DNA from: Desulfobulbaceae bacterium
GTDB taxonomy: Bacteria > Desulfobacterota > Desulfobulbia > Desulfobulbales > Desulfurivibrionaceae
Length of the DNA: 64,000 nucleotides
Assembly: GCA_004332195.1 (NCBI GenBank)
Contig: SJBG01000006.1
Span: forward strand, 1 to 64,000
Direction of reading: 5' to 3'
Part shown: piece by piece, positions 1 to 64,000 of the stretch
Position numbering within the stretch: the first letter of the stretch is position 1
Layout of the letters: each line of letters begins with the position of its first letter
Position numbers and translations under genes: made by a program
Notes under the pieces: generated by a model
Databases searched by the model: none
Told to the model about the DNA's origin: nothing
What the model saw: only the letters and a program-made list of their open reading frames with translations

Positions 1-99
1 TGCTCAAAAAATTATCCTCGGAATATCAACCATATGCCTGCGGTAATTTTTTTTACGTGCCTTGATCTCGAACAAAATAGCTGATTTTTCAAGGTAGCC
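1..99 (+). repeat. MITE-like element, copy 1 (cut by window edge)
   Basis: Right-hand part of the dispersed element described at 7032-7207. It runs from the internal TGCTCAAAAAATTATCCTCG segment to the terminal repeat TTTTTCAAGGTAGCC; the left end lies outside the window. It sits downstream of katA (minus strand) and holds no gene of its own. Orientation is called plus because the terminus reading CAAGGTGGCC/CAAGGTAGCC is on the right. Confidence 0.8.
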
Positions 100-139
100 T
101 TACGTTATTAAATTACGCGAACCTTATCGCAAATCAACA

Positions 140-1591
140 TCAGGGAGTTTTACTCATGGCAATACCCAAAGCCTTGGCCACCCCCGCGCCGTAGACTGGA
201 TCGGCCCGATGACAATTACCGATGTGGCGAACCTTGATCTTTTCGGGGGCGTCACCCATCGCCCGGGCGGTATTGGCAAACAGAACCTGCTGCTGCTCGG
301 GGCTCATCAGACGGAAAAGGTTGCCCGGCTGAGAGTAATAATCGTCATCCTCACGATGATTCCAGTGGTCGGCGGCCCCATCAAGGCTCAAAGGAGGCTC
401 GGCAAAATCCGGCTGCTCTTGCCATTCGCCGTAACTGTTGGGCTCATACCCCAGAGTGCTGCCGTAGTTGCCGTCCACCCGCATGGCTCCGTCGCGATGA
501 AAAGCGTGCATGGGGCAACGCGACCGGTTGACCGGAATCAGGTTGTGATTAACCCCCAGGCGATAACGCTGAGCATCACCGTAGGAGAACAGTCGTCCTT
601 GCAGCATTTTGTCCGGTGAAAAGCTGATGCTGGGCACAACGTTGGTCGGATTAAAAGCCGACTGCTCGACCTCGGCAAAGTAATTTTTCGGGTTGCGATT
701 AAGTTCGAGAACCCCCACTTCGATCAGGGGATAATCCAAATGGGGCCACACTTTGGTGAGATCAAAGGGGTTGTAAGGGCAAGAGGATGCCTCTTTTTCC
801 GGCATGATCTGAACGTAAAAGGTCCAGCGGGGAAAGTCTTTGCGGGCAATGCTATCGTAAAGATCCCGCTGATGGCTTTCCCGGCATTTACCAACCGTCG
901 CCTCGGCCTCGGCGTCGGTAAGATTTTTAATGCCCTGCTGGGACTTGAAGTGAAACTTGACCCAGTAGCGTTCGTTAGCCGCGTTGATCAGGCTGAAGGT
1001 GTGGCTGCCGAATCCGTGCATATGACGGTAGGTGGCGGGAATTCCCCGATCACTCATGACGATGGTCACCTGGTGCAGGGCCTCCGGTAAGAGGGTCCAG
1101 AAATCCCAATTGTTTTTGGCACTGCGCAGGTTGGTTTCAGGGTCACGCTTGACGGCATGGTTGAGGTCGGGAAACTTCAAGGGGTCACGAAGAAAAAATA
1201 CCGGAGTATTGTTGCCCACCATGTCCCAGTTGCCCTCTTCCGTGTAAAATTTGACGGCAAAGCCCCGAATGTCGCGCTCGGCATCCGCCGCCCCCCGCTC
1301 TCCGGCCACGGTGGAAAAACGAAGAAACAAATCGGTCTGCTTGCCAATTTGGGAAAAAATTTTGGCCTTGGAATACTTGCTAATGTCATGAGTGACGGTG
1401 AAAGTTCCGTAGGCCCCGGAACCTTTGGCGTGCATCCGCCGCTCGGGAATAACCTCGCGGTCGAAGTGGGCGAGCTTTTCCAAAAACCAGACATCCTGGA
1501 GCAACATCGGCCCCCGGGGGCCGGCGGTCAGGACGTTCTGGTTGTCTGCAACGGGGGCTCCAGCGGCGGTTGTCAACTTTTTCTCGGACAT
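140..1591 (-). CDS. katA: Catalase (monofunctional heme catalase, small-subunit KatA type)
   Basis: Decomposes hydrogen peroxide to water and oxygen in the cytoplasm. The 483-residue length fits small-subunit clade-3 catalases. Visible family marks are the distal heme histidine H54 in [10 protein letters not shown], the active-site asparagine in VGNNTP (127-128), and the proximal heme tyrosine Y337 in [14 protein letters not shown]. The ATG is preceded by AAGGAGA at good spacing. It is divergent from the nth-xth fusion gene, so peroxide removal and oxidised-base repair share one intergenic region. A promoter with an inverted repeat lies upstream (1667-1696). No catalytic residue is missing. 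Confidence 0.96.
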
Positions 1592-1666
1592 TTTCGTTCT
1601 CCTTAAAAGTGGTTGATGTTTCAGTTATCGCTTAGTTGGCCTGACTGTTTTTAGTAATCACTATCA

Positions 1667-1695
1667 AATCTATCACTTGACATCTAGCCTGTCAA
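1667..1695 (-). promoter_or_regulatory. Predicted sigma-70 promoter of katA
   Basis: On the minus strand a perfect -35 hexamer TTGACA (1695-1690) is followed after 17 bases by TAGATT (1672-1667), a fair -10 match. Position and direction suit katA, leaving a 5' leader of roughly 70 bases. Confidence 0.5.
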
Positions 1696-1696
1696 G
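1676..1696. promoter_or_regulatory. Inverted repeat over the divergent katA / nth-xth promoters (operator candidate)
   Basis: CTTGACA-N7-TGTCAAG is a perfect 7-base inverted repeat. Each arm contains TTGACA, so both strands carry a -35 hexamer in the same 21 bp. A dimeric regulator bound here would cover both -35 elements. The sequence does not resemble the PerR or OxyR consensus known to me, so the regulator is unknown. Confidence 0.4.
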
Positions 1697-1754
1697 ATGT
1701 TTTTTCATCGTCGCTTGCAACGGAGGCTTTAACCTTAGCTTGAGATCGGTAAAA

Positions 1755-3284
1755 ATGACCAAATTTAAAATAAACGAGGCGATGGCCCGGCTGGAAGTCG
1801 AGGTCCCGCTATACCGGGTCCCGGTGGTGGACTTAATTGCGGTCCAGACCCGTGATCCCTACAAGGTGCTGGTGGCCGCCATGCTCTCGGCCCGCACCAA
1901 AGATGAAGTTACCGCCCCGGCCGCAGCCCGGCTTTTCGCCAAAGCCCCCAACCTGCAAAGTCTGGCCGCACTCTCTAAGGTAAAACTGGCCGGGATCATT
2001 TATCCGGTAGGTTTTTTCCGGGCTAAGGCCGGTTACTTAAGTCGGCTGCCGGGGGTTTTGGCCGAAGAGTTTGCCGGACAGATTCCGGCCACGGTAGAAG
2101 AGTTGATACGTCTGCCCGGGGTGGGACGTAAGACCGCCAACCTGGTGGTGGCGGTGGCATTTGAGCAACCGGCAATTTGCGTTGATACCCATGTTCATCG
2201 AATAATCAACATCTGGGGTTACGTGCAAACCACCACCCCCTTGGCCACCGAAATGGCCTTACGCGCCAACCTGCCGGGGCAATACTGGCGACGGATCAAT
2301 TCGCTGCTGGTCGCCTTCGGCCAGGAAATCTGCCGACCCATCGCCCCCCACTGCGACCGCTGTCCACTTGGCGATCTCTGCCCTCGCCTCGGGGTTAAGC
2401 CCCGCAAGCCGCCGAGCAACGATCTAACCGCGGTGGAACCCCCAAAAACAGGTCATCACCCCCCCCAAAGCCCGGAAATCCCGCGCTTGCCAAGTCCGAC
2501 CAACAAAGATGGCCAGACAAAGCGGATAAAACTGGTTTCCTGGAACGTCAACGGCCTGCGGGCCATCGCCAAAAAGGGCTTTAACCGGATCGTCCACGAA
2601 TTGGACGCGGATCTGCTGGCCCTGCAAGAGATCAAGGCCCACCCCGAGCAACTGCCGATAGAAATCCGGAAGCTGCCGGGCTATACGGCCTTCTGGCTGC
2701 CGGCCAAGCGTAAAGGGTACTCCGGCGTGGCAACCTACAGCCGCAAGGACCCGCTGCGGGTGATGTACGGAATGGCCAGAGATGAGCACGATCAAGAGGG
2801 ACGGGTGCTGACCCTGGAATTCGCCGATTTCTACCTGGTCAACGCCTATCTACCCAACGCCCAACCGGAACTGATCCGCCTGCCCTATAAACTCGACTTC
2901 TGTCGTCATTTTCTGGAATTCACCCACCGGCTGGCCAAAAATAAAAACGTGGTAATCTGCGGCGACCTCAACGTGGCCCACCGGGCAATTGATCTGGCCC
3001 GCCCCAAGGAAAACGAAAAAAGCCCCGGGTTCTCCCAAGAAGAAAGGGCCTGGATGGATCAGTTTCTGGCCACGGGCTTCATCGACACTTTCCGGATGTT
3101 TAATCAGGCGGGAGACAACTACACCTGGTGGAGCTACCGGGGGGGTGCTAGGAAACGCAACATCGGCTGGAGAATCGACTATTTCTGCATCGACACGGCG
3201 GGCCGCTCCAGGGTGCAGGCGGCCAACATTCGCCCGGAAATAACGGGATCGGATCACTGCCCGGTGGAGTTGATTATGGTCTGA
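1755..3284 (+). CDS. Fusion of endonuclease III (Nth) and exodeoxyribonuclease III (Xth)
   Basis: One uninterrupted ORF encodes two base-excision-repair enzymes. Residues ~1-215 (from the ATG at 1755) are Nth: helix-hairpin-helix LPGVGRKTA with catalytic K126, D144 in VDTHVHR, and a C-X6-C-X2-C-X5-C iron-sulfur loop (C193, C200, C203, C209). A proline-rich linker of ~40 residues follows. Residues ~257-509 are Xth/AP endonuclease: SWNVNGLRA, LLALQEIK (E292), CGDLNVAHRAID (D404, N406), IGWRIDYF and GSDHCP (D500, H501). Together they could remove an oxidised base and cut the AP site. The ORF is open from 1677, but 1677 lies in the promoter region. The ATG at 1755 fits the domain start; a TTG at 1740 behind GGAGG is the alternative. 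Confidence 0.93.
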   Translation: MTKFKINEAMARLEVEVPLYRVPVVDLIAVQTRDPYKVLVAAMLSARTKDEVTAPAAARLFAKAPNLQSLAALSKVKLAGIIYPVGFFRAKAGYLSRLPGVLAEEFAGQIPATVEELIRLPGVGRKTANLVVAVAFEQPAICVDTHVHRIINIWGYVQTTTPLATEMALRANLPGQYWRRINSLLVAFGQEICRPIAPHCDRCPLGDLCPRLGVKPRKPPSNDLTAVEPPKTGHHPPQSPEIPRLPSPTNKDGQTKRIKLVSWNVNGLRAIAKKGFNRIVHELDADLLALQEIKAHPEQLPIEIRKLPGYTAFWLPAKRKGYSGVATYSRKDPLRVMYGMARDEHDQEGRVLTLEFADFYLVNAYLPNAQPELIRLPYKLDFCRHFLEFTHRLAKNKNVVICGDLNVAHRAIDLARPKENEKSPGFSQEERAWMDQFLATGFIDTFRMFNQAGDNYTWWSYRGGARKRNIGWRIDYFCIDTAGRSRVQAANIRPEITGSDHCPVELIMV

Positions 3285-3287
3285 TTC

Positions 3288-3379
3288 CGGAATGTCGGAT
3301 CACTGTCCGGTGAAGCTGGTTATGGTCTGAGCGCGGAATGTCGGATCACTGTCCGGTGAAGCTGGTTATGGTCTGAGCG
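3288..3379 (+). repeat. Two 46-bp tandem copies of the 3' end of the nth-xth gene
   Basis: Just after the stop codon, a 46-bp unit (CGGAATGTCGGATCACTGTC... to ...GGTCTGAGCG) occurs twice, at 3288-3333 and 3334-3379, with identical sequence. Each unit resembles the last codons of the gene and would read SDHCPVKLVMV-stop, against SDHCPVELIMV in the gene. The units are therefore extra, slightly diverged copies of the gene's end. Confidence 0.9.
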
Positions 3380-3458
3380 CGGGCGGGGTAACTGCGCGCC
3401 AGGGCTATTAAATTTGGCGATTCAGGGCGGTAAAAGTTTACCGGCGCCTCAGCCTCGT

Positions 3459-4190
3459 TCATTTGGGCCCCCCGCAGCATAATGTGCTATGTGCGACCAG
3501 CCAGGCTTGCAGTTCCTCGGCCAAGACTTGTAGGGCCAGGCGATGGGCGGCGACCCCGCCGGCGGCATCAAGGCTGGGGGCCTCCCGGCTGATCGCAAAC
3601 TGCCGACGCGCGATGGTCCCGCCCCGTTTTTCGCTGCACCGCAATTCGGCCTGAACCTGCAAAAGACTGTAACTGTGCTGCTCGGTGACAAAAACCTGGA
3701 TAAATTCATCCAGATGAAGCCTGAGATAGTAAGGCGCGGCCGTGACCTTCCTCCCAACGTGGTCTTGAACGCCGGGATCGACCACCGCGACGGCGATAAA
3801 GTGGCGCTCTAAGGCCACGGCAATCATCTCCGTCGGCGCCGCCACCCAACGACTTGCCCGGTACGCGCGGCGATGATCACCATCTCGATAGTCCAAGCGA
3901 TAATGCATGGCCCGGCTTTGCAGCCAGGAGGGGGCAATTACTACCAGACGTAGCGGCCGCAGCGCCTGGTGGCCGGCCGCCCTTTGAGTATCCGCGGCAT
4001 CGGCGACTACCTGGCGCTCCTCGCGTGTCGCCACGGTTGCGAGCAAACGCAACTCAAAAATTGCCGCCTGCGGGGGGGCGACGAGCAGGCCGCAGCCACT
4101 GACGGCGGCAGCGACAAACAACAATACTGGTAATCCGATTAACCGGATACGCAGGTATTTCATGCTTTGGGGCTCACTTTTTAGATTCAT
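3459..4190 (-). CDS. ABC-type transport auxiliary lipoprotein (PqiC/DUF330-like)
   Basis: A predicted outer-membrane lipoprotein that probably works with the Mla-type transporter encoded just upstream. The N-terminus has a hydrophobic stretch (GLPVLLFVAAAVSGCG) with the lipobox cysteine near residue 33. The ~240-residue length and the position directly after mlaD (9-bp gap) match the auxiliary lipoproteins found with MCE transporters. Internal similarity to the family is only judged by eye. The start is uncertain: ATG at 4190 or at 4163, which would give a more typical signal peptide. Neither has a strong ribosome-binding site. Confidence 0.7.
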   Translation of the reverse strand: MNLKSEPQSMKYLRIRLIGLPVLLFVAAAVSGCGLLVAPPQAAIFELRLLATVATREERQVVADAADTQRAAGHQALRPLRLVVIAPSWLQSRAMHYRLDYRDGDHRRAYRASRWVAAPTEMIAVALERHFIAVAVVDPGVQDHVGRKVTAAPYYLRLHLDEFIQVFVTEQHSYSLLQVQAELRCSEKRGGTIARRQFAISREAPSLDAAGGVAAHRLALQVLAEELQAWLVAHSTLCCGGPK

Positions 4191-4199
4191 CTCTGGGGC

Positions 4200-5144
4200 T
4201 TACCTTTCTCCCGGTCCGGGTTCCGGTTGCGCCCGGCCTCGTAGAATGATCCGGGGATCGTTCTCAATATCTTCAAGCAAACGCTCAAGACGTCGGGTTC
4301 CGCTGCTTAATTCCTCAAGCAAACGATCCACTCGCGGCAGGGTATCATCAGCCAGGTAATCTCCGGTCTTGCGCCAGCCGTCGCCGACCTCGTCCACCCT
4401 GGTGGCGATCAGCTCGCTCATCTCCTCAAGGGTTGCCAGCAGTGTCCGCAATTCCTGAAACGCCGGTACGGCTTCAGCCCCCGCCTGCTCAAAACTGGTC
4501 AGCAGCCCCGTTAGCCGGGCCTGGTTTTTCGGCCCGACCAACTCTTGCAGGGCGCTCAGGGTAGTCGACATCTCTTCCAGCCCCTGATCCACTCCGTCGG
4601 CAACGGCGTCCAGTTTGACCAAAATATCCGCAAAACGCCCTCGGTTTTCCTCGGAGAGCAAGGCGTTCAGGTAACTGGTAGTGGTGTTAATCCCCAGCAG
4701 GGCCTGAAAGGTGGCCTCGGCAATCCGGGTGATGACGCTGGGTTCCAGGGGCAAACGGGGCGGCCGACCTGAGACCTCCACCAGCGGCCGAAGATCATCA
4801 CCAAAGTCATCAAGTTGAATAAAGCCAATCCCGGTCACCCCCATACTGTCCAGCGTGGCGCTGGTCCCCCGAGTTATGGGGAGGTCTGCTCTGATGCTGA
4901 TGGTGACCAAGATGTTGCGCGGGTCTTCAGGATCCAGGCGGATCGCGGTAACCCGGCCCGCTACCATGCCCCGAAACCGGACTCCGGCATGGACATTAAG
5001 GGTGCCGACATTTCCCTGGGTGACTAAGATATAGTCGCGGGTGATTTCACGATTATCACCAAACCACCAGATAACCGCAAACAAGGCCGATCCCATTACC
5101 AGAGCAAAAAGACCGGCAGCTAAGGCATAACTGCGATTTTCCAT
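4200..5144 (-). CDS. mlaD: MlaD-type MCE-domain lipid-transport protein
   Basis: Membrane-anchored periplasmic substrate-binding subunit of an Mla/MCE phospholipid transporter. A single N-terminal membrane segment (residues ~8-28) is followed by the MCE domain (~35-115), with the typical VHAGVRFRGMVAGRVTAI and GVTGIGFIQL stretches. The C-terminal half is a long helical region with repeated LEEM and LLEEL segments, as in longer MlaD relatives. It follows mlaE and mlaF in the same direction and precedes the lipoprotein gene, forming a four-gene operon. mlaC and a separate mlaB are absent. Confidence 0.92.
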   Translation of the reverse strand: MENRSYALAAGLFALVMGSALFAVIWWFGDNREITRDYILVTQGNVGTLNVHAGVRFRGMVAGRVTAIRLDPEDPRNILVTISIRADLPITRGTSATLDSMGVTGIGFIQLDDFGDDLRPLVEVSGRPPRLPLEPSVITRIAEATFQALLGINTTTSYLNALLSEENRGRFADILVKLDAVADGVDQGLEEMSTTLSALQELVGPKNQARLTGLLTSFEQAGAEAVPAFQELRTLLATLEEMSELIATRVDEVGDGWRKTGDYLADDTLPRVDRLLEELSSGTRRLERLLEDIENDPRIILRGRAQPEPGPGER

Positions 5145-5168
5145 CCATCTTTCTCCCGCTGAAACCCC

Positions 5169-5921
5169 TCAGCCGCGCTTTGAGAAAAGCTGAAAAAAAC
5201 TTTGAATAAAAGGGTGATCCAGCTTCATGGTTTCTTCCAGCGAGACTGCGCTGACAATCCGCCGATCGGCCAGCACCGCCACTCGACCAGCCAGGGCCAG
5301 CAGGGTGGAGACATCGTGAGTTACCAGCACCACGGTAATTCCCAGTTGACGGTGCAGGCGACGAACCAGGGCGACGAAGGAGGTACTGCGATCAGGATCA
5401 AGCCCGGCGGTGGGTTCATCAAGCAACAAAAGCTCCGGCTCCAGGGCCAAGGCCCGGGCCAGAGCCACCCGTCGGCTCATCCCTCCCGATAATTGAGCCG
5501 GCATCAGCAAAGCGTGTTCCGGCTCCAGCTCCACCATCGCCAGCTTGTAGGCCACCAGAGCCTGAATTTCCTCCTCTTCCAGCGCCTTAAGCTCCCGCAG
5601 GGGAAAGGCGATATTATCTCTGACGTTAAAGGCGGAAAACAAGGCCCCTTGCTGAAAAAGCACGCCGAAACGACGGCGGCGGACCTGCTGTTCCAGGTAG
5701 TTACCGGCAAACAGAGGCTCGCCAAACAAAAACACCTCGCCGGCAGCGGGCCGATGCAATCCGATGATATGGCGCAAAAGCGTGGTCTTGCCACTGCCTG
5801 AGCCGCCCACCAGGGCGACAATATCGTCGGCCATGATGTCCAAATCAACCCCGTTCAGCACCAGGTTATCCCCGAAACGGCTGATCAGTCCCCGCAGCGC
5901 CACCACCTTTTTGGGGTTCAT
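5169..5921 (-). CDS. mlaF: MlaF-type ATP-binding protein
   Basis: Cytoplasmic ATPase of the Mla transporter. Walker A is GGSGSGKTT (39-47), the signature is LSGGMSRR, Walker B is LLLLDEPTAGLDP, and a switch histidine lies in LVTHD. The start overlaps the mlaE stop by 4 bases (ATGA), implying translational coupling. The product should pair with the MlaE permease encoded upstream. Confidence 0.94.
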   Translation of the reverse strand: MNPKKVVALRGLISRFGDNLVLNGVDLDIMADDIVALVGGSGSGKTTLLRHIIGLHRPAAGEVFLFGEPLFAGNYLEQQVRRRRFGVLFQQGALFSAFNVRDNIAFPLRELKALEEEEIQALVAYKLAMVELEPEHALLMPAQLSGGMSRRVALARALALEPELLLLDEPTAGLDPDRSTSFVALVRRLHRQLGITVVLVTHDVSTLLALAGRVAVLADRRIVSAVSLEETMKLDHPFIQSFFQLFSKRG

Positions 5922-7024
5922 AAGGGCATGCCGATATTCCGTATCGCCACGGCAATCACCGCATTCACCAAAATCACCAGGGTGATGGCGGTAACCACCG
6001 AAGCGGTGGTGTTTGCCGCCAGGCTTTCAGTGTTGGGCCGAATGCGCAAACCAAAATGACAGGCCACCAAGGCAATCAATAAACCAAAAATCGCCCCTTT
6101 ACCCAGGCCGATATAAAGATTGGCCACCGGCACCACCTGGGGCAGGCTTTCAAAAAAAAAGGCGTAACTCATTCCCAACTGGATTTTGGCTGACACCATC
6201 CCGCCCAACAGGGCCACCGCCGAGGTCCAGAGGACCAGCAGGGGCATAGCCAAAGTCAAAGCCAAAACTTTGGGCAGGAGCAGGCGCAGCGAGAGCGAGA
6301 TCCCCATCGCCGCCAGAGCGTCGAGTTCTTCGGTGACCCGCATTACCCCCAACTGCGCGGTCATTGCCGAGCCGGACCGACCAGCCACCAGCAGGGCCAG
6401 CAGCACCGGCCCCAACTCCCGAATGATCCCCAAACCCAGAATATCGACCAGCAAGGCCTCGGCCCCAAAAATTCTGAGCTGCATCGCCGAAAGATAGGAA
6501 AGCACCACTCCGACCAAAAAACCGACCAGGGCCGCCACCGGCATCGCCTGCACCCCAACCTTATAAAAGTTGGCGGATATTTCCTTAAGTGGCCACTGCC
6601 GGGGACGAGAAAGCAGAAAAAAAAGATCGAGCCAGAGTCGGCCAAACAGCGTGACAAAATCAACCAACTGGCGAAAAAAGGAGAGCAGGATCACCCCCAG
6701 GATGATCAAGATACCCTGGAGGCCGAAGGCGACGGGGCGGGGTAACAGGGCGCCGCTCTTTTCCGCCACGGCGGTGATGATGGCCCGCAACTCTTCACTT
6801 ATTTCCAGGTTTTGCGGCCAGTTGCAACGCCATCCCCGCCATAAGAGCATCGCGCCAAAACTATCGAGACGCTCTATTTTCGTCAACCGCCAAAAGGACC
6901 GAATCGGCACGGTCGCCAGTTGCCGACGGATTTGCCCAAGATGCGGCGTTAATTCCCGCAAAGTCCAAGCGCCGGCTAAAATCAAACCACCATCGGGGTC
7001 AAACTGCAAACGTGGAGTTTTCAT
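5918..7024 (-). CDS. mlaE: MlaE-type permease with N-terminal STAS-like (MlaB-like) domain
   Basis: Inner-membrane permease of the MCE transporter. Residues ~1-95 resemble a STAS domain, including LTKIERLDSFGAMLLWRG. This could replace the separate MlaB seen in enterobacteria. The rest is the permease with the conserved LGIIRELGPVLLALLVAGRSG and GVMRVTEELDAL region. The upstream MITE copy ends four bases before the TSD-adjacent start region, and its terminal CAAGGTAGCC lies just upstream of the ATG. It is the first gene of the mla operon. Confidence 0.93.
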   Translation of the reverse strand: MKTPRLQFDPDGGLILAGAWTLRELTPHLGQIRRQLATVPIRSFWRLTKIERLDSFGAMLLWRGWRCNWPQNLEISEELRAIITAVAEKSGALLPRPVAFGLQGILIILGVILLSFFRQLVDFVTLFGRLWLDLFFLLSRPRQWPLKEISANFYKVGVQAMPVAALVGFLVGVVLSYLSAMQLRIFGAEALLVDILGLGIIRELGPVLLALLVAGRSGSAMTAQLGVMRVTEELDALAAMGISLSLRLLLPKVLALTLAMPLLVLWTSAVALLGGMVSAKIQLGMSYAFFFESLPQVVPVANLYIGLGKGAIFGLLIALVACHFGLRIRPNTESLAANTTASVVTAITLVILVNAVIAVAIRNIGMPL

Positions 7025-7031
7025 AGCTTCA

Positions 7032-7207
7032 GGCTACCTTGAAAAATTAGCTATTTTGTTCGAGTTTACGGCATGCGAAAAAAAAATGGTTGACCGATGC
7101 CGGTCAACAAGGGAACTTATTACCGCAGGCATCTGGTTGATATTCCGAGGATATTTTTTTGAGCATAGCGCAGAAATCGGGCGAAAGAGCAATTTTTCAA
7201 GGTGGCC
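7032..7207 (-). repeat. MITE-like element, copy 2 (complete, with 33-bp hairpin module)
   Basis: A complete 176-bp copy. The termini are GGCTACCTTGAAAAATTAGC on the left and the inverted counterpart ATTTTTCAAGGTGGCC on the right. It is flanked by perfect 4-bp direct repeats TTCA (7028-7031 and 7208-7211). It carries the 33-bp module with stem TTGACCG-ATGC-CGGTCAA at 7087-7119. It separates purK from mlaE. No ORF of convincing length is inside, so it would need a transposase from elsewhere. Confidence 0.85.
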
Positions 7208-7226
7208 TTCAGCTACCGGATCAGGG

Positions 7227-8363
7227 TCACCCCGGTTGAATCCCTTTTTTTTCGCCAACGGTCAATTGCAAATCTTCCAGGCCTAGATCTTTTTGGAAAA
7301 ACAAATCGGCCAGGGCCGCCGGCAAATTCGCCGAGGACGGCAGGCGCAGGGTGGCATGCCCCACCTTACGTCCCGGGGCCGGAGATTTACCGTAAGCGTG
7401 ATAGTGCAGATAAGGATATTTTAGTAGCGGGGCAAGCGGCGGCAACTCACCAATGAAATTAATCATCGCCGATTGCCCCCAAAGATCAGGGGCTCCCAAA
7501 GGCCAACCTAAAATAGCCCGCAGATGATTGGCAAACTGGCAGGTTTCGGCCCCCTCAATGCTCCAGTGGCCGGAATTGTGGACCCGGGGGGCGATTTCAT
7601 TAGCCACCAGGCGATCCCCAACCTGAAAAAACTCGAAGGCCAGAACTCCGACATAGGCAAAGTGCTCCAGCACCCGCCGGGTGTACTCTTCGGCCTTAAG
7701 CTGCATGGGATCAGCGACGCAAGCCAGGGAAAGCCGCAAAATGCCATCCCTGTGGGTGTTTTCCGCCAGCGGATAAAAAGCCATGCCGCCGTCGCCACCA
7801 CGCGCCGCCACCAGCGACACTTCCCGCTCAAAGGGGATTAAGGCCTCTAAAATCAACGGGGCCGTGCCCAGGGCGGTCCAGGCGGCATCCAGATCCCCAG
7901 GCCGACGCAAAATGACCTGCCCCTTGCCGTCGTAGCCAAGACATCGGGTCTTCAGCACCGCCGGCAAACCCAGAGAGGCCACCGCTGCGGTCAAATCTTC
8001 TCGCCGATCCACCACCAGGTAATCCGGAGTGGGGATATCAAGTTTGCGGAAACACTCCTTTTCCCGCAGCCGATCCTGGGCCGTCTTCAGCACCGGCGGC
8101 CGGGGAAAAACATCGACGAGGGCGGCCAGAAACTCCATGGTCGCCACCGGGACATTTTCAAATTCAAAGGTGACCAAGTCCACCCGGTCGGCCAGGGCCG
8201 CCAAGGCTTGCCAGTCGTCAAAGGCGGCCGTGGTCAGGGGCGCGACCTGAGCACCGCAGGCCCGGGGGTTAGGATCAAACATTTCAAACCGTAAACCCAA
8301 AGGATAACCGGCCATGACCAGCATCCGACCCAGTTGACCGGCCCCGATGATCCCTACCTTCAT
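7227..8363 (-). CDS. purK: N5-carboxyaminoimidazole ribonucleotide synthase
   Basis: ATP-grasp enzyme of purine biosynthesis that carboxylates AIR to N5-CAIR for PurE. It begins with the nucleotide-binding [16 protein letters not shown] and contains [20 protein letters not shown] and the ATP-grasp [17 protein letters not shown] motif. The 378-residue length is usual. The ATG overlaps the purE stop by four bases, so purE and purK form a coupled pair. Confidence 0.96.
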
Positions 8364-8866
8364 GTTTTGCGCCCCACCGGCAAACGAGGATCGGAATCGG
8401 CCAACACCGCCACCGTTTGCTCCCGCCGGAAATCCTCCAGGGTTTTGGCCACCGCCTCATACTTGTTGGCCAAAATGGCGGCGGCCAACAGCGCGGCATT
8501 CTTGGCCCCGGCCGGGCCAATGGCCAAAGTGCCCACCGGAATTCCGCCCGGCATCTGGACGATCGACAGCAGTGAATCCAGACCGTTGAGAGCTTGGGAC
8601 TGCACCGGCACTCCCAGCACCGGCAAAGAGCAACGGGCCGCCACCATCCCGGGCAGATGGGCCGCCCCGCCGGCCCCGGCGATGATCACTTCCAGGCCGC
8701 GAGCTTTGGCGCCTGCGGCGTACGCAAACAACAGCTCCGGGGTTCGGTGGGCCGAAACCACCCGGACCTCATTGGTAATTCCCAGTTGCTCCAAGGTCGC
8801 AACAGCATGCCGCATGGTTTCCCAATCGCTGCGCGACCCCATTATTACTCCAACCAAAGCGTTCAC
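8360..8866 (-). CDS. purE: N5-carboxyaminoimidazole ribonucleotide mutase
   Basis: Converts N5-CAIR to CAIR in purine synthesis. Class I PurE marks are [11 protein letters not shown] at the N-terminus, [10 protein letters not shown] and [12 protein letters not shown]. It starts with GTG (8866-8864), one base after the adk stop. The GTG is chosen because the conserved VGVIMGS segment precedes the first ATG. It is co-directional with adk and purK. Confidence 0.95.
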
Positions 8867-8867
8867 C

Positions 8868-9572
8868 TCAGTCCAACTGCTTCATAATGGCCGCGCTGAC
8901 CTCGCCGATCGAGGGACGGCCATCCACCGCGATCACCTTAGCGCTCCCGCCCAGCTCCTTGTTCATATCCGCGCTCAGGCCCTTAAAGAAATTAACGGCA
9001 GCCATGGTCCCGACCTTGTCATCGTAATAGATACCATGTCGCTTGTCGATGGCCACGTCATCTTGGTCATCGGGGCGGGTCTTCAAAACGCCACCGCAAA
9101 CCCGGCAAACCGGTTTTCCATCCTTTTCCCCCGGCTTGATGGCGTCAAAGGCAATATGGTTGGGATGGTTGTTGTCCTTAACACAGAGCCGACGACCGGT
9201 GATCCGCAACTTGGCCTCATCACGGGGCAGGACGATTTCCACCACAAAGTCAAGTTTGATCCCGGCCTCGGCCAGGGCCTCGGCCAGGGCCTCAGCCTGC
9301 GCCTTGTTCCGGGGAAAACCGTCGAGAATCCAGCCCTGCTTGCAGTCGGCCTCTTGCAGTCGATTGAGAATCATCGGAATGGTAATGTCGTCTGGAACCA
9401 GATCGCCCCGGTCAATATAGATCTTGGCTTTTTGGCCCAACGCGGTGCAACCGTCAATATTTTTCCGAAAAATAGCTCCGGATTCGATATGGGGCATCCC
9501 ATATTTTTTCTGGACGATCGCGCCTTGAGTGCCTTTGCCGCTGCCATTGGGCCCGAATACCAGAATGTTCAT
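8868..9572 (-). CDS. adk: Adenylate kinase
   Basis: Interconverts ATP + AMP and 2 ADP. The P-loop reads GPNGSGKGT (7-15), a variant of the usual GAPGAGKGT. The AMP-site DGFPRN and the arginine-rich LID entry TGRRLC are present. The LID is enlarged and has Cys residues (RRLC and CRVC), suggesting a partial metal-binding LID. A duplicated [10 protein letters not shown] segment is coded by a short direct repeat. AAAGGAG precedes the ATG. It leads into purE-purK. Confidence 0.93.
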
Positions 9573-9798
9573 CTTTCTTACTCCTTTTTATGTAGGTGTT
9601 TGCAAAAAAACGGTAAAAATCCGTTTCGTTAACCGGCGCGAACTATAAACCCCCGCGGGAGTGAATGCCAACAAAAAGCTAAACATCGACAGAACCCAAC
9701 ATAGCTGTTTGCGAGTTATTTCTCTGGGCCCAAAAATGACAAAAAAATCCGCTTTTTTCTTGCATAATGGCTCCTTCTTGCATAGAGTGTGAAACCCC

Positions 9799-10779
9799 AT
9801 GTATTTTGCCGCCGCCGACATCTACGTCAGTGTCTGGATACCACCGCTGGTAGCCTTGGTGATTTCCTTCTTCACCTCCTTAGGCGGCCTTTCCGGGGCC
9901 TTCCTGTTGCTCCCCTTCCAGATGTCGGTCCTGGGCTACACCAGCCCGTCGGTCAGCGCCACCAATCAGGTTTTCAGCATTGTGGCGATTCCCAGCGGGG
10001 CATACCGTTACCTCAAAGAGGGGCGGATGGTCTGGCCCCTGGTTTGGGTGGTGGTGGCTGGCTCCCTGCCGGGGGTTTTTCTCGGGGCTTATATCCGCTT
10101 GACCTACCTGCCCGACCCTCGTAACTTCAAATTATTCGCCGCTGCCGTACTCCTTTATCTCGGCTTGAGCATGGCCTTCGGTCTGCTGCGGCGAGGCCGC
10201 CAATCCGTCGCCAAGCAAACTCAGGATGCCAGCGAACAGCGTTTCCATCAACTGGTCCGTTCCCAGCACCACCAGGAGACGGCAGGATCGGCCGGACGGC
10301 GCGAACCCCTACTGGTGACCAAAACAACTCATTTCAATCTCCGGAGCCTGGGCTACACTTTTTGCGGCGAACAATTTGAGGTCCCCTGCTGGGGAATTTT
10401 CAGCCTGAGTCTGGCAGTGGGGGTGGTGGGAGGTATTTACGGGATCGGCGGCGGGGCAATCATCGCCCCTTTCTTCGTCTCGGTCTTCGGTTTGCCGGTT
10501 TACACCGTGGCCGGCGCGGCCCTGCTCGGCACTCTCGTCACCTCAGTAGCCGGAGTATCATTTTACCAGTTACTGGCCCCCTACTATCCGGGGTTGGCGG
10601 TGGCCCCGGATTGGCAGTTAGGTCTGCTTTTCGGACTGGGGGGGATGGTGGGCATATATCTTGGCGCTCGTTGCCAGAAGCATATCCCGGCTCGGCCCAT
10701 CAAGTGGCTGATTTGCGCGGTTTTACTCTTCACCGCCGGCAAATACGGGGCTGATTTTTGGGGATTTAGCATTTTTTAA
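9799..10779 (+). CDS. TauE/SafE-family sulfite/anion permease
   Basis: Predicted inner-membrane protein of the TauE/SafE (DUF81) family, often linked to export of sulfite, sulfoacetate or other sulfur anions. There are about eight membrane helices in two halves, with GGLSGAFLLLPFQ in the first and GGIYGIGGGAIIAPFF in the second. A hydrophilic loop of ~70 residues separates the halves. The substrate cannot be told from sequence. It is convergent with the DUF502 gene, with 43 bp between them. Confidence 0.88.
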   Translation: MYFAAADIYVSVWIPPLVALVISFFTSLGGLSGAFLLLPFQMSVLGYTSPSVSATNQVFSIVAIPSGAYRYLKEGRMVWPLVWVVVAGSLPGVFLGAYIRLTYLPDPRNFKLFAAAVLLYLGLSMAFGLLRRGRQSVAKQTQDASEQRFHQLVRSQHHQETAGSAGRREPLLVTKTTHFNLRSLGYTFCGEQFEVPCWGIFSLSLAVGVVGGIYGIGGGAIIAPFFVSVFGLPVYTVAGAALLGTLVTSVAGVSFYQLLAPYYPGLAVAPDWQLGLLFGLGGMVGIYLGARCQKHIPARPIKWLICAVLLFTAGKYGADFWGFSIF

Positions 10780-10822
10780 TGCCCGGTATAAACACGTTTT
10801 TTTTCGAGTTGCCGTTTACGCG

Positions 10823-11365
10823 CTACTTAGCGGAAACACCCCCGGAGACAATCAGTTTCATAACCTCGCTAGGACTGGCGGCCAACGGGGTTACCCGCGA
10901 GCGCTCAACGATGACCAGGTTGCCGGCAAAATTATAGGACTGGGGCAGATAAACGGCAACACTGTCCGTCAGCCCCAGGGACTGAAGATCATCCCGGGTG
11001 ATAAAGCCCAGCGCCCGAATTTTGTGGTCCGCGTCAAGGGCAACCTCCACCGGCTTGTTGAAGCTTTTTTTATCGCCCACAAAGGCATTGACCAGATCCT
11101 TGAGCGAGGCATAGAGCAGGGCAACCAACGGCAGCCGGGAGAAAAGACGATCCACCAACAGCAACAGCCGGTGAGCCAACAGATGGGAGGTCACAAACCC
11201 CACGAAGGTGATCAAGCCGACGGTAAACAGAAAACCAGCCCCCGGCAGTTCAAAGGAAAAAATCCCGTCGATCGTGGTAAAAAGCAGAAAAACCACGTAC
11301 ACCGTGATCACCACCGGCGCCAAAAAGAGCAGACCACCCACAAAATACTGCCCAATTTTCCTCAT
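10823..11365 (-). CDS. DUF502 family membrane protein
   Basis: Unknown function. The family is recognised from MRKIGQYFVGGLLFLAPVVIT at the N-terminus, two membrane segments (residues ~8-30 and ~45-70), LPLVALLYASLKDL and a C-terminal soluble part with VAVYLPQSYNFAGN. The ATG at 11365 is preferred over 11389 because it follows GGGGGGTG at suitable spacing. It is 180 residues, normal for the family. Confidence 0.88.
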   Translation of the reverse strand: MRKIGQYFVGGLLFLAPVVITVYVVFLLFTTIDGIFSFELPGAGFLFTVGLITFVGFVTSHLLAHRLLLLVDRLFSRLPLVALLYASLKDLVNAFVGDKKSFNKPVEVALDADHKIRALGFITRDDLQSLGLTDSVAVYLPQSYNFAGNLVIVERSRVTPLAASPSEVMKLIVSGGVSAK

Positions 11366-11427
11366 AATTTCACCCCCCCTTTTTTTCATCTTAGCGACCC
11401 GTTAACCAGCTCCACAATATTACCAAT

Positions 11428-11611
11428 GGCCACTTTGAAAAATTGCTCTTTCGTCGGCAACCGCCTCGATTTCTGCGTTATGCTCAAAAAATTATCCTCG
11501 GAATGGCAACCATATGCCCGCGGTAATAAGTTCCCTTGTTGACCGGCATCGGTCAACCATTTTTTTTACGTGCCGTAAGCTCGAACAAAATAGCTAATTT
11601 TCAAGATAGCC
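11428..11611 (+). repeat. MITE-like element, copy 3 (complete, with hairpin module)
   Basis: A 184-bp copy, the longest in the window. The left terminus is GGCCACTTTGAAAAATTGC and the right terminus AATTTTCAAGATAGCC. It carries the 33-bp hairpin module at 11527-11559 and a short extra segment (TCGGCAACCGC) near the left end, shared with the copy at 45496. No matching flanking duplication is visible (CAAT versus TGAA). It lies between the DUF502 gene and fbpC. The 140 bp between it and fbpC show no gene. Confidence 0.85.
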
Positions 11612-11754
11612 TGAAAAAAATAAGAATGTTGTCTTTGCACAAACAGGCATGATGCGGTTATGCTTTTTAAGCTTTGAAACTCAACGAATTGATATTATGT
11701 GGAATTTCCTGCTTAAAATAAATAAAAATTGGTCTATCCGAGTTTCCCAAATGA

Positions 11755-12861
11755 TTAAGCGGCAAAAACCACCAAATGCTCCGGGTTAATTTCAACGTTT
11801 ATTTTACAGCCCACCTCGAATCTGCTGGTTGAGGACCTAATCGCATGAATCATCTTACCGTCTTGCAGCATTATTTTGTAAATAATTTCAGAGCCCGTAA
11901 ACTCCGCTTCAAGCAGGGAAGCGGCGCCTTGCGGGTCTACCACAAATGCCACATCATCAGGCCTGATCATGATCTCCACCTCGGCCAATTTACGCTTTAC
12001 CGCCGGATCAAGCGGTTCTTCCAGGGGAAAATTGCCGATGACGGAGACCACCAAATCTCCCTCAACTCTTCCGGCCACAAAGTCCGCCCGGCCGGCAAAT
12101 CTCGCCACAAAGCGAGTCAGGGGGCGATGGTAAATTTCATCAGGCGTTCCCACCTGTTCAAGCCTGCCGTGATTCAGCAGCCCGATCCGATCAGAGAGCG
12201 AAAAGGCCTCAGCTTGATCGTGGGTAACCAAAATTGCCGTGGTCCCGCTGGTTTTAAGAATCCGTTTGGTTTCAGCGCGCAACTCCATTCTCAAATCAGC
12301 ATCAAGATTGGAAAAGGGTTCATCTAAAAGCATTACCTGCGGCGCGGGCGCCATCGCTCTGGCCAGTGCAACCCGCTGCTGTTGACCACCGGAGAGTTCA
12401 TGGGGATATCTTTGAGCAATGGCAAGTAATCCGATCATATCAAGCAGTTCCATCACCTTCTGTTTGCGTTTACTTCCGCCGCACTTTATTAACCCAAAAC
12501 CGACATTGTCAGAAACCGTCATATGCGGGAACAGCGCATAATCCTGAAAAACCAACCCTATTCCCCGTTTTTCAGGCTGAACCCATACCGATCCGGCGAC
12601 TTCCATCTTCCCGGTAATAGCATTCCCTATAACAATGCTGCCCTCATCCGGCGCTTCAAGCCCGGCTATCAGCCGCAAAACCGTGGTCTTGCCGCAGCCC
12701 GACGGCCCCATCAGAGAGAAAAATTCCCCCTTTTTGACTTCAAGGTTCAGCCTGGGAATAGCCGTGGTCTCGCCAAAGGTCTTAGATACCTCTTGCAGCA
12801 GGACACTAGATGTCTCTGTCTCACCAATCTCCGGGGTTTTTTCAGCAAACCTCAACACCAT
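11755..12861 (-). CDS. fbpC: Fe(III)-type ABC importer ATP-binding protein
   Basis: ATPase of a ferric-iron/spermidine-class importer. Walker A is GPSGCGKTT (52-60), the signature LSGGQQQRVALARA, Walker B VMLLDEPFSNLD and the switch LVTHDQAEA. A C-terminal TOBE-like region of ~110 residues is usual for this class. It is third in the fbpA-fbpB-fbpC order. Other Fe- or anion-type importers share this layout, so the substrate is inferred from the binding protein and permease type. Confidence 0.85.
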   Translation of the reverse strand: MVLRFAEKTPEIGETETSSVLLQEVSKTFGETTAIPRLNLEVKKGEFFSLMGPSGCGKTTVLRLIAGLEAPDEGSIVIGNAITGKMEVAGSVWVQPEKRGIGLVFQDYALFPHMTVSDNVGFGLIKCGGSKRKQKVMELLDMIGLLAIAQRYPHELSGGQQQRVALARAMAPAPQVMLLDEPFSNLDADLRMELRAETKRILKTSGTTAILVTHDQAEAFSLSDRIGLLNHGRLEQVGTPDEIYHRPLTRFVARFAGRADFVAGRVEGDLVVSVIGNFPLEEPLDPAVKRKLAEVEIMIRPDDVAFVVDPQGAASLLEAEFTGSEIIYKIMLQDGKMIHAIRSSTSRFEVGCKINVEINPEHLVVFAA

Positions 12862-12906
12862 TTGTTTTTCCTCAAGCGAAAATCAAGAATTGCCTTAGGG
12901 CGGGCC

Positions 12907-14490
12907 TTATATTCCTTTACCATCTCGACCCCCTCCTCCTTGCTCCATTTTTCCGACAAAATAGATAATAGGGAACAATCCCACGATCACAATCAAAAGA
13001 GCCGGTGCCGCAGCCAACTCCCATAACTCCTCTGAAGCCATCATCCAGACCTGAATAGCCAGGGTATCAAAGGCCAGAGGTCTTAACATCATGGTGGCCG
13101 GCAACTCTTTTATAATATCAACAAAAACCAAGATCCAGGCGGTAAATACCGCTGGCTTAATGAGCGACAGGGTGATTTCCCGGACAGTCTGTATCGGGCT
13201 CTTCCCCAGAATGCGCGCGGCATCCTCAAGGTTGGTAGACACCTGTTGAATTGCCGCCTCTTGCGATTGCAGCGCAATCGGGGAAAACCTTACCAGGTAG
13301 GCAAAAATCAAAACCACAAAACCGCCAAACAGCGCCGGCACAAAGGTGGTGACCAGCAAGGTGAGCCCTACCGCGATAACCGGGCCGGGCAGGCTATACC
13401 CCATAGCCACCGCATAAGATGATATCTTGCTGAGGAAGGTTTTATTCCTGACATTGAGATACGCAATGGGCAGCACCACCACCACCGCCACCGTAGCCCC
13501 GATAAACGCCACTATTAACGAACTCAGCAGTGAGCTTAGCAGATCGGGAATCACCGACCCCATCAAACTTAGTCGAATAAGCATGGCTACGGGGGCAAAA
13601 AAGGCGAAAACCGCGATCAGTAAAAAAAAGCCGCTAACCAGAACCAGGGACTTGCCGCGGAGTTTTTGCGGCTGGTAAGCCCGGGCGCCCCCGACCACCT
13701 GGGTGTAGCTCTTTCTTCCACGAAAATATCTTTCAATCAGCATCAGACTGATGGTCAAAATCAGAACCACGGCGCCAATAGCGGCAGCTCCGTATGGGTC
13801 AAAGCGGGCCTGCATCTGTCGTACTATGGCCTCGGTAAAGGTGGGATAACGTAATAAGGCCACCGTCCCATAGTCGGCCAAAACTTCCATCAAGGCTAGA
13901 GCCAGTCCGGCGATAATGGCCGGTCTGGCCATCGGCAAGGTAATGCTCCAGGCCACTCTGGTCTTGGAAGCGCCGGCCAGCAGCGCGCTTTCTTCGTAGT
14001 GGGCGTTGGTCTTTAACAACGACATATAGGTCAGCAGATAAACGTAAGGGTAATTGACCAGGCTTAAAATCAGGGCCACCCCCCAAAAACTGTACAAGGA
14101 CGGCATCGAGGCAAGATCGCCCCCGATCAAGACCCAGAAATTATGAAAAATGCCCCCGGGGGCCATGATCGTGGCGTAAGCGTACGCCAGCACGTAACCG
14201 GGCATCGCGAAAGGCAGAAGCACCAGCCATTTCCATATTCTTTTGCCAGTGAACTCATAACGAGCCATAATCCAGGCCAATGAAACCCCAAGAACCAGAG
14301 AGATCAAACCGACTGCCAGCAAAAGACTGAGGGTGTTGCTGAACAAAAAGGGCAAGCGGGTTTGCCACAGCCTGATCCATAAAGCGCCGTCGGTGGTCAA
14401 AGCGCTGTAGATAACAAACAGTAGCGGAGTAGCCAGCAAAGCGGCGATCCCGGTGGTTAATACCGCCGCAGAAGAGTACTGATATTTCAA
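12907..14490 (-). CDS. fbpB: Fe(III)-type ABC importer permease (fused two-domain)
   Basis: Inner-membrane permease with twelve or so hydrophobic segments in two homologous halves, typical of FbpB/SfuB. EAA-like loops occur at EESALLAGASKTRVAWSITLP and LEDAARILGKSPIQTVREI. The ORF stays open to an ATG at 14592, but that lies inside a hairpin and its leader reads as non-protein-like. The TTG at 14490 follows GGAGG with a 5-base spacer and gives a normal permease start (LKYQYSSAAVL), 527 residues. Confidence 0.87.
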   Translation of the reverse strand: MKYQYSSAAVLTTGIAALLATPLLFVIYSALTTDGALWIRLWQTRLPFLFSNTLSLLLAVGLISLVLGVSLAWIMARYEFTGKRIWKWLVLLPFAMPGYVLAYAYATIMAPGGIFHNFWVLIGGDLASMPSLYSFWGVALILSLVNYPYVYLLTYMSLLKTNAHYEESALLAGASKTRVAWSITLPMARPAIIAGLALALMEVLADYGTVALLRYPTFTEAIVRQMQARFDPYGAAAIGAVVLILTISLMLIERYFRGRKSYTQVVGGARAYQPQKLRGKSLVLVSGFFLLIAVFAFFAPVAMLIRLSLMGSVIPDLLSSLLSSLIVAFIGATVAVVVVLPIAYLNVRNKTFLSKISSYAVAMGYSLPGPVIAVGLTLLVTTFVPALFGGFVVLIFAYLVRFSPIALQSQEAAIQQVSTNLEDAARILGKSPIQTVREITLSLIKPAVFTAWILVFVDIIKELPATMMLRPLAFDTLAIQVWMMASEELWELAAAPALLIVIVGLFPIIYFVGKMEQGGGGRDGKGI

Positions 14491-14575
14491 GGTAGCCTCC
14501 GGCCAACAATTCTGAGAACATCCCACCCTGCGGGCAGCCGTGGGCTGGGTTGAGTGTGCGGAACTTTTACCAACA

Positions 14576-14618
14576 AAAAGAGTGATATCCACCTCCTGGC
14601 CAGGCGGGTCACTCTTTT
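14576..14618 (-). terminator. Intercistronic hairpin between fbpA and fbpB
   Basis: A 10-base perfect stem, AAAAGAGTGA / TCACTCTTTT, surrounds an inner palindrome CCTGGCCAGG. On the minus strand it is followed by T-rich sequence. It probably acts as a partial terminator or mRNA-stabilising hairpin, raising binding-protein over permease expression. Confidence 0.6.
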
Positions 14619-14644
14619 GGGGTTTAGTCTAGCGAATTTACGGG

Positions 14645-15694
14645 TTAGCGATAACCGGCCTTATCGATCAGGTCGATAGCCGGCACCATATATCGCGCCA
14701 TAACGGCCAGCGGCACCGGAGAAAGTCTGAGCTCAATAAGCGGTCGCATCTGCGGCAGAGCAGCGGCGGCCGGGTTGGCGGGATACTCGTGGTTGCCCTG
14801 CGCGATGTCTGCATTAGCTGCCGCTCCGGTCAAAAACTCGATAAACTTAACGGCATTTTCCTTGTTTTTACTGTGCGCGCTAATTGCGATCCCGGAAATG
14901 TTGAATGCCTGACCAAGTTGATCCGTGGCCTGCTCAGGAACGATGTAGGCAAGCCTGGTGGGCGGGATGTTCCATTTAGGATCCAAAAGTCCTCGATAAA
15001 CGTAGTAGTTATTAACCAGCCCAAGGTGAACCTCGCCCGCCGCTACCGCCTCGACAACTCGCATATCGGAAGGAAAAATGTTGTCTCCGGCGTTACGCAC
15101 CAAGCCTTTTAGCCATGCCAGGGTGTAGGCCTCGCCTCTCTGGGCGATCATCATGGCCGCATGCGACTGCGGATAAACGTTGGAGCCGGTTCTGATCCCG
15201 AGACGACCCTTAAATTGCGGCAAAGTCACCGCCGAGTAGCTGTTCAGCAGGTCAATTTCCTCTTGGGTAACCAGCTCGGGGTTATAGACGATTACCCGAG
15301 TGCGGGTGGTTAAACCAACCCAACTGTTGTCCGGCGCTCTCAACTTGGCGGGAATGGCCAGGTTGATGACATCAGAGGTAAACGGGTGAAGAGCTCCGGC
15401 AATTCTCGCCCGCTCCAAAGTACCAGCATCAACCGTGATTAAAAGGTCGGCTGGAGTTCGATCGCCCTCCGCCATCATGCGATTAAAAAGCTCAACCGTT
15501 CCCCCACGATGAAAGGTAAGCTTGATCCCGGTTTGCTTGGTAAACTCATCCATAATCGCGTCGACATAATGACGACCGGAGTAGATTACCAGTTCACCAG
15601 CCAAGGCTTTGGTGGCGGGAATGCCAAACGCCATTAAGATTACCGCGGCGGCAATGAGCGCGGTCTTGAGACTAAACTTTAGTTTTCTATCCAT
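14645..15694 (-). CDS. fbpA: Fe(III)-type ABC importer periplasmic binding protein
   Basis: Extracellular-solute-binding protein family 1. A signal peptide (LKTALIAAAVILMAF...ATKALA) is cut before GELVIYSGRH, a start typical of FbpA-like iron-binding proteins. Conserved stretches are TPADLLITVDAG, RTRVIVYNP and LGLVNNYYVYR; the paired tyrosines there fit the iron-binding tyrosines of the family. The ATG at 15694 follows GGAGAACGTGAAA and is preferred over 15781. No clear Fur box was found upstream. Confidence 0.85.
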   Translation of the reverse strand: MDRKLKFSLKTALIAAAVILMAFGIPATKALAGELVIYSGRHYVDAIMDEFTKQTGIKLTFHRGGTVELFNRMMAEGDRTPADLLITVDAGTLERARIAGALHPFTSDVINLAIPAKLRAPDNSWVGLTTRTRVIVYNPELVTQEEIDLLNSYSAVTLPQFKGRLGIRTGSNVYPQSHAAMMIAQRGEAYTLAWLKGLVRNAGDNIFPSDMRVVEAVAAGEVHLGLVNNYYVYRGLLDPKWNIPPTRLAYIVPEQATDQLGQAFNISGIAISAHSKNKENAVKFIEFLTGAAANADIAQGNHEYPANPAAAALPQMRPLIELRLSPVPLAVMARYMVPAIDLIDKAGYR

Positions 15695-15931
15695 TTTCAC
15701 GTTCTCCAGTTTCAGGTTTTTGGGGACATCAGTGATTGAAAGTCTAGCGGCAGTCCTCTGCGAGTTTTTGCCAGGTCGCATCGACTAACCAGCAGTTGGT
15801 GGACAATGGCGCGCACATCACCCGCCAGCTTGAGGTTCTGTTTATCACAGCTTTTTATAGTTGTCAAACACTATCATGAAAAACACAAAAACCTTGTATA
15901 GGCTAAACTGGATGCCTAAATTGGGCGCAAA

Positions 15932-16783
15932 CTATGCCGCCAGGCGGCGGAAAACCAGCAAATTACGCGGCGCTCCGGAAAAAGGCAGGGAAAAAGTGCG
16001 AACTTCTTCAAGCAGGAAGGGGCTGAGGGATTGATCCAAGCGCCAGCGGGCCAGTTCCTCCTCGGCCCGGGGACCTTTCATGCAGACAACCAATCCGCCG
16101 GGAGGGGTGATGGGAGCACAAAGGTTCAGCAGGGGGGCAATGGCGGCGCAAGCCCGACTGGTTATCAGGGTAAATTCACCCGACTCCTGACTCCCGCCCT
16201 CCTGACCGCCCTCCTGATCCTTGGCAAGCCCGGGCCTGCGGTCCCCCGGCTCAAGTCGACAGGGCAAAACCTTGATTCCACCCTTAAGATCAAGGGTCCG
16301 AATCACGTGACGCAGAAAGCTAACCCTTTTCAGCCGTGGTTCAACCAGAGTGACGGTCAGCAGCTCCGGCCGCCAGCATTTAAGAACCAAACCAGGAAAC
16401 CCCGCCCCACTGCCGACATCAATAACGCCGCATCTTGGGGCGATCAGGCCTGATTGCCTACCCGGGGTTGCGGGGGTGGGGGGTCTCGCCTGAACCCGCA
16501 ACCCCGCTGAACCTTTATCTGAAGCAATAATACTGCTACCTGAATCAATAATGCCGCATTTTTGGACGATTAAGGGCCAGAGGGTCAGGGAGTCAAGGAA
16601 GTGGGTTTCTAACTGTTCGCGCTCGGGAGCGGCGGCCACCAGGTTAATGCTCCGACTCCATTTCCGTAGCTCAGCGTAGTAGCGGCAGACCCGCCGCAAG
16701 GCGGCTGCATTATCAGCTTCAGCGGGAGCGATGTCCAAACGACTAAGCCCCTCAGTCAGGATTGCGAGCCAGGAGTCGGACAC
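15932..16783 (-). CDS. rsmG: 16S rRNA (guanine-N7)-methyltransferase RsmG, with two insertions
   Basis: SAM-dependent methyltransferase acting on 16S rRNA G527. The family motifs HFLDSL (61-66) and DVGSGAGFPG (122-131) are present. At 283 residues it is about 65 longer than usual. Residues ~75-120 hold an insertion in which KCGIIDSGS foreshadows RCGVIDVGSG, and the DNA on both sides repeats AATAA(C/T)GCCGCAT, so it is a partial internal duplication. A second insertion (~186-203) is a Gly/Glu/Gln run from a short DNA repeat. Both keep the frame. Confidence 0.9.
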   Translation of the reverse strand: MSDSWLAILTEGLSRLDIAPAEADNAAALRRVCRYYAELRKWSRSINLVAAAPEREQLETHFLDSLTLWPLIVQKCGIIDSGSSIIASDKGSAGLRVQARPPTPATPGRQSGLIAPRCGVIDVGSGAGFPGLVLKCWRPELLTVTLVEPRLKRVSFLRHVIRTLDLKGGIKVLPCRLEPGDRRPGLAKDQEGGQEGGSQESGEFTLITSRACAAIAPLLNLCAPITPPGGLVVCMKGPRAEEELARWRLDQSLSPFLLEEVRTFSLPFSGAPRNLLVFRRLAA

Positions 16784-16789
16784 CGCCGT

Positions 16790-17374
16790 TCAACGGGAAG
16801 GGGAAGAGCCGGCCGCCAGATATAGTCGCCGAAATCGGACAAAATAATCCACCCCCGACCAGACGGTTAGCACCATAGCGATCAGCAGGAGAATCTCGCC
16901 AAATTCCTGGAGATAGGGCCAGGACAAGAGGGCCGCGGGGAAAATCAGGACGCAGAGCGCGGTATACTGAAAAATGCTTTTGATTTTGCCCAGTCGATCG
17001 GCGGCTATGATGATCCCGGCATCCGCCGCCACCCCCCTGAAGCCGGTGATCACCAGTTCGCGGGCAATAATGACAAAGGCCACCCAGGCCGCCACCCTGT
17101 CCAGAGGGATCAGCATGATCAGAGCCGCAACGATCAACACCTTGTCGGCCAAAGGGTCGATCAGTTTGCCAAGCACCGTTTCGCTGCGCATCATGCGGGC
17201 CACATAGCCGTCAGCCAGATCGCTCAGGGCCCCGGTAAGAAACAAGATAAAGGCGATCAACCCCGCCCAGACTCCGGCCCCTGGCTGGAGACAGAGCAGG
17301 ATAATGGGAACCACCGCAAATCGGTAAGCGGTGAGCAGGTTAGGCAGAGTTATGACCGTATGCTGTGGTGTCAT
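16790..17374 (-). CDS. pgsA: CDP-diacylglycerol--glycerol-3-phosphate 3-phosphatidyltransferase
   Basis: Membrane enzyme making phosphatidylglycerophosphate. The CDP-alcohol phosphotransferase motif D-G-X2-A-R-X8-G-X3-D-X3-D is complete (D55, G56, A59, R60, G69, D73, D77). There are about five membrane helices in 194 residues. It sits 6 bp upstream of rsmG in the same direction. Confidence 0.93.
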   Translation of the reverse strand: MTPQHTVITLPNLLTAYRFAVVPIILLCLQPGAGVWAGLIAFILFLTGALSDLADGYVARMMRSETVLGKLIDPLADKVLIVAALIMLIPLDRVAAWVAFVIIARELVITGFRGVAADAGIIIAADRLGKIKSIFQYTALCVLIFPAALLSWPYLQEFGEILLLIAMVLTVWSGVDYFVRFRRLYLAAGSSPSR

Positions 17375-17376
17375 CG

Positions 17377-17479
17377 GTTGTCGGTTATCAGTTTTCAGTG
17401 TACGGTTTTCAGTGTGCGGTTTTCAGTGTGCGGTTTTCAGTGTGCGGTTTTCAGTTACCGACCACTGATAACTGACAAC
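17377..17479. repeat. 14-bp tandem array inside a large inverted repeat
   Basis: Four copies of CGGTTTTCAGTGTG (17403-17458, the last diverging) are flanked by GTTGTCGGTTATCAGT (17377-17392) and ACTGATAACTGACAAC (17464-17479), inverted with 15 of 16 matches. It occupies the pgsA upstream region. Confidence 0.85.
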
Positions 17480-17522
17480 TGACAACTATTTGGGGTTGCG
17501 GGTCTCCCGCCTTGGTTACATA

Positions 17523-17547
17523 AGGCCACCTTTTTTTCAAGGTAGCC
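17523..17547 (+). repeat. Deletion derivative of the MITE-like element
   Basis: AGGCCACC is joined directly to TTTTTTTCAAGGTAGCC, so the two terminal repeats remain and the whole interior is gone. It lies between pgsA and the transaldolase gene. Confidence 0.6.
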
Positions 17548-17575
17548 ATAACACTTGCTAAAACTGCTTACGCGA

Positions 17576-18223
17576 CTATTTGCTGGGCCTTTTGGCCCAA
17601 TCGGCAAGAAATTTTTCTATCCCGATATCAGTGAGGGGGTGGGCCGCCAACTGGGCGATGACCTTGAAGGGGATGGTCGCGATATGGGCGCCCATCAGAG
17701 CCGATTCCACCACATGAATGGGATTGCGAACACTGGCCACAATCACCTCGGTAGAGTAACCGTAATTGTCAAAAATATCGAGAATATCCTGGACCAGGTT
17801 GAGCCCGTTTTCGGCAATATCATCAAGCCGGCCGACAAAAGGAGAAACGTAATCGGCCCCGGCCTTGGCAGCCATCAGGGCTTGCGCGGCGGAAAAAACC
17901 AGGGTGACGTTGGTTTTGATCCCGTGTCCGTGCAACTGTTTCACCGCCTTAAGCCCGGCGGTGGTCATAGGAATTTTGACCACAATATTGGCATGAAGGG
18001 CGGCCAGCTTGCGGCCTTCCTCCACCATTCCGTCGGTTTCGACGCTGATCACCTCGGCACTGATCGGGCCATCGACCAGGGCGGCTATTTCCGTAAGCAA
18101 TGCGGCAAAGGGCTTGTTTTCACGGGCCACCAGCGACGGGTTGGTGGTAACCCCGTCCACCACCCCCATATCCATGGCCTGCGTGATTTCCTCAAGGTTG
18201 GCGGTATCGATAAAAAATTTCAT
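17576..18223 (-). CDS. tal: Transaldolase (short FSA/TalC type)
   Basis: Pentose-phosphate enzyme, or fructose-6-phosphate aldolase. The short ~215-residue subfamily is clear from [22 protein letters not shown] and VVKIPMT, with the Schiff-base lysine K83. [11 protein letters not shown] is also typical. Sequence alone does not separate transaldolase from F6P aldolase activity. The nearby gnd pseudogene suggests the oxidative pentose branch has been lost locally, so this enzyme may serve the non-oxidative branch. Confidence 0.92.
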
Positions 18224-18353
18224 TTTTTTCTTTCCGGTTGCCTGGTTGCGTGGATATTAAACGGTTCAGACGATTCCAGTCGTGGTTCGCTACGCTCTCG
18301 CAAACTAACCGCAGATCGTTAAAATTGTAAAGCGTTGCCGGCCACCAAATCAG

Positions 18354-18389
18354 TCAAGTGGCTCAACTGGTTGAGGTTGAGCCACTTGA
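18354..18389. repeat. 13-bp perfect inverted repeat over the end of the YHS-like gene
   Basis: TCAAGTGGCTCAA (18354-18366), a 10-base loop and TTGAGCCACTTGA (18377-18389). It overlaps the stop codon of the 18363-18659 gene. There is no T-tract, so it is not a classical terminator. Confidence 0.75.
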
Positions 18390-18659
18390 GCTATCAGGCC
18401 GGGGCTCACGCTGTTCAAACTCCCGGCAACACTGCTCGCTGCAGAAAAAAAATTCCCGGCCGTCGTGGTGCCGAATCAAGGCCTGGCCGCGAGGCACATA
18501 AGCCCCACAAACCGAATCCTGGACCAGAACATCGCTAATCTCCCCCTGAACTTGCCGCCCTTTCTTCCTGGCCGCCACCCGCTTTTTTCGCGCATGCATA
18601 TAAAGGCGGTATAACAGATAAATAAGGATCAGGAGAATAATAATCTTAATTGGGTGCAT
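18363..18659 (-). CDS. Small membrane-anchored YHS/PP0621-like protein
   Basis: 98 residues. One N-terminal membrane helix (IKIIILLILIYLLYRLYM) and a basic stretch are followed by a small Cys domain: LVQDSVCGAYVPRGQA ... HHDGREFFFCSEQCCREFEQR. This resembles PP0621 and YHS-type metal-binding modules, with the V-C-G-x-Y-V start and the F-F-C-S-x-x-C end. The serine/threonine tail (SSGSTSTS) is encoded by the inverted repeat at 18354-18389 and may be an accidental extension. Function unknown. Confidence 0.75.
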   Translation of the reverse strand: MHPIKIIILLILIYLLYRLYMHARKKRVAARKKGRQVQGEISDVLVQDSVCGAYVPRGQALIRHHDGREFFFCSEQCCREFEQREPRPDSSSGSTSTS

Positions 18660-18774
18660 AAAAAATTTTTCCTGGTAGTTCGTTGCGGTAAAATATTTCG
18701 ATTTATGCGGTTAGCTTTTAGCCATTAAATGCAGACCGGAGTACGGTGGAAAAATCGCGGCGCTGCGGCATTTT

Positions 18775-19278
18775 TTACCACTTTGCCAAAGCAAGCTTCT
18801 GGGCGGGGACCAAAGTCGCCGCCTCCTCGGCCAGCTCGGCGATAGTGAGCCCTTTAACCGGATGCACCAAAGCCGGGGCCAGTTCTTTTAAAGGCGTCAG
18901 CACAAAAAGCCGCCGAGCCATGGCCGGATGCGGGACCTCAAGCCGGGGTCGGCTGATAATCGCCTCACCGTAGAGCAACAGGTCCAAATCAATGGGCCGA
19001 TCACGACCCTGGCAATACCGATCTCGCCCCAATTCCTGTTCGATCTGCTGGAGGATGGTCAGCAGTTGTTCCGGGGCCAGATTTGTCTGAATTTCCCCCA
19101 CCGCGTTGGTAAACCACGGCGGCGAGCCCCTCATCCCCAGCGGCTCGCTGTAATAAGGACGGGAAAGGCGGGTAGTTGCAATTCCGGTCGCTAAGGCCAG
19201 TCGCCGCCAGGCCGCCAGGAGATTGCCGCGACCGTCCCCCAGATTGGCGCCCAGACCAATGTAAGCGCAAACTTTCAC
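18775..19278 (-). CDS. folK: 2-amino-4-hydroxy-6-hydroxymethyldihydropteridine pyrophosphokinase
   Basis: Folate-pathway enzyme. The HPPK motifs AYIGLGANLGD, SEPLGMRGSPPWFTNAV and GRDRPIDLDLLLYG are clear. The ORF is open from 19374, but the added 32 residues are not HPPK-like. The GTG at 19278, directly before KVCAYIGLG, gives a normal length of 167 residues. Upstream CTCAAGGTGGCCTCAAG resembles a MITE terminus but is too far away to be the ribosome-binding site. Confidence 0.9.
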   Translation of the reverse strand: MKVCAYIGLGANLGDGRGNLLAAWRRLALATGIATTRLSRPYYSEPLGMRGSPPWFTNAVGEIQTNLAPEQLLTILQQIEQELGRDRYCQGRDRPIDLDLLLYGEAIISRPRLEVPHPAMARRLFVLTPLKELAPALVHPVKGLTIAELAEEAATLVPAQKLALAKW

Positions 19279-19376
19279 GATTGAATCTTGAGGCCACCTT
19301 GAGTTACTTAAGCTTTCTCGGCCAACCCCCAACAAGACTTGCTCACCGCAAAAGAAATCCGCCGGCGGGGCCAAAC

Positions 19377-20189
19377 TTAAAAATCTTCAAGACCCAAGAC
19401 GTCAAACATGGTGTAAAGACCTTGGGGTTTATTCACCACCCAGGCCGCAGCCAAGGCCGCGCCACGGGCGAAGTTGTCACGATTGTGGGCCCGGTGAGTC
19501 AGCTCCAGACGTTCGCCGGTCCCGACGAAATAGACCGTGTGCTCACCCACGATATCCCCGGCTCGGATGGTCTGAATCCCGATCTCGCGCGCGCTTCGTT
19601 CCCCGATAATCCCGTGGCGGGCATAGACCCCAACCTCGGCAAAATCGCGACCGACCCCTTCAGCCACCATCTCTCCTAATTTTAGGGCGGTGCCGCTGGG
19701 CGCGTCTTTTTTCAACCGATGATGGGCTTCAACGATCTCGATATCGTAGCCGTCACCTAAAACTTTCGCCATCTTACGGGCCACCTTGAACAGTACGTTA
19801 ACGCCCACCGCCATATTGGGCGCCTGAACGCAAGGGCATGATGCGGCCGCCAATTCGCGCAGTTCAGCCAGATCATCGGCACTCAGGCCGGTGGTGCCGA
19901 TCACCATGGCCGTGCCGTGGGACGCGGCAAGCCGGGCCAGCTTCATCGTGGCCTCGTGCCAGGTGAAGTCGATGACCACCTCCCCTTGCGCCAGCGCCGA
20001 TTCCGCCCCGGCCCCGATTTTGATCCCCAGCTGCCCGATGCCGGCGACTTCCCCCAGATCACGCCCCACCGCCGGGCTGTCCGGTCGCTCAAAACCGGCG
20101 ACCAGCTCAAGACCTTGCTGTTGTTGAACCATCGCGCAAATCCTGCGCCCCATCCGCCCCGCCGCCCCGGCGACAATTACCCTAGTCAT
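19377..20189 (-). CDS. dapB: 4-hydroxy-tetrahydrodipicolinate reductase
   Basis: Second DAP-pathway step after DapA. The N-terminal nucleotide-binding VAGAAGRMGRRI, VIGTTGL, EAHHRLKKDAPSGTA (catalytic H/K region) and GERLELTHRAHNRDNFARGA are all present. It is 270 residues, complete, and follows dapA on the minus strand after a 63-bp gap. Confidence 0.96.
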   Translation of the reverse strand: MTRVIVAGAAGRMGRRICAMVQQQQGLELVAGFERPDSPAVGRDLGEVAGIGQLGIKIGAGAESALAQGEVVIDFTWHEATMKLARLAASHGTAMVIGTTGLSADDLAELRELAAASCPCVQAPNMAVGVNVLFKVARKMAKVLGDGYDIEIVEAHHRLKKDAPSGTALKLGEMVAEGVGRDFAEVGVYARHGIIGERSAREIGIQTIRAGDIVGEHTVYFVGTGERLELTHRAHNRDNFARGAALAAAWVVNKPQGLYTMFDVLGLEDF

Positions 20190-20252
20190 AGCTCGATCTT
20201 CAGCACTTTACGTTATCATTTTTTTTTTGCAATCGACGTCTTAAGTGAGCCA

Positions 20253-21143
20253 TTAGAGCAAGCCGCCGGCTCGCACAATCGCCCGCAGTTTTTCCTCGGC
20301 GCTTGGGCTCAAAGCACACATGGGAAGCCGAAGAGCGGCGCTTTTCACCTTGCCCATCATGGCCAAGGCAGTCTTGACCGGCGCCGGGTTGGTGTCGATA
20401 AACATGGCCTGCATCAGCGGTAAAAGACGATAGTGCAACTCATTAGCCTTGGTCAGGTTGCCGTCCAGGGCGGCGGTGATCATCTCGGCCATTTCTTTGG
20501 GGACCACATTGGAGCTTACCGAAATCGCCCCGACGCCGCCCACCAACACACTAGCCATGGCCGTAAAATCATCGCCGCTGAGTACGGCAAAATCGGGCGG
20601 GCAAAGACCGATGACCTCACTTACCTGCCGCAGGTTGCCGGAGGCCTCCTTAATGCCGACTATATTGGGCAACTCCGCACAGCGGGCCACCGTTTCCGGC
20701 AGCAGGTTAACGGCGGTGCGGCTGGGCACGTTATAAGCGATAAGGGGCAGATCAACCGCCGTTGCCACCGCCTTGTAGTGTTGATACAAGCCCTCTTGAG
20801 AAGGTCGGTTATAGTAAGGGGTAATCAGCAGAGCCCCGTCGGCCCCAGCCTGTTTGGCATGACGGGTCAGCTCGATGGTTTCGCTGGTGCTGTTGGAGCC
20901 GGCGCCGGCCAAGACCAGCGCCCGGCCGGCCACGGCCCTGACGGTCAGTTCCACCACCCGGTGATGCTCATCGTGGCTCATGGTGGCCGCCTCGCCGGTG
21001 GTGCCACAGGGCACAATCCCGTTGGTCCCGTTTTTAAGCTGAAAATCGATCAACTCTGCCAGTCCCTGCTCGTCCAGGCCGCCATCGGGGTTGAACGGGG
21101 TGACGATCGCCACGAAAGTGCCACGAAATTTATGGTTCCTCAT
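20253..21143 (-). CDS. dapA: 4-hydroxy-tetrahydrodipicolinate synthase
   Basis: Condenses pyruvate and aspartate semialdehyde. Family marks are FVAIVTPF, GTTGEAATMS, LLITPYYNRPSQEGLYQHY, YNVPSRTAVNL and the Schiff-base lysine in GIKEASG (K165 from the start used). The ATG at 21143 (MRNHKFRG) is preferred over 21164 because the extra seven residues are not conserved. The upstream region holds MITE copy 4, which separates dapA from dapF. Confidence 0.95.
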   Translation of the reverse strand: MRNHKFRGTFVAIVTPFNPDGGLDEQGLAELIDFQLKNGTNGIVPCGTTGEAATMSHDEHHRVVELTVRAVAGRALVLAGAGSNSTSETIELTRHAKQAGADGALLITPYYNRPSQEGLYQHYKAVATAVDLPLIAYNVPSRTAVNLLPETVARCAELPNIVGIKEASGNLRQVSEVIGLCPPDFAVLSGDDFTAMASVLVGGVGAISVSSNVVPKEMAEMITAALDGNLTKANELHYRLLPLMQAMFIDTNPAPVKTALAMMGKVKSAALRLPMCALSPSAEEKLRAIVRAGGLL

Positions 21144-21226
21144 CTTCTTCTCGCCATCCTCCACCTATAGGTCATCGTGTAGTCGTTGTAACGCTTCTTT
21201 CCTTACCACCCCTAAGCTGAGATCAT

Positions 21227-21401
21227 GCCACCTTGAAAAATTGCGGCCACCTTGAAAAATTGCGGCCACCTTAAAAAATTGCTCTTTCGCCCGATTTCTG
21301 CGTTATGCTCAAAAAATTATCCTCGGAATATCAAGCAGATGCCTGCGGTATTTTTTTCGCAGGCCATAAACTCGAACAAAATAGCAATTTTTCAAGATGG
21401 C
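21227..21401 (+). repeat. MITE-like element, copy 4, with triplicated left terminus
   Basis: The left terminal unit GCCACCTTGAAAAATTGCG occurs three times in a row with 19-bp period (starts 21227, 21246, 21265). The normal interior and the right terminus TTTTTCAAGATGGC follow. The hairpin module is absent. It sits between dapF and dapA and ends 6 bp from the dapF stop. Confidence 0.85.
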
Positions 21402-21407
21402 GATCAA

Positions 21408-22534
21408 TCAAAACACTGCGGTTCCCGGCCCAGAATGGCTTAAACTGTCATAATACGCAACATTTTCATGTTGTTTTCTGCCGGCCAAAAAATCTTCCCG
21501 CCGCAGGGCCGCTCGATTCAGTTGACCATGGTAAATAAAGTCCGCCGGACCGGCTAGACGAACCCGGCTGAAACCGTCGCTTTCCAGATGATAGTAAACC
21601 TCCAACTCTTCCCGGCCCGAGGTGATAATCCGGGTGGGGGAGCCAACCCGGCCGAGTCGGGCCGCCACTAGAGCGGCGGCCACCGCGCCGGTGCCGCAGG
21701 CCATGGTTTCATGCTCCACCCCCCGCTCATAGGTGCGAACCCGCAACAAGCTTTCCCCGCTCAGCTCAACAAAATTGACATTGGTGCCGGCGGGGGCCAT
21801 GCTGGGGTGAAAACGGAAGTATCGTCCCCAGCGCATAACGGGGACGTTCTCGATATCGTCCACAAAAACAACGAGGTGCGGCACCCCGGTGTTGAGCGAA
21901 TGAACCGTCTTGGGCCACCCCTTCATGGCTAGTGGGGTATCAGGATTCCCACCGCCACCAGGCTGTTCACCGCCGCCAGACTGCATATCAAGAGATTGAT
22001 CAAGGTCAGACCAGGGGGCAAGCCGTCGTTGGCCCCCGGCCGCAAGGGCAAACTGTTGGACGCGGTCGGCCGGGCGGTCGGTTGAGCGATCAGCCGGGCG
22101 GTCGAGGTGTCAGTCGAGGTGTCAGTCGGCTGGCCAAACCTTAGACCGAGACGCAAATCACGGGGCGGGGTCATGGTCAGGCAAACCGTAGCGCCGGTCA
22201 CCTCCGCCGCAACGATGCCAACCCGAGTGGCAAAACTCAGACGGGCCGGAGCAATGCCGTGGGCGTGCGCGAAACGGGCGGCGCAACGGGCGCCGTTGCC
22301 ACACATATCGGCAATGGAGCCGTCGGCATTGAAAAACTGCCAGCTAAAATCAGCCTCCCACGAATTTTCAATGAGAATAAGGCCATCGGCCCCCACCGAA
22401 AATTTACGCTCGCAAACCGTTCGAGCAAAGCTCTGAGCGGCGGCGGTATCAGCAAAGAGCGACTCCCGGTGATCAATCAGGATGAAGTCATTACCAGCCC
22501 CGCTCATCTTGGTAAATTTGATCGGGTAATTCAT
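21408..22534 (-). pseudogene. dapF: Diaminopimelate epimerase, frameshifted, with repetitive insertion
   Basis: The N-terminal half reads in one frame from ATG 22534 (MSGAGNDFILID, FNADGSIADMCGNGARC with the first catalytic Cys). The C-terminal half lies in the -1 frame (LNTGVPHLVVFVDD, MACGTGAVAAALVAA with the second catalytic Cys), ending at 21408. The two open frames overlap from ~22110 to 21929, so one missing base in that stretch would explain the break. The overlap is low-complexity and adds ~70 residues not found in DapF. Its DNA has a 12-bp tandem repeat (GTCGAGGTGTCA) and runs of five G or C. Either a real lesion, frameshifting, or an assembly error. dapA, dapB and lysA nearby are intact. 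Confidence 0.85.
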
Positions 22535-22649
22535 CTCTCGCCAAATTTCCCAAAGTAAATATTCATGTATGGTAAAAACAAAGCTTCGCCTAACCGCTGT
22601 ATTTTTTGCCAGCAGGGCGGCAGGTTTTTAATTGTTCACCGCTCACCGC

Positions 22650-23939
22650 TCACTGTTGATCGTTTTTGGCAACCCGATTTTCTTTGTCCATTAAGAAATC
22701 CGGGATCAACTCACCGCGCAGCAATTCATCATAAGTTTCACGCCGACGGATCACGTGAAAATCGCGACCGTTGACCAAAACCTCGGCTACCCGGGGGCGG
22801 GAGTTGTAATTGGATGACATGGAGAAGCAGTAAGCCCCGGCATCTTGGACCGCCAGCAGATCGCCGGAGAGAGCGACCGGGACCTCCTTGCCCCGGGAGA
22901 TAAAGTCGCCGGTTTCGCAAACCGGGCCAACCACATCGGCCACTTCGCGGCCTCTACCTCCTTGAATCACCGGAATAATCCCGTGATGGGCCCCGTAAAG
23001 ACTGGGTCTGAGCAGATCATTCATCCCGGCATCGACGATAATGAATTTTTGCCGGCCTGATTTGGTGAAAATCACTCTAGTCACCAGAATCCCGGCGTTT
23101 CCCACTATAACCCGGCCCGGCTCCAAGATCAAGACGCAGTCCAGATCGCCCAAGGCCTGAAGAACGGCGGCCCCATACTGCGCTGATGAGGGCGGTTCTT
23201 CCTGGTTGTAACGAATCCCTAAGCCCCCGCCGATATCAAGGTACTTGATCACTATTCCCGCCGCGGCCAGCCGGACCAGAAAATCCCGCAACTTGGCCAC
23301 GCTATCGACAAAGGGCGACACCTTGGTTATTTGCGAGCCGATATGGCAGCTCAACCCAACTATCTCGATATTGGCCAAGGCTGAGGCCGCCAGATAACCC
23401 TCCATGGCCTCTTCAGTCGGAATTCCGAACTTGTTTTTGGCCAGTCCGGTTGAAATATAAGCATGAGTATGGGGATCAATATCGGGGTTGACCCGCAAGG
23501 AAATGCGGGCCACCACTCTCAGCTCAGCCGCACATTCCTGGACAACCCCCAGTTCCTGCGCGCTCTCCAGATTAAACATCAAAATGCCCGCCTTAAGAGC
23601 CTCGCGGATTTCAGGGCGGGTCTTGCCCACGCCGGAATAAACAATTTTGCCGGGTTCAACCCCGGCGACCAAAGCTCGACGCAGTTCCCCGCCGGAAACA
23701 ATATCGGCCCCACCGCCAAGCCGGGCAAAAAGCCGAAGCACGGCAATATTGGAACAAGCCTTGACGGCAAAGCAAGTCAAGTGCTTAATCCCGGAGAAGG
23801 CCTGATCAAAGACGGTGAAATTCAGGCCCAAGGTCGCGGCGCTGTACAGGTAAAATGGGGTGCCCACCGCGGCGGCGATCTTAGGCACCGGCACCTCCTC
23901 GACATGCAGCACCGACTCAACGTATTGAAAATTATCCAT
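22650..23939 (-). CDS. lysA: Diaminopimelate decarboxylase
   Basis: PLP enzyme making lysine from meso-DAP. The PLP lysine is in CFAVKACSN (K60). GGELRRALVAG, SCHIGSQI, LDIGGGLGIRY, VGPVCETGDF and DAGAYCFSMSSNYNSRPR are family marks. It is 429 residues. It precedes dapF on the minus strand (115 bp apart). The gap contains short tandem CACCGCT units near 22636-22655, partly inside the gene's end. Confidence 0.96.
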   Translation of the reverse strand: MDNFQYVESVLHVEEVPVPKIAAAVGTPFYLYSAATLGLNFTVFDQAFSGIKHLTCFAVKACSNIAVLRLFARLGGGADIVSGGELRRALVAGVEPGKIVYSGVGKTRPEIREALKAGILMFNLESAQELGVVQECAAELRVVARISLRVNPDIDPHTHAYISTGLAKNKFGIPTEEAMEGYLAASALANIEIVGLSCHIGSQITKVSPFVDSVAKLRDFLVRLAAAGIVIKYLDIGGGLGIRYNQEEPPSSAQYGAAVLQALGDLDCVLILEPGRVIVGNAGILVTRVIFTKSGRQKFIIVDAGMNDLLRPSLYGAHHGIIPVIQGGRGREVADVVGPVCETGDFISRGKEVPVALSGDLLAVQDAGAYCFSMSSNYNSRPRVAEVLVNGRDFHVIRRRETYDELLRGELIPDFLMDKENRVAKNDQQ

Positions 23940-23968
23940 ATTTAGCCAAACTCACGGAAAAACCAAAG

Positions 23969-24454
23969 CTAAAACCGCCCTTCTTGAGGTGGGAGCAGCG
24001 AGGGCGGCGGCGGAGTTCGCCAGGTGAAGGAAATTTGATTGGAGAGCGCGTCGGTCAATAACCAGCCGACTCGACTCCGCACCCGGTAAATATGGCGCTG
24101 ACCGGGATGAAGCAAAATCTCTCGAAAAATTACGCGGTCGCCCGGACCAACTTCATTGCGCACGATCAGCGGTGGGCCGAAAGGCGGCGACTTGGCAGCC
24201 CGATAGTCCGCTTCCGTCATTACCGCCCGGAAAAGTTCAAACTCTGCGATCCGATAAGGTAACCTGGCGCCCCGTATCGTCCGCCGAGGCGTGGTCCAAG
24301 ACAGTTCCACCCCGGTATCAGTTAAGATAAAACTTAAATCGCTGATCGGCGCGGGGAGAACCTCGTCCGCCGGCAAAGGATCGGTTTTTTTGCCACAACC
24401 CCACAAAAACAGGCAAACGAGCACGATCAAGATCAGAGAACGCCAAAAGGGCAT
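23969..24454 (-). CDS. Small LptM-like lipoprotein with fibronectin-III-like domain
   Basis: Predicted lipoprotein: a hydrophobic N-terminus ending in CLFLWGCGKKTDPLPADEVL, where the lipobox Cys is followed by the GKK-x-P-L-P pattern seen in LptM/YifL-type lipoproteins next to lysA. The following ~120 residues (PAPISDLSF...ELSWTTP...YRVRSRVG) look like a fibronectin type III fold. The ATG at 24454 behind GAAGGACATC is preferred over 24502, which would overlap hicA. Function unknown; the lysA neighbourhood is conserved in many proteobacteria. Confidence 0.75.
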   Translation of the reverse strand: MPFWRSLILIVLVCLFLWGCGKKTDPLPADEVLPAPISDLSFILTDTGVELSWTTPRRTIRGARLPYRIAEFELFRAVMTEADYRAAKSPPFGPPLIVRNEVGPGDRVIFREILLHPGQRHIYRVRSRVGWLLTDALSNQISFTWRTPPPPSLLPPQEGRF

Positions 24455-24479
24455 GATGTCCTTCTCTTCTTGATCCAAT

Positions 24480-24701
24480 TTATTCATTTTCCATCCATTC
24501 ATCTCTCGCTACTCCCGCCTGTTTAAGCAAGAGCATCAAAAGATTTACTCCTATCTTCTGTTTGTGAATATTCGGGATTGTCAGCCTGACGCCTCCTTTC
24601 AACATATACAGATGTTTTCCCCCTGCATGTGGCCCCTCAAAACCAAACTGTCTGAGCTTTCTAATAAAGTTCTGATGAGAGATCGGGTTCAGTCTCGACA
24701 T
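24480..24701 (-). CDS. hicA: HicA-family mRNA-interferase toxin
   Basis: 73-residue YcfA/HicA-type toxin with a double-stranded-RNA-binding-like fold. FIRKLRQFGFEG, the catalytic-type His in GGKHLYM (H30) and LTIPNIHKQKIG are diagnostic. The ATG overlaps the hicB stop by one base (TAATG). It is expected to cleave mRNA unless held by HicB. It lies between a biosynthetic lipoprotein gene and argH. Confidence 0.88.
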   Translation of the reverse strand: MSRLNPISHQNFIRKLRQFGFEGPHAGGKHLYMLKGGVRLTIPNIHKQKIGVNLLMLLLKQAGVARDEWMENE

Positions 24702-24949
24702 TATGCCGCTATTTCCTCGACTTCATTCACCGCGAAATCACCGAGAACCGGAATATTAAGACCTCTTTTTACGCTCAGCAATATCCAGCCCTCTACGACA
24801 TCCTTCAGGTTGTCTCGGCATTCCTCAAGGGTCTTGCCTGACGCCCAAATGCCTTTAAGCTCCCTTATCTCTCCATAGTAGGGTTCTTCATCTTCAATGA
24901 GTTCATATTTAGCCCTTCTTAAAGCCTCTTCAACATATTCCGTGAGCAT
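24701..24949 (-). CDS. hicB: HicB-family antitoxin
   Basis: 82-residue antitoxin with the partial RNase H-like HicB fold: YYGEIRELKGIWASGKTLEECRDNLKDVVEGW. No separate DNA-binding domain is visible, as in the short HicB type. The ATG at 24949 follows GGAGG with an 8-base spacer and is preferred over 25006. The antitoxin gene comes first, the toxin second. Confidence 0.88.
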   Translation of the reverse strand: MLTEYVEEALRRAKYELIEDEEPYYGEIRELKGIWASGKTLEECRDNLKDVVEGWILLSVKRGLNIPVLGDFAVNEVEEIAA

Positions 24950-25023
24950 AATTACAACCTCCTGCTTTTCTACGACACCCAAATGAGGACCTATCTTCTT
25001 TTTCACTCAGGGTGGCCTCAACA

Positions 25024-25050
25024 ACCACCGGTTAAAACCGGTGGGTTGCA
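25024..25050. repeat. Short inverted repeat upstream of hicBA
   Basis: AACCACCGGTT / AACCGGTGGGTT around a 2-base centre, with one imperfect pair; a further AACCGGTT follows at 25051-25058. It lies between argH and hicB and could be a HicB operator or the end of argH transcription. Confidence 0.45.
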
Positions 25051-25091
25051 ACCGGTTATTTCCTTTTTTGCCAATTTTCCATCACCTGTTG

Positions 25092-26642
25092 TCATTGGTG
25101 TTCCTTTTGCGCATAATCGGCCAATTGGCGTTCGGCCTCGGCAATCGCCTCGTCCACCCGGATCCCGGCGGTTCCGCCCGGGGAAACCCGGCTGGCCACC
25201 GAGCCCGACACCGAGAGCACCTGAAAAACGTCCTCTTCAATGCTCTCGGCGAAACGGCGCAGTTCAATCAGGCTTAACTCAGCGATATCACGGCCCTGCC
25301 CCAGGGCGTAGGCCACGGCCCGGCCGACAATAGCGTGGGCCTGGCGGAAGGGCACTTGTTTGCGAACCAGGTAATCGGCCAGGTCGGTGGCGGTCATACA
25401 GCCCCGGTTTAAGGTCGCCGCCAGCTTTTGCTCGTTGAAGCGCAGGCCTGCCATCAATTCGGCGCTTAAGGCCAGAGAGGCGGCCACGGTGTCGACGGTA
25501 TCAAAAATCGGCTCCTTGTCTTCCTGGAGATCACGGTTGTAGGTCATGGGCAGCCCCTTGAGCATCGTCAAAAGAGCCATGAGATTGCCGATTACCCGAC
25601 CGCTCTTGCCCCGAATCAGCTCAGGGACATCGGGGTTTTTTTTCTGGGGCATAATCGAGCTCCCCGTGCAAAAGGCATCGGGCAGGGTGACCAAGGCAAA
25701 CTCTTCGCTGGTCCAGAGTACCAGTTCTTCGGCCAGACGGCTTAAATGGACTTGGATCAGGGCGGCGGCGGCGGCAAATTCAACGACAAAATCGCGGTCG
25801 GACACGCTGTCCATGCTGTTGGCCGACACCTTGGGGAAATTCAGTTGCCGGGCGACAAATTCACGATCAATGGGCAGGCCGGTGCCAGCCAGAGCCACCG
25901 CCCCCAGGGGCAGCACGTTGATCCTCCGGCCACAGTCGGCCAACCGGGCCTGATCCCGGCCAAACATTTCATAATAGGCCAACAGGTGATGGGCCACCAG
26001 CACCGGCTGAGCCCGCTGGAGGTGCGTATAGCCCGGCATCACCGTCTGGCGGTAACGCCGGGCCTGGCGGACCAGGGCCGCCTGGAGGTCGGCGAGCAGT
26101 GCCATAATCCGATCGCATTCCTCTCGCAAATAAAGGCGCAGATCCAGGGCCACCTGGTCATTGCGACTGCGCGCGGTGTGCAGTTTTTCTCCGGCCGGCC
26201 CGATTCTCTCGGTTAGAGATTTTTCGATATTCATGTGAATATCTTCCAACTCCGGCCGAAAAACAAACGCACCCCGGGCAATTTCCCCTTCAATTTCATT
26301 TAGACCACTTAAAATCCGCGCGCATTCATCGGCGCTGAGCAAACCCTGATGGGCCAGCATTCGGGCATGGGCCCGGCTGCCGGCGATATCGTGACGATAA
26401 AGACGGGCATCGAAATGAATTGAAGCGGTGAAAGCCTCCACCGAAGCCGCCGTTTTTTCGCCAAAACGACCGCCCCACATTTTCATCTTGGCCCCGGGCG
26501 CCTCGCGATTATCTTCGGGCTTGTCGGCCGCGGTCACAATTCGATTAGCCCCGACCTTGTTGGTCCCGGTCGCCTCGCGACCGGCCCCGATCCTGTTACC
26601 CCCGGTCACGCTTCGACTACCCCCGGTCTTGCTTTCAGCCAC
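25092..26642 (-). CDS. argH: Argininosuccinate lyase with a repetitive N-terminal extension
   Basis: Last step of arginine synthesis. The canonical enzyme begins at [10 protein letters not shown] (codon at 26480) and has [24 protein letters not shown] and the signature [12 protein letters not shown]. The best initiation signal is a GTG at 26642: GGGAGGATTCTC precedes it and it overlaps the argG stop by 8 bases (GTGGCTGA). That adds about 52 residues of repeated TGG/GANRI/GREATG-type sequence coded by a degenerate DNA repeat. Without the GTG, the ATG at 26486 has no ribosome-binding site. Confidence 0.92.
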
Positions 26643-27846
26643 GAGAATCCTCCCGCAGGGCCTGCATCCGCAAACGCAGGCCGTTGAGACGAATAAAGCC
26701 TTCGGCATCGGCCTGACGATAAACCTGATCTTCCTCGAAGGTGGCAAAGCTCTCCTGATAAAGGGAGTTTTGCGACTTGCGACCTACCGGAACACAGTTG
26801 CCCTTATAAAGTTTAAGCCGCACTACCCCGTTAACTGTAGTTTGCGCGTAATCCATGGTGTTTTGCAGCATTTTCATTTCCGGCGAGAACCAAAAACCAT
26901 TGTAAATCAGCTCGGAGTAGCGGGGAATCAAAGAATCGCGGATCTTCATAACCTCACGGTCCAGGGTGATGGTTTCGAGATCGCGGTGGGCGACCCGTAG
27001 CATGGTCCCCCCCGGGGTTTCATAAACCCCGCGGGATTTCATGCCGACAAAGCGGTTTTCCACCATATCCAGACGCCCCACCCCGTTTTGCCCCCCCAGT
27101 TGGTTGAGCCGGGCCAGCATCGCCCCCGGCGAGAGTTTTTCCTGATCAAGAGCCACCGGGATGCCCTGCTCAAAGGACAGCTCCATGTAGGTGGGTTTAT
27201 CCGGCGCTTTCTCCGGGGACACCGACAGGGTGAACATCGCTTCCTCTGGCTCACTCCAGGGGTCTTCAAGTATCCCGCCCTCAAAGCTGATATGGAGCAG
27301 GTTTTCATCGGAACTGTACGGTTTGGCCTTGGTCACCGACACCGGAATCCGGTGCTGTTTGGCGTAGGCCATCAATTTGGTGCGGGAGTTAAGGTCCCAG
27401 ACCCGCCAGGGGGAAATAATGGCCAGTCGGGGGTTCAAGGCCATGTAAGCCAACTCGAAACGAACCTGATCGTTACCCTTGCCGGTAGCCCCGTGGCTTA
27501 CCGCGTCAGCCCCCGCGGCGGCGGCAATCCGCACCTGTTCTTTGGCGATCAACGGTCGGGCCAAAGCGGTGCCCAGGAGGTACGAACCCTCGTAGACGGC
27601 GTTGGCCCGAAAAGCGGGAAAAACGTAATCACGGACAAACTCCTCCCGCAGATCGCTGACCATCACCTGTTCAGCCCCGGTGGCCAGACCCTTGGCCCGG
27701 ACCTGATCCCAGTTTTCTTGTTGGCCGATATCAGCCGCGTAGGCAATTACCGGGCAATCGCAGTTTTCCTTCAGCCAGCGCAAAATAACCGAGGTATCCA
27801 GCCCGCCGGAGTAGGCCAGCACAATTTTATTAACTTTGGGCAGCAT
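26635..27846 (-). CDS. argG: Argininosuccinate synthase
   Basis: Joins citrulline and aspartate using ATP. The PP-loop [13 protein letters not shown] at the N-terminus, [15 protein letters not shown], and the C-terminal [10 protein letters not shown] are typical; 403 residues is normal. It lies 15 bp downstream of argF and is coupled to argH by overlap. Confidence 0.97.
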
Positions 27847-27861
27847 GAGTTTCCTTGCTCA

Positions 27862-28773
27862 TCAGTTAAGCAGGGTGGCCAGGATCGCCCGATGGATATG
27901 CATCTTGTTCTCCGCCTGATCCCAGACCACGGCCTGGGGGCCTTCCAGCACCGCCTCGCTGATCTCCTCTCCCCGGTGGGCCGGCAAACAGTGCAAAACG
28001 ATGGCTTCCGGGGCGGCGGCCCGCAACAGGCTGGTGTTGACCTGATAGGGGCGGAAAACCGCGAGGCGCCGGAGTTGTTCATCCTCCTGGCCCATGCTGG
28101 CCCAGACATCGGTATTGATCACATCGGCATCAGCCACCGCTTCGGCCGGGTTGTGAACCAGGGTGATGGGGCAAGCGGCCTCGGCCCGGGCTTGTTGCAA
28201 AATATCCCGGTCGGGTTCATAACCCTCGGGACAGGCCAGAGCCAGGGCAAAACCCAGCCGGGCGGCCGCCTGAATCCAGGAGTTGGCCATATTGTTACCA
28301 TCTCCCACCCAGGCGATTTTCAGTTGATCAAGGGGCCCCTTATGCTCAATCACCGTCATTACATCGCTTAAAACCTGGCAGGGATGATGAAGGTCGGTCA
28401 GGGCGTTGATCACCGGAACCTCGGAGTAACGGGCCAGTTCATCGACGATCTCCTGGCCGTAAGTCCGCACCACCAGACCATCGACATAGCGGGCCATAAC
28501 CCGGGCCATATCCTTGAGCGGCTCCTTGCGGGCCAACTGGGTGTCCCAACCGGAGAGGTAGATAACCTGGCCGCCCAGGCCGTACATCGCGACTTCAAAG
28601 GATACCCGAGTCCGGGTGGAGGGTTTTTCAAAAACCAGGGCCACGGTTCGCCCCCCTAAGCTGCGGTGGTGGATCCCGTTTTTAGTTTCCTGTTTCAACT
28701 CCAGGGCCCGGGCGATCAGGGCGGCCAGTTCGGCGCCGCTGAAATCAGCCAAGGCCAGCAGATGTTTTCCCAT
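27862..28773 (-). CDS. argF: Ornithine carbamoyltransferase
   Basis: Makes citrulline from ornithine and carbamoyl phosphate. The carbamoyl-phosphate motif EKPSTRTRVSFE, HPCQVLSD, DGNNMANSW and HCLPAHRGEEIS are present. 303 residues. It is between argD and argG in an argBDFGH cluster. Confidence 0.96.
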   Translation of the reverse strand: MGKHLLALADFSGAELAALIARALELKQETKNGIHHRSLGGRTVALVFEKPSTRTRVSFEVAMYGLGGQVIYLSGWDTQLARKEPLKDMARVMARYVDGLVVRTYGQEIVDELARYSEVPVINALTDLHHPCQVLSDVMTVIEHKGPLDQLKIAWVGDGNNMANSWIQAAARLGFALALACPEGYEPDRDILQQARAEAACPITLVHNPAEAVADADVINTDVWASMGQEDEQLRRLAVFRPYQVNTSLLRAAAPEAIVLHCLPAHRGEEISEAVLEGPQAVVWDQAENKMHIHRAILATLLN

Positions 28774-28885
28774 TACCTTTTCCGGATCAAGTTGATTGGA
28801 CTACGGGCGGCCTAAATAAGGCCGATTGCTGATTACTACAAAACATTCATAGCTCTTGTAAAGATTTTTTGTCACGTTGGCAAAA

Positions 28886-30091
28886 TCAAGATGACAAAAG
28901 TTCTGAAAAAGCGGCGGCCACCAACAGCAGGGCTCGGTCGATTTCCGCCGCGCTAACCACCAGCGGCGGCAAAAAGCGCAGGGTGGTGCCGCCGGCAAAA
29001 CTGAGCAACAAGCCTTGGGCGAAAAGATGCTTGATTATGCTTAGACCCGCGGGCCGGAACTCCTCGCGCAAAACCAAACCCTGAATCAGGCCCCGACCTC
29101 GAACTTCCTCCAGCTTGGCGGGATAACGCCGCACCAGTTGAGCCAAGCCATCGGCCAGATATCGCCCCCGGGCCCGCACGGTGGACAGAAAATTAGGGGC
29201 GAGGATGGTCCGCGCGGTCGCCAGGGCGGCGGCCGCGACCACCGGGTTGCCGCCAAAAGTGGTGGCGTGCGAGCCGGGGGTGAAGGCCGCCGCCACCTCT
29301 TCGCGCGCCAGCATGGCCCCCATAGGCAGGCCATTGGCCAGACCCTTGGCCAAGGTCAAAATATCGGGGACCACCCCCAACTGCTCGTGAGCCAGCAAGG
29401 TGCCGGTGCGGCCCATCCCCACCTGGATTTCATCAAAAATCAGCAACAGCCGGTGGTGATCGCAAAGTTGGCGAATCGCCTTAAGATACTCCGTTGTCAG
29501 CGGCCTGACCCCGCTCTCGCCTTGCAGTGGTTCGCAAAGCACCGCGCAGGTGGCCGGCCCGATCAGGTTTTCAAGGCCCTCAATATCACCAAAAGGGGCA
29601 TGAACAAAGCCCTGGGGCAGAGGGGCAAAGCCTTGATGAAACCTGGTCTGACCGGTGGCCGCCAGGGTGGCTAAAGTCCGGCCGTGAAAAGAGCCGCTCA
29701 ACGAAATTATTTCGTGCTTGCCGACCGGGCCGGCCTTGCGAGCCAGTTTGATCGCCGCCTCGTTGGCCTCGGCCCCGCTGTTGCAAAAAAATACCCGCTG
29801 GGCAAAGGTGTTAGCCACCAGCAGCTCGGCCAGTTCGATCTGAGGCTGACTGTGATAGAGGTTTGAGACATGAACCAGCTTGCCCGCCTGGGCGCAAATC
29901 GCCGCAGTCACCGCCGGATGACAATGCCCCAAATTGCAGACCGCAATCCCGGCTACAAAGTCCAGATACTCGCGATCATCGGCATCAACAAGGATGCAAC
30001 CCGAGCCACGGACCATGGTCGCCGACATCCGCGCGTAAGTATTGGCTAAAACCCCGTCTCCCCGCCGGTTCCATTCACTGTTGCCACTCAT
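28886..30091 (-). CDS. argD: Acetylornithine aminotransferase
   Basis: PLP class-III aminotransferase. NSGAEANEAAIKLAR, SFHGRTLATLAATGQ, FDEIQVGMGRTG and the PLP lysine in TLAKGLANGLPMGAM are visible. The ATG at 30091 follows GGGAGGCCCATA and is preferred over 30115. It starts 20 bp after argB. Related succinyl-ornithine enzymes cannot be excluded, but the arg cluster favours ArgD. Confidence 0.94.
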   Translation of the reverse strand: MSGNSEWNRRGDGVLANTYARMSATMVRGSGCILVDADDREYLDFVAGIAVCNLGHCHPAVTAAICAQAGKLVHVSNLYHSQPQIELAELLVANTFAQRVFFCNSGAEANEAAIKLARKAGPVGKHEIISLSGSFHGRTLATLAATGQTRFHQGFAPLPQGFVHAPFGDIEGLENLIGPATCAVLCEPLQGESGVRPLTTEYLKAIRQLCDHHRLLLIFDEIQVGMGRTGTLLAHEQLGVVPDILTLAKGLANGLPMGAMLAREEVAAAFTPGSHATTFGGNPVVAAAALATARTILAPNFLSTVRARGRYLADGLAQLVRRYPAKLEEVRGRGLIQGLVLREEFRPAGLSIIKHLFAQGLLLSFAGGTTLRFLPPLVVSAAEIDRALLLVAAAFSELLSS

Positions 30092-30111
30092 TATGGGCCT
30101 CCCGCAGTAAA

Positions 30112-30999
30112 TCAAGGTAACAAAGTGATCTCGGTACCCACCCCACTCCGGGTGAACATTTCCAGCAAGATAGCATGCTCTTTTCGACCATCGATGATAT
30201 GGGCCTTGCCCACCCCGCCCGTCACTGCTTCCCGACAGCAGCTCACCTTGGGGATCATCCCGCCACTGACCACTCCACTGCTGATATAGTCCGCAACTTC
30301 ACCGGCGAGTATGGATGAAATCAAGTTACCTTCCCGATCCAGCACGCCCTTGACATCGGTGAGCAGGATCAACTTGGCGGCCTTGAGCTTGGCGGCCACC
30401 GCCCCGGCCACCAGGTCGGCGTTAATGTTATAGGCCTGGCCGTCTTTCCCTACCCCCACCGGGGCAATCACCGGGATAAAACCGCGCGCTTCGAGACTTT
30501 CCAGCACCTCGGTATCCACCGCCACCACCCGACCGACCCGACCAAGATCAATTAATTCCGGGGGGGCGTCTTCCACCTGTTCTTTCATGATCTGCATTTT
30601 TTCCGCCTGAATCAGCTCCCCGTCCCGACCGGAAAGCCCCACCGCCCGGCCCCCGTGGTAGTTAATCAGGCTGACAATCTCCTTGTTGACCTTACCCACC
30701 AGCACCATCTCCACCACATCCATGGTCTCGCCGTCGGTGACCCGCATTCCCTGCACGTAGCTGGGGGTGATCCGCATCTTTTCAAGAAAACGGTTGATTT
30801 GCGGCCCCCCACCATGCACCACCACCGGGTTGATCCCAATGTACTGCATCAAGATAATGTCTAAGGCGAAATTTTTCTTCAACTCCTCATCGACCATGGC
30901 GTGCCCCCCGTACTTGATCACCACCGTCTGGTTGGCAAAAGCGCGGATATAGGGCAGGGCCTCAATCAGGGTTTTGGCTTTGGTCAAGCTGTCTTCCAT
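30112..30999 (-). CDS. argB: Acetylglutamate kinase
   Basis: Phosphorylates N-acetylglutamate. [26 protein letters not shown], the [17 protein letters not shown] segment and GGMIPKV are typical amino-acid-kinase motifs. 295 residues. First gene of the minus-strand arg cluster and divergent from lptA. Confidence 0.96.
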
Positions 31000-31058
31000 C
31001 GCATTTTTTCCGCCGTTTATTTTGTTTGCTTCTTATGGTATGGTGCTTGTAGGATAGT

Positions 31059-31200
31059 GGCTGCCTTGAAAAATTAGCTATTTTGTTCGAGTTCAAGGTC
31101 TGCGAAAAAAAAATTACCGCAGGCATATGGTTGATATTCCGAGGATAATTTTTTGAGCGTAACGCAGAAATCGGGCCAAAGAGCAATTTTCAAGGTGGCC
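31059..31200 (-). repeat. MITE-like element, copy 5 (complete, no hairpin module)
   Basis: 142 bp. Left terminus GGCTGCCTTGAAAAATTAGC, right terminus CAATTTTCAAGGTGGCC. The flanks TAGT/TAGG match in three of four bases. It lies in the divergent argB-lptA region and must influence or sit beside both promoters. Confidence 0.85.
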
Positions 31201-31285
31201 TAGGGCCTAGCCTAGTGTTTGTCCCGGTTATTTCACTGTACAAAGTGGAAGTGAAAGATACAAAGTTTTACCGCCAAGGCGCAAT

Positions 31286-31936
31286 ATGAAATTTACCTGT
31301 TTTGACCAAATTCACCTGGTCTCAGCTCCGACTCTGGCTCTGACTCTGGCTCTGGCCCTAACTCTGGTTTTAGCGCCAACCCTGTCCGCCGCTCCGGTCG
31401 GGGCCTCGCCGCCGGCCCAGCCAACGGCCCAGCCAACCCCGCCCACCAAGATCGAAGCCGATCGGATGGAGTCCGGGGAGCAGGAGTACACCGTGGTTTT
31501 CAGCGGTCAGGTCGTGGCCCGCCAGGGCGATCTGGTGCTCCACGCCGCCACCATGATCATTCACTATTTCAGCGAGGCCGAAAGGGCCGCCCTACCACCG
31601 GGTGATGAACGACGCTTGAAAAAGTTACATGCCCGAGGTGACATCAAAATCGAAAGTAAGGGCTGGGTCGGCACCGGCGATGTCATGGAGTACTTTGAAC
31701 TTGAGCGCAAGGTTTACCTTATCGGCAACGCCCAGGTCCGGCAGGGCGGCAACCTGATCACCGGTGCTACGGTAACTCTTTATCTCGACGAAGGTCGGAG
31801 CATCGTCAAACGTGGCCAACAGCCTGATGAACGGGTGCGAGCCTTTTTCTTCGCCAACGATGAAAATCAGGCGGCTGACTCACCCCTTGTTCCGATTGTT
31901 CCGACCGACCGCCCGGCAAACATCGTGGTCGAGTAA
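31286..31936 (+). CDS. lptA: LptA-like LPS-transport periplasmic protein
   Basis: OstA/LptA-type beta-jellyroll protein that bridges LPS from inner to outer membrane. After a hydrophobic signal region with (TLALTLALALTLVLAPTL), the KIEADRME ... YTVVFSGQVVARQGDLVLHA ... RGDIKIESKGWVGTGDVMEY pattern matches OstA repeats. The signal is coded by a CTCTGGCT-type short repeat. lptB follows 7 bp later, the usual order. Confidence 0.88.
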   Translation: MKFTCFDQIHLVSAPTLALTLALALTLVLAPTLSAAPVGASPPAQPTAQPTPPTKIEADRMESGEQEYTVVFSGQVVARQGDLVLHAATMIIHYFSEAERAALPPGDERRLKKLHARGDIKIESKGWVGTGDVMEYFELERKVYLIGNAQVRQGGNLITGATVTLYLDEGRSIVKRGQQPDERVRAFFFANDENQAADSPLVPIVPTDRPANIVVE

Positions 31937-31943
31937 CCCGGCC

Positions 31944-32723
31944 ATGCTGACCAACTCCAGCCTCAGCCCCGGCCCCGGCCCCGGCTCCAGCTCCAACCCG
32001 CAAGAGCGGCTGGTCGTTGAAAACATTGGCAAGCAGTACCGCCAGCGCCGCGTGGTGGACGGTATCAGTCTGACCGTGGATCCCGGTTCGGTCGTGGGCC
32101 TGCTCGGACCCAACGGCGCGGGCAAAACCACCACTTTTTATTGTATCACCGGTTTTATCCGGCCCGATTCCGGCCGGGTTTTGCTTAACAATCAAGATAT
32201 CACCCGACTGGCCATCCACCGCCGGGCCCGGCTGGGACTGGCTTATTTGCCCCAGGAACCATCGGTTTTCAAAAAACTCAGCGTAGTCGAAAACATCAGG
32301 ATTATCCTTGAACCTCTGGGGTTGAGCCGGGCTGAAATAAAAAAACGGATCGACACCCTGCTTGCGGAATTAAAACTCGGCCATCTGGCCGACAATCCGG
32401 CCCAATCCCTTTCCGGGGGCGAACGACGGCGGGTGGAAATCATGCGGGCTTTAGCGATGGAGCCCCGCTTTATCCTGTTGGACGAACCTTTTGCCGGGAT
32501 TGATCCACTCTCGACGATCGATCTCCAGCAGATCATCGGCAATTTGAAAAAACAGGGCTTGGGAGTCTTAATTTCCGACCACAATGTCCGCGAGACTCTC
32601 AAAGTCTGCGACCGGGCCTATATCGTCAACCAGGGCCGGATCCTGACCAGCGGCTTAGCCGCGGAAATCATTCATTGCCCGGAAGCCCGCCGCATGTACC
32701 TGGGCGAAAACTTTACTCTCTAA
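31944..32723 (+). CDS. lptB: LptB LPS-export ATPase
   Basis: ATPase of the LptB2FG transporter. Walker A GPNGAGKTTT, signature LSGGERRRVEIMRAL, Walker B FILLDEPFAGIDP, switch LISDHNVRE. The ATG at 31944 starts a 259-residue protein; the first ~20 residues (SLSPGPGPGSSSNPQ) are a Pro-Gly-Ser run from a CCGGCCC-type DNA repeat, absent from other LptB. No good ribosome-binding site, suggesting coupling to lptA. Confidence 0.94.
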   Translation: MLTNSSLSPGPGPGSSSNPQERLVVENIGKQYRQRRVVDGISLTVDPGSVVGLLGPNGAGKTTTFYCITGFIRPDSGRVLLNNQDITRLAIHRRARLGLAYLPQEPSVFKKLSVVENIRIILEPLGLSRAEIKKRIDTLLAELKLGHLADNPAQSLSGGERRRVEIMRALAMEPRFILLDEPFAGIDPLSTIDLQQIIGNLKKQGLGVLISDHNVRETLKVCDRAYIVNQGRILTSGLAAEIIHCPEARRMYLGENFTL

Positions 32724-32737
32724 CCTGCCGACAAGCC

Positions 32738-34246
<1,509 letters not shown>

Positions 34247-34249
34247 TTG

Positions 34250-34753
34250 ATGACGATAACTCAAATGACAACGCTCAGCCAAACCGACCAAGTTCTGATA
34301 ATTCCCAAACTGGCGGCCGCCGACAAAAAAGAGGTGCTGGACGAATTGGTCGCCGCCGCCGGGCAAGTCTTCGACCCGACCTTAGCTCCGGGCCTGGACC
34401 CGGAGCTGGTGACGGCCCACCTGGAGGCTCGGGAAGAGCTGGGTTCCACCGGCATCGGCGACGGCATGGCCATTCCCCACGGCCGGATCGAGGGCCTGCG
34501 CGAAACCATCCTGGTTTGCGGCCGCAGTTCAAAGGGGATTCCTTTCGACGCCGATGATGGCCGCCCGGTTCACATTTTTTTGCTGCTCTTAACCCCGACC
34601 TCCGCCGATTGCCCCTATCTGAGCTATCTAGCCGAACTGGTCCTTTTTCTGCGAAACCCCCTGATCAGATCCCGCCTGCTCCAGGCGGAAAGTCGGGCCG
34701 AGTTGGCGGCGATCCTGCGCGAAAAGACGGCGGGCCGGGAAGCGCATGGCTGA
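34250..34753 (+). CDS. ptsN: PTS IIA-like nitrogen-regulatory protein
   Basis: EIIA-Ntr domain, part of a phosphorelay linked to nitrogen and potassium control. GSTGIGDGMAIPHGR includes the phospho-accepting histidine. It follows rpoN by 3 bp. The hibernation-factor gene (hpf) often placed between rpoN and ptsN is absent. The ATG at 34265 is an alternative start. Confidence 0.88.
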   Translation: MTITQMTTLSQTDQVLIIPKLAAADKKEVLDELVAAAGQVFDPTLAPGLDPELVTAHLEAREELGSTGIGDGMAIPHGRIEGLRETILVCGRSSKGIPFDADDGRPVHIFLLLLTPTSADCPYLSYLAELVLFLRNPLIRSRLLQAESRAELAAILREKTAGREAHG

Positions 34754-36203
34754 AAAATTATCCGGATCGCCCGAACTGCCGCGGCGCCTGGCTGAACTGG
34801 TAGGGGAATCCCAAGTGGTCACCGCCCCCGAAGAGTTGCTGAGCTACACCTATGACGGCTCCGGTCGGCAGGGTCTGCCCACCGCCGTGGTCTTTCCTTT
34901 AAGCAGCGCCCAGATCGCCGCCGTCCTCCGTCTGGCCGTGCAAACCCGAACCCCGGTTATTCCCCGGGGGGCCGGCACCGGCATGTGCGGCGGGTCGCTG
35001 GCGGTCCGGGGGGGGATTATCCTGGCCTTAAGTCGGCTCAACCGGATTAAGAGCATTGACCAAGCCAATCAACTGGCGGTGGTCCAGCCGGGGGTAATCA
35101 CCGCGCAACTACAGGCCAGGGTGGCGGAGTGCGGTCTTTACTATCCCCCGGATCCGACCAGTCGGGCCTTCTGCACCATCGGCGGCAACGTCGCCTGCGG
35201 GGCCGGCGGTCCGGCCGCCGTCAAATATGGGGTTACCCGCGACTATGTTCTGGGCTTAAAGGCGGTGCTGGCCGGCGGGGCGATCGTCCGAACCGGGGTC
35301 AAAACCGCCAAGGGGGTGGTGGGTTACGACCTTACCCGCCTGCTGGTAGGCTCCGAGGGCACTCTGGCGGTGATCAGCGAAATCACCCTGCGTTTAATTC
35401 CGCTGCCGGCCGGAAAGGCCACTTTTTTGCTTTTATGTCGGGATCTGCAGCAGGCCACCGCCCTGGTCGGGGTCATTCTCGCCGGTCTGACCCCTTGTGC
35501 CCTGGAATATCTCGATCATACCGCGTTGCAACTGGTCAAGGACCGACTGCCCCCCGATTTGCCGATTCAAGCGGATTCAGCCCTGCTGCTGCTGGAGTTT
35601 GACGGCGACGCCCAAAGCTTGCGCGCCCAGAGTCGGCGCCTGACCGAACTGGTGGCGACCACCGCGACCTGGCCGCACCTGCGGGCTGCGACCAATAAAG
35701 CCGAGGCCGCGTCCTTTTGGGCGGCCCGCAAGGGCCTGTCGCCGGCCGCCTTTAACTTGCGACCCCACAAGATCAGCGAGGACGTGGTGGTCCCCCGCAA
35801 TCGGATTCCCGCCCTGGTGGCCGGCGTCGCCGAGCTGGCCGCCACCAGCGGCCTGCCGATTTTCACCTTCGGCCACGCCGGTGACGGCAATATTCATGTC
35901 AATATCATGCTTAACCGTGATGACCCAGCAGAGGTCAGGCGGAGTGAAGCGGCCCGAACCGCCCTTTATCGCCGGGTTCTGGAGCTGGGCGGCACCTTAT
36001 CGGGCGAGCATGGGGTGGGGATCAGCAAGGCGGAAGCAATCGTGGCGGAGCTGGGTCGGGACAATCTGGAGCTGATGCGGCAAATCAAGCTGGTCTTTGA
36101 TCCGACCGGAATTCTCAATCCCGGTAAGATTTTTGCGGACCCGCCTCCTGGCGCGGTCGCCGTTGCGGGCACCGACCGCGCCGGGGGGCGGGCGAGCGCC
36201 TGA
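34746..36203 (+). CDS. glcD: FAD-linked oxidase, GlcD type (glycolate/D-lactate dehydrogenase)
   Basis: FAD-binding PCMH oxidase: PVIPRGAGTGMCGGSLAV, CTIGGNVACGAGGPAAVKYG and EGTLAVISEI form the FAD site, and FTFGHAGDGNIHVNI with SGEHGVGISKAEA the substrate end. Glycolate and D-lactate are both known substrates of this family. No partner glcE/glcF or iron-sulfur subunit is next to it. The ATG overlaps ptsN by 8 bases (ATGGCTGA). Confidence 0.85.
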   Translation: MAEKLSGSPELPRRLAELVGESQVVTAPEELLSYTYDGSGRQGLPTAVVFPLSSAQIAAVLRLAVQTRTPVIPRGAGTGMCGGSLAVRGGIILALSRLNRIKSIDQANQLAVVQPGVITAQLQARVAECGLYYPPDPTSRAFCTIGGNVACGAGGPAAVKYGVTRDYVLGLKAVLAGGAIVRTGVKTAKGVVGYDLTRLLVGSEGTLAVISEITLRLIPLPAGKATFLLLCRDLQQATALVGVILAGLTPCALEYLDHTALQLVKDRLPPDLPIQADSALLLLEFDGDAQSLRAQSRRLTELVATTATWPHLRAATNKAEAASFWAARKGLSPAAFNLRPHKISEDVVVPRNRIPALVAGVAELAATSGLPIFTFGHAGDGNIHVNIMLNRDDPAEVRRSEAARTALYRRVLELGGTLSGEHGVGISKAEAIVAELGRDNLELMRQIKLVFDPTGILNPGKIFADPPPGAVAVAGTDRAGGRASA

Positions 36204-36574
36204 TCCGGCGGGCGGGGCTGATTCAGGCGCTGAGCTGATCTGCTCCGGCGGGGGCCTGGAACTACCGGGAAATAAAAATTGAACCGGGAGTAAAAAAAAT
36301 TATACTTTTTGTCGTATTTTGCTTGACAAGGGGGGGCGAGATTTACTATTTAAGTTACTATAGCACGGGTTTGGCGGCTGGCGCGTAGGCTCGCGGGCTG
36401 ATAAGGCTTGATCCGAACGCGTGCGAATACCGGCTGAATACCGGCTGAAATGAAGCGGACGAAGCAGCAAGGAGCAGTAGCGGCGAAGCGGCGGCAGTAG
36501 GGCGGCAAATCAGGGGCGGACGTTCAAAGGGGCGTTCGTCAAGTGTAAAACCAATGGAGCATAAGGAGAGCGTC
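36204..36574 (+). other. Gene-free stretch, probable promoter and long leader of the porin gene
   Basis: 371 bp without a credible gene. It holds the predicted promoter at 36323-36352, a short tandem repeat AATACCGGCTG (36428-36449) and a purine-rich, GC-rich leader of ~215 bases ending in AAGGAGAGCGTC before the ATG at 36575. Confidence 0.5.
36323..36352 (+). promoter_or_regulatory. Predicted promoter of the porin gene
   Basis: Perfect -35 TTGACA (36323-36328). The -10 could be TATTTA (36347-36352, 18-base spacer) or TACTAT (36344-36349). The region is AT-rich against its GC-rich surroundings. Confidence 0.4.
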
Positions 36575-37918
36575 ATGAAAAAGATCAAAAAAAAGATCAA
36601 AGGTTCCACCAGTCGGCGGAGTTATGCCCGCCTACCCCTGACCCTGGCCCTGGGCGCCATGGTTTTGACCCCGACGATGATTAGCCTGGACAGCTCCGAG
36701 GCCGAGGCCGCGGTGACCGTTAGAGAGGGGACCAGTATCGGGATTAGGGGTGACGCGGAGGTTCGGGGTTTTACGAGGGATAACACGGATTTTGATGACA
36801 GAACGAACAGAGATGACTTGAATCGCCAGATTCAACATCGGATGCGGATTGCCATGGATGTGCAGGCGGCCGGCGGCACCTCGCTGCACACCCGGCTTCA
36901 TTTGGCCGGCGACCTTCATAGGGATAGGAGAGACGTCTGGGGTGCTGACCGGATGGATAGACATGCAAATGTTGTTGCCGACTACCTGTTCGTCCGAGTA
37001 CCGGTTGGCGACTTCAAGATTACCGCCGGTCGTCAGATGACCCATTGGGGCCACGGGCTGAAGATTGATGACGGCACCCGCGTCGACCTTCTGCAGGTTG
37101 ACCACAAGGTCGACGACCAGACCAATGTTTTTGCTTCCTACCAGAAGGATATTGAGAGTCAAAGGCTCGCACCTGGAGTAAACAGAAGCGATGACCGGGA
37201 TCTCAACCGCTACGCCATCGGCGTGGTTCACAAAACCCCCGAGCTGCAATTCGGAGTCAAACTGCGCCACACTGATGACCGGCGAGTTGCCCAACCCGCA
37301 GTTGTAGCTGCTGCCGGCGAAGACGGCCAGGAGTTGCTTGCTTTCGCCACCTATGAAAGGGGCGACCTGACCACCAAAATCGAAGCCGATTTTGGTTTCG
37401 GTGATTTTCACGAATCTGCTGCCGGCGACGAAAAGCATGCCGTCTTCCTCGGCTTTGACTACGCCCTGGGCGACACTACCCTCCACCTCAACGGCGTTTG
37501 GGGCGCCCACGGCTACCGCGGCAGCGGCGACGGCGACGCCTTCGAAAGGGTTTCCATGTTCTACTATGGCGGTGATGGCTTGGCGCACAGCGGTTTTGGT
37601 GGAGCCTTTGGTGGTGCCACCGACCGGGAGTTCGGGGTCTCTTTCGGGGCCTCCCACGAGCTCAGCCCCGCCCTCAGCCTGAGCGGCAGACTGGCCCATC
37701 TTGACGGTGAGAACGTAAGCCCCGTTGGTGCGGACAGGATTACGGGCTGGAACGCTACCGTTCTTGACGCCACCATGTCCTACAGGATCAACGCCAGCAC
37801 CTCCTATCGAATCAACGCCATTTACGCCAAACCCGACTTCGACCAGGTGGCTGGGGCAACGGCTAGGCCAGATGACGCTTACTGGGGCTTGAGCCATGCT
37901 CTTAGAATTAGATTCTAA
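36575..37918 (+). CDS. Outer-membrane beta-barrel porin-like protein
   Basis: A basic start and signal peptide (LTLALGAMVLTPTM...EAEA-AVTV) precede a protein of alternating polar/apolar strands with many Asp/Arg residues. It ends in RIRF, the terminal aromatic residue expected of an outer-membrane barrel. Phrases like FKITAGRQMTHWGHGLK and GFGDFHESAAGDEKHA look like barrel strands. The ATG at 36575 follows AAGGAGAGCGTC. It resembles large 'porin' or alginate-export-like proteins of Desulfobacterota, but no close family can be named. A terminator follows at 37988. Confidence 0.8.
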   Translation: MKKIKKKIKGSTSRRSYARLPLTLALGAMVLTPTMISLDSSEAEAAVTVREGTSIGIRGDAEVRGFTRDNTDFDDRTNRDDLNRQIQHRMRIAMDVQAAGGTSLHTRLHLAGDLHRDRRDVWGADRMDRHANVVADYLFVRVPVGDFKITAGRQMTHWGHGLKIDDGTRVDLLQVDHKVDDQTNVFASYQKDIESQRLAPGVNRSDDRDLNRYAIGVVHKTPELQFGVKLRHTDDRRVAQPAVVAAAGEDGQELLAFATYERGDLTTKIEADFGFGDFHESAAGDEKHAVFLGFDYALGDTTLHLNGVWGAHGYRGSGDGDAFERVSMFYYGGDGLAHSGFGGAFGGATDREFGVSFGASHELSPALSLSGRLAHLDGENVSPVGADRITGWNATVLDATMSYRINASTSYRINAIYAKPDFDQVAGATARPDDAYWGLSHALRIRF

Positions 37919-37987
37919 ACCAAGCTGATTTCAGCGAACAACAAAAAAAGGGGAACAGAGATTTATCGGCTGAACCCCGGCGTCGCT

Positions 37988-38025
37988 AACCCCCATCCCG
38001 CCCCGGCGGGATGGGGGTTCTTTTT
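37988..38025 (+). terminator. Rho-independent terminator of the porin gene
   Basis: GC-rich stem AACCCCCATCCCGCC / GGCGGGATGGGGGTT directly followed by CTTTTT. A second GGGGTTCTTTTT follows it, so the end was partly duplicated. Confidence 0.85.
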
Positions 38026-38092
38026 GCGGGGGTTCTTTTTGCGGTTGTTAAGCGCGCCAGAACCACAACTCCCCTCTGCAGCTTATTTCCAG

Positions 38093-38540
38093 GCTGTATG
38101 GAAAAACCGACCGCGCGGTTGGTCCAGCCGTTCGTAGGTGTGCGCGCCGAAGTAGTCGCGTTGCGCCTGCAGCAGGTTGGCGGGCAGCCGGCTGCGGCGA
38201 TAACCGTCATAGTACGCTAGTCCGGCCGCGATAGCCGGAATTGGCAGGCCTAGTCCACCGCCATGGCGGTAATCCGGCGCCAGCCGGTTTGAGCCCGGCG
38301 CATCACCCCCAGGAAAAAGTCGTCAAGCAGGAGGCAGGAGATTGTCAAGGGTTGGCTTGCTAAGCCCGCCTGATATCGATATCATCGAGCAACCCGCTGC
38401 GGATAATACAGCCGCAGCACCTCATCAGCGCGACGCCGCCGTAACTTAAGATGCCAGCCATACTCCCTGGCCGCCGCGCGCATGAGCATGTAGCCCCCTG
38501 GGCCCCCTTGGGCGTAAGCGATGATTTTCGCGGCATAATC
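38093..38540 (-). pseudogene. gnd: Remnant of 6-phosphogluconate dehydrogenase (C-terminal third)
   Basis: Translation of the minus strand, with frame changes, reads as Gnd from about residue 310 to the stop: YAAKIIAYAQG(GPGG)YMLMRAAAREYGW, then (shifted) YGGVALM...CGCIIRSG, then [20 protein letters not shown], then (shifted) [18 protein letters not shown] and [20 protein letters not shown], ending HTAWK-stop. There are at least three frame changes and a small GGPGG insertion. The first ~300 residues are missing, and the break is directly at the MITE copy starting at 38541. The oxidative pentose-phosphate gene is therefore dead here. Confidence 0.9.
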
Positions 38541-38614
38541 TGGTTGATATTCCGAGGATAATTTTTTGAGCATAACCCAGAAATCGGGCGAAAGAGCAAT
38601 TTTTCAAGGTGGCC
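38541..38614 (-). repeat. MITE-like element, copy 6 (truncated, abuts gnd remnant)
   Basis: Matches the interior and right end of the family (TGGTTGATATTCCGAGG to TTTTTCAAGGTGGCC) but lacks the left terminus and the adjoining ~70 bp. Its left edge is the broken gnd gene; its right terminus contains AAGGTGG six bases before the DUF6671 start codon. Confidence 0.85.
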
Positions 38615-38618
38615 CTTA

Positions 38619-39470
38619 ATGGTTGAAGTGTCTTTTTTGGGAGGTCGGTCGGCCGCCCTGTTGACTAAGCATCAGAAAGAAAAAGTTATCAAACCGACGC
38701 TGGAAAAAGGGACCGGCTGTCGGCTGATCGTGACAACGGCCTATGATACCGATCTCTTTGGCGCTTTTACCAGGGAAGTTGCCCGGCGCGGCTCCCAGTT
38801 GGCCGTGGCAAGGCGCAAAGCGCAAAAGGCCATGGAGCTTGCGGGGACCGAACTGGGCGTGGCCAGCGAAGGCAGCTTTGGCCCTCATCCCGCAATCCCT
38901 TTTTTACCCTTTAATCGGGAAATAGTTTTGCTGATTGACGCCAAAGCAAAGCTTGAGATCCGCGGAGAATGCGCAAACAGCGACACCAACTTTGCCAGCG
39001 CCGTGGTGAAAAACTTTACCCAGGCGGCGGAGTTTGCCAACCAGGCGCGGTTTCCCGACCATTTTCTCGTATTGCGCCCCGATAGCGAGACCCACCCCGA
39101 GCTGGTTAAAGGAATCAACGATTGGGCGTGGCTAAAAGAGGCCTTAAGCTGGGCCCTGGCCAAATCGGTTAATGGCCAGGTATTTCTGGAGACCGATATG
39201 CGGGCCTTAGCCAACCCCACCCGGATGCAAAACATAAAAAAAGCGACGATTGACCTGGTTGCCAAGCTGAACAGCGGCTGCCCGGGTTGCAAAACGCCGG
39301 GTTTTGCGATCGTGGCCCGGGAACCGGGACTACCCTGTGAATTATGTGGTTTCCCCACCAAAGAGGTGGCGAAGCTGATTTTTGCTTGCCAAAAATGCGG
39401 CTATCAGGTGGAAAAATTAGGAGCAAACAAAACGGCCGCAGCAGCTCGTTGTGATTACTGCAACCCTTGA
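38619..39470 (+). CDS. DUF6671 family protein with C-terminal zinc ribbon
   Basis: Recognised from SFLGGRSAALLTKHQKEKVI, TAYDTDLFGAFTREVARR, GVASEGSFGPHPAIPF and RFPDHFLVLRP. The C-terminal ~80 residues carry CPGC, CELC, CQKC and CDYC pairs, i.e. zinc-ribbon-like knuckles. Function unknown. The ribosome-binding site appears to be AAGGTGG of the MITE terminus (38606-38612, six-base spacer). The 3' end overlaps the convergent aminotransferase gene by 54 bases. Confidence 0.85.
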   Translation: MVEVSFLGGRSAALLTKHQKEKVIKPTLEKGTGCRLIVTTAYDTDLFGAFTREVARRGSQLAVARRKAQKAMELAGTELGVASEGSFGPHPAIPFLPFNREIVLLIDAKAKLEIRGECANSDTNFASAVVKNFTQAAEFANQARFPDHFLVLRPDSETHPELVKGINDWAWLKEALSWALAKSVNGQVFLETDMRALANPTRMQNIKKATIDLVAKLNSGCPGCKTPGFAIVAREPGLPCELCGFPTKEVAKLIFACQKCGYQVEKLGANKTAAAARCDYCNP

Positions 39471-40811
39471 AAGCCTTGAGAGCCTTGAGAGTCTTGAGAG
39501 TCTTGAGAGTGACGCGAGATAACCGCGGATGGCGGCGGCCATGATCGCGCAGGTCCGGCGGAAACGTTCTTCGTCGCGTTCCAGCAAGGTGGTGCGAAAA
39601 CCCTGGTGTTCGGTGGCAAACGAACTTAAGGGCACCACGCAAATTCCGGTGGCCGCCAGCAAGTAGTAAACAAAACGCTTGTCTAGCGCAGTGCCGGGCC
39701 GGGCCACCAGCTCTTCGATATGGGCCCGGACCTCCCGATTTTCAATGGGCAGGCTCTGGGCGTGATTGAGCGCTGCCGGGGCAAAAACCACACTCATGTA
39801 AAAGGCGCCGTTGGTCCGGTTGACGACCAGGCCGTCAACCTCCTTAAAGATATCATAAGCGATACTGGCAGCCCGCTCATAACGCCGAATGCGCTCATTA
39901 AGATAAGCGTTATACTCGGGATGCGTGATAATGGCCGGCAGAACCAGTTGCGGCAGGGTGGTGGAACAAACCTCCAGCATCTTGGCATTAAGGATGGAGG
40001 CCACATATTGTTGAAACATGGGGTCGCGCCGCGCGTTATAGACCTCAATCCAGCCGCAACGCGAACCGGGCCAGGGCATCTCTTTGGAAATTCCGCGCAT
40101 ATTGATGGCGCAAACATCGCCGATGATTTCGGCTAAGGGGATGATCCGTTGTCCGTTATAGACAATGCGCTGGTATACCTCATCACCGATAATAAACAGG
40201 TCGTACTTGCGGGCCAAGGCCACGATGCTCCGCAGAATGTGCTCGGGAAAAACCGCGCCGGTGGGGTTATCCGGGTTGATGATCAGGATCCCGGCCACCG
40301 CCGGATTGTACTTGATCCGGTTTTCCAGGTCCTCAAGGTCAGGGAACCAGTGATTGTGGGGGTCAAGTCGGTAAGTAACCGGCCGATCGCCGGCATGGGC
40401 CGCCTCAGCGGAGGAATGGGTGGTATAACTGGGGGTGGGAACCACCACCCGGGCAGTCCGGCGCAGCAGGCCGTAAACCTTGCTGATCGCATCACCCAGG
40501 CCGTTAAAAAAAAGAATATCATCCGCACCGATTTGCACCCCGCCCAAGCGATTGACCTTAGCGGCCAGAAACTCGCGGGTGGAACGGACGCCGCGGGTGG
40601 GGCAGTAGCCATAGCCGGCATTCTCCATAGCGCACCGGGCCACCAGCTCTTTCATCCACAGGGGAATTTCCTCACCCTTGGCCACCGGATCGCCGATATT
40701 CTCCCAGTAGGTCTTGATCCCTAGTCCCTGGAGCTTTTCACCAACCGCCACGATATTACGGATTTCGTAAGTCAGCTCGCCGGCGCCGATGTGTACAATG
40801 TCGGTACGCAC
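39417..40811 (-). CDS. PLP-dependent class I/II aminotransferase
   Basis: Fold-type I aminotransferase of unknown amino-acid preference. GYGYCPTRGVRSTREFLA, INPDNPTGAV, GDEVYQRIVY and the PLP lysine in RGISKEMPWPGSRCGW are visible. The large alanine-type family (AlaA/AspB relatives) is closest by eye. The C-terminus is extended by ~25 residues of LSR repeats plus AVITTSCCGRFVCS, read through the 9-bp DNA repeat into the neighbour's 3' end, so the natural stop has probably been displaced. Confidence 0.88.
   Translation of the reverse strand: MRTDIVHIGAGELTYEIRNIVAVGEKLQGLGIKTYWENIGDPVAKGEEIPLWMKELVARCAMENAGYGYCPTRGVRSTREFLAAKVNRLGGVQIGADDILFFNGLGDAISKVYGLLRRTARVVVPTPSYTTHSSAEAAHAGDRPVTYRLDPHNHWFPDLEDLENRIKYNPAVAGILIINPDNPTGAVFPEHILRSIVALARKYDLFIIGDEVYQRIVYNGQRIIPLAEIIGDVCAINMRGISKEMPWPGSRCGWIEVYNARRDPMFQQYVASILNAKMLEVCSTTLPQLVLPAIITHPEYNAYLNERIRRYERAASIAYDIFKEVDGLVVNRTNGAFYMSVVFAPAALNHAQSLPIENREVRAHIEELVARPGTALDKRFVYYLLAATGICVVPLSSFATEHQGFRTTLLERDEERFRRTCAIMAAAIRGYLASLSRLSRLSRLSRLSRVAVITTSCCGRFVCS
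39467..39511. repeat. 9-bp tandem repeat in a convergent gene overlap
   Basis: Five units of TTGA(A/G)AGCC / TTGAGAGT(C/G) with exact 9-bp period (39467, 39476, 39485, 39494, 39503). The first contains the DUF6671 stop. On the minus strand they encode the repeated SLSRLSRLSR tail of the aminotransferase. Confidence 0.9.
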
Positions 40812-40850
40812 ATTACTTCCTTAAAAGGTCTGAACAAAGAACGAAGATGA

Positions 40851-42152
40851 TCAACGCTGGTCAATGGGGACGAAAGGGCGGCTTAAGGGGCCGATATAGA
40901 TCTGGCGCGGACGGCTGATCCGCCCGTCGGATTCATCCCACATCTCTTTCCAGTGGGCAATCCAGCCGGGCAGCCGGCCCAGAGCAAACATCACCGTGAA
41001 CATACTGGTGGGAATACCGATGGCCCGATAAATAATCCCACTGTAAAAATCGACATTGGGATAGAGGTTACGTTCGACAAAGTAATCATCTTTTAAGACC
41101 GCTTCTTCCAGTTCTTTGGCGATACTCAGCAGGGGGTCAGGGCTTTTGAGGTCCGCCAAGACTTCATCGCAGGTCTGTTTAATAATCCAGCTACGGGGAT
41201 CGTGGGTTTTGTAAACCCGGTGGCCGAAACCAGACAGCCGGAAGGAATCCTTGGGATCTTTGGCCTTTTCGACGTAGCGGCGAAAATCTCCGCCGCCGGC
41301 GTGAATTTCCTCCAGCATATTCATTACCGCCTGGTTGGCCCCCCCGTGCAGGGGTCCCCACAGGGCGCTGATGCCGGCGGAAACCGAGGCGTAAAGATTG
41401 ACCCGGGCGCTACCCACCATTCGCACCGTCGAGGTGGAGCAATTCTGCTCATGATCCCCGTGAAGAATGAGCAACTTGTTGAGGGCCGACACCACCTTAT
41501 GATTGATCTCGTACGGCTTTACCGGCGAATCAAACATCATATTGAGAAAGTTGGCGCAATAAGAAAGATCGTGGCGCGGGTAAACTACCGGATGGCCTAT
41601 GGAATTCTTGTAGGAAAAGGCCGCAATAGTCCGCACCTTGGAAATCAGCCGGGCCGACATCTCGTCGATGTCTTCCCGCGGATTGGCGGTCATCTCCGGA
41701 TAAAAGCTGCAAAGAGAGTTGACCATGGAGGATAAAATGGCCATGGGAGGGCTGTTGGGCGGATAGCCGTCAAAGAAGCGAATCATATCCTCATGAATCA
41801 TGGCAAAACGATTGAGCATGCCGCTAAACTCGGATAACTCCTCACGGGTGGGCAAAGAACCGTGGGTCAAAAGATAGGCGACTTCAACAAAGGTGCAGTT
41901 TTCGGCCAAGTCGGCGATACCATAACCACGATAACTCAAAATACCGCGCTCACCATCAATATAAGTGATCTTGCTGACACAGGAACCGACATTGGCGTAG
42001 CCGTTGTCGAAGGCAAGATACGCGGTCTGGTCCCGCAGGGTGCGGATATCGATGGCCTTTTCGCCCTCGCTGCCAACCACAATCGGCAATTCGTAAGTTT
42101 TACCGTCGATTTTGATTTCGGCTCGCTCACCGGTGTAGTAATTATTAGCCAT
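40851..42152 (-). CDS. gltA: Citrate synthase (type II, hexameric class)
   Basis: Condenses acetyl-CoA and oxaloacetate. GILSYRGYGIADLAE, LLILHGDHEQNCSTSTVR (substrate His), GPLHGGANQAVM (catalytic His) and YPNVDFYSGIIYRA (catalytic Asp) are all present. 433 residues. It stands alone, 40 bp from the aminotransferase gene. Confidence 0.96.
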   Translation of the reverse strand: MANNYYTGERAEIKIDGKTYELPIVVGSEGEKAIDIRTLRDQTAYLAFDNGYANVGSCVSKITYIDGERGILSYRGYGIADLAENCTFVEVAYLLTHGSLPTREELSEFSGMLNRFAMIHEDMIRFFDGYPPNSPPMAILSSMVNSLCSFYPEMTANPREDIDEMSARLISKVRTIAAFSYKNSIGHPVVYPRHDLSYCANFLNMMFDSPVKPYEINHKVVSALNKLLILHGDHEQNCSTSTVRMVGSARVNLYASVSAGISALWGPLHGGANQAVMNMLEEIHAGGGDFRRYVEKAKDPKDSFRLSGFGHRVYKTHDPRSWIIKQTCDEVLADLKSPDPLLSIAKELEEAVLKDDYFVERNLYPNVDFYSGIIYRAIGIPTSMFTVMFALGRLPGWIAHWKEMWDESDGRISRPRQIYIGPLSRPFVPIDQR

Positions 42153-42211
42153 GGCGTAAAATCCTTTATTATCTTGGGTAATTAGGCTATTTTATCGTCG
42201 CATGCCCAAAA

Positions 42212-42263
42212 TTGCAAGCCCCGCGACGCTCAGGCGCTCGACGCGGGGTGGACGGGCTTGCAA
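42212..42263. repeat. Nested inverted repeat between gltA and thiE
   Basis: Outer arms TTGCAAGCCC / GGGCTTGCAA (perfect 10 bp) enclose inner complementary CCGCG/CGCGG segments. It lies between two divergent genes and so is not a terminator for either; it might be a protein-binding or small structured site. Confidence 0.6.
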
Positions 42264-42357
42264 CGCAAGTTCTACCGGCGCCCAAGCGGAGTTACCGGGA
42301 GTTGCAACAAATCCACCAGGGCGATTAAACTAAGGGCGCACGCAGAATGAGGAAGTC

Positions 42358-43017
42358 ATGAAGCTTTATCAGGAAAGGCTACGAAAATTTATTGACGAGG
42401 TAACGCTCTATCCGGTTTCCTGCGAGCAACTGGCCGCCGGACGCAGCGACGAAGAATGGCTGGACGCGGTGCTGGCGGGTGGAGTAAAAATCGTCCAACT
42501 GCGCGACAAGCAAGCCTCCGGCCGCACCCTCTTGGCCAAGGCCCAGGTCTTCCGCCAAAAAACCGCAGAAGCCGGAGCCCTGCTGATTATCAATGACCGC
42601 CTGGATATTGCCCTGCTCAGCCAGGCCGACGGGGTGCATTTGGGCAACAGCGACCTGCCCTGTCACGAGGTCAGGCGTTACGCCCCGGAATTGCTGATCG
42701 GGATTTCCTGTAACAGCGAAAATCAGGTAATCAGGGCCCAACAACAGGGAGCATCCTACTACAACATCGGACCCCTCCTGGCCACCGCCACCAAAGTCGG
42801 GGTCAAGGAGTTTCTGGGTTTTGAAGCCATCACCCGTTTCTCCCGCCACTCCCCCCTGCCCTTTACGGTGATGGGGGGCATCAAGCGGCGACACCTCCCC
42901 GCCCTGCTGGCCGCCGGAGTCCGGCGGCCGGCGGTGGTCACCGCCTTAAGCCAGGCCGCCGATATCACCGCTGAGACTAAAGAGTGGCTGAAACTCCTGG
43001 TCGCCCCCCGAGCTTAG
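42358..43017 (+). CDS. thiE: Thiamine-phosphate synthase
   Basis: Joins HMP-PP and thiazole phosphate. VKIVQLRDKQASGR, LLIINDRLDIALLSQADGVHLG and YYNIGPLLATATK (in place of GPIFpTxTK) match the family. TVMGGIKRRHLPALLAAG is the usual phosphate-site region, with RR in place of I-T-x-x-N. Divergent from gltA. No TPP riboswitch could be seen upstream. Confidence 0.92.
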   Translation: MKLYQERLRKFIDEVTLYPVSCEQLAAGRSDEEWLDAVLAGGVKIVQLRDKQASGRTLLAKAQVFRQKTAEAGALLIINDRLDIALLSQADGVHLGNSDLPCHEVRRYAPELLIGISCNSENQVIRAQQQGASYYNIGPLLATATKVGVKEFLGFEAITRFSRHSPLPFTVMGGIKRRHLPALLAAGVRRPAVVTALSQAADITAETKEWLKLLVAPRA

Positions 43018-43043
43018 AGCGCACTCAAGTTTCCGTTCAGGCC

Positions 43044-43979
43044 CTATTTAAGATACCGAAACAAGGGTGAATCGGTGGTTATAATCAAGCGAGTGTTATC
43101 GTTTAGGGTCTGATGATAAGTTTCCAGGGTCTTGGCGAAACGGAAAAACTCGGGATCCCGACCAAAGGACTCGGCGTAGATCCTGGCGGCCTCGGCATCA
43201 GCCTGACCGCGCAGGGTCTGAGCCTCCATGTGGGCGGTGGAGCGGATTTCCATCAAATCGCGTTCCATCTTACCTAGAATCTCGGCCTTGTCGCCCTCGC
43301 CACGCGAACGAAGCTCGGCGGCAATCCTTTTGCGCTCGGAGATCATCCGGTCAAAGACTCGAGCCTGAACGGCTTCGATATAGCTGACCCGACGCAGCAT
43401 CACGTCCACCAGTTCAATCCCGTATTGCGCAGCCACCTCGGCCGCCCGCTGGTGAATCAGGTTGGATATCACATCCCGTCCCAAATCGATCCGTTCAACT
43501 TCGCCCGGCTCCAACATGCTGACCCGCCCGGCTCGAGGCTCCCAGTCTGAACTGCGAATAAGTTCCACCAGATTGTTTTTGTTGACAAAGTCGCGGACCG
43601 TACCATCAATAATCGAATCCAGAATACTTTGAGCCCGGGCTTCGGTATGCAACGACTGCATAAAGATCAGCGGCTCGACAATCCGCCAACGAGCGGTGGT
43701 GTCAATATAGACGAAAGTTTTATCAAGGGTGGGAATCTGGTTGGGGGCACCCTCCCAGATCAGGATTCGCCGGTCAAAAAGGGTGGTATCCTGAATAAAA
43801 GGAATTTTGAAGTGCAAACCGGCGGTGGTGACCGGTTCTCCCACCGGCCGACCAAACTGGGTGACTACCGCCTGGCGACCTTCGGGCAGGATATAAACCC
43901 CATTGGCCACCACCAGACCCAGAGCCACGATGATAATCAATAATATGATACTGGTAATATTTTTCACGAAATCCTCCAA
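43044..43979 (-). CDS. hflC: HflC, SPFH-domain modulator of FtsH
   Basis: Inner-membrane SPFH/prohibitin-type protein that with HflK controls the FtsH protease. One N-terminal membrane segment, then YILPEGRQAVVTQFGRPVGEP and a coiled-coil rich domain ending with EAARIYAESFGRDPEFFRF. It follows hflK after a 60-bp gap which contains a solitary hairpin module. Confidence 0.94.
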   Translation of the reverse strand: MEDFVKNITSIILLIIIVALGLVVANGVYILPEGRQAVVTQFGRPVGEPVTTAGLHFKIPFIQDTTLFDRRILIWEGAPNQIPTLDKTFVYIDTTARWRIVEPLIFMQSLHTEARAQSILDSIIDGTVRDFVNKNNLVELIRSSDWEPRAGRVSMLEPGEVERIDLGRDVISNLIHQRAAEVAAQYGIELVDVMLRRVSYIEAVQARVFDRMISERKRIAAELRSRGEGDKAEILGKMERDLMEIRSTAHMEAQTLRGQADAEAARIYAESFGRDPEFFRFAKTLETYHQTLNDNTRLIITTDSPLFRYLK

Positions 43980-43980
43980 C

Positions 43981-44013
43981 TGGTTGACCGATGCCGGTCA
44001 ATAAGGAAACTTA
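43981..44013 (-). repeat. Solitary 33-bp hairpin module
   Basis: TGGTTGACCGATGCCGGTCA plus AATAAGGAAACTTA-like tail, the same module found inside MITE copies at 7087, 11527 and 49983, with two base differences. The stem is TTGACCG-ATGC-CGGTCAA (43984-44001). It lies immediately before the hflC ATG, in the hflK-hflC gap. No MITE terminal repeats flank it here. Confidence 0.8.
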
Positions 44014-44039
44014 GTAGCTTCACAAAGGGATATTGCATT

Positions 44040-45131
44040 CTACCTGGCGCCCGCGACAGGGAGCATGGGCAGCACTGATTCCAGGTCACTGTCGATCACG
44101 ATCACCTCGGTGACCTGGGGCAACACTGCCCGCATGGTTTCGATATAAAGCCGTTGCCGGGTTACTCCCGGGGCCCGTTTATACTGGACCAGCAGCTCGT
44201 TGAACCGGGTGGTCGCGCCCACGGCCCGATTGACTCGCTCGATCTTGTAACCATGGGCCTCTTCAATAACCTGACGGGCTTGACCTCGAGCCCGCGGCAC
44301 CTCGCGGTTAAAAATCTCTTCCGCCTCGTTGATCACCCTTTTCATGTCTTGACTGGCCACATTGACATCGTTAAAGGCGGGCTTGACCGCTTCCGGCGGG
44401 TTAACATCCTGCAACTGAACGGTGATAATCCGCACCCCACTTTCGTAATAATTCAAAATTTTCTGCAGTTCATAAGCCATGTTATTGGCCAGGATGGCCC
44501 GGGCAGCGAGGACCTCATCAAAGTCCATATTGCCCACCAGTCGCCGCATGGTCATTTCACTGACATCACGGACCGCCTGGGGCACATCGCGAATCCGAAA
44601 GAGAAAGTTGAAGGGTTGGTCAACCCGATACTGAACCACCCACTCCATATCAATGACATTACGGTCACTGGTGAGCATCAGCGATTCATGGGTAAACCCC
44701 TGTTTCTGGTGCTGAGTCTTACCGTCGACCACTCGCGTGCGAAAACCAAACTGTTCCCGGCGCACCGTCTCCATGTCAACCCGGTGAACCACGTCCACCA
44801 AGGGAATTCTGAAGTTCAAACCGGGGTTCGTGGTGTGACTGTATTGCCCCAACCGCAACACCACTCCCTGTTCGCCGGGGCGAATTGCGTAAAAGGAAAA
44901 GAGCAGGAAGACGACAACCAACCCCGCGCCAATTACCGCGGCGATAGTCCCGGGACTGGTTCTGGGAATCTTGGATTCTTCCGACTTGCCGGAGTCTCCT
45001 CCCGAACCACCGCCTTGGCTACCACCGGCAAAAAACTTTTTAATCTTGTTGATCAGATCTCCCAATTGTTCTTCCGGAGTCTTACCACCCTTGCGCTGCC
45101 CCCACGGGGGTTGCTGATTATCCCATGCCAT
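44040..45131 (-). CDS. hflK: HflK, SPFH-domain modulator of FtsH
   Basis: Partner of HflC. A Gly/Ser-rich cytoplasmic N-terminus (PPWGQRKGGKTPEEQLG, GGSQGGGSGG), one membrane helix (~66-90), IRPGEQGVVLRLGQY and the SPFH domain are followed by a coiled-coil end. Length 363 is normal. First gene of hflKC. Confidence 0.95.
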   Translation of the reverse strand: MAWDNQQPPWGQRKGGKTPEEQLGDLINKIKKFFAGGSQGGGSGGDSGKSEESKIPRTSPGTIAAVIGAGLVVVFLLFSFYAIRPGEQGVVLRLGQYSHTTNPGLNFRIPLVDVVHRVDMETVRREQFGFRTRVVDGKTQHQKQGFTHESLMLTSDRNVIDMEWVVQYRVDQPFNFLFRIRDVPQAVRDVSEMTMRRLVGNMDFDEVLAARAILANNMAYELQKILNYYESGVRIITVQLQDVNPPEAVKPAFNDVNVASQDMKRVINEAEEIFNREVPRARGQARQVIEEAHGYKIERVNRAVGATTRFNELLVQYKRAPGVTRQRLYIETMRAVLPQVTEVIVIDSDLESVLPMLPVAGAR

Positions 45132-45495
45132 ATACTCACCTTTTATCCGTTTGCCCGTTTGCGATGATTAGCTCGACCATCCGCTAAGACTTAAACCCGC
45201 CTAGCCACCACCCCATCGATAGCCAAGCAGTCTCGATGGGGTTACCAGCATGCCTTATTTTCGCTGACTAGTCAAGCTCTAAGTTGCCGCTTATGTTGGC
45301 GCTGTCGCCAACCAATTAATCAGTCCTGATTTGCCGCATGCCACTATTCTGCGATGCCCGACGTGAGTTCCGGCCGAGGTCATCAGATCAGGCTTGCCTT
45401 GACTTTTCTCCCTCGGCCCAGTAAAAAAACCAACGCTTGGCCGGGATGGATCGACCGCATGCCCGACGACTCATCAGCTAAGGGCTTACTCAAAT
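45132..45495. other. Gene-free stretch upstream of hflK
   Basis: 364 bp with no supported gene, RNA or clear promoter. A short ORF here runs into MITE copy 7 and has no protein-like features. Confidence 0.5.
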
Positions 45496-45647
45496 GGCCA
45501 CCTTGCAAAATTGCTCTTTCGTCGGCAACCGCCTCGATTTCTGCGTTATGCGCAAAAAATTATCCTCGGAATATCAACCATATGCCTGCGGTAATTTTTT
45601 TTACGTGCCGTAAACTCGAACAAAATAGCTAATTTTTCAAGGTGGCC
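45496..45647 (+). repeat. MITE-like element, copy 7 (complete)
   Basis: 152 bp. Left terminus GGCCACCTTGCAAAATTGC, right terminus AATTTTTCAAGGTGGCC. Perfect 4-bp flanking repeats AAAT at 45492-45495 and 45648-45651. No hairpin module, but it has the TCGGCAACCGC segment shared with the copy at 11428. It lies between hflK and the tRNA gene. Confidence 0.88.
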
Positions 45648-45729
45648 AAATGGCATCCCGAAAACGAAAAAAGCGTAACCCCGAATGATCTTTTTTCTCG
45701 TTGCATTTGGGCATTTGGCATTTGCCGCT

Positions 45730-45816
45730 TGGTGCCGAAGGGGAGACTCGAACTCCCACAGGGAAACCCCCACTAGACCCTGAATCTAGCGCGTCTACCA
45801 GTTCCGCCACTTCGGC
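45730..45816 (-). tRNA. tRNA-Leu (anticodon CAG)
   Basis: 87 nt including an encoded CCA. Acceptor arms GCCGAAG / CTTCGGC, anticodon stem CTAGA / TCTAG with loop TTCAGGG (anticodon CAG), a long variable arm as expected for a class II leucine tRNA, and a T-arm with GTTCGAG. Decodes CUG codons. Confidence 0.95.
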
Positions 45817-45840
45817 GACTCGTTTGACTTGAACCCGGCA

Positions 45841-45870
45841 AGAATACCGGCTTCCCCCCGCCCCTGTCAA
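45841..45870 (-). promoter_or_regulatory. Predicted promoter of tRNA-Leu
   Basis: Minus-strand TTGACA (45870-45865), 18-base GC-rich spacer, TATTCT (45846-45841). The tRNA 5' end lies 24 bases downstream of the -10, which is suitable. Confidence 0.55.
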
Positions 45871-45972
45871 GTCAAATCACGGCGGATGCAAGCGAAAAAA
45901 ACCTGCGGATAAATCCTGGTTGGCGCCAACCGGGTATTTAAAACCCTTACCAGTCGAGCCCGCGCCATAACC

Positions 45973-46902
45973 ATGAAAATCTATACCAGCCTGGACCAGA
46001 TTATCGCGCCGCTGCCGCACGCCTGCGTGACCATCGGCAATTTTGACGGAGTTCATTTAGGCCACCAGCAACTTTTCAGCACGGTAAATCAACGGGCCCG
46101 ACGGCGCCGGGGCGTCGGCGTCGCCGTCACCTTCGAGCCCCACCCCTTACAGGTGATGCGACCAGAGGTCGGGATCAAACTGATCTCTACCTATGAACAA
46201 AAAGTTGAACTGATCGCCATGGCCGGAGTTGAGATATTGCTGGCGCTCCCCTTCACCCGCGAGTTTGCCGCGATGGACGCGGGGAGTTTTGTTGACCTGG
46301 CGCTGGTTAAAACCCTCGGGGTCCGGGAGTTGGTGGTAGGCTACGACTACGCCTTTGGCAAGGGTCGGGGCGGCGACGTCGAGTTCCTGAAGGCCTGCGG
46401 ACGCAAGCGGGACTTTATGGTCCGGGTGATTCCCGCCTTCCGGGTGGACGGGATGGTGGTCAGCAGCAGCAAAATCCGGGAACTGGTGACGGCGGGGCGC
46501 ATGAAGGAGGTCAGCAAATTGCTGGGCCGCTACTATCAGTTGCAGGGGGTAGTCCAAAGGGGACGCCAACGGGGCTCAAGTGTCCTGGGATTTCCCACAG
46601 TCAACTTGAGTCTCGACGAAAAAGACTTATGTCCCAAATACGGGGTTTACGTCACCCAGATGGCGCATGCCGACCAATGCTACGGCGGGGTGCTCAACAT
46701 CGGCTACAACCCCACCTTTAACGACGGTCGACTAGTGGCGGAAACCCATATTTTCGACTTTAATCAGGATATTTACGACCAGCCAATCAAGATCAATCTG
46801 CTCCAACACCTGCGGGAAGAACGCAGGTTTACCAGCCCCGCAGAGTTGGCCGCCCAGATTGCCCGGGATGTCGCCAAGGCCAAGGAAGTCCTGGCCTCCT
46901 AG
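45973..46902 (+). CDS. ribF: Bifunctional riboflavin kinase / FAD synthetase
   Basis: Makes FMN and FAD. FAD synthetase domain (~1-180): [16 protein letters not shown] and [15 protein letters not shown]. Riboflavin kinase domain (~180-300): [21 protein letters not shown] and [10 protein letters not shown]. 309 residues is standard. It converges with the chemoreceptor gene, overlapping it by 4 bases. Confidence 0.96.
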
Positions 46903-48587
46903 AAATCCTTGAAATCGTCGTCGTCGAAAGGAATCACCTTGGCCGCTTTTGGTTTTTTCTTTGCGCCGACCGGAACAGTCGAAGCGGGGGCCGTCTCTTT
47001 GCTGGTCGCGGTACGGGGAGTCGAGATCGCGGGGGTCACGGCTGGAGTGGCTACGGCCGAAGGCGACTTGCGCGCCGGGACCTCGGTCGGCCCCCCGGTC
47101 GACCCGGCCGACCTGGCGCTTGCGACTTTGCTCCCGCGCCCGTCGCCGCCACCTTCCACCATGGCCTGCAATTCATCCACCGACTCTCCCATCTGGGCGA
47201 CCATGGCGCTCAACTCTTCGGCCGCCGCCGCCGACTCCTCGGCATTGGCCGCGGTTCGCTGGAGTACGCTGTCCATCTCACTCATGGCTGTATTAAGCTG
47301 AGCGATGCCGGCGGCCTGTTCGTTTGAGGCGACGGCAATCTCGCCTACCAGGGCGGCGGCCTTGCTCGTACTAGCAGCCACCGCGCTAAAGGACCCGCCG
47401 GTTTTGGTCACCAACTGTGAGCCATCACTCACCTTTTTTACCGTGTCATCAATAAGGGTCGAGGTGTTTTTGGCCGCCTCAGCCGAGCGCATCGCCAGGT
47501 TGCGCACCTCGTCGGCCACCACCGCAAATCCGGCGCCGGCTTCACCGGCCCTGGCTGCTTCCACCGCCGCGTTTAAGGCCAGCAAGTTGGTCTGGAAGGC
47601 GATTTCGTCGATAGTTTTGACGATTTTCGAAGTCTCTTTACTGGAGTGAGTGATCATCGCCATCGCCGTAGTAAGTTCCGTCATCGAAGCGCCCGCCCGC
47701 TGGACAACAACCGTGGCCTCCCGCATCAGGATGTCGGCCTGACCGGCATTGGCGGCATTTTGCTGGGTCATGGCGGAAATTTCTTCGAGCGAGGCCGAGG
47801 TATCCTCTAGAGATGCCGCCTGTTGCGAGACTCCCCCGGCTAGATCCTGGCTATTAGCCGCGACCTGGGCCGCCGAAGCGCCCACCTGGGTTGTTCCGTC
47901 GTGCATCCGGCGGGCGACGACGCTCAATGTCCCGGTAACTGTTCGAGTGATCAGCCACGCCATAAACAAGGCCAGCGCCACCGCAAACGCGGTGATCGCA
48001 CTGACACCGATCGTGATATTGCGGCTCATATTCAGCTTTTCTTCAGGACTCATGAGGTGCTTGCTCATCTCGGTTCGAACTTCATCAAACAGCTTCTGCT
48101 GAGCGGTCGTCGCCGGCTTGATTTGTTTCAGATAAATTTCTTTGGCGACCAGACGACCTTCAGTGGCGGATCTAGCGGTAGCCATAGTCATGGCTATATC
48201 CCGAGCCGCTGAATGTATCAGGTCATGCGGCCTTTCAAGTTGGGCCAAAATCGGAGCCAGACTCGGCACCAATTGTTCGGCGTAGCGGCGGTCTTCGCCG
48301 TAATACCACTTGCCAAACTTGGAAGCTTTGGCATCAAACTCCACCTCTAACTCGGCAATTCGTTCATCAAGTAAAAAGGTGCTGATTCTGTCAGTAAAGT
48401 CGAGATTAGCCTTCTCCAGATCGGATATCCGCTGATTAAAATAAAAACCGTAAATCATCTTTTGCGCGTTAGTCAGCATGAGGTTATTTCCAAGGTAGCT
48501 AACAAATCCGATCAAGATGATCAACACCATCACCATACTGAATCCGCCGAAAACTTTTGTACCGATTGTTGTGCGTCGTAATTTCAT
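46899..48587 (-). CDS. Methyl-accepting chemotaxis protein with degenerate CZB-like sensor
   Basis: Transmembrane chemoreceptor. TM1 (~residues 10-33), a periplasmic ~145-residue sensor, TM2 ([19 protein letters not shown]), a HAMP-like linker and a signalling domain with the hairpin tip [21 protein letters not shown]. The sensor contains [13 protein letters not shown] and [10 protein letters not shown], the frame of a chemoreceptor zinc-binding (CZB)-like domain, but the Cys before xxGKWYY is Ser and the upstream His positions are not seen. The tail is rich in Ala/Pro/Thr and ends in FDDDDFKDF rather than a CheR pentapeptide. The ATG at 48587 follows GAGGAGAGCAAC. Confidence 0.92.
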
Positions 48588-48690
48588 GTTGCTCTCCTCG
48601 ATCACGTTAATTTTCCGGCCGGCCTTGGCACGACACCAGGGATCACTCATTATGGCATTTGGTCCGCTTTGACGAACTGATTACCAATAA

Positions 48691-49902
48691 TCAGCTACGA
48701 TAGGCGGCGTTAATCCGCACATAGTCAAAGGAAAAATCACAGGTCAGGCATTCGGCGGCGGCGCCACCAGCCCGTAAGTTAACGGTTACCGTGAACTCCT
48801 GACCACGCAGCACCTCGGTGGCCCGTTTTTCGGCGGCGGCCCCCAAGCCGACCCCGTTTTGCACCATAACCACATCGTTGAAGGCAATACCTACCGCCTC
48901 GGGATTAAAGACGGCCCCGGAACGGCCCAGGGCAGAGATAATCCGACCCCAATTAGCATCCTCGCCAAAAAAGGCGGTCTTGACCAGACTGGAATTGGCA
49001 ATAGTCCGGGCCGCCCGATCAGCTTCGGCCTGATTGGTCGCGCCCTCCACCCGCACGGTCACCAGCTTGGTGGCCCCTTCGCCGTCGCGCACCACCTGAC
49101 GGGCCAGATCCCGACAAAGATCATCAAGATGTTGTTGAAAAACAATCTGGGCCGGCGAACCCGCCGCCAGCAATGGCGCCCCGGAACGACCATTGGCCAG
49201 CAGCAGCACCGTGTCGTTGGGACTGGTGTCGCCATCCACGGTGATCCGATTAAAAGAGGCGGCGACGGCGGAGCGCAGCATGCGCCGGAGCAACTCCGGT
49301 TTGACCGCGGCATCGGTGAGAATGAAACAGAGCATGGTGGCCATATCGGGCATGATCATCCCCGAGCCCTTGGCCAGAGCCGCTATTTTTACCGCCACCC
49401 CGTCAAGCGATAAATTCCGGACGGCGGTCTTGGGTACGAGGTCGGTGGTCATGATCGCCCTGGCCACCGCCTTCAGCCCGAGAGCCGCCTTATCGTCGGC
49501 CCCGGCTCCACCGTTTAAGGCGGCGATAAGCCGGGGAATAGCCCGGCGAAAACCCTCGACATCCAACGCCATCCCGATAACCCCGGTGGAAGAGAGCTGA
49601 ACCAGCTCGGGGCTGATTCCCAGGGCATCAGCCGCCATCGCCCCACAGATTCGCGCCTGACGCAAGCCCACCGCGCCGGTGCAGGCGTTGGCGATCCCGG
49701 AATTGACCAAAATCGCCTGGACCCGGCCACCCTGCAGCCGCTCTCGGCCCAACAGCACCGGGGCGGCCTTGACCCGGTTGGTGGTAAAGACCCCGGCGGC
49801 GGACGCCGGGATATCGCTGACGATCAAACCCAGATCCAGACGATCCTTGCCCCTTATTCCCGACTTTACCGCCGCCGCTCGAAAACCTTGGATCTCAAAC
49901 AT
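48691..49902 (-). CDS. argJ: Bifunctional ornithine acetyltransferase / N-acetylglutamate synthase
   Basis: Transfers acetyl from N-acetylornithine to glutamate, recycling acetyl in arginine synthesis. The self-cleavage site is MPDMATMLCF (A188/T189, the Thr being the nucleophile). GVFTTNRVKAAPV, SSTGVIGMALDVE, SFNRITVDGDTSPNDT and FGEDANWGRI are typical. 403 residues. It complements the arg cluster at 25-31 kb. Confidence 0.96.
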   Translation of the reverse strand: MFEIQGFRAAAVKSGIRGKDRLDLGLIVSDIPASAAGVFTTNRVKAAPVLLGRERLQGGRVQAILVNSGIANACTGAVGLRQARICGAMAADALGISPELVQLSSTGVIGMALDVEGFRRAIPRLIAALNGGAGADDKAALGLKAVARAIMTTDLVPKTAVRNLSLDGVAVKIAALAKGSGMIMPDMATMLCFILTDAAVKPELLRRMLRSAVAASFNRITVDGDTSPNDTVLLLANGRSGAPLLAAGSPAQIVFQQHLDDLCRDLARQVVRDGEGATKLVTVRVEGATNQAEADRAARTIANSSLVKTAFFGEDANWGRIISALGRSGAVFNPEAVGIAFNDVVMVQNGVGLGAAAEKRATEVLRGQEFTVTVNLRAGGAAAECLTCDFSFDYVRINAAYRS

Positions 49903-49930
49903 ATTTCACCATTTTTACGGGCCAGGTTGA

Positions 49931-50103
49931 GGCTATCTTGAAAAATTAGCTATTTTGTTCGAGTTTGCGGCACGTAAAAAAATGGTTGACCGATGCCGGT
50001 CAACAAGGGAACTTATTACCGCAGGCATATGGTTGATATTCCGAGGATAATTTTTTTCGCATAACGCAGAAATCGGGCGAAAGAGCAATTTTTCAAGATG
50101 GCC
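49931..50103 (-). repeat. MITE-like element, copy 8 (complete, with hairpin module)
   Basis: 173 bp. Left terminus GGCTATCTTGAAAAATTAGC, right terminus AATTTTTCAAGATGGCC. The flanks are TTGA and TTAA (three of four match). The 33-bp module is at 49983-50015. It lies between argJ and the end of secA. Confidence 0.87.
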
Positions 50104-50131
50104 TTAAGTCTTGCGCCAGCCCAAAGGCAGC

Positions 50132-52684
50132 CTACTGTCGACCACAACAACGCTTGTGTTTCTTGCCACTGCCGCAAGGGCAAGGGGCGTTGCGACCGAC
50201 CTTGTCCTCTTGGCGAACCATCGGCATCGGTCGTCGCCCGGCCCCGGCCCCGGCTTCACCCTCCGTATGACTTAGTTGCAGGGGTGGTTGTCGGCTATGC
50301 CGCCGGGACTCCATGGCCTCGACATTATCATCACGTGTCAGACGGATGCGGAAAAGCGTGGTCACCGTCTGTTGCCGCATGGTTTCAATCATCGTCATGA
50401 ACATATCGAAGGCTTCCCGCTTATATTCGATTAAGGGGTTCTTCTGGCCATAGCCCCGCAGGCCGATGCCCTCCTTGAGATGATCCATGTTGAGCAGATG
50501 TTCCTTCCAGTGATTATCCACCATCTGCAGGAGCAAAATCCGCTCCAAGTGGCGCATATTCTCCACCCCGATTTCCGCCTCCCGCTGAGTGTAGCGGGCG
50601 GTGACCAGGAGTTGCAGCTTTGCGGTCAGATCTTCGCCTTTGACATCGATCTTCTCCGCCTCATCCCACGCCAGGGGAAAAGAAAACAGGGCATTGAAAC
50701 GCTCTTCCAGTCCCGCCCAGTCCCAATCCTGTGCCGGGATCCCGGCATCGGCAATTTCGGCGACCAGACCCGGAATCAACTCGGTAATCATTTCCATGAC
50801 CACCTCCTTGATATCGGCGCCGGCTAAAACTTCGCGACGTTGACGATAGATGATCTCACGCTGCTTGTTCATAACATCGTCATATTCCAGCAGGTGCTTG
50901 CGGATTTCAAAGTTGTGGCCTTCCACCTTACGCTGGGCGTTTTCAATGGCCTTGCTGATCATATTATGCTCGATCGGCTCATCCTCTTCCATCCCCAGCC
51001 GATCCATGATCCCGGCAATCCGGTCGGAGCCGAAAACCCGCAGCAGGTCATCCTCCAGGGAAAGAAAAAAGCGCGACGAACCGGGATCCCCCTGACGACC
51101 GGACCGACCCCGCAACTGATTGTCGATGCGGCGCGAGTCGTGACGACTGGTCCCCAAAATATACAGCCCGCCCAGTTCGATCACCCCTGCCCCCAGCTTG
51201 ATGTCGGTGCCCCGGCCGGCCATATTGGTGGCGATGGTCACCCGGCCTTTTTGCCCGGCATTGGCTACGATTTCCGCTTCTTTCTCATGCTGTTTGGCGT
51301 TGAGCACTGCATGGGGAATTTTTGCTTTTTTGAGCCAGGCGGCGATTTTCTCTGAGACATCAACACTGATGGTGCCAACCAGGACCGGCTGGCCCTTGGT
51401 ATGCAACTCTTTGATTTCATTGATTATAGCCCGGTACTTGGCGTTCACGGTCTTATAGATGACATCGGGATGGTCGGTGCGGACCATGGTATGGTGGGTG
51501 GGGATCACCACCACATCGAGATTGTAGATGTTTTTGAACTCGACGGCCTCGGTGTCGGCGGTGCCGGTCATGCCTGAGAGTTTGGCGTACATGCGAAAGT
51601 AGTTCTGAAAGGTGACCGAGGCCATGGTCTGATTTTCTCGCTCCACCCGGACCCCTTCTTTGGCCTCGAGAGCCTGATGAAGGCCATCGCTGAACCGGCG
51701 TCCGGCCATGGCCCGTCCCGTAAATTCATCGACGATTATCACCTGATCGTCCCGCACCAGATAATCGACGTCGCGCTTAAAAAGCACATGGGCCTTAAGG
51801 GCCTGGTTCATATGGTGCAACTGTTCGATATTGCAGGGATCATAGAGGTTTTCCACCCCCAGCAGCTTCTCCCCTAAAGCCACCCCTTCCTCGGTCAATG
51901 ATACCGAGCGGGCCTTTTCATCGACGGTGTAGTGGGTCTCTGCCTTAAACTGGGGCAGAAAAACATTAACCTTGACGTAAAGTTCAGTAGAGACATCGGC
52001 CGGACCGGAGATGATCAGCGGGGTTCGGGCTTCATCAACCAAAATATTGTCCACCTCGTCGACGATGGCAAAGTTGAATTCCCGCTGGCAGAAATCCTCC
52101 AGCCGGAATTTCATGTTGTCCCGCAGGTAATCAAAGCCAAACTCGTTGTTGGTGCCATAGGTGATATCGGCCGCGTAAGCCGCCTTGCGGGCAGCGTCAT
52201 CAATCCCGTGCACGATCACCCCAACCTTAAGCCCGAGAAAGTTGTAAAGCTTGCCCATCCAGTCGGCATCACGGCGGGCCAGGTAATCGTTGACCGTGAC
52301 CAGGTGCACCCCACCGCCGGCCAGGGCGTTAAGATACACCGCCAGAGGGGCTACCAGGGTTTTGCCCTCGCCGGTTTTCATTTCGGCAATTTTCCCCCGA
52401 TGCAGAACGATGCCGCCGAGGAGCTGGACATCAAAATGGCGCATCTGCAAAGTCCGGACGGAGGCTTCGCGCACCACGGCAAAGGCCTCCGGCAACAGCT
52501 CATCAAGACTGGCCCCCTGCTTTAGACGTTGACGCAGTTCCCCGGTTTTGGCGGCCAGGGCGTCATCACCGAGGGCCTGCATCGCCGGCTCCAGTTCGTT
52601 GATCTGCACCACCAGCGGCGCCATACTCTTAAGGGTTCGCTCGTTTTGATTACCGAAAAATTTCTTTAAAATCTTAGCAAACAT
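50132..52684 (-). CDS. secA: Preprotein translocase ATPase SecA
   Basis: Motor of Sec-dependent export. Walker A region [70 protein letters not shown] and [22 protein letters not shown] are complete. The C-terminal SEC-C zinc motif [16 protein letters not shown] is present. 850 residues. It follows the acetyltransferase gene with no gap. Confidence 0.98.
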
Positions 52685-53278
52685 TCAGGCGCTCTCCCAA
52701 ATCAAAGATTCCTCGTTGCAGTCAGGAAACATCGGACAATTAATACAGTCACTCCACACCTTGTGGGGTAACTCACTTTTATCGATGGGGCTGAAGCCCA
52801 TTTTTTTAAAGAACTCCGGCTGGTAGGTCAGAGTGAACACCCGGGAGATCCCAAGGTCCCGGGCATTATCAAGACAGGAGCGCACTAAAGTGCGACCCAC
52901 CCCCCGACCATGGACGTTTTCAACCACGGCCAGGGACCTGATTTCCGCCAGATTCTCCCAGCAAATATGAAGAGCGCAAACCCCCAGCACCTCTCCCGAA
53001 TCGGCCCCGACACTCAGCGCCACCTTGAAATCGCGGAGATGGTCATAAAGCGAGCTGAGCGGGCGGGCCAGCAGCAGGTTCCGGCCGGCAAAAAATTGAA
53101 GCAGGGCGTAAATTTTCCGCACGTCTTCCATCCGGGCCGCCCGGACCACAACTTCTCCCGGTCCGGCAAGAATTCCGCCGGCTTCGCCGGTCTGGTCGCG
53201 GGCAAGCGCCAAAGAGTCGCCACCATCTCCATTCCGGGTGGCAGGGTGAGCGCCGGGGTTGGTCGCGCATCTGGTCAT
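52685..53278 (-). CDS. GNAT acetyltransferase, ArgA-like
   Basis: The GNAT core (VVVRAARMEDVRKIYALL ... VVENVHGRGVGRTLV ... YQPEFFKKMGF) is followed by a Cys-rich end, HKVWSDCINCPMFPDCNEESL, found in the short ArgA-like N-acetylglutamate synthases of this bacterial group. Together with argJ it may prime arginine synthesis. The first ~42 residues are low-complexity; the ATG overlaps the upstream stop (ATGA), while a GTG at 53149 behind GGGAGAAGTT would start directly at the core. Start undecided. Confidence 0.8.
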   Translation of the reverse strand: MTRCATNPGAHPATRNGDGGDSLALARDQTGEAGGILAGPGEVVVRAARMEDVRKIYALLQFFAGRNLLLARPLSSLYDHLRDFKVALSVGADSGEVLGVCALHICWENLAEIRSLAVVENVHGRGVGRTLVRSCLDNARDLGISRVFTLTYQPEFFKKMGFSPIDKSELPHKVWSDCINCPMFPDCNEESLIWESA

Positions 53279-53475
53279 GTTATCACCGTTGCGAAATACG
53301 ACTGAAAATGGGCCGCGACTTCACCCGCCAATGCCAGAATACTCTGACCGGCCCAGATTCCCAACAAAAACATCCAGAGAAAAACGCAGAAAACCACCAC
53401 CGCCAGACTGAATAAACCGCCCCAGGCCAACTCCACTCTGACCACCACCTTTTTTTTACTCCTGCTAGTCGTCAT
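53275..53475 (-). CDS. Small single-pass membrane protein (possibly truncated)
   Basis: 66 residues: a basic N-terminus MTTSRSKKKVVVRVELAWG, one strong membrane helix (GLFSLAVVVFCVFLWMFLLGIWAG) and a short tail. It lies 15 bp after argS and overlaps the acetyltransferase by 4 bases, so it is probably translated. The N-terminus resembles SPOR-domain proteins seen after argS in related bacteria, but there is no SPOR domain here. Function unknown. Confidence 0.6.
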   Translation of the reverse strand: MTTSRSKKKVVVRVELAWGGLFSLAVVVFCVFLWMFLLGIWAGQSILALAGEVAAHFQSYFATVIT

Positions 53476-53490
53476 TAGTAATCATTTCAC

Positions 53491-55188
53491 CTACATCTTC
53501 TCGGGGGCCTTGACGCCAATCAGCTTCAAACCGTTGGCCAGCACCACCCGCAAGGCCTCGGCCAGGGCCAAGCGAGCCCGGCTTAGTCCGGGATCATCAC
53601 CGATAAGTCGATGCCGATTGTAATAACCGTGAAACCTGGCGGCCAAATCCTGGAGATAAAAGACCAACCGATGGGGCTCCAAAGCCTGGGCCGCACTTGC
53701 CAACAACGCGGGCATGGCCGCCATGGTCCGCAACAGCATCAACTCCTCAGCCAGTTCCAGCCGTCCATAGTCGAGGGCAACTTCAGACGTCGACCCCAGA
53801 CCTTGCCGGGCGGCCTGGCGGAAAACGCTGCACAGCCGGGCGTGGGCGTACTGGACATAATAAACCGGGTTTTCCTGGCTCTGCCGGGTCGCCAGATTGA
53901 GATCAAACTCCAACTGGCTGTCGGCCTTGCGCATCAGAAAGAAAAATCGGGTCGCATCGACGCCAACCTCGGCCAACAGTTGATCGACAGTGACGAAATT
54001 GGCCTTGCGGGTGGACATTTTAATCGGTTTACCGTCCCGGACCAGGGTGACAAACTGGTGAATGACCGTGGACACCCGCTCCGGATCATAACCCAAAGCC
54101 TTAACGCCGGCCAACACATCGGGAATGGTGGCAATATGGTCGGAACCGAAAATATTGACCAACCAATCGTAACCCCGACGGAATTTTTCCCGATGGTAGG
54201 CAATATCCGGCAGCCTGTAGGTAGGCTCGCCGCTAGACTTGATGATCACCCGATCCTGTTCAAGGCCAAGCTCACCGGTTTTGAACCAAAGCGCCCCATC
54301 AAGCTCGTAAACCAGATTTTTCTCGCGCAACGCGGCCACCACGTCGTCCACCAGGCCCTGCTGATAAAGGGAACGCTCGTTATAATAATTGTCGAAGCAA
54401 ATCCCCATGCGGGCTAAAGTGTGGTTGATGTCGGCGAAAATAACCTCTTCGGCCTTGCGGGTGAAAGGAGCGTAATCGGTAACCGTGGTTAAGGCCTCCC
54501 CTTGCTCGGTCACCAGGGCCTGGGCGATTTCGCGAATATATTCACCCTGATAGCCATCCTCGGGAAAAGTAAAGGGCCAAAGCAGCAGTTCCAAATAACG
54601 AGCCCGGACCGATTCGCCCAGCACCCGCATCTGACGACCGGCATCATTGTAATAATATTCCCGAGTCACCACATAGCCGGTGGCGCTGAGCAGGCGGGCG
54701 ATGGCATCGCCAAGCACCGCCTGGCGACCGTGCCCCACGCTCAGGGGGCCGGTGGGGTTGGCACTGACAAACTCCACCAACACCTTACGACCCCGGCCAA
54801 GCTGGCTGCGCCCATACTCGGCGCCCTGGCGACGAATTTCGGGGATCACCGAATGCCAAACCTCCGGCCTGATAAAGCAGTTAACGAAACCGGGGCCGGC
54901 CACCTCCACTTTGGCAAAAAGATTATCGGCCTCGGCGGCGGCGGATTCGGCGGAATTGACCCCGGAGGCATCGATTAGCAGTCCTAACAAAGATTCGGCA
55001 ACTTCCCGGGGTCGGCGTTTTTCTAGGCCCGCCACCACCATGGCCAGGTTGGTGGCATAGTCCCCCTGCCCTTCCCGTCTGGATTCCTCCACCGTGTAGG
55101 CTGAAGCGGCGGCGTCCGTCCATAAACCCTGCTCGATCCCGAGGGCAAAACAACGATCAATCGATGCCTGAACCCGCTCCCTGATCAT
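53491..55188 (-). CDS. argS: Arginyl-tRNA synthetase
   Basis: Class I tRNA synthetase. LVEFVSANPTGPLSVGHGRQAVLGD contains the HxGH-type signature (VGHGR), KMSTRKANFVTVDQLL the KMSK-like loop, and the C-terminal anticodon-binding domain ends in LKLIGVKAPEKM. The ATG at 55188 follows GGAGGCGTAAAAAT and is preferred over 55221, which lies in MITE copy 9. 565 residues. Confidence 0.96.
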   Translation of the reverse strand: MIRERVQASIDRCFALGIEQGLWTDAAASAYTVEESRREGQGDYATNLAMVVAGLEKRRPREVAESLLGLLIDASGVNSAESAAAEADNLFAKVEVAGPGFVNCFIRPEVWHSVIPEIRRQGAEYGRSQLGRGRKVLVEFVSANPTGPLSVGHGRQAVLGDAIARLLSATGYVVTREYYYNDAGRQMRVLGESVRARYLELLLWPFTFPEDGYQGEYIREIAQALVTEQGEALTTVTDYAPFTRKAEEVIFADINHTLARMGICFDNYYNERSLYQQGLVDDVVAALREKNLVYELDGALWFKTGELGLEQDRVIIKSSGEPTYRLPDIAYHREKFRRGYDWLVNIFGSDHIATIPDVLAGVKALGYDPERVSTVIHQFVTLVRDGKPIKMSTRKANFVTVDQLLAEVGVDATRFFFLMRKADSQLEFDLNLATRQSQENPVYYVQYAHARLCSVFRQAARQGLGSTSEVALDYGRLELAEELMLLRTMAAMPALLASAAQALEPHRLVFYLQDLAARFHGYYNRHRLIGDDPGLSRARLALAEALRVVLANGLKLIGVKAPEKM

Positions 55189-55215
55189 ATTTTTACGCCT
55201 CCGAATTTTGCTAAA

Positions 55216-55287
55216 GGCCACCTTGAATAATTGCTTTTTCGTCCAATCTCTGCGTTATGCTCAAAAAATTATCCTCGGAATATCAAC
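55216..55287 (+). repeat. MITE-like element, copy 9 (truncated right side)
   Basis: Left terminus GGCCACCTTGAATAATTGC and the interior up to TCGGAATATCAAC, after which homology stops. Sequence from 55288 is T/C-rich and runs into the end of alr. It lies between argS and alr. Confidence 0.83.
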
Positions 55288-55316
55288 TACGTTTTCCGTT
55301 TTCTTTTGCTTTTCTT

Positions 55317-56498
55317 TTACTTTTCTTTTGCTTTTTCTTGATAAACCCGCTTATTCATCATCCCCAAACGACACAAAATTTCGTAGCTGATGGTTCCGTG
55401 CCGGCTGGCGATTTCATCAGCCCCGATAAATTCTTGCCCCTGGCGGCCCAGCAAAACCACTTCATCCCCCGGCGCCACCCCCGGCACATCATTAACCTCG
55501 ACCATGCAGACACTCATGCAAATAGCGCCACGCACCGGCACCCGCCGACCACCAATCAGTGCCTCAGCCCCCGCGCCAACGCCCCGGGGATACCCATGGG
55601 CGTAGCCCAGTGGCAACACCGCGAGCAACGTGGGCCGGTTGGTAATAAAGCGATGGCCATAACTGACGCCACTACCGGCGGCAATCTCTTGCACCTGCAA
55701 AATCCGGCTGCGCAAACTCATGGCGGGGACCAGCGGCAGCGGCGAACAGTTGGCGGGGTCGGCCGGGGCCTCGGCCGGGGCGTAACCGTCATAATTATCA
55801 TAACCGTAAAGACTGATGCCTGGGCGCACCAGGTCATGATGCGCCCAGGGGAACCGCAACAGGGCCGCCGAATTGGCGATGTGCAGCGCCGGGGGCTGAA
55901 GACCGGGGGAGCAACCGGCCCGCAGAGTCTCGGCGACCGCGCTGAATTGCCGCCAATGTTCACGACATTGTTCTTCCGTTCCGGCGACATCGGCCAAGGG
56001 AAAATGGGCCATAATGCCGGCCAGACGCAATCCGGGCAAGGCATGAATCGCCATCGTCAGTTGCCCGATCGCAGCCGGGGGCAAACCACGTCGCCTCATC
56101 CCCACATCCAGCTCGAGATGTACGGCCGCCACCTTGCCTCGCCGCAGCGCCTGCCGGGAAAGCTCCGCCAGATCCGCCCGGTCGTAAACTACCGGACTCA
56201 AATCCCGGACCACCACCTCGGCCGCGTCCCGGGGATTCATCCCCGATAACAGGACAATCTCTCCGAGAATCCCGGCCTCACGCAGGCGCACCCCCTCTCC
56301 GGCCTCCCCCACCCCGAAGCAACCGGCCCCAGCCTGGGCAAAGGCCCTGGCCGCCGAAACCAGTCCGTGCCCGTAGGCGTCAGCCTTGACCACCACCATA
56401 ATCCTGGTCGCCGCCGTCAACCGTTGACTAACCGCGAGATAGTTGTCCCGCAAGGCATCCAGATCAACGATCAGCGTATTGTAAGATGCGGCGCTCAT
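55317..56498 (-). CDS. alr: Alanine racemase
   Basis: Makes D-alanine for peptidoglycan. The PLP lysine is in MVVVKADAYGHG (K38). IMAHFPLADV, RPGISLYGYD and GSGVSYGHRF are typical. 393 residues. The extreme C-terminus (YQEKAKEK) is encoded by an AAAAGAAAAG-type repetitive stretch adjoining a truncated MITE copy and may be altered. Confidence 0.95.
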   Translation of the reverse strand: MSAASYNTLIVDLDALRDNYLAVSQRLTAATRIMVVVKADAYGHGLVSAARAFAQAGAGCFGVGEAGEGVRLREAGILGEIVLLSGMNPRDAAEVVVRDLSPVVYDRADLAELSRQALRRGKVAAVHLELDVGMRRRGLPPAAIGQLTMAIHALPGLRLAGIMAHFPLADVAGTEEQCREHWRQFSAVAETLRAGCSPGLQPPALHIANSAALLRFPWAHHDLVRPGISLYGYDNYDGYAPAEAPADPANCSPLPLVPAMSLRSRILQVQEIAAGSGVSYGHRFITNRPTLLAVLPLGYAHGYPRGVGAGAEALIGGRRVPVRGAICMSVCMVEVNDVPGVAPGDEVVLLGRQGQEFIGADEIASRHGTISYEILCRLGMMNKRVYQEKAKEK

Positions 56499-56562
56499 GG
56501 CTCATGTCCACTTATCAAGTGGTGTTGCAAGAATCGCCGTAACCACTTGTAATTAGGTTGAA

Positions 56563-56703
56563 GGCCACCTTGAAAAATTGTTCTTTCGCCCGATTTCCGC
56601 GTTATGCTCAAAAAATTATCCTCGGAATATCAACCATATGCCTGCGGTAATTTTTTTCGCATGCCTTGAACTCGAACAAAATAGCTAATTTTTCAAGGTG
56701 GCC
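56563..56703 (+). repeat. MITE-like element, copy 10 (complete, shortest)
   Basis: 141 bp. Left terminus GGCCACCTTGAAAAATTG, right terminus AATTTTTCAAGGTGGCC. Perfect 4-bp flanking repeats TGAA at 56559-56562 and 56704-56707. No hairpin module. Located between alr and the membrane-protein gene. The following ~110 bp to 56815 show no gene. Confidence 0.9.
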
Positions 56704-56815
56704 TGAAGCTTGCAAAACAGTTTTTCAGGGCAAAACAACGGTATTTCAACAAGATACGTAACATTCTACAATACCATCTTATCATCTTGCAATCAAGTTC
56801 ACCGAGGCTATTAAG

Positions 56816-57285
56816 TCAAGGGGTCCGAGGCTTACGGCGACATGACCGCCATTGCCGCCAAAACAACCCACTGGAAAGAGTCAGGGCAACTCCCACCGCC
56901 AGGTAGACCAGCGCCACCCATTGATCCGGGAAACCGGCACCGCGCAAGACCCGCCCGGCCAACATCATCACCACCACCAAACCCCACATCTTAAAGGAAT
57001 AAACCGCGCCCAGGCATAAGTTGTCTTTCGTCGCCAAGATACGCTTAATGTTACCGGCGGCGGAACGAGCCAACAGGCGGGTTTTCAAGGCCCAAACCGC
57101 CAAGGCCAAAAGAGGCGGCCCTAAAAACCAGATGGCCCCCTTTCCCCGATTCCCCCATTACCATAAAGCAAGGCTCCTCGAACCAGCAGATAAATACCGA
57201 TGAAGCTCCAAAGCAGGGCGGCAACCAGCAGATGAGTTTTGACCGCGGCTCCCGGATTTAAACGCTGGACAACAGAAACCGGCAT
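56816..57285 (-). pseudogene. Small membrane protein gene, split by a frameshift
   Basis: Frame one begins at ATG 57285 behind GGAG and gives MPVSVVQRLNPGAAVKTHLL and a membrane helix (AALLWSFIGIYLLVRGALL), then runs into a G-rich stretch and stops at 57121. In the -1 frame the protein continues smoothly (GAIWFLGPPLLALAVWALKT, FKMWGLVVVMMLAGRVLRG, WVALVYLAVGVALTL) to 56816. Joined, it would have about four membrane segments in ~155 residues. The shift falls at GGGGG runs near 57145-57165. No family is recognised. Decay or a sequencing error are both possible. Confidence 0.75.
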
Positions 57286-57316
57286 AGCCGTTACTCCATG
57301 AGCGTTGATCACGTGA

Positions 57317-57338
57317 TTAGGCCAATTTGATGGCCTAA
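57317..57338. repeat. Short inverted repeat
   Basis: TTAGGCC and GGCCTAA around an 8-base loop. It lies between the ferredoxin terminator and the membrane-protein gene; role unknown. Confidence 0.45.
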
Positions 57339-57356
57339 CCTAAATAGTTACGATCA

Positions 57357-57396
57357 AACAAAAACAGGTATATCCCGAAAACGGGATATACCTGTT
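57357..57396 (-). terminator. Rho-independent terminator of the ferredoxin gene
   Basis: A perfect 15-bp stem, AACAGGTATATCCCG / CGGGATATACCTGTT, with an AAAA loop (57363-57396). On the minus strand it is followed by TTTTTGTTTG. It lies 32 bp after the ferredoxin stop. Confidence 0.9.
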
Positions 57397-57428
57397 AACC
57401 AGCAGCTTGCATCATCGCGCAAACTACA

Positions 57429-57614
57429 TCAGGATTCGGTTACGGTGATAGCGTCTTCAGGACAGGCCTCAACGCAGGTTTCACAGCCAAGACACTCGTC
57501 AACGTTAACCGGATCCGCCTTACCATCCACCATCTCAAAAACTTGGACGGGGCAGGCGTTTACGCACTCCTCATCACCGTTGCACTTGTCTTTGTCCACC
57601 TCAACTTTCCACAT
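57429..57614 (-). CDS. Ferredoxin with two iron-sulfur-cluster motifs
   Basis: 61 residues from the ATG at 57614, which follows GGAGG with an 8-base spacer. The second motif is a full C-X2-C-X2-C...CP (CLGCETCVEACP). The first is C-X5-C-X3-CP (CNGDEECVNACP), one Cys fewer than the classical CxxCxxCxxxCP. The protein is very acidic. It should be a low-potential electron carrier in the cytoplasm; the first cluster may be [3Fe-4S] or use the last Cys of motif two, as in bacterial ferredoxins. It is a monocistronic unit with its own terminator. Confidence 0.93.
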   Translation of the reverse strand: MWKVEVDKDKCNGDEECVNACPVQVFEMVDGKADPVNVDECLGCETCVEACPEDAITVTES

Positions 57615-57688
57615 GATCCATTCCTCCATTCAAGAAATAAGTTAATCAAAAGCCCGAAGGGAATTACCAGCAAGCAATAATCAACAAT

Positions 57689-57709
57689 CAACTGTCAACT
57701 GTCAACTGT
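57689..57709. repeat. Three tandem CAACTGT units
   Basis: Exact 7-bp period (57689, 57696, 57703) preceded by related TCAACAATCA. It lies upstream of the ferredoxin gene and resembles, in base make-up, the array at 17377-17479. Confidence 0.8.
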
Positions 57710-57814
57710 CCGCTCCTGCAACTATCCGCCCCTGACCAGGTTTCGCCTTAAGCGTTGCCAAAACGCCTCCCCCGTTTAGTGCACCGGGTCTTTTTTGTCA
57801 ACAGAAAAGCTATT

Positions 57815-58889
57815 CCTGAATCCGTGAGTTTATAACAATAAAAAACTTCTTTTTTGATAGTTAATCACTTGAAATAATTAAGCAAATAGTGTAGATTTCA
57901 CCTATAATAAAAACTCACTCAACAGGTGAAAAAACATGCAAAGCTTTATAATTGAAAAATCCGAGGAAGAATTTTATACTCCCCACTCCGGCCTTGTTCT
58001 GGTGGGCTTAGCCATAAACAAATATACCAGCATGGCAACCAAACTGTCCAGACTTGAACCCAATAAAAAAGGCATTTCAAATGCTGATGTAATCCGTAAC
58101 TACCTAGGCCTGATGAGCCTTGGCAAAAGCGATTATGAGGCCATTGCCGACAAAAAGGGGGACAGCCTGTTTCAATCTTCTCTCGGCATAAAGTCCATAC
58201 CCTCCCCGGAAACCTTGCGTCAACGTCTTGATAACAGGGCTGTTGCTTTTGAGCCTATTATCTCTTCATGCGCCATTGAGTTCATCAAAAAATCCAAGGC
58301 GACTATTTCCCCGGTAAAGTCCACCGGCCATGTTCCTCTTGACATTGATGTTTTCCCCATGGACAACTCAAACACCGCCAAGGAAGGAGTATCCAGAACC
58401 TACCACAACTATGACGGCTATACTCCCATAGCCGCTTATCTTGGCATGGAAGGCTGGTGCTGGGCCTTGAGCTAAGGCCGGGCAGCCAACACAGCCAAAA
58501 TGATTTCCTACCATTTCTCGACCAGGTAATCGGACGGGCCAGGGAGCTGATTTCCAAACCTCTATTGGTTCGGCTTGATTCAGCCCATGATGCCATTGAT
58601 ACCCTGGTTGCCCTGCGCGAACAGAAAAAGGTTTCATACATTATCAAGTGGAATCCTCGCAAACAGGATATCTCTTCCTGGCATGCCCGGGCATTCAAGG
58701 ATGAGGATAGGCGCGTCTTGTTGTTGCAAATTGTTGCAAAATTTTGCCAATTTCAAAGAACAGCAGTACTACATAAATGTAAACAGGATAATTAACGCAT
58801 TTTGTGGTACGCGGTGATACAATAAGTGCTTAATAATCGAGCCCCATATTGAAAAATTAAAGCTCTTTTGGTTAACTCACGGATTCAGG
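57815..58889 (+). mobile_element. Decayed IS1380-family insertion sequence
   Basis: Perfect 16-bp terminal inverted repeats CCTGAATCCGTGAGTT (57815-57830) and AACTCACGGATTCAGG (58874-58889), flanked by 5-bp direct repeats CTATT (57810-57814 and 58890-58894). The transposase inside is IS1380-like, frameshifted and cut short. At 1,075 bp it is shorter than full IS1380 elements, so an internal deletion has removed the transposase C-terminus while both ends survived. It is inserted between ferredoxin and the ParA-like gene. The region is AT-richer than its surroundings. Confidence 0.9.
57936..58720 (+). pseudogene. IS1380-family transposase remnant
   Basis: First frame from ATG 57936: VIRNYLGLMSLGKSDYEAI, SPETLRQRLD, then LDIDVFPMDNSNTAKEGVSR, the DDE-region start typical of IS1380 (first Asp in D-x-D-x-x-x-x-D-N-S), and TYHNYDGYTPIAAYLG. 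A frameshift near 58460-58475 moves the rest to another frame: ELRPGSQHSQNDFLPFLDQV, RLDSAHDAIDTL (second Asp) and YIIKWNPRKQD. Homology stops near 58720, so about half of the protein is lost. Confidence 0.88.
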
Positions 58890-59019
58890 CTATTGGTTAT
58901 ATTTCTTCTAGTAACCCTGAGACCTCTGTGTTAAAAGGTTCTGAATGAGAAGCGGCTCTTTCACCATCCGATTGCCAAACCCGGAATTCATGCCCCTTGG
59001 CGCCACCACCCACTAAGCG

Positions 59020-59988
59020 ATGATACTTGAACCCCGGTCAGTCATTATCCCCATCGCCAGCGGCAAAGGCGGGGTGGGAAAAAGCGTTTTCGCCGCCAGT
59101 CTGGCCATCAGTCTGGCCGGACAAGGCGAGGAAGTGGTGGCGGTTGACCTCGACCTTGGGGGAGCAAACCTCCACACCTACCTGGGCCTGCCCAATACCA
59201 ATCCCGGAATCGGTGATTTTTTAAAGCAAAGACACGATCGCCTGCAGGATTTACTCGTTCCCACCGCCATCGACAAGCTGCGCTTTCTGCCCGGAGACGG
59301 CAAAACTCCATTCATGGCCAACATTTCGACCCAACAGCGCCATAAGCTGCTCGAACAACTAAAGCAACTCCCGGCCCGCTACGTAATTGTTGATCTTGGC
59401 GCCGGTTCCGCCCTTAACACCATGAACCTCTTCGGCCTGACCGCCAGCGGGATTATGGTTACCACGATGGACACCCCAGCCCTAATGAATGCTCTGGTTT
59501 TTCTCCGCAACTTCATGTTCGCCAACATCTTGAGCCTGGCCGCCGACCACCCCCCGGTCAAGAAAATGCTGCTGGAACTCTATCGCCGCCCAGCCAACGG
59601 AACCAACCTGACGGTAGATGAAGTTTACCACCGCATCGCCGGGCATGACCCGCTGCTGGCGCGAGAAATCCGCGAGCATTGCGGCCGGTTCAGTCCGCGC
59701 TTTGTTTACAATATGGCCGACCAGGCTGAAGATCTGAGGGTGGCTAAGAAGGTCTCGGCAACTCTGAAGAAAAACATCTCGCTGACCAGCTCCACCCTGG
59801 GTCTGCTTTTCCACGACCCGGCGGTAAGAATAGCGGTGCGCAAGAACCGAGTATTCCTCAAAGATCGACCGGACACCCCTTACGCCCGGGGATTGGCCGC
59901 CATCGTCGCCCGCCTGCAAAACCCCGCGAACAATCCGGCTCCCCATCTGGAAAACCTGATCAGTGAAGCTCGCGGTCATCAGGCCTGA
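59020..59988 (+). CDS. MinD/ParA-like P-loop ATPase
   Basis: Deviant Walker A at SGKGGVGKSVFAA, DLDLGGANLHTYLG (switch I/Walker A' region) and VIVDLGAGSALNTMNLF (Walker B). The ~320 length and C-terminal half resemble the FlhG/MinD-like ATPases annotated in Desulfobacterota. Partner and cargo are unknown: no flagellar or division genes are nearby. The ATG at 59020 lacks a strong ribosome-binding site. Convergent with cobU. Confidence 0.85.
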   Translation: MILEPRSVIIPIASGKGGVGKSVFAASLAISLAGQGEEVVAVDLDLGGANLHTYLGLPNTNPGIGDFLKQRHDRLQDLLVPTAIDKLRFLPGDGKTPFMANISTQQRHKLLEQLKQLPARYVIVDLGAGSALNTMNLFGLTASGIMVTTMDTPALMNALVFLRNFMFANILSLAADHPPVKKMLLELYRRPANGTNLTVDEVYHRIAGHDPLLAREIREHCGRFSPRFVYNMADQAEDLRVAKKVSATLKKNISLTSSTLGLLFHDPAVRIAVRKNRVFLKDRPDTPYARGLAAIVARLQNPANNPAPHLENLISEARGHQA

Positions 59989-59993
59989 GGGGG

Positions 59994-60608
59994 TCAGGGG
60001 TCAAGTGAATGCATTCCGCCTCCTGTCTCCTTCAAAACGTGGGGCAGGCCAGCCACCGTCAACACCACCCGGTCGCAGATTTGTGCTAAACGCTGGTGCA
60101 GACGGCCCGACTCATCACAGAAACGGCGGGTCAGCTCGCCCATCGGCACAATGCCCAAGCTGCTTTCGTTGCTGACCATGATAATCCGGCCCGGCAGTTG
60201 AGGCAGTAAGTCAAGCAGAGCTTTGATTTCTCTGGCCGGCCGAGAATCCACGGAGCGAGCCGGTCTCACTTGGCGCTCCAGGTTTTGCTCGGTTGGCGGT
60301 GAAGCGGCCGATGTGGCGTTGGTCGCCGGACCAAGAAGCCCGGTCAACCAGAGAGTAAGGCAATCCACCAGTAGGCAGCGATCGACGGCGGCTCGAACGG
60401 CTAGGGCCGCCGCCAACTCCGGCCCAACTTCCACCAAGTCCCAGGAAGCTGGCCGCCGGGCTTGGTGATGCCTGATCCGCTCTCGCATTTCCCCGTCATC
60501 GGCCCGGGCGGTGGCAATATAGGTCACCGCCAAACCACTGTCCAAGGCTAAACGTTCAGCTAGGGAACTCTTGCCCGAGCGCACCCCGCCCAAAATCAAT
60601 TCCCGCAT
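59994..60608 (-). CDS. cobU: Adenosylcobinamide kinase / guanylyltransferase
   Basis: Bifunctional enzyme of the cobalamin nucleotide loop. P-loop LGGVRSGKSSLAE, VTYIATARADDGEM, RIRHHQARRPASWDLVE, LLVDCLTLWLTG and VSNESSLGIVPM match CobU/CobP. A ~35-residue Ala/Ser/Arg-rich insertion follows WLTGLL. No other cob genes or cobalamin riboswitch are in the window. Confidence 0.94.
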   Translation of the reverse strand: MRELILGGVRSGKSSLAERLALDSGLAVTYIATARADDGEMRERIRHHQARRPASWDLVEVGPELAAALAVRAAVDRCLLVDCLTLWLTGLLGPATNATSAASPPTEQNLERQVRPARSVDSRPAREIKALLDLLPQLPGRIIMVSNESSLGIVPMGELTRRFCDESGRLHQRLAQICDRVVLTVAGLPHVLKETGGGMHSLDP

Positions 60609-60683
60609 TGCTGAGGCTCCTCCCGGCCCGCGCCTTGCCGATTTTGCAAAAGTGGTCGGTGATTACTGATTAACTAGTAGTTA

Positions 60684-62870
60684 TCAGACCAGAACAAAGT
60701 TCAAGCGGCGGCGGCGCTGATCAACCTCGTTTAAGCGCACCTGAACAAGATCGCCTACCTGATAGATCTTGCCGGTGCGACGACCAACCAAGCGGTGACT
60801 TTTTTCCTCCACCTGATAATAATCATCCACCATCTCGGCAAGAGCCACCGCCCCACTGAGCATGATTTCGATCAGCTCGACAAAAATACCAAAACTTCCC
60901 ACCCCGGAAACCACCGCGGCAAACTCCTCCCCCACCCGGTCGCTCATATGAAGGGCGGCCAAACGGTCGTTAACATTGCGCTCGGCATCCACCGCCACTC
61001 TTTCCCGCCGGGACAGCCAGATTGCCGATTCGTCCACGGAACGACCAGCCGCTAAAATTTCGGGCTTTGACCTCTTTTTGTTCTTGTCGCCCAGCAAGGT
61101 GGTCAGGACCCGATGGACCAAAAGGTCGGGATAACGGCGAATTGGTGAGGTAAAGTGAGTGTAATGGGTCGCGGCCAGGCCAAAATGGCCGACATTTTTC
61201 GGGGCGTAGCGGGCCTGTTGCATGGAGCGCAACAGCAGGTTGCTGACGATGTACTCCCTGGGGGTGCCTTCGACCGCTTGCAAAACCTGGCCAAACCAGG
61301 CCGAAGTACCGGAGCTGAGTGGAATTTTAAGCCCCAGGCAACCGGCGAATTCGGCAAATCCCGCCACCTTGACCGGGTCCGGTTCTTCGTGGATTCGATA
61401 GAGGACTTCGGCCCGGTTTTTTTCGAGAAATTCCGCTACCGCCTCGTTGGCCGCCAACATGCATTCCTCGATGAGCTTGTGGGCTATATTGCGCTCACTC
61501 CGGCAAATCCGGGCTACCCGGCCTTCTTCATCCAACTGAATATCGGCCTCGGGGATTTCAAAACCAATGCTGCCCCGGCTCATCCGGACCTGGTTGAGCC
61601 GGGTGGCCAGACGCTGTAGTTGACCAAGATCAGCCAGCACGTCGGCATACCTACGACAAAGTTCCGGTTCACGGTCTTCGAGGATGGCCCGAACTTGGCC
61701 GTAGGTCAGGCGGTGGCGACTTTTAATCAAGCTGCGTTGGAAAACGGCCTGGCGCCGCTGTCCTTTTTGGTCGAAATCAATGATTGCCGTCAAGGTATAA
61801 CGAGCCACCCCCGGCATCAGGCTGCACAGATTATTGGACAACCGCTCCGGCAACATCGGCAGCACCCGGCCGGGGAAATAAACACTGGTCCCCCGGGCAT
61901 AAGCCTCGGCATCCAGGCGGCTCCCCGGTTTGACGTAGTAACTGACATCGGCAACAGCCACGTAAAGACGAAAGCCAAACGGCCGACTTTCCACAGCCAC
62001 GGCATCATCAAAGTCACGGGCGTCATCCCCGTCGATGGTGACAAAGGGAAGATCCCGCAAGTCCTGGCGTTGCTTGCTCAGCCGGATGACCTTATTCAGG
62101 TCTTCGGCCTCGACCAGGAGATCATCAGCGAAGCGAAAGGGTAATTCAAAGCCGCGGATGGCCATTTCGATCTGGACTCTGGCGTCGGTGGGATCACCCA
62201 GAACCTCAAGGATCCGGCCTTCGGGATTGCCTTCATCGCGAAACTTCTCGATCTCTACATAAACCGCGTCTCCGTCGCGGGCCCCCAAGGCCCGGGAGCG
62301 CTTGACCGCGATTTTGTAGGGCAGACGGTCATCCTCGGGGACCACCAACCCGCGGCCCTTGCCGGCGACGTAAAACCCCACCAGACGAGTAATGCCCCTT
62401 TGCAAAACCGCAAGCACCCGGCCTTCGGCCCGATCGCGGCTCTGTTTGGTCACCTGCACCAACACCCGGTCGCCATGGATCGCGCCACCAAGGGCGGAGC
62501 CTGGCGGCAGAAAAATATCCTTCTTAAATTGGGCGGCCTCAGCCGGGTCAACCAGCATGGCAAAACCGAAACCCCGCTGATGCATACTGACCATGGCCTG
62601 ATACTCCTGGCCGCCGTCGGCCGCTCCAGCGGATTTCAGAGCCAGGTTGCCTCGGCGGATTTCAGCGTTTTTACGCTTGGCGCCGGCATCGACACCGATG
62701 CCAGCGCCAGAGCTGGCGCTGGCGGCAACCCCAGTGCCAAGGCCAAAAATTGAACCGACCCGCTCAGCGGCCCGCTTCTTGCCCTTGCCGATCTTTCGCT
62801 TGCGGGTCACGGCTTTAGCGGACTTAACGGCTTTAGCGGACTTAACACCCCGTGGTTTTTTTGAACCCAA
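60684..62870 (-). CDS. rnr: Ribonuclease R
   Basis: 3'-5' exoribonuclease. Cold-shock-like domain, the RNB domain with TIDGDDARDFDDAVAV (active-site aspartates) and the C-terminal S1 domain are visible. 728 residues. Initiation is at TTG (62870), six bases after GGAG. The first ~85 residues are basic and repetitive (VKSAKAVKSAKAV, RKRKIGKGKKR, then Gly/Ala-rich), unlike the usual helix-turn-helix start. Confidence 0.95.
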   Translation of the reverse strand: MGSKKPRGVKSAKAVKSAKAVTRKRKIGKGKKRAAERVGSIFGLGTGVAASASSGAGIGVDAGAKRKNAEIRRGNLALKSAGAADGGQEYQAMVSMHQRGFGFAMLVDPAEAAQFKKDIFLPPGSALGGAIHGDRVLVQVTKQSRDRAEGRVLAVLQRGITRLVGFYVAGKGRGLVVPEDDRLPYKIAVKRSRALGARDGDAVYVEIEKFRDEGNPEGRILEVLGDPTDARVQIEMAIRGFELPFRFADDLLVEAEDLNKVIRLSKQRQDLRDLPFVTIDGDDARDFDDAVAVESRPFGFRLYVAVADVSYYVKPGSRLDAEAYARGTSVYFPGRVLPMLPERLSNNLCSLMPGVARYTLTAIIDFDQKGQRRQAVFQRSLIKSRHRLTYGQVRAILEDREPELCRRYADVLADLGQLQRLATRLNQVRMSRGSIGFEIPEADIQLDEEGRVARICRSERNIAHKLIEECMLAANEAVAEFLEKNRAEVLYRIHEEPDPVKVAGFAEFAGCLGLKIPLSSGTSAWFGQVLQAVEGTPREYIVSNLLLRSMQQARYAPKNVGHFGLAATHYTHFTSPIRRYPDLLVHRVLTTLLGDKNKKRSKPEILAAGRSVDESAIWLSRRERVAVDAERNVNDRLAALHMSDRVGEEFAAVVSGVGSFGIFVELIEIMLSGAVALAEMVDDYYQVEEKSHRLVGRRTGKIYQVGDLVQVRLNEVDQRRRRLNFVLV

Positions 62871-63025
62871 AATCTACTCCTAAGCTATGTTGATCGTAAA
62901 AGTTGCTGAGTGGCGCCCTTGGCGCCGCCAATCTCTCAGGCCGACTAAAAAAAACTACAAACTATTCCAAAATCATTATATCATGAAGGTTTGGCTATTA
63001 TACTTCGTTATCAACGGATTTGCTA
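62871..63025. other. Divergent rnr - rel intergenic region
   Basis: 155 bp between divergent genes, AT-rich around 62950-63010. It must hold promoters for both, but no hexamer pair is clear enough to call. Confidence 0.4.
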
Positions 63026-64000
63026 ATGACAAACCCTGCTAGATACCAACCCGTCGCCGACGGGATCACCGATAACAATAGAGCGGCCCCTCCCGATCAC
63101 TCCCGAGTCTGGGCTGCCGGCGTCAAGGGGTCAGCGGTGCCGGCGGCTTTTGATATCGCCGGTTACTGTCGGCAAATGGAGCAACATCTCGGCGACCAGG
63201 AAGGGCCGGCCAGGATTTTCTGGCAAGCCCTCTCTTTTGCCGTCGGCGCCCACCAGGACCAGCGTCGCAAATCCGGCGAGGCCTACATCAGTCACCCGCT
63301 GCGGGTAGCCCAGATCCTGGTGGAAGAGCTTGATGTTCTTGACCCGAAAATTCTCGCCGCCGCCGTGTTGCACGACACTATCGAGGACGCACCGGAAATC
63401 ACCACTGCCACCATCGGCGAAATTTTTGGCGCAGACGTCGAGGCCACGGTGGAAGCCTGCACCAAAATTGCCAGTTTTTCCGGAGACCGTCAGAATTTTT
63501 ACAAATTAATCCACCGCAAACTCTTTTCCGGAGCCGCCGCCCGGCTGGAGGTCATGCTGATCAAAATCGCCGATCGGCTGCACAACCTCCGCACCCTGAA
63601 CTCGATGCCCAGGCACAAGCGCCAGAAGATCGCCGATGAAACCCTGGCTATTTACGCCCCCCTGACCAATGTCATGGGGCTTTTCGCCATCAAGCGCGAG
63701 ATTTACGAGCTGGCTCTAAGCTACAAATTTCCCCGTCAGAGCCAAAGAGTCAACGCCCAGATCGGCAAACTGGCAAAAAGCGAGGCCATCCTCGAGATCA
63801 AACACAATCTGGAGGAGCTCTGCCGACAAGCCTGGGTGAGCGCTGAGATCCGGATCCGCCCCAAGGGGCTTTGGGCCTACTTTGATCCCGTTCATAAGAT
63901 TCTCCATAAAAAAATTAACAACCCCATGGAGATCGAAATCATCACCAGCGATATCCAAAACTGTTATCGAACTCTGGGCCTGATTGACCAAAAGTACCCC
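63026..64000 (+). CDS. Bifunctional (p)ppGpp synthetase/hydrolase of the Rel/SpoT family (cut by window end)
   Basis: The frame is open from ATG 63026 to the last base, 325 codons. The N-terminal HD hydrolase domain includes SHPLRVAQILVEE and VLHDTIEDAPEIT; this His-Asp pair is kept in hydrolase-competent Rel/SpoT and lost in RelA-type synthetases. MLIKIADRLHNLRTLNSM and the helical link to the synthetase domain (KRQKIADETLAIYAPL) follow. The synthetase and C-terminal regulatory domains lie beyond the window. The first ~45 residues are poorly conserved, so the start is uncertain. Divergent from rnr. Confidence 0.93.
   Translation, partial: MTNPARYQPVADGITDNNRAAPPDHSRVWAAGVKGSAVPAAFDIAGYCRQMEQHLGDQEGPARIFWQALSFAVGAHQDQRRKSGEAYISHPLRVAQILVEELDVLDPKILAAAVLHDTIEDAPEITTATIGEIFGADVEATVEACTKIASFSGDRQNFYKLIHRKLFSGAAARLEVMLIKIADRLHNLRTLNSMPRHKRQKIADETLAIYAPLTNVMGLFAIKREIYELALSYKFPRQSQRVNAQIGKLAKSEAILEIKHNLEELCRQAWVSAEIRIRPKGLWAYFDPVHKILHKKINNPMEIEIITSDIQNCYRTLGLIDQKYP

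Follow-up and report, generated by a model that had tools for sequence, protein, structure and literature searches.

Architecture of the locus

The window analysed here is a 64,000-nucleotide stretch of a Desulfobulbaceae genome. Near its start, one unbroken frame with an ATG at 1755 and a stop codon ending at 3284 encodes a protein of 509 residues, in which an endonuclease III (Nth) domain is followed by an exonuclease III (Xth) domain (Table 1). Pfam searches identified HhH-GPD (PF00730, residues 40–170, E 3e-21), HHH (PF00633, residues 106–133), and Exo_endo_phos (PF03372, residues 261–501, E 2e-28). The Xth half passes the NCBIfam xth model at 302.6 bits against a cut-off of 99.05, whereas the Nth half remains under the nth equivalog cut-off (160.1 versus 211.7 bits). 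The AlphaFold model (mean pLDDT 78) is composed of two folded domains connected by a linker of very low confidence, and its pTM of 0.57 defines no fixed arrangement of one domain relative to the other. The preliminary description of this DNA proposed a natural fusion of endonuclease III and exonuclease III; the single frame, the presence of both domains and the recurrence of the same architecture across the order bear this out, and the fusion is real, old, and conserved.

Table 1. Features of the fusion locus in window coordinates.
Feature	Coordinates	Strand	Basis
Catalase, divergent neighbour, not a conserved partner	140–1591	-	PF00199
Nth-Xth fusion gene, 509 aa	1755–3284	+	Single ORF; one-frame homologues in 127/159 Desulfobulbales genomes
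HhH-GPD glycosylase domain, residues 40–170; catalytic Lys126 (2130–2132), Asp144 (2184–2186)	1872–2264	+	Pfam and residue mapping
[4Fe-4S] loop, C193-x6-C200-x2-C203-x5-C209	2331–2381	+	Four Cys in 61/61 distinct fused proteins
Flexible linker, residues 210–257, proline-rich in the window	2382–2525	+	AF2 pLDDT <50 for residues 212–254; length variable in relatives
ExoIII/APE1-type AP endonuclease domain, residues 258–507	2526–3275	+	TIGR00633, 302.6 bits; Mth212 fold, TM (target) 0.93; catalytic residues
46-bp tandem array, 2.9 copies, repeating the gene's last codons and stop downstream	3249–3382	+	

Each downstream copy of the 46-bp array begins with an ATG and could encode a 12-residue copy of the C-terminus. 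The array was found behind none of the other fused loci compared and nowhere else in the window's genome.

Catalytic residues of the two halves

Residues were mapped by alignment to E. coli K-12 Nth and XthA, at positions that we take to be the catalytic ones in E. coli numbering, and invariance was scored over 61 distinct fused proteins. The endonuclease III catalytic pair, K120 and D138, corresponds to K126 and D144 in the window, and the iron-sulfur cysteines Cys187, Cys194, Cys197, and Cys203 correspond to C193, C200, C203, and C209; all six residues are retained in 61/61 proteins. The final spacer of the cysteine loop is shorter by one residue in two loci (L023 and L024). The nine exonuclease III active site positions tested are likewise invariant in all 61: N7 (N264 in the window), E34 (E292), Y109 (Y365), D151 (D404), N153 (N406), W212 (W458), D229 (D475), D258 (D500), and H259 (H501). 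A tenth position, 111, was left out of the count, as it is a proline in the E. coli enzyme. The claim that both halves keep their catalytic residues and iron-sulfur cysteines thus extends to every mapped position and to every distinct fused relative. From the architecture and this conservation we infer both enzymatic activities, and both halves of the fusion are apparently active.

Affinities of the two halves

The Nth half is closest to 9nzc (an endonuclease III that we judge archaeal by its look) and human NTHL1, then to 1orn (from B. stearothermophilus), and then to E. coli Nth. Two standalone Nth proteins of the fusion's own branch also miss the nth equivalog cut-off (169 and 181 bits); an E. 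coli-type Nth from Desulfobacterota scores 278 bits on this model. Because the cut-off is missed by the fusion and by its branch relatives, the Nth half is, judging from its sequence, an endonuclease III superfamily enzyme of the NTHL1/archaeal-like branch and not a certified E. coli-type endonuclease III. It shares with endonuclease III and NTHL1 the domain itself, the HhH lysine and aspartate, and the iron-sulfur cysteines. The differences are the C-terminal addition of a second enzyme, the score below the NCBIfam nth cut-off, and the residues corresponding to Gln41 and Leu81, which we take to be the wedge of endonuclease III. These positions are occupied by Arg47 and Phe87 in the window, as in the archaeal-looking 9nzc, and by Arg and Phe in 61/61 fused proteins.

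The nearest neighbours of the Xth half, by sequence as well as by fold, are archaeal Mth212 and Mm3148, followed by H. pylori Xth, B. subtilis ExoA, and APE1. In the fold search it is about 50% identical with Mth212 and 44% with human APE1; its identity with E. coli XthA is 30%. These comparisons assign the half to the APE1/Mth212/ExoA branch of the exonuclease III family, with which it shares the fold and the active-site residues tested, whereas its position C-terminal to a glycosylase sets it apart. A further difference concerns the residues for which PMC8307549 describes roles in uracil contact by Mth212: in our alignment Lys125 and Arg209 are retained as K379 and R462, whereas the position of Ser171 is occupied by Pro424.

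Distribution in Desulfobulbales and beyond

We searched 159 Desulfobulbales genomes, filtered at 90% completeness, with each half separately. A locus was called fused when both halves matched on the same contig within open frames of the same length, as a single frame of 430 aa or more. Both halves lie in one frame in 127 genomes; two more carry a fusion truncated at contig ends (G015, G182) and one a fusion interrupted by a run of N (G040). The halves are adjacent but split genes in six genomes (G020, G036, G037, G059, G092, and G578, the last by an in-frame stop). In nine others the Nth is solo, and the Xth found elsewhere in the genome is distant and diverged (G049, G137, G146, G159, G580–G584); in five more the Nth stands alone and Xth gave no match (G010, G013, G031, G113, G191; contig ends in G010 and G113). 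Three genomes gave partial or distant matches only (G006, G009, G025), and in six the Nth half was unmatched (G024, G085, G121, G172, G192, G579). The preliminary description had named separate genes as the observation that would count against it. Such separation does occur, in a minority of relatives where it looks secondary, but the fused form prevails in the order. Two genomes (G135 and G569) each carry two fused copies.

Outside the order, a phylum-level search of 394 genomes identified three one-frame fusions (G255, G551, G367), which may reflect transfer or contamination. Other phyla were probed through a pattern scan and through plasmid and phage records. Among the matches listed, named records with fused loci include Desulforhopalus and Desulfobulbaceae. 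The query is covered to 80% by a single plasmid record among the 544 that matched, and by no phage record.

Evolutionary history of the fusion

Quick trees with SH-aLRT support were calculated for both halves. For Nth (115 rows), a single clade (SH-aLRT 99) contains the order's fused, split, and solo sequences together with the three out-of-order fusions and a long-branched solo Nth from a different family (L255). Within this clade, seven solo Nth from a branch of family f12 group together (97). The Xth tree, calculated under a mixture model for 82 of 161 rows, unites 41 fused, six split-adjacent, and five solo Desulfobacterota Xth in one clade (SH-aLRT 93), and the Xth of the f12 solo-Nth branch lies far outside it. 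A large clade of solo Xth from other phyla had appeared within the fused group, with weak support, when no mixture model was used; the mixture model expelled it.

We read the trees, both of which fit such a history, as one early fusion in the order, with later fissions and, in one branch, a replaced Xth half. The five solo Xth that join the fused sequences in the Xth clade (L038, L158, L159, L163, L245) may be products of fission or transfer, or relatives that predate the fusion. Members of the f12 branch (L219, L221, L223, L225; L218, L220, L222, L224, L226, L227, L236) encode the Nth half on its own, and their Xth, where found, is distant and elsewhere in the genome, a pattern suggestive of domain loss and replacement.

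Linker, split points, and repeats

Between the last iron-sulfur cysteine and the first Xth strand, the window's linker spans 48 residues. Relatives were compared from the last cysteine to the SWN strand, a measure applicable to 58 of the 61 distinct proteins (the three lacking the SWN anchor were left out). By this measure the linkers range from 21 to 61 aa around a median of 27 and have a high content of Lys, Arg, and Pro; that of the window is 52 aa and unusually proline-rich. The proline-rich linker of about 40 residues noted at the outset therefore holds for the window but is not a family feature, as most relatives lack it. The frame is preserved across these 58 linkers although they share little sequence.

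In the split genes of genus g3, a GAGG stretch and an ATG directly precede the Xth domain, and several fused genes of the same family retain an in-frame GAGG-ATG at this position. Based on this, free Xth may also be made in g3 lineages with the internal GAGG-ATG. Within the window's linker, no start codon is preceded by a Shine-Dalgarno-like stretch.

The linker region of g3 loci (L005, L006, L007, L148) also carries a palindromic repeat, CTTCGACAGGCTCAG..., that is translated in frame. Its 25-nt arms are fully complementary in L005. The palindrome is dispersed: its pattern matches 30–48 times in each of the three g3 genomes tested and not at all in the three others, the window's included. A different palindrome lies between the split genes of L214. 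In five loci (L148, L151, L152, L153, L155), the genes are split at or close to runs of A in the sequence coding for the linker; single-base slips in such runs could switch fused and split forms.

Gene neighbourhood and repair complement

The preliminary description also suggested that the fusion and the divergent catalase form a small oxidative-damage module. We rejected this module: among the fused loci compared, a catalase adjoins the fusion in the window's copy only, and none was found around the fusion in the four same-genus stretches (L142–L145). In an unrelated case, two Planococcaceae loci (L055, L057) have a catalase 1.5–2.1 kb from a standalone Xth. On the opposite side, the window's fusion is flanked by a gene for an ABC auxiliary lipoprotein, a neighbour that recurs within the genus (window, L143, L145). 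As endonuclease III is reported to remove anoxic lesions as well, such as dihydrothymine (PMC8307549), an oxygen-specific role is unnecessary. Desulfurivibrio alkaliphilus is recorded as an anaerobic organism (PMC5016858).

The window's genome, 1.66 Mb in 21 contigs with a completeness rating of 100%, contains the fusion as its sole Nth and its sole Xth. A genome search identified no endonuclease IV (nfo) and two UDG-family proteins. A second HhH-GPD match (C19) is weak and resembles 3-methyladenine glycosylases; its assignment as MutY was rejected, as the best NCBIfam model is 3-methyladenine DNA glycosylase, itself below cut-off. As the only Xth of a genome that lacks endonuclease IV, the Xth half probably serves all AP sites of this organism.

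Across the order, nfo scores above cut-off in 123 of 159 genomes. By coordinates, it lies tail-to-tail with the fusion at less than 2 kb in ten genomes (G008, G028, G035, G043, G050, G057, G062, G070, G080, G090). Two of these genes, at L146:3679-4644 and L179:5479-6327, were confirmed as deoxyribonuclease IV, and the eight further genomes show the same arrangement. The pairing possibly represents a repair-gene neighbourhood.

Proposed function and alternative explanations

With moderate confidence, we favour a single-chain base-excision-repair enzyme whose tether promotes hand-off from glycosylase to AP endonuclease. In its favour are the domains and conserved residues, the 127/159 genomes with a one-frame fusion, the frame preserved across dissimilar linkers, the single clade recovered for each half, the sole-copy status in a genome lacking nfo, and the nfo genes tail-to-tail with the fusion elsewhere. 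The N-terminal endonuclease III/NTHL1-type half would locate and excise a damaged pyrimidine, and would then remain on the AP site or nick it 3' by beta-elimination. The flexible basic linker would keep the C-terminal APE1/Mth212-type half near, and this half would incise 5' to the AP site or take off the 3' unsaturated aldehyde. Polymerase would thereby obtain a 3'-OH end, and the glycosylase would be relieved of a product that it releases slowly. Human NTHL1 is described as limited by its AP-lyase step and product release and as product-inhibited, with APE1 bypassing this step (PMC13022620), and AP endonucleases are reported to be able to displace glycosylases from their abasic product (PMC7465369). 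With an NTHL1-like and an APE1-like enzyme covalently joined, this displacement would become intramolecular, and we infer that the tether would speed the hand-off. In the window's organism, which lacks endonuclease IV, the Xth half would also process AP sites left by other glycosylases such as the two UDG-family proteins.

Several observations count against such a hand-off. The tether appears dispensable in the six genomes with split, adjacent genes and in the nine with a solo Nth and a distant Xth; because some lineages have split or dropped it, the tether is not essential everywhere. The linker is neither conserved nor rigid, the structural model predicts no fixed interdomain arrangement, and most genomes of the order also carry endonuclease IV. 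In an alternative reading, the fusion would fix only co-expression and 1:1 stoichiometry of sequential enzymes, without any intramolecular hand-off. The adjacent split genes, the Shine-Dalgarno-like GAGG before the xth ATG in several of them, the in-frame GAGG-ATG through which several fused genes of the same family could yield free Xth, and the hypervariable linkers are all consistent with it. Translational coupling would be enough for that purpose, yet the fused frame is kept in 127/159 genomes, and the window's linker offers no comparable internal start; we consider this alternative unlikely, though deserving of serious weight.

It is improbable that the Xth half acts mainly as a nucleotide-incision or uridine endonuclease like Mth212, with the Nth half an independent passenger. 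The roughly 50% identity to Mth212 and the retained K379 and R462, equivalent to residues with roles given in PMC8307549, agree with this possibility, but the serine assigned to uracil contact in the same source is a proline in the window, and the genome already has two UDG-family proteins. Joining of two genes by assembly or sequencing error was ruled out as having a negligible probability, given a fusion found in 127/159 genomes, several of them single-contig (e.g., G004). Returning to the tethered enzyme, we advance its fuller form tentatively, at rather less than even probability: an order-ancestral enzyme that would pass the AP site or nick intramolecularly from an NTHL1-like to an APE1-like half, and that would be the sole endonuclease III and AP endonuclease in small genomes like that of the window.

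Implications for base excision repair

Most organisms make an Nth-type glycosylase and an AP endonuclease as separate proteins. The fusion is apparently undescribed. The preliminary description knew of no well-described protein of this architecture, and our search of titles and abstract beginnings in the open-access literature agrees, having yielded none; the architecture may well be visible in domain-architecture databases. The alkyltransferase-endonuclease V of Ferroplasma acidarmanus is also a natural fusion of two DNA-repair enzymes, but of different ones that do not act in consecutive steps on one lesion. MutY likewise combines an HhH-GPD glycosylase with an extra domain; its C-terminal NUDIX-like domain is described as noncatalytic (PMC9266487), whereas the extra domain of the window protein looks like a complete downstream enzyme.

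It is a standing question in base excision repair whether the glycosylase hands its intermediates straight to the AP endonuclease or lets them go to be recaptured. In Desulfobulbales the same pair occurs naturally in fused form, as split genes, and with one half lost, in organisms with endonuclease IV and in organisms without it; these lineages offer a ready comparison with and without the tether. An inherited fused enzyme of this kind could reveal whether tethering two repair steps matters.

Follow-up and report, generated by a model that had tools for sequence, protein, structure and literature searches.

The first 64,000 positions of one contig (positions 1-64000, hereafter the window) from a Desulfobulbaceae genome of 1.66 Mb in 21 contigs raise the question of what the short repeats scattered through them are, and which enzymes moved them. 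An initial annotation had described ten copies of a MITE-like element and a deletion derivative in these 64 kb, and all were recovered by blastn at the places given. Its account of the individual copies was refined; three of the ten are truncated or halved, and the derivative, placed at 17523, is a short relic. The features are as follows.

1..99, + strand (core strand +): MITE copy truncated by the contig start, found by blastn.
7032..7207, - strand (core strand -): complete MITE, 176 bp, of the subtype with a 33-bp nested palindrome; target duplication TTCA/TTCA.
11428..11611, + strand: complete MITE, 184 bp, containing nested inserts; no target duplication (flanks CAAT/TGAA).
17524..17547, no strand assigned: relic of 24 bp, two terminal repeats abutted, with ATAA/ATAA on either side.
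21226..21402, + strand: MITE with three tandem left ends; target duplication ATCA/ATCA.
31059..31200, - strand: complete MITE, 142 bp, between divergent ORFs; target duplication in three of four positions (TAGT/TAGG).
38532..38614, - strand: half MITE, left arm and apex.
45496..45647, + strand: complete MITE, 152 bp; target duplication AAAT/AAAT.
49931..50103, - strand: complete MITE, 173 bp; target duplication in three of four positions (TTGA/TTAA); a sister genome lacks the element in the syntenic interval.
55216..55289, + strand: half MITE, left arm and apex.
56563..56703, + strand: canonical MITE, 141 bp, the core reference; target duplication TGAA/TGAA; the syntenic interval is element-free in three sister genomes.
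56619..56647 (approximate by a base or two), + strand: conserved apex hairpin TCCTCGGAATATCAACCATATGCCTGCGG inside the canonical copy at 56563..56703, located by alignment.

The complete elements of the window are 141-184 bp long, non-coding and bounded by terminal inverted repeats (TIRs), and, as had been claimed, none holds a transposase, their length being too short for one. With up to three mismatches allowed, the terminal 16-mer has 22 matches in the window, against 1.1 expected in shuffles. The perfect 4-bp target duplications (TSDs) that had been read as TTCA at 7028/7208, AAAT at 45492/45648 and TGAA at 56559/56704 are exactly right, as is the reading of two further copies, at 31059 and 49931, as matching in three of four positions. 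At 21226-21282, the 19-bp left end is present in three tandem copies, with the duplication lying outside all three. A short palindrome, GTTGACCGATGCCGGTCAAC (approximately 33 bp with its flanks), was observed within three MITE copies (7089-7108, 11538-11557 and 49985-50004) and once outside them (43983-44002); it has the look of a second small, mobile repeat nested in the MITE. The right terminal repeat AAGGTGGCC (38598-38619) lies 5 bp upstream of the ATG of an ORF at 38619-39470, for which it could serve as a ribosome-binding site.

Genome-wide, ends like GCCACCTTGAAAAATT number 259 (128 forward and 131 reverse, with at most two mismatches), as against 1 for a reversed-pattern control. These end counts, together with about 70 extracted elements, form the basis of a census of approximately 130 elements, which amounts to one in every 13 kb of the genome. 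Most of the 72 end pairs extracted span 140-142 bp, a subtype spanning 173-176 bp, and the 67 own-genome copies that were typed all bear the termini designated type 1 below. A perfect 4-bp TSD was found in 50 of the 72 extracted elements (among which the triple-ended element at 21226 enters three times), far above the 5.8% obtained when left flanks were paired randomly with right flanks from other copies. The commonest TSDs are TAAA, TTAA, TACA, TGAA and TTAT, with C and G as frequent flanking bases. Occupancy of the same sites in relatives, the other point on which the transposition model had been staked, was examined with a blastn-type search using the 141-bp copy, and the element was found neither in four genomes of the same genus nor in 22 others of the same family. 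At the sites 49931, 55216 and 56563, sister genomes keep the flanking genes with a short, element-free spacer between them; the intergenic DNA has diverged too far for an empty site to be defined to the base. The identity of the repeats as MITEs with 4-bp target duplications is strongly supported, the transposition model of the initial annotation holds, and the window records a real MITE amplification, probably a recent one in this genome. The genome itself is 1.66 Mb at 100% completeness, compared to 2.8-3.1 Mb for near-complete genomes of the same genus; it is a reduced genome, possibly host-associated, with a MITE bloom and remnants of insertion sequences (IS).

With respect to the source, the IS1380 copy near 57815 had been discounted, and rightly so. 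An IS1380-like ORF at 58457-58795 is a sub-threshold PF13701 remnant, and because no matching ends were found within two mismatches near 57815-58800, it is not the source. The search for an autonomous element with the same termini led to an IS5-family element with similar ends in relatives, and to only a transposase remnant in the window's own genome. This IS5 (NF033581, E 2e-82), 1.30-1.33 kb in length, has the ends GGGCACCTTGAATAATGC / GGGTTCCTTGAAAAATAG, with the TSDs TAAT, GGAA and TATA in three copies and none in some others. The IS5_4 elements in two genomes of other genera than the window's (G070 and G047) have the ends CCTTGAA(A/T)AAT and a 4-bp TSD. The match between these IS5 from other genera and the window's ends is an imperfect one, comprising an 11-base block, CCTTGAAAAAT. 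The IS5 transposase of the window's own genome is represented only by a 95-residue remnant without ends (C4:1506-1790; 62% identity), and its ISNCY remnants have the type-2-like ends AGTTTCCATCCGGAAAC, on which ISNCY was rejected as a source of the window's type; therefore, the MITEs of the window either survived their resident source or lacked one from the start. Judged from these sequences, the source IS5 of the window's type would have decayed in this genome to the present remnant. Long TIR pairs in the fetched loci were also considered as autonomous elements, and those inspected proved to be two adjacent MITEs, none of them an IS.

Beyond the window's family, the 141-bp copy had matches in 40 genomes out of a searched set of 97 that included its own; these matches span many families of the order, with 80-94% identity among the best, and are often confined to positions 13-119. 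Loci matching only the middle have the same core and different ends, and this core is common to many families at about 75-94% identity. Across the phylum Desulfobacterota, 42 of 395 genomes sampled, belonging to many families, have the 141-145 bp hairpin. Desulfogranum mediterraneum DSM 13871 and Desulfobulbus rhabdoformis DSM 8777 are among the strains with such elements. With the apex motif CTCGGAATATNNNNNATATGCCTGCG and one genome per species, the organisms named in at least 80 loci were, among the matches listed, all Desulfobacterota or carried a broader compatible label. Carriage of the core by phages or plasmids was rejected, no matches having been found in the viral contigs, phages and plasmids searched. 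More distant hairpins with a similar apex (CTCG..ATA.....TAT..CTGCG) and other arms were seen at the loci L114 (internal), L180 (minus strand), L104 and L176, and their sequences suggest a still wider family. Hairpin arms in other genomes hold small inserts like CGGAGTCTGGCGCTTACCTCG at varied positions (L147:6370-6458, L170, L184, L207 and L209), possibly another nested palindromic repeat.

The elements outside the window's genome were typed by their termini, with the following counts.

Type 1, termini GGCCACCTTGAAAAATT: 37 elements, 4-bp TSD in 20/37.
Type 1b (variant), termini GGGAATCTTGAATAATT: 14 elements, 4-bp TSD in 12/14.
Type 2, termini AGTGCCYGTCCAKAAAYGG: 53 elements, 4-bp TSD in 31/52.
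Type 3, termini GAGCCTCTTGCAAAATGG: 13 elements, 4-bp TSD in 6/12.
Type 4, termini ATGAGCCTGTTGATTTAATG: 6 elements, no 4-bp TSD by the scoring used.
Type 6, termini AGGAGCCTGTCCGAGAATG: 6 elements, no 4-bp TSD by the scoring used; CTAG at the ends, as in the IS1182 partner.
Type 7, termini GAGACCTTTGCAAAACG: 4 elements.

The TSD nulls for types 1, 1b, 2 and 3 are 0.8-4%, and the type 2 duplication often reaches 6 bp (24/41). All types have a median element length of 141-145 bp, and at least six sets of ends surround the core. Of these sets, three match complete IS in relatives, namely IS5 (for the window's type), ISNCY and IS1182. The type 2 partner is an ISNCY (NF033593, E 3e-130) of 1.69-1.70 kb with nine copies in G070; the left end of an intact ISNCY, L260 (TSD AACT), reads AGTGTCTGTCCATAAATGG and is identical to that of type 2 elements over 19 bases. 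The type 6 partner is an IS1182 (NF033551; L284) of 1.62 kb with the end AGGAGCCTGTCGGAGA and the target CTAG, alike in 16 of 19 bases. Partner IS for types 3, 4 and 7 were not found.

The best explanation of these findings, and a probable one, is that of a structured, non-autonomous hairpin with exchangeable ends, by which several DDE transposases cross-mobilise it in trans; from the comparison of sequences we infer the mobilisation in trans, the exchange of ends by recombination and a function for the fold. A DDE transposase acting in trans would cut at the terminal repeats and, on inserting the element, duplicate 4 bp of the target, with the window's type presenting IS5-family ends to an enzyme whose gene would since have decayed here. 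The window family would be one branch of a phylum-wide modular system, in which a conserved 100-bp hairpin core is joined to the terminal repeats of IS5, ISNCY and IS1182 and to at least two more types of ends without a matched IS. Because the core is joined to the ends of several IS families, different transposases would have cross-mobilised the element, which could thereby survive the extinction of any one source.

Alternatively, these could be ordinary MITE lineages, all from one internal-deletion derivative of a DUF772-type IS that co-diverged with its transposases, IS5, ISNCY and IS1182 being related; the ends would then have drifted with the enzyme, the middle would be similar by descent and functionless, and no ends would have been exchanged. 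The models of the three transposases do cross-match, and the ends have a loose pattern in common. Moreover, the right end of one ISNCY, L233, resembles the right arm of the element beyond the TIR (0 of 200 shuffles), a likeness that may reflect origin from such an IS or later recombination; arm similarity is absent from the other seven of eight IS, and a profile search for the element arms in IS ends gave no apex-less IS matches. On a tree of the core, the terminus types are clustered, requiring 17 label changes, compared to 37 when shuffled and a minimum of 5. However, a single origin was rejected on this tree for type 1 (p 0.0007) and type 2 (p 0.018), though not for type 3 (p 0.1), and the alternative stem states AAAAAATAATG/CTTATTTTTT and AAAATTTTATC/GTAAAATTTT are each found in several terminus types. 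Given that the trees of the core and of the ends conflict, the ends were probably exchanged between elements. The core tree comprises approximately 100 columns with non-independent paired sites, which inflates the AU tests, and the evidence for exchange of ends is therefore good but not final. Finally, conservation is higher in the core than in the ends, the opposite of what is expected if only the ends matter. Descent by co-divergence is thus regarded as rather doubtful.

The conservation of the core leads to its fold. Folding of the whole element gave z values of -6.3 and -8.1 for the two strands, and with RNAalifold applied to 68 elements of all types, two-sided changes were seen in 27 of 35 pairs. 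For the core alone, 91.8% of pairs are standard, compared to 31-52% with the partners slid, and its covariation score is 0.252 versus 0.087 when shuffled. The apex is near-invariant, with an A.G mismatch, a bulged T and a T.C mismatch all kept; this invariance is partly by construction, many loci having been found through the apex motif, with L081-L099, found by whole-element similarity, exempt. Where stem cells depart from Watson-Crick pairing, the core strand shows A.C, and the opposite strand G.U or G.T, in 15 columns versus 1, among pairs common to both predictions. The bottom strand, opposite the core strand, is the more stable in 67 of the 68 elements, with an average advantage of 12.4 kcal/mol. 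When kinds of change are counted in the pairs common to both structures, the skew is weaker and borderline (23 versus 11, p 0.06), and in own-genome variation within such pairs it is not significant. In the folding models, these asymmetries are suggestive of selection for the folding of one strand.

Quasipalindrome correction is an established mutational mechanism to which any long inverted repeat is prone, and template switching of this kind could have kept the palindrome mechanically and produced false compensatory changes. However, the conserved apex mismatches and the fixed A.C pairs have escaped correction. Among 52 own-genome copies one-sided changes are present, and two-sided changes number zero, compared to about 300 cells between lineages; compensation therefore builds over lineages and is not an immediate product of conversion. 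This mechanical origin of the covariation is considered highly improbable.

The strong, strand-biased and covarying fold, the mostly intergenic placement and an architecture like that known for ERIC would also suit a functional host RNA or regulatory hairpin, kept, as with ERIC or NEMIS in mRNAs, for its effect on neighbouring genes and mobile only incidentally. Against such a role, no orientation bias toward adjacent genes was seen (57 sense versus 44 antisense at tandem sites, genes being taken as long ORFs only), which speaks against action in read-through mRNA. A known RNA family was likewise rejected, no Rfam family being matched at the gathering cut-off and only sub-threshold matches to miRNA hairpins being obtained; nor do the related genomes have copies at the same sites, and the want of compensatory change among copies in one genome also counts against it. 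A host function of this type is judged clearly unlikely. In the preferred account of a trans-mobilised hairpin, the core is most likely kept by a requirement to fold single-stranded, which we infer would apply either to ssDNA in replication or transposition, or to RNA. A more specific possibility, offered tentatively, is that a structured hairpin selected for the folding of one strand repeatedly gained the ends of different DDE IS, a parasite switching transposase hosts throughout the phylum, with the hairpin acting in transposition itself; it could do so by exposing or synapsing the ends, in ssDNA or as a cruciform.

These elements resemble the IS5-derived MITEs of bacteria in being short and non-coding, with terminal inverted repeats, a 4-bp TSD and an IS5 with similar ends in relatives, but differ in the whole-length hairpin, in a conserved core longer than the TIRs, and in the presence of the same core with ISNCY and IS1182 ends. 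The ERIC/RU elements of enterobacteria, as described in part in PMC2759123, are likewise MITE-like imperfect palindromes of 127-168 bp, intergenic and in many copies. They are of another phylum and another sequence, and the Rfam search noted above gave no ERIC match at the gathering cut-off. To our knowledge, exchange of ends has not been described for ERIC. REP/REPIN sequences with their RAYT (Y1) are also repeated intergenic hairpins with strand asymmetry; membership of this group, which would entail a Y1 partner and no TSD, was rejected given the clear TSDs and the IS5, ISNCY and IS1182 ends, which imply DDE rather than Y1 chemistry. The attC sites of integrons are single-strand hairpins with conserved extrahelical bases, of which one strand is preferred. 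The present hairpin resembles them in these respects, but has no integrase or cassette array and has TSDs of the DDE type. The nearest conceptual precedent is the IStron, in which a group I intron is combined with members of different IS families (as outlined in PMC4227781), so that one structured module is associated with more than one IS family in a molecular symbiosis; in contrast to the IStron as outlined there, the present module is a simple hairpin that neither splices nor codes for protein, and the IS contribute no more than their ends. No earlier description of a core with several sets of ends was found in the open-licence literature searched, and within that literature one structured core with the ends of several IS families appears to be undescribed.

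MITEs are usually recognised by their ends and linked to a single IS. If true, a core conserved above its ends and carrying those of at least three IS families would mean that non-autonomous elements can switch from one transposase to another and persist after their source is lost. The natural constructs of 'same core, different ends' would provide tests of what MITE movement requires, and the finding ties a MITE bloom to a genome whose same-genus relatives have far larger ones.
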